A stretch of DNA of 8,692 nt, from NCBI GenBank assembly GCA_030671985.1, contig DAOVHI010000057.1, forward strand, positions 1 through 8,692, given 5' to 3'. How positions within the stretch are numbered: position 1 is the first letter of the stretch; the number at the start of each line of letters is the position of its first letter. This document shows positions 1 to 8,692 of the stretch, piece after piece. Origin of the DNA: JAHJDO01 sp030671985 [NCBI: bacterium]. GTDB lineage: Bacteria; JAHJDO01. The notes beneath the pieces were generated by a model, which was not told the DNA's origin, did no database searches, and was given only the letters and a program-made list of their open reading frames with translations. The position numbers and the translations under genes were made by a program.

Positions 1-80
1 AGGCAGCTGTAAATGGTATGGAATCAGTATTAAAAGATGAATTCTCGCTTAAATCAATACAGGAATATATAAGGGAGTAG
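1..80 (+). CDS. carB: Carbamoyl-phosphate synthase large subunit, C-terminal end only (first carB)
   Basis: Only the last 25 complete codons are visible, read from base 3 to the TAG at 78-80; the gene continues upstream of the window. The peptide begins AAVNGMESV and ends KSIQEYIRE. It aligns without gaps to residues near the end of the second CarB in this window (14 of 25 identical, including ESV and KSIQ), and it resembles the usual end of the MGS-like allosteric domain of bacterial CarB. CarB makes carbamoyl phosphate from bicarbonate, ATP and ammonia supplied by CarA, for pyrimidine and arginine synthesis. It ends two bases before the purF start, so the two genes are almost certainly co-transcribed and probably translationally coupled. 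Because only a tail is visible, intactness of the rest cannot be judged. Confidence 0.8.
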   Translation, partial: AAVNGMESVLKDEFSLKSIQEYIRE

Positions 81-82
81 AG

Positions 83-1459
83 ATGTGTGGAATATTTGGT
101 ATTTACGGACATAAAGACGCTGCGAGACTTACTTATCTGGGTCTTTATGCGCTTCAGCATCGCGGAGAAGAAAGCGCGGGGATTGTTGCGTATAACGGGA
201 AGAAAATTAGTAGTTATAAAGGCATGGGACTTGTAGGCGATGTATTTGAAGAAAGGAATATAAAGACATTAAAAGGACATTTAGCTATTGGACACAACCG
301 CTACTCAACAACAGGTTTAAGCGCCGCAAAAAACATCCAGCCTTTTTTAACCAGTTTTAAAAGAGCTCCTCTTGCTGTTGCTCATAATGGAAATTTTACC
401 AATACCGCTAAGCTGCACGAACAGCTTGAAAAAGATGGGTCCATATTTCAAACTACTATGGATTCTGAGATATTAGTACATCTTTTAGCAAAATCCAAAC
501 AAAGCGATTATAAAAAGGCGGTTGTGCAGACACTTAGTAAAATAAAGGGTTCTTATTCATTAATTTTGATGATGGGTGATGTTTTAATTGGCGCAAGAGA
601 CCCTTTTGGATTCAAACCGTTATGTTTGGGGAAACTTAATGGCGCTTATGTTTTAGCAAGCGAGACATGCGCTCTGGATTTAATTCAGGCAGAATATATT
701 AGAGACATTGAACCGGGAGAGATTGTATTTATTGACAAACATGGCCTAGAATCAATAAAACCATTTCCTGAGACTAAACGCTCTCTATGTATTTTTGAGT
801 ATATCTATTTTGCAAGACCGGATAGTAATATATTTACTAAAAATGTATATCTAACACGCAAACAACTGGGCAGACAACTTGCTCAGGAACATCCTGTAGA
901 GTGTGATTTGGTTATGCCTATTCCTGACTCAGGAAATTATGCTGCAGTGGGATTTGCGGAAGAATCCAAGATTCCTCATGAAATAGGTATGATAAGAAAT
1001 CATTATATTGGAAGAACCTTTATTCAGCCTTCACAGTTTATTAGAGATTTTAAAGTAAAAATAAAACTTAATCCTATAAGGGATGTTATTAATGGCAAGC
1101 GTATAGTTGTTATAGAGGATTCTATTGTCAGAGGCACGACCAGTAAAATCAGGGTAAAGACGTTGAGAGAAGCGGGAGCTAAAGAAGTTCATATGCGAGT
1201 CAGCTGTCCTCCGATAAGATTTCCCTGTTTTTATGGAATTGACTTTCCAACCAAAAGAGAATTGATTGCCTCAAGCCGCAGTGTTGAGCGGACAAGAGAT
1301 TTTCTTGGATTAGACAGTCTAAGATATTTAAGCCTTGAAGGAATGCTTAAGTCAATGTTATTACCTAAAGGAGAATTCTGCACAGCCTGTTTTAACGGAA
1401 CATACCCTATTAAACCTGCAAAAAAATTATCTAAAAGCATATTAGAGGAGAGAAGCTAG
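83..1459 (+). CDS. purF: Amidophosphoribosyltransferase (glutamine PRPP amidotransferase)
   Basis: This 458-residue protein catalyses the first committed step of purine synthesis, turning PRPP and glutamine into phosphoribosylamine in the cytoplasm. Residues 1 to about 230 are a class II glutaminase domain. Cys2 would be exposed by Met removal, so no propeptide is present. Arg73 lies in HNRYSTTG, Asn102-Gly103 in HNGN and Asp127 in MDSE, all at the expected spacing. The rest is a phosphoribosyltransferase domain with PDSG near residue 283 and the PRPP loop VVIEDSIVRGTT at about 342-353. Cys236, Cys382, Cys433 and Cys436 match the four [4Fe-4S] ligands of the Bacillus-type enzyme. The start is fixed by the need for Cys at position 2 and by a Shine-Dalgarno at about 71-77. 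The stop codon directly abuts the pyrG ATG. Every diagnostic residue is intact, so this should be the working PurF. Confidence 0.97.
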   Translation: MCGIFGIYGHKDAARLTYLGLYALQHRGEESAGIVAYNGKKISSYKGMGLVGDVFEERNIKTLKGHLAIGHNRYSTTGLSAAKNIQPFLTSFKRAPLAVAHNGNFTNTAKLHEQLEKDGSIFQTTMDSEILVHLLAKSKQSDYKKAVVQTLSKIKGSYSLILMMGDVLIGARDPFGFKPLCLGKLNGAYVLASETCALDLIQAEYIRDIEPGEIVFIDKHGLESIKPFPETKRSLCIFEYIYFARPDSNIFTKNVYLTRKQLGRQLAQEHPVECDLVMPIPDSGNYAAVGFAEESKIPHEIGMIRNHYIGRTFIQPSQFIRDFKVKIKLNPIRDVINGKRIVVIEDSIVRGTTSKIRVKTLREAGAKEVHMRVSCPPIRFPCFYGIDFPTKRELIASSRSVERTRDFLGLDSLRYLSLEGMLKSMLLPKGEFCTACFNGTYPIKPAKKLSKSILEERS

Positions 1460-3085
1460 ATGACTAAATATATTTTCGTAACAGGCGGCGTCATATCAAG
1501 TCTTGGAAAAGGAATCGCAGCTGCCGCAATAGGGAAACTTCTTGAATCAAGAGGATTAACTATCTCCATGATAAAATGCGATCCATACATAAACGTAGAT
1601 CCAGGCACAATGAATCCATTTCAGCACGGCGAAGTCTATGTCACAGAAGACGGCGCGGAAACTGATCTGGACCTAGGGCACTATGAAAGATTTACCCATG
1701 CCGTAATGAGCGCAGAAAATAACATTACAACAGGGAAAATATACTACTCTGTTATTTCCAAGGAAAGAAAGGGCTCTTACCTTGGAAAAACCATTCAGGT
1801 TATCCCTCACATTACAGACGAGATAAAAAACTGTATTAAAAAAGCAGCTAAAGATAAAAAGCTTGACGTTGTGATAGTTGAAATAGGAGGAACTGTCGGT
1901 GATATTGAAAGCCTTCCTTTTCTTGAAGCAATAAGACAATTTATCTTTGAGAAAGGTCGTAACAACGCAATCAATATTCATGTAACATTAGTTCCGTATA
2001 TAAAAAGCGCCGATGAAATTAAAACAAAACCTACGCAACATAGTGTAGGAAAGCTGAGAGAAATTGGTATTATTCCTGACATTCTACTATGCAGGTCAGA
2101 GTTTCCTCTCTCAAGGGATATAAAGGCTAAGATTGCTCTTTTCTGCAATGTGGAAGAAAAGGCAGTTATTCAGGCATTAGATGTTCAAAGCATATACGAA
2201 GTTCCAATAGTTTTTAAACATGAGAATCTGGATAAGCTTATTATTGACAAACTTAAGTTAAAATGCGCTAAGGGAGACTTAAAGAATTGGAAAAAACAGG
2301 TCGTAGATAAGATAACAAACCCTAAAAGGACTGTTAAAATCGCTGTTGTGGGAAAATATATAGAACTGCAGGATGCCTATAAATCAATATACGAAGCATT
2401 GGCTCATGGAGGAATTGCTAATAATGTTCAACTGAATATAAAAAAAGTAGATTCAGAATGCATTTCTAAACACTGCGCAGAAAAATATTTAAAAGGAGTA
2501 TACGGAGTGCTTGTGCCTGGAGGATTCGGCAGCAGAGGGATTGAAGGTAAAATTCAGGCAGTTCAATATGCGAGAGAGAATAAAATCCCCTTCTTGGGCA
2601 TATGTCTTGGAATGCAGATAGCAGTAATTGAATTTGCCAGAAATGTTTGCGGCTTAAAAAGGGCAGATTCTACAGAATTCAATAAAAATACACCTCATCC
2701 TGTAATCTGCCTTTTAGATGAACAAAAGAAAATAAAGATTAAAGGCGGAACAATGCGTTTGGGCAAATATTTATGTAGGCTAAAAAAAGGAACAAAAAGT
2801 ATCAAAGCCTATAAAAAAGAAGAAATTTCTGAACGACACAGGCACAGATATGAATTTAACAATAAGTACATTGGAACGATGGAGAAAAATGGTCTTGTAA
2901 TTGCGGGAGTTCATCCGGAAGGCAATCTTGTAGAACTGGTTGAGATAACTGACCATCCATGGTTTGTAGGATGTCAATTTCATCCGGAATTTAAATCAAA
3001 ACCTGATAAAACTCATCCGCTTTTTAGAGAGTTTGTAAAATTATGCAGTCAAAATATTAACAAAAGCAAAAAACAAAAGGAGTAA
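1460..3085 (+). CDS. pyrG: CTP synthase
   Basis: This 541-residue enzyme converts UTP to CTP using ATP and glutamine, the last step of de novo pyrimidine nucleotide synthesis. The length is normal for the family. The N-terminal synthetase domain (about 1-270) has the P-loop-like [11 protein letters not shown] at residues 9-19, the Mg-binding [10 protein letters not shown] segment at 69-78 and [11 protein letters not shown] at about 141-151. A linker is followed by a class I glutaminase domain from about 290. There PGGFG (353-357) forms the oxyanion region, Cys382 in GICLGMQ is the nucleophile, and His508 and Glu510 in FHPEF complete the triad. The ATG follows the purF stop with no spacer, and its Shine-Dalgarno (GAGGAGAG, about 1445-1452) lies inside purF, which implies coupling. 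The tail is lysine-rich. Unlike the last gene in the window, its glutaminase site is fully conserved. Confidence 0.97.
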
Positions 3086-3089
3086 AGAA

Positions 3090-4340
3090 ATGAGTGAAAC
3101 AAATTTGTTTAAGATCACACAGAACCAATTAGATGAAGCTGTTGAGAAGTTAGGGCTCAATAAGGCTGCTCATGAACTTCTTCGGTGGCCTCAACGTGAA
3201 TTCACTTTCACTCTTCCGGTAAAGATGGATGATGGGACCACCAAGATTTTTCATGGATTCAGAATTCAATATAACTCGGCTCTTGGTCCGACAAAGGGAG
3301 GAGTGCGCTGGCATCCTGAAGAAACCATAGATACCGTACGCGCTCTGGCTGCGTGGATGACGTGGAAATGCGCTCTTGTAAACATCCCTCTCGGAGGTGG
3401 TAAAGGTGGCATAATTTGCAATCCTAAGACAATGTCTGAAAGGGAAAAGGAATACCTTGCGAGGGCTTATATCAGAGCTATTGCCTCTCATATTGGTGTT
3501 CACAAGGATGTACCTGCTCCTGATGTCTACACAACGCCGCAGATTATGGCATGGATGATGGATGAGTATGAGGCTATAGTGGGCGAATCTCATCCGGGAA
3601 TGATCACCGGTAAGCCTCTGTCGTTGGGAGGCAGTGAAGGACGTGGAGATGCAACAGCTCGCGGAGGAGTCTTTACCGTAAGAGAGGCGTGTAAAACTCT
3701 TGGTATTAGCTCTAAAGGTACCTTTGCAATTCAGGGCTTTGGAAACGCCGGACAATTCGCAGCGCTGCTGCATTCTGAAATATTAGAAGGGGGAAAACTT
3801 GTTGCAGTATCTGACTCAAAAGGGGGAGTGTATAATGAATCAGGTATTAATCCAGGAGATATGGTGGAGCATAAACTAAAAACAGGAAGTGTCGCCGGCT
3901 TTCCCGGAACAAGTCCCATCAGCAATAAGGAGATTATTGAGCTTGATGTAGATGTTTTCTATCCCTCTGCTCTGGAGAATGTCATTACTGAGAAAAACGC
4001 GCAGAATGTCAAAGCCAGAATAATCTGCGAGCTTGCAAACGGACCTACAACTCCTGAAGCAGACGCAATACTTTATGCAAAGGGCGTTCACATTATACCT
4101 GACTTTCTTGCCAATGCCGGAGGGGTAACTGTCAGCTATTTTGAACAGGTTCAGAATACATATAACTATTATTGGTCACTGGATGATGTGCATAGACAGT
4201 TGGACGCCAAAATGACCACTGCTTATAACTCGGTATATAGAATGCACAAGGAAAAGAATGTTCACATGCGTTTAGCTGCGTATATGATTGCAGTCTCCCG
4301 CGTTGCCGAAGCCGTAAAACTCAGAGGGTGGATATCATAA
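3090..4340 (+). CDS. gdhA: Glutamate dehydrogenase (Glu/Leu/Phe/Val dehydrogenase family)
   Basis: This 416-residue protein matches the short hexameric class that interconverts glutamate with 2-oxoglutarate and ammonia. The key residues Lys69 (GPTKGG), Lys93 (WKCA), Lys105 (GGGKGG) and Asp145 (APDVYT) keep exactly the spacing of the clostridial enzyme residues 89, 113, 125 and 165. The nucleotide-binding domain has GFGNAG at 216-221, and Asp242 ends the second strand, which favours NAD over NADP (inference; cofactor choice is hard to read from sequence). The substrate is most likely glutamate, but leucine or other amino acid dehydrogenases share the fold. The Shine-Dalgarno AAAAGGAG runs up to the pyrG stop, and the start lies four bases after it, so the gene belongs to the same operon. 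In three sampled lines its GC was about 45-50%, against 30-40% in two lines of pyrG. It supplies or consumes the ammonia and glutamate used by its neighbours. Confidence 0.93.
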
Positions 4341-4368
4341 AAAACAAATTAATGATGCTTTTTAGCTA

Positions 4369-4398
4369 TTGTCAACTATATCTGCGTTGTGATATAAT
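4369..4398 (+). promoter_or_regulatory. Probable sigma-70-type promoter for the second carB unit
   Basis: A -35 box TTGTCA (4369-4374, five of six to consensus) and a perfect -10 box TATAAT (4393-4398) are separated by 18 bases. TG at 4390-4391 gives an extended -10 (TGATATAAT). Transcription would start near 4405. It lies in the only sizeable intergenic gap and faces the downstream carB, so it is the best promoter candidate in the window. No transcript evidence is available. Confidence 0.6.
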
Positions 4399-4402
4399 TT
4401 CC

Positions 4403-4429
4403 TCCCATGAGGTTCTCAATGGGATTTTT
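4403..4429 (+). terminator. Hairpin with T run; likely terminator of the upstream operon
   Basis: The arms TCCCAT (4403-4408) and ATGGGA (4419-4424) pair perfectly. Inside them GAG (4409-4411) pairs with CTC (4415-4417), leaving a GTT loop and one bulged A. Five T residues follow at 4425-4429. This has the form of an intrinsic terminator 62 bases past the gdhA stop. It also sits exactly at the predicted transcription start of the next unit, so in that transcript it would instead be a 5' stem, possibly stabilising. The stem is short and only moderately GC-rich. Confidence 0.42.
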
Positions 4430-4526
4430 GATCGTCTTTTCAGTGAAGTCTGTCCAGAGGTGTCTATTTCCCAGTAGAACTGCGTTTATAACGCTCAATA
4501 TATACAAACAATAAGGAGGTCGTTTT
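4405..4526 (+). other. Untranslated leader of the second carB transcript
   Basis: About 120 bases lie between the predicted start site and the carB ATG. Near the end a small hairpin, GCGTT (4482-4486) with AACGC (4490-4494) and a TAT loop, precedes a very strong Shine-Dalgarno (TAAGGAGGT, 4512-4520) six bases before the ATG. A frame of 35 codons (4407-4514) is open through the whole leader and ends within that Shine-Dalgarno, but it has no ribosome site of its own. I recognise no known riboswitch class. Attenuation or a leader peptide remains possible but unsupported. Confidence 0.35.
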
Positions 4527-7500
4527 ATGCCAAAAAGGACTGATATTCATAAGATTTTAATTATAGGTTCCGGTCCTATAATCATAGGGCAGGCATGTGA
4601 GTTTGATTATTCAGGCACTCAGGCATGTAGAGCGCTTAAAGAAGAAGGGTATGAAGTAGTGCTTGTGAACTCTAATCCTGCTACTATCATGACAGACCCT
4701 GACACAGCTGACAAAACATATATAGAGCCGCTCACCGTAGAAAGCATTGGGGAAATTATCAGGAAAGAAAAGCCTGATGCGCTTCTTCCTAATCTTGGAG
4801 GACAGACGGGACTTAATCTTGCATCAAGTCTTCACAGCTCAGGAGTATTAAAAAAATACGGAGTTGAGGTCATCGGCGTTAAAGCAGACGCTATCAAGCG
4901 CGGAGAAGACAGGATTGCATTTAAGGAAACAATGAATAAATTGGGTATATCTCTTCCTAAATCCGAACCATGTTATTCTGTGGAGGAAGCAGAGAAGATA
5001 GCGGAAAAACTTGGATATCCTGTTGTGTTGCGGCCTGCTTATACATTGGGCGGAACAGGAGGGGGAATTGCTTACAACGTAGAAGAGCTAAAAACTATTG
5101 TCGTCAGAGGTCTTGCAGCAAGTCTTGTACATCAGGTTCTGGTTGAAGAATCTGTTTTGGGATGGGAGGAATTAGAGCTTGAGGTAGTAAGAGATCAGAA
5201 AAACCAGAAGATCACAGTCTGTTTTATTGAAAATATTGATGCTATGGGCGTGCATACAGGAGACAGCTTCTGCTCTGCTCCTATGCTCACAGTTCCAAAA
5301 GCACTGCAGAAACGAATGCAGAATATTTCTTATAAAATTGTTGAGGCTATTGGTGTTATAGGCGGCACAAATGTTCAGCTTGCGCATAATCTTGAGGACG
5401 ATAGATTGGTAGTGATTGAGATCAATCCCAGAACATCGCGCTCATCAGCTCTTGCCTCCAAAGCGACCGGATTTCCAATAGCCCGTATCTCCACAAAGCT
5501 TGCCGTTGGCATTACACTGGATGAAATTCCGTACTGGAAGAAAGGAACTCTTGAGAAATATGAACCAAGCGGAGAGTATATAGTAATTAAATTCGCGCGT
5601 TGGGCTTTTGAAAAGTTTCCGGGAGCAAAGGATATACTTGGAACACAAATGAAGGCTGTAGGCGAAGTAATGAGCATAGGAAAAACATATAAGGAATCCT
5701 TTCAAAAAGCCATCCGTTCTCTTGAGATAAACAGATGCGGTCTTGGCGGAGCTAAGAACTTTAAAACGCTTTCCCTTGAAAGACTGAAAGAGAAATTAGC
5801 AAATCCTTCCAGTGAACGTATTTTTCTGATGTATGAAGCGCTGCGCAAGGGTATGAGCGTAGAAGAACTCTACAGGATGACATACATCGGACGCTGGTTT
5901 ATTAAAGAGATGAAGGAACTTGTAGAATTTGAGGAAGAATTAATTAAAAATAAATGGAAAACTCTTTCTGATGGGAAATTAGTTAAAGCAAAAGAGTGGG
6001 GTTTTTCAGATAAATATCTGGCAGGACTTTTTGAAGTAAAAGAAAAAGAGATCAGACAAAAGAGGATCGCTATAGGCAAAAGCGGATGTTTTGAGGCTGT
6101 GCCTGTGAGCGGAGTAAAGAATGCCGCTTATTACTATTCCACTTACAACGGGAAAGATTCGGTTCCTGTATCATCAAAGAAGAAGATAATGATATTAGGC
6201 GGCGGACCTAATAGAATCGGGCAGGGTATTGAATTTGATTATACGTGTGTACACGCAGCTTTTGCCTTGCGGGATGAAGGATATGAGTCAATTATGGTTA
6301 ACTGCAATCCTGAAACCGTATCCACTGATTATGACACTTCAAACAAGCTTTATTTTGAACCTTTAACAGTTGAAGATGTGCTCACAATTTACAAAAAAGA
6401 GAAACCCGAAGGTGTTATTGTTCAGTTTGGCGGACAAACCCCTCTGAATATTGCTCAGGAATTAAAGAATAATGGGGTGAAAATTCTTGGAACAACTCCC
6501 GAAAGCATACATCTTGCAGAAGATAGAGAGCGTTTCAGAGACAAAATGATCGCTCTTAATATTCCACAGCCGGAAAGCGGTATAGCGCGTTCATTAGACG
6601 AAGCTCTTATAACCGCCAAGAAGATAGGATATCCTCTCATGGTGCGCCCGTCTTATGTGCTGGGAGGACGCGGGATGCAAATTATTTACGATGAGGCTAT
6701 GCTGAGAGATTATGCTATTGAAGCTATTCAGGTCAGTCCTGAGCATCCAATGCTTATTGATAGATTTCTTGAGCAGGCTGTAGAGGCGGAAGTTGATGCT
6801 GTTTCCGATGGAGAAAATACGTTTGTAGCAGCCGTTATGGAACATACGGAATTAGCAGGTGTTCATTCAGGAGATTCTGCGTGCGCTATTCCGTCAAGAA
6901 CTATTAAAAAAGAACACTTAAATACTATAAGAAAATACACATCGGCAATTGCAAAGGAATTGAATGTAGTAGGTTTAATGAATATTCAATATGCAATATG
7001 CGATAATGAAGTTTATATAATCGAGGCTAACCCAAGAGCTTCACGTACGGTTCCAATAGTCTCTAAGGTAACGGGTGTTCCCATAGCCCATATAGCAACT
7101 CAAATAATGCTGGGTAAGAAGATCGGAGATTTTCCTGAACTAAAAACTCATAAGCTTCCTTATGTAGCCGTTAAAGAAGCGGTTTTTCCGTTTAACATGT
7201 TTCCGGAAGTAGATCCTTTACTTGGTCCGGAAATGAGAGCTACGGGAGAAGTTATGGGAATCGGCGATACATTCGGACTTGCTTTTTATAAGGCAGCGGA
7301 AGCAGCCGGTTCAAAGCTTCCTCTTAAGGGGAATGTGCTTTTGACGATAGCCGATAAAGACAAACCTTTTTTGATTCCCATTGCTCAGAGGATCAAGAAA
7401 CTTGGTTTCAGTATTTATGCTACAAAAGGCACGGCTGGATTTCTAAAAAAGAATGGCATAGAGAATACAGAAATAAAAAAATTACATGAAGGAAGACCAA

Positions 7501-7745
7501 ATATAACCGATGCAGTTAAAAACAAAGAGATTAATCTTATTATCAATACTCCGGTTGGACGCAGCGGGAAACATGATGACAGTTACATCCGTATAACCGC
7601 AATACAGCATAAGATTCCCTATATTACTTCTATAACAGCTGCGGAAGCCAGTGTCGAAGGGATTGAATCTGTATCCAAAACTAAAAGTTCACCAAAATCC
7701 ATTCAGGATTATCTCAAGGAACTTGTTAGGGTTGGGGAACAATAA
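4527..7745 (+). CDS. carB: Carbamoyl-phosphate synthase large subunit, full length (second carB)
   Basis: At 1072 residues this is a normal-length CarB, which forms carbamoyl phosphate from bicarbonate, two ATP and ammonia. The first ATP-grasp half (1 to about 400) carries GQACEFDYSGTQA, Arg169 before LGGTGGG (174-180) and metal ligands Glu298 and Asn300 in EINPR. A linking domain follows. The second synthetase half starts near 552 with ILGGGPNRIGQGIEFDY and has Arg707 before LGGRG and Glu833 and Asn835 in EANPR. The MGS-like allosteric domain runs from about 935 to the end. Thr966 and Thr969 (ATKGT) and HEGRPN match positions that bind nucleotide effectors in the E. coli enzyme. All catalytic elements look intact. 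No carA is in the window, so its glutaminase partner is unknown. It is clearly distinct from the first carB, whose tail matches it at only 14 of 25 residues. It has its own promoter and is followed 21 bases later by a PurF paralogue. Confidence 0.96.
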   Translation: MPKRTDIHKILIIGSGPIIIGQACEFDYSGTQACRALKEEGYEVVLVNSNPATIMTDPDTADKTYIEPLTVESIGEIIRKEKPDALLPNLGGQTGLNLASSLHSSGVLKKYGVEVIGVKADAIKRGEDRIAFKETMNKLGISLPKSEPCYSVEEAEKIAEKLGYPVVLRPAYTLGGTGGGIAYNVEELKTIVVRGLAASLVHQVLVEESVLGWEELELEVVRDQKNQKITVCFIENIDAMGVHTGDSFCSAPMLTVPKALQKRMQNISYKIVEAIGVIGGTNVQLAHNLEDDRLVVIEINPRTSRSSALASKATGFPIARISTKLAVGITLDEIPYWKKGTLEKYEPSGEYIVIKFARWAFEKFPGAKDILGTQMKAVGEVMSIGKTYKESFQKAIRSLEINRCGLGGAKNFKTLSLERLKEKLANPSSERIFLMYEALRKGMSVEELYRMTYIGRWFIKEMKELVEFEEELIKNKWKTLSDGKLVKAKEWGFSDKYLAGLFEVKEKEIRQKRIAIGKSGCFEAVPVSGVKNAAYYYSTYNGKDSVPVSSKKKIMILGGGPNRIGQGIEFDYTCVHAAFALRDEGYESIMVNCNPETVSTDYDTSNKLYFEPLTVEDVLTIYKKEKPEGVIVQFGGQTPLNIAQELKNNGVKILGTTPESIHLAEDRERFRDKMIALNIPQPESGIARSLDEALITAKKIGYPLMVRPSYVLGGRGMQIIYDEAMLRDYAIEAIQVSPEHPMLIDRFLEQAVEAEVDAVSDGENTFVAAVMEHTELAGVHSGDSACAIPSRTIKKEHLNTIRKYTSAIAKELNVVGLMNIQYAICDNEVYIIEANPRASRTVPIVSKVTGVPIAHIATQIMLGKKIGDFPELKTHKLPYVAVKEAVFPFNMFPEVDPLLGPEMRATGEVMGIGDTFGLAFYKAAEAAGSKLPLKGNVLLTIADKDKPFLIPIAQRIKKLGFSIYATKGTAGFLKKNGIENTEIKKLHEGRPNITDAVKNKEINLIINTPVGRSGKHDDSYIRITAIQHKIPYITSITAAEASVEGIESVSKTKSSPKSIQDYLKELVRVGEQ

Positions 7746-7752
7746 TAAATAA

Positions 7753-7758
7753 AAGGAG
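7753..7758 (+). promoter_or_regulatory. Ribosome binding site fixing the start of the PurF paralogue
   Basis: AAGGAG lies eight bases before the ATG at 7767. An in-frame TAG at 7761-7763 rules out any start further upstream. The Asp at position 2 is therefore a real feature of the protein and not an artefact of a misplaced start. Confidence 0.85.
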
Positions 7759-7766
7759 CATAGAAA

Positions 7767-8692
7767 ATGGACGGGATATTCGGAGTTGTCCTAAAAAAGG
7801 ATTGTCAGGAGGTTTTGTTTTATGGAACGGATTATCATTCTCATCTGGGGACGGAATATGGAGGGCTGGCAGTATTAGGGAAAAAATTATCCAGAAAGAT
7901 TCACACAATCAGCGGAGGACAGTTTAAAAGCAGGTTCTATGAAGATTATAAGAAGATGAAAGGGAAATCAGGTATTGGGGTGATATCCACAAGAGAGGAA
8001 CAGCCCATATATCTAAATTCAAAATTCGGGCACTTGTGTATTGTCAGCAACGGTTTAATTGCCAATTCGGACGGGTTGACCAAGGATTTGCACGGGAAGG
8101 GAATCTCATTTAGTGAAACCGCTAAAAAAGGAGTAAACAGTACAGAACTGGTTGCGAAATTAATAAATCAGGGTAATAGTTTAGTGCATGGAATAGAAAA
8201 TTATTTTAAAAAGATTAAGGGCTCCTGCTCTATACTAATTCTGCATAAGAACGGTATTTATATCGCCAGAGATAAATTAGGATATTCTCCCCTAATTATA
8301 GGTAAATCAGATGAAGGCTGGGCAGTAACTACAGAAACTTCCGCTTTTTTTAACTTAGGATTTAGCATAGAAAGATACGTCAAACCTGGAGAGATACTGC
8401 TTTTAAATCACACGGGGTTTAAAGTTCTTAAAGAAGGAGAATTGCGTCAAAAGACAGATACGTTTTTATGGATATACACTGGTTTCCCTGCATCGAATTA
8501 TGAGGGTATAAATACAGAAGAAGTAAGAGAGCGCTGTGGGAAATTTTTGGCAAAGAGAGACGACGTTGAAGCGGATTTAGCAGCAGGAGTTCCGGACTCG
8601 GGAACTACACATGCTATTGGTTATTCCATTGAATCAAGGATCCCTTTTAGACGTCCTCTGGTTAAATATAATCCGGGTTACGGCAGGAGTTA
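7767..8692 (+). CDS. PurF-family paralogue with inactivated glutaminase site (3' end outside window)
   Basis: The first 308 codons are visible, with no stop. The layout follows amidophosphoribosyltransferase: MDGIFGV at the start, SNG (residues 94-96), STEL, KGSCSILIL, IARDKLGYSPL, a PGE turn, and VPDSG with AIGY in the phosphoribosyltransferase part. The glutaminase machinery is lost. The nucleophile Cys2 is Asp, the HNRYST segment is reduced to IGVIST without its Arg, and the Asp of MDSE is Ser. Asn95-Gly96 of the oxyanion hole survive. The first iron-sulfur Cys (236 in the intact PurF) is Asp231. From memory, a family with GTDYHSHLG and ASNYEG-like segments occurs in clostridia and Bacteroidetes under the name amidophosphoribosyltransferase, often with Gly instead of Cys at position 2; its role is unknown to me. 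The PRPP loop lies beyond the window, so transferase activity cannot be judged. It probably shares the carB transcript. Confidence 0.92.
   Translation, partial: MDGIFGVVLKKDCQEVLFYGTDYHSHLGTEYGGLAVLGKKLSRKIHTISGGQFKSRFYEDYKKMKGKSGIGVISTREEQPIYLNSKFGHLCIVSNGLIANSDGLTKDLHGKGISFSETAKKGVNSTELVAKLINQGNSLVHGIENYFKKIKGSCSILILHKNGIYIARDKLGYSPLIIGKSDEGWAVTTETSAFFNLGFSIERYVKPGEILLLNHTGFKVLKEGELRQKTDTFLWIYTGFPASNYEGINTEEVRERCGKFLAKRDDVEADLAAGVPDSGTTHAIGYSIESRIPFRRPLVKYNPGYGRS

What the first reader, a model, noticed from the sequence alone, without database searches (positions are those of the whole stretch)
7767..8692. PurF paralogue with a dismantled glutaminase active site (Cys2 to Asp, Arg and Asp lost)
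The protein starts MDGIFGV where active class II amidotransferases start MCGIFG. The start is certain because an in-frame stop lies just upstream. The substrate-binding Arg of HNRYST and the Asp of MDSE are also missing, while Asn-Gly and PDSG remain. Conservation of the fold with loss of chemistry suggests an ammonia-dependent transferase, a glutamine or PRPP sensor, or a regulatory partner of PurF or CarB. The genome already has an intact purF at 83-1459, so a separate role is likely. Similar sequences seem to exist in other phyla (recollection), but I know of no assigned function.
Basis: partly seen in the sequence, partly recalled or inferred. Interest (0 to 1): 0.68.

Follow-up and report, generated by a model that had tools for sequence, protein, structure and literature searches.

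The report
Glutamine-blind PurF, probably ammonia-fed
The gene belongs to an old bacterial family related to the first enzyme of purine synthesis that has lost its glutamine-cutting site but kept its sugar-phosphate site; because some bacteria have later purine genes and no other candidate for that step was found in them, it probably starts purine synthesis from free ammonia.

Summary
The ORF at 7767 starts MDGIFG with an in-frame stop two codons upstream and lacks the glutaminase Cys, Arg and Asp. The contig ends inside it; the rest lies on another contig.

It is a family: 44 of 44 aligned relatives, from at least five phylum-level groups, lack the Cys, both glutamine-site Arg residues and the Asp, yet keep the PRPP loop (DS[I/L]VRGT, then Q for T). 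They form one clade with graded intermediates. dN/dS is 0.03-0.07, so this is not decay.

'A separate role because purF is present' is weakened: 4 of 4 congeneric genomes (two at least 95% complete) have no other match to the purF model except a GlmS-like one, and one carries purD, purN, purL, purM, purE and guaA. Five ruminant-gut Bacteroidales look alike, with purD and purC.

Best explanation: an ammonia-dependent PRPP aminotransferase making phosphoribosylamine. Against: most carriers also have a PurF, and one carrier showed none of the purine genes sought. Archaeal PurF' is a published precedent with the same untested proposal. No biochemistry.

The parts
7767..8692 (+). X: Cys-less PurF-like protein, first 308 of 463 residues (length from congeneric copies); gene cut by the contig end, rest on contig C151 of the same genome (L109)
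7754..7758 (+). AGGAG, likely ribosome binding site; in-frame TAG at 7761-7763 fixes the start
   Evidence: reading as RBS is inference
7770..7772 (+). codon 2, GAC (Asp) where PurF has the catalytic Cys
7827..7853 (+). TDYHSHLGT (aa 21-29): family-specific motif at the place of PurF's LQHRGQ; its Leu replaces PurF Arg26
7977..8006 (+). GVISTREEQP (aa 71-80): site where PurF's GHxRYST...QP loop is shortened, removing Arg73/Tyr74
8049..8054 (+). Asn95-Gly96, kept here; Asn kept in 18 of 44 family rows
8136..8147 (+). NSTE (aa 124-127): PurF Asp127 (xDSE) lost; aligned letter Ser125
8457..8459 (+). Asp231 where PurF and 40 of 44 family rows have a Cys of the presumed Fe-S set
8592..8603 (+). PDSG (aa 276-279), kept in 44 of 44 rows
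83..1459 (+). canonical purF (525 bits vs TIGR01134); no counterpart found in the four congeneric genomes
1460..3085 (+). pyrG, CTP synthase (a glutamine amidotransferase), 830 bits vs TIGR00337
3090..4340 (+). glutamate dehydrogenase (best model NF040817, 601 bits, below its cut-off of 750)
4527..7745 (+). carB, carbamoyl-phosphate synthase large subunit (1389 bits vs TIGR01369), directly upstream of X

Best explanation
X is a PurF-derived PRPP aminotransferase that can no longer use glutamine. Shown: the glutaminase site is removed in the whole X clade, the PRPP-site residues are kept, the gene is under strong purifying selection, and in several lineages X is the only PurF homologue found (GlmS-like matches apart); in two of these lineages purD, whose enzyme consumes phosphoribosylamine, was shown to be present. 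Inferred: X binds PRPP and replaces the pyrophosphate with free ammonia, giving 5-phosphoribosylamine for PurD, as Cys1 mutants of E. coli PurF still do with ammonia. Where a normal PurF coexists, X would be the isozyme for ammonia-rich conditions, much as AsnA stands to AsnB. The rebuilt N-terminal domain (TDYHSHLG, Cys13, His46) then serves something else: closing the old pocket, an ammonia entrance, or a regulatory ligand.
For: Residues, 44 X rows against 38 PurF rows: Cys1, Arg26, the Arg73/Tyr74/Thr76 loop and Asp127 lost 44/44; Asp367, Ser368, Val370, Arg371, Gly372, Thr373, Arg332, Lys349, Tyr258 (E. coli numbering without Met) and PDSG kept 44/44. PurF fold: AlphaFold2 pLDDT 90.1, pTM 0.87; best PDB match B. 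subtilis PurF 1ao0, TM 0.82. dN/dS 0.029-0.068. Only X and a GlmS-like match, or X alone: G001-G004, G486, G616; G075, G076, G328-G330; the long Bacteroidota PurF sought directly and not found in G075 and G076. Users of PRA and later steps: G003 purD (551 bits, over cut-off), purN, purL, purM, purE, guaA in 0.88 of about 2.0 Mb sampled plus L064; purD over cut-off in 5 of 5 of these Bacteroidales, purC three places from X in 5 of 5, PurL-like matches below cut-off in 5 of 5, fragmented in G075. Omnitrophota: X lies in purB-purL-LOG-(purQ)-X-(purF)-purM-purD-purE. Literature: E. coli PurF with its Cys replaced still uses ammonia (PMC3261824, section 6); no PurF-independent route known in Salmonella made enough PRA for purines (PMC3485032, passages).
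Against: No biochemistry. 23 of 32 carriers and 12 of 23 also have a match over the purF cut-off; 4 more have the long PurF and one (G068) a PurF in two pieces. G072 (Clostridia MAG) has X but no purF-type, purD, purM or PurL-like match, and G079 lacks purF and purD; how complete these MAGs are is not known. The flexible loop changed: Tyr329 to Gly/Thr and Thr374 to Gln in 44/44, Ile335 kept in 7 of 44, which could mean a different acceptor. purM was not found in G075 and G328, and is a weak match (88-90 bits, cut-off 236) in the other three. purH, purC, purB and purQ were not seen in the G003 sample. The window genome itself has purF. Such strict conservation of the old glutaminase domain is more than a plain ammonia enzyme needs.
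Confidence: 0.65

Rival explanations
1. Catalytically silent pseudoenzyme: X binds PRPP or nucleotides and regulates PurF (mixed oligomers) or another enzyme such as CarB.
For: Most carriers have a PurF too (23 of 32; 12 of 23 plus 4 with the long PurF). X is directly next to purF in L034 and L040, and next to carB in the window genus, G486 and G528/G391. The N-terminal domain is nearly as constrained as the C-terminal one.
Against: Genomes with X, no PurF found, but purD and other purine genes leave no PurF to regulate and a gap to fill. PRPP-loop residues, Arg332 and Lys349 kept 44/44. CarB is only one of many neighbours.
Confidence: 0.17
2. X transfers phosphoribosyl from PRPP to an acceptor other than ammonia, in another pathway.
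For: Thr374 to Gln and Tyr329 to Gly/Thr in 44/44 and other flexible-loop changes; carriers G072 and G079 without purD; early-branching relatives change PDSG to PFSG or PNSG.
Against: Position inside the purine cluster in Omnitrophota, and the gap at PurF in genomes with purD.
Confidence: 0.13
3. X receives ammonia from a separate glutaminase that docks on its rebuilt N-terminal domain, so it is glutamine-dependent only as a complex. (Overlaps with the best explanation: only the source of ammonia differs.)
For: Neighbours within three places include many glutamine amidotransferase genes: carA/carB, hisH-hisF, a GuaA synthetase-domain gene, nadE, glmS, purQ/purL. Family-specific residues Cys13, Asp22, Tyr23, Ile45 and Phe57 are kept 44/44, His46 43/44.
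Against: No single partner recurs in all lineages, and 26 of 54 loci have no purine, amidotransferase-system or Gdh gene within three places.
Confidence: 0.12
4. Pseudogene, misassembly or sequencing error.
For: The gene is cut by the contig end in this assembly.
Against: Five assemblies of the genus carry Asp2; dN/dS 0.03-0.07; 44 of 44 relatives lack the Cys.
Confidence: 0.01

Closest known systems
PurF, glutamine PRPP amidotransferase (EC 2.4.2.14; TIGR01134; 1ao0/1gph, 1ecf)
   Same: Two-domain fold over the full length (TM 0.82), PRPP loop, PDSG, and in 40 of 44 rows all four cysteines of the Fe-S type enzyme
   Different: No catalytic Cys, no glutamine-site Arg residues, no Asp127, RYST loop deleted, GTQ for GTT. 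The window part scores 124 bits and full-length X 164-216 bits against a cut-off of 350. Separate clade
PurF' of Crenarchaeota (PMC3261824, passages and section 6 read)
   Same: Cys-less PurF paralogue near purF and other purine genes; same proposal of an ammonia-dependent PRPP aminotransferase, untested there too
   Different: There Ala or Val at the Cys site in many members, here Ser, Gly or Asp. There each organism also has a PurF, here some seem not to. Common ancestry could not be tested (no archaeal sequence at hand)
Long PurF of Bacteroidota and a Kiritimatiellales genome (579-650 aa ORFs, xCGxAxxRLLKP)
   Same: PRPP loop; found in four X carriers (G071, G073, G077, G078)
   Different: Keeps the Cys, an RGQ motif and an RYxT-type loop; very distant in the tree
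GlmS and AsnB (other class II amidotransferases)
   Same: N-terminal Ntn domain
   Different: Other acceptor domains; X's C-terminal half is PurF's
Ammonia-using isozymes such as AsnA, NH3-dependent NadE, Gdh (general knowledge)
   Same: Proposed role: the ammonia route beside a glutamine route
   Different: Analogy of role only; no homology with X is claimed

Membership tests
PurF (EC 2.4.2.14) | Score over TIGR01134 cut-off (350 bits) | tested here: not met
   123.8 bits for the window part; full-length X 164-216 bits
PurF (EC 2.4.2.14) | N-terminal catalytic Cys | tested here: not met
   0 of 44 rows
PurF (EC 2.4.2.14) | Glutamine-site Arg26, Arg73 and Asp127 | tested here: not met
   0 of 44 rows at each; role of these residues recalled
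PurF (EC 2.4.2.14) | PRPP loop and PDSG | tested here: met
   44 of 44 for D-S-x-V-R-G-T and PDSG, with Gln for the next Thr in 44 of 44; own copy CEDSIVRGTQ in L109
PurF (EC 2.4.2.14) | Two-domain fold | tested here: met
   predicted structure of the congeneric copy L032
PurF (EC 2.4.2.14) | Four Fe-S cysteines (B. subtilis type) | tested here: inconclusive
   All four in 40 of 44 rows; Asp, Ser, Cys, Val in the 4 rows of the window's genus and in the window's own copy. Not universal in PurF: E. coli has Cys at one of the four aligned positions
PurF (EC 2.4.2.14) | Glutamine-dependent PRA formation | not testable with these tools
   needs enzyme assay
PurF' (Crenarchaeota) | Cys-less PurF paralogue | tested here: met
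   with the definition
PurF' (Crenarchaeota) | Close to purF and other purine genes | tested here: met
   next to purF in L034 and L040, in a purine cluster in other Omnitrophota loci, four genes from purF in the window; not in all lineages
PurF' (Crenarchaeota) | Shared ancestry with archaeal PurF' | not tested
Ammonia-dependent PRPP aminotransferase (works like) | PRA formation from PRPP and NH3 | not testable with these tools
   only genomic gap-filling:

The most novel reading that the evidence does not exclude
Purine synthesis in several bacterial lineages starts without glutamine: a whole clade of PurF enzymes turned its glutaminase domain into a new module (conserved TDYHSHLG, Cys13, His46) that admits, senses or receives ammonia, perhaps from changing partner amidotransferases encoded beside it (CarAB, GuaA, HisHF, NadE, GlmS), and so ties the committed step of purine synthesis to free ammonia.
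Probability: 0.25. Interest if true: 0.8.

Novelty: new variant of a known kind. Interest (0 to 1): 0.62.

Why it matters
The committed step of purine synthesis is taught as glutamine-dependent and is the classic Ntn amidotransferase with an ammonia channel (general knowledge). A widespread clade that dropped glutamine, and in some bacteria is the only candidate found for the step, would make ammonia-fed purine synthesis a natural pathway, explain 'missing purF' in a candidate phylum and in ruminant-gut Bacteroidales, and correct the name that PurF similarity alone would give. Sister lineages that still have the Cys (L153, L155) or have lost it but keep QHR (L152, L154) give a stepwise series for studying how an Ntn domain is dismantled and reused.

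Tried and rejected
Pseudogene or error: rejected (dN/dS, five assemblies). Hidden upstream start with Cys: rejected, in-frame TAG. Missing PurF in Bacteroidales explained by the long Cys-containing PurF: true for G073, G077, G078 (and for Kiritimatiellales G071), not for G075 and G076. G328-G330 were not searched with the long PurF itself; the purF model, which rings with the four known long PurFs at 87-156 bits, found only X and a GlmS-like match there. A solved structure closer than PurF: none. Published function: searches gave one relevant paper, PMC3261824 (passages and section 6 read). PMC12548448 (two passages, found by one search for DUF1846) and PMC3485032 (passages) were read for side questions; all other hits were seen in listings only. 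The held library lacks most subscription journals. 'GlmS-like' is inferred from ORF length (about 600-660 aa) and from the match being confined to the N-terminal part of the model; only two were read and named (L105 by eye; L162 by NCBIfam).

Caveats of counts. Rows left out and of the tree: truncated or split L001 (window), L044, L045, L047, L062; duplicates L032, L033; near copies L049, L056, L059, L132, L136, L140, L142, L144, L146, L149, L150. The 44 X rows are all different, but several are close relatives (four of the window's genus, four of the ruminant Bacteroidales); 38 PurF rows hold 36 different sequences. In one search: 33 of 39 X rows (two duplicates and four partial rows dropped; L047 excluded earlier) and 11 PurF rows that I chose. 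The neighbour test used references partly picked after seeing neighbours, and loci of one lineage are not independent, so its near/far contrast is biased upward; its 54 loci include five of intermediate types. The tree used the quick method (SH-aLRT only). One search found X in 3 of 247 Bacteroidota-draw genomes, one being the centre itself; one search found matches at E <= 1e-90 in 30 of 385 genomes, 25 X proper and 5 intermediate types.

The four confidences add up to more than 1 because the third rival overlaps with the best explanation.

Full report
Observation. The window is one whole contig (G000:C135, 8692 bases) of a 1.25 Mb genome rated 92% complete. The gene X starts at 7767 with ATG GAC, and TAG stands in frame two codons before. 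NCBIfam gives purF (TIGR01134) only 123.8 bits against a cut-off of 350, while the window's purF at 83-1459 gets 525. Pfam sees the GATase_7 domain. The C-terminal part is on contig C151 of the same genome, sharing 18 bases with the window's end, and reads CEDSIVRGTQ in the PRPP loop; a DUF1846 gene follows it.

Family. A protein search of one-per-species genomes gave 31 loci: Omnitrophota, Kiritimatiellales, Bacteroidales including Prevotella, Lachnospiraceae, a Clostridia MAG, and two unclassified 'bacterium' MAGs identical in this protein to genomes of the window's genus. The window's phylum as held contains only its own genus, 5 genomes. A profile (A1) rang at E <= 1e-90 in 30 of 385 genomes drawn around the window's genome: 5 of the window's genus, 20 further X, and 5 intermediate types. 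In a phylum draw around Bacteroidales genome G075 it found X in 3 of 247, G075 included.

Residues. Against E. coli PurF (L178) and 38 other PurF rows, the 44 X rows lack Cys1 (25 Ser, 15 Gly, 4 Asp), Arg26, the Arg73-Tyr74-Thr76 loop and Asp127 in every row; Asn101 survives in 18 of 44. All 44 keep Asp367-Ser368, Val370-Arg371-Gly372-Thr373, Arg332, Lys349, Tyr258 and PDSG; position 366 is Asp or Glu as in PurF; position 369 is Ile in 43, Leu in 1; Thr374 is Gln and Tyr329 is Gly or Thr in all. The roles of these residues in E. coli PurF are recalled from the structural literature. Positions that are fixed in X but not in PurF arose in the old glutaminase domain: Cys13, Asp22, Tyr23, Ile45, Phe57 (44 of 44), Leu27 and His46 (43 of 44). 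The four cysteines that ligate the Fe-S cluster in B. subtilis PurF (identification recalled) are all present in 40 of 44 rows; in the window's genus three of four are lost together (Asp, Ser, Cys, Val).

Selection and fold. Between congeneric copies dN/dS is 0.029-0.068. For aa 1-222 and 223-463 of the four complete copies it is 0.057-0.070 and 0.044-0.049 in five of six pairs (the sixth pair, G002-G003, is nearly identical), so the N-terminal half is almost as constrained as the rest. AlphaFold2 on the congeneric copy L032 gives pLDDT 90.1 and pTM 0.87, the only stretch under 50 being 303-310, in the flexible-loop region. Foldseek's 17 best solved matches are all PurF (1ao0 first: TM 0.82, 31% identity).

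Tree. 90 rows, quick maximum likelihood: X is one side of a single branch (44 rows, support 90), and X plus five intermediate rows are split from PurF by a long branch (1.36 changes per column, support 100). Branching off in order are L153/L155, which still have Cys, QHRGQ and Asp127 but lack the RYST loop; L152/L154, Cys-less but with QHR; L151 (a long branch); then X. The loss looks stepwise and old.

Who else does the job? In the window's genus TIGR01134 at E <= 1e-14 finds X plus a GlmS-like match (G002, G003; 96 and 95% complete) or X alone (G001, G004; 62 and 90%), and a canonical PurF only in G000. G486 and G616 (96, 92%) likewise show X and a GlmS-like match only. Five related ruminant-gut Bacteroidales (G075, G076, G328-G330) likewise; the long Bacteroidota-type PurF was sought directly in G075 and G076 and not found. 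Prevotellaceae G331 and G332 also show only X and a GlmS-like match, but their relatives G073 and G078 have the long PurF, so missing contigs are possible there. Against this, 23 of 32 carriers and 12 of 23 have a match over the cut-off (in G402 one of two such matches is the intermediate protein itself). Of the other 9, G571 has a PurF fragment, G311 a 641-aa match like the long PurF, and G333 only its intermediate protein. Of the other 11, G071, G073, G077, G078 have the long PurF, G068 a PurF in two pieces, and G060, G066, G072, G075, G076, G079 neither; G060 and G066 are small Omnitrophota MAGs.

Is the pathway there? G003: 884 kb in 80 stretches plus the X locus held purD (551 bits, over cut-off), purN, purM, purE, purL and guaA; purH, purC, purB and purQ were not seen in this 44% sample. 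Bacteroidales: purD over cut-off in 5 of 5, purC three places from X in 5 of 5, PurL-like matches below cut-off in 5 of 5, fragmented in G075, weak purM matches in 3 of 5. Contrary cases: G072 has X but no purF-type, purD, purM or PurL-like match; G079 lacks purF and purD but has weak purM and PurL matches. In Salmonella, PurF-independent PRA never sufficed for purines (PMC3485032, passages), so a PurF-less purine maker needs a replacement, and X is the only homologue found.

Neighbours (names by NCBIfam). Omnitrophota: purB, purL, a TIGR00730 protein, purQ, X, purF, purM, purD, purE in this order, with purQ or purF absent from several loci. Window genus: gdh, carB, X, DUF1846, purL, hisF (G002); the window has purF and pyrG in front of gdh. 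G486: carA, carB, X. G528/G391: carA, carB, X, glmS, DUF1846 (carA not on the G391 stretch). L042 and L046: nadE, X. G044: purB, X. L061: X, purH. Intermediate types: a GuaA synthetase-domain gene, then the protein, then carA-carB (G402) or hisH-hisF (G539). Of ORFs within three places of X, 66 of 280 are purine, amidotransferase-system or Gdh genes, against 9 of 205 further off on the same loci and 15 of 806 in the G003 sample; 28 of 54 loci have at least one, 26 none (biased upward, see caveats).

Mechanism. The simplest reading: X binds PRPP in the kept C-terminal site and uses free ammonia. E. coli PurF lacking its Cys has no detectable glutamine activity but can still use ammonia (PMC3261824, citing its reference 22). 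Asp2 would also keep the initiator Met on (general knowledge), so no N-terminal nucleophile remains in the window's genus. That PRPP is bound, that ammonia is the acceptor and that PRA is the product are inferences. Why the N-terminal domain is so conserved is unexplained.

Known or new? PMC3261824 described Cys-less PurF' in Crenarchaeota beside purF and proposed an ammonia-dependent enzyme without test. In my searches I found no paper on the bacterial clade, on X as the only PurF, or on a tested function. I file it as a new variant of a known kind.

Noticed in passing
L109 (after X); L064:4976-6520; L162; L175; L158: A DUF1846 protein gene (PF08903/PF20921, PRK13663, no known function) directly follows X or lies two genes on in three lineages, one an intermediate type. 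A DUF1846 gene of Clostridioides difficile (CDR20291_0828) is listed as essential (PMC12548448, passages). A possible partner in the same pathway.
   Followed up: partly
window 8457-8459 and L109; L003-L006: The window's genus lost three of the four presumed Fe-S cysteines together (Asp, Ser, Cys, Val), while the 40 other X rows keep all four.
   Followed up: yes
L153, L155 (G402, G539); L152, L154 (G345, G333): Intermediate PurF paralogues, in genomes that also have a normal PurF (G345, G402, G539; not G333): one pair keeps the Cys but has PFSG for PDSG and no RYST loop, the other is Cys-less with PNSG and ARGWGRKP where X has ARDxxGxxP.
   Followed up: partly
window 83-3085: purF and pyrG stand in front of gdh in this genome but not in congeneric G002; their G+C (0.375, 0.364) is lower than that of gdh, carB and X (0.452, 0.409, 0.394). 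Gain here or loss elsewhere is open.
   Followed up: partly
L048 (G072): Clostridia MAG of 2.8 Mb with X but no purF-type, purD, purM or PurL-like match: an auxotroph with another use for X, an incomplete MAG, or a binning problem.
   Followed up: partly
L037:5312-5977 and nine more Omnitrophota loci: A TIGR00730 (LOG-like, 'possible lysine decarboxylase') gene lies just before purQ or X in 10 Omnitrophota loci, after purL where the contig reaches that far.
   Followed up: no
L101, L102, L103, L104: Long, Cys-containing PurF (579-650 aa ORFs): in two Prevotella-type genomes it lies between pyrG- and carA-like ORFs (named by eye). It scores 87-156 bits against the purF cut-off of 350, so annotation by that model may miss it.
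   Followed up: partly
L047:5965-7205: One Omnitrophota copy of X is split into two overlapping ORFs, by a frameshift or assembly error.
   Followed up: no
window 3090-4340: Glutamate dehydrogenase whose best NCBIfam model is the archaeal GdhA (601 bits, below its cut-off of 750).
   Followed up: no
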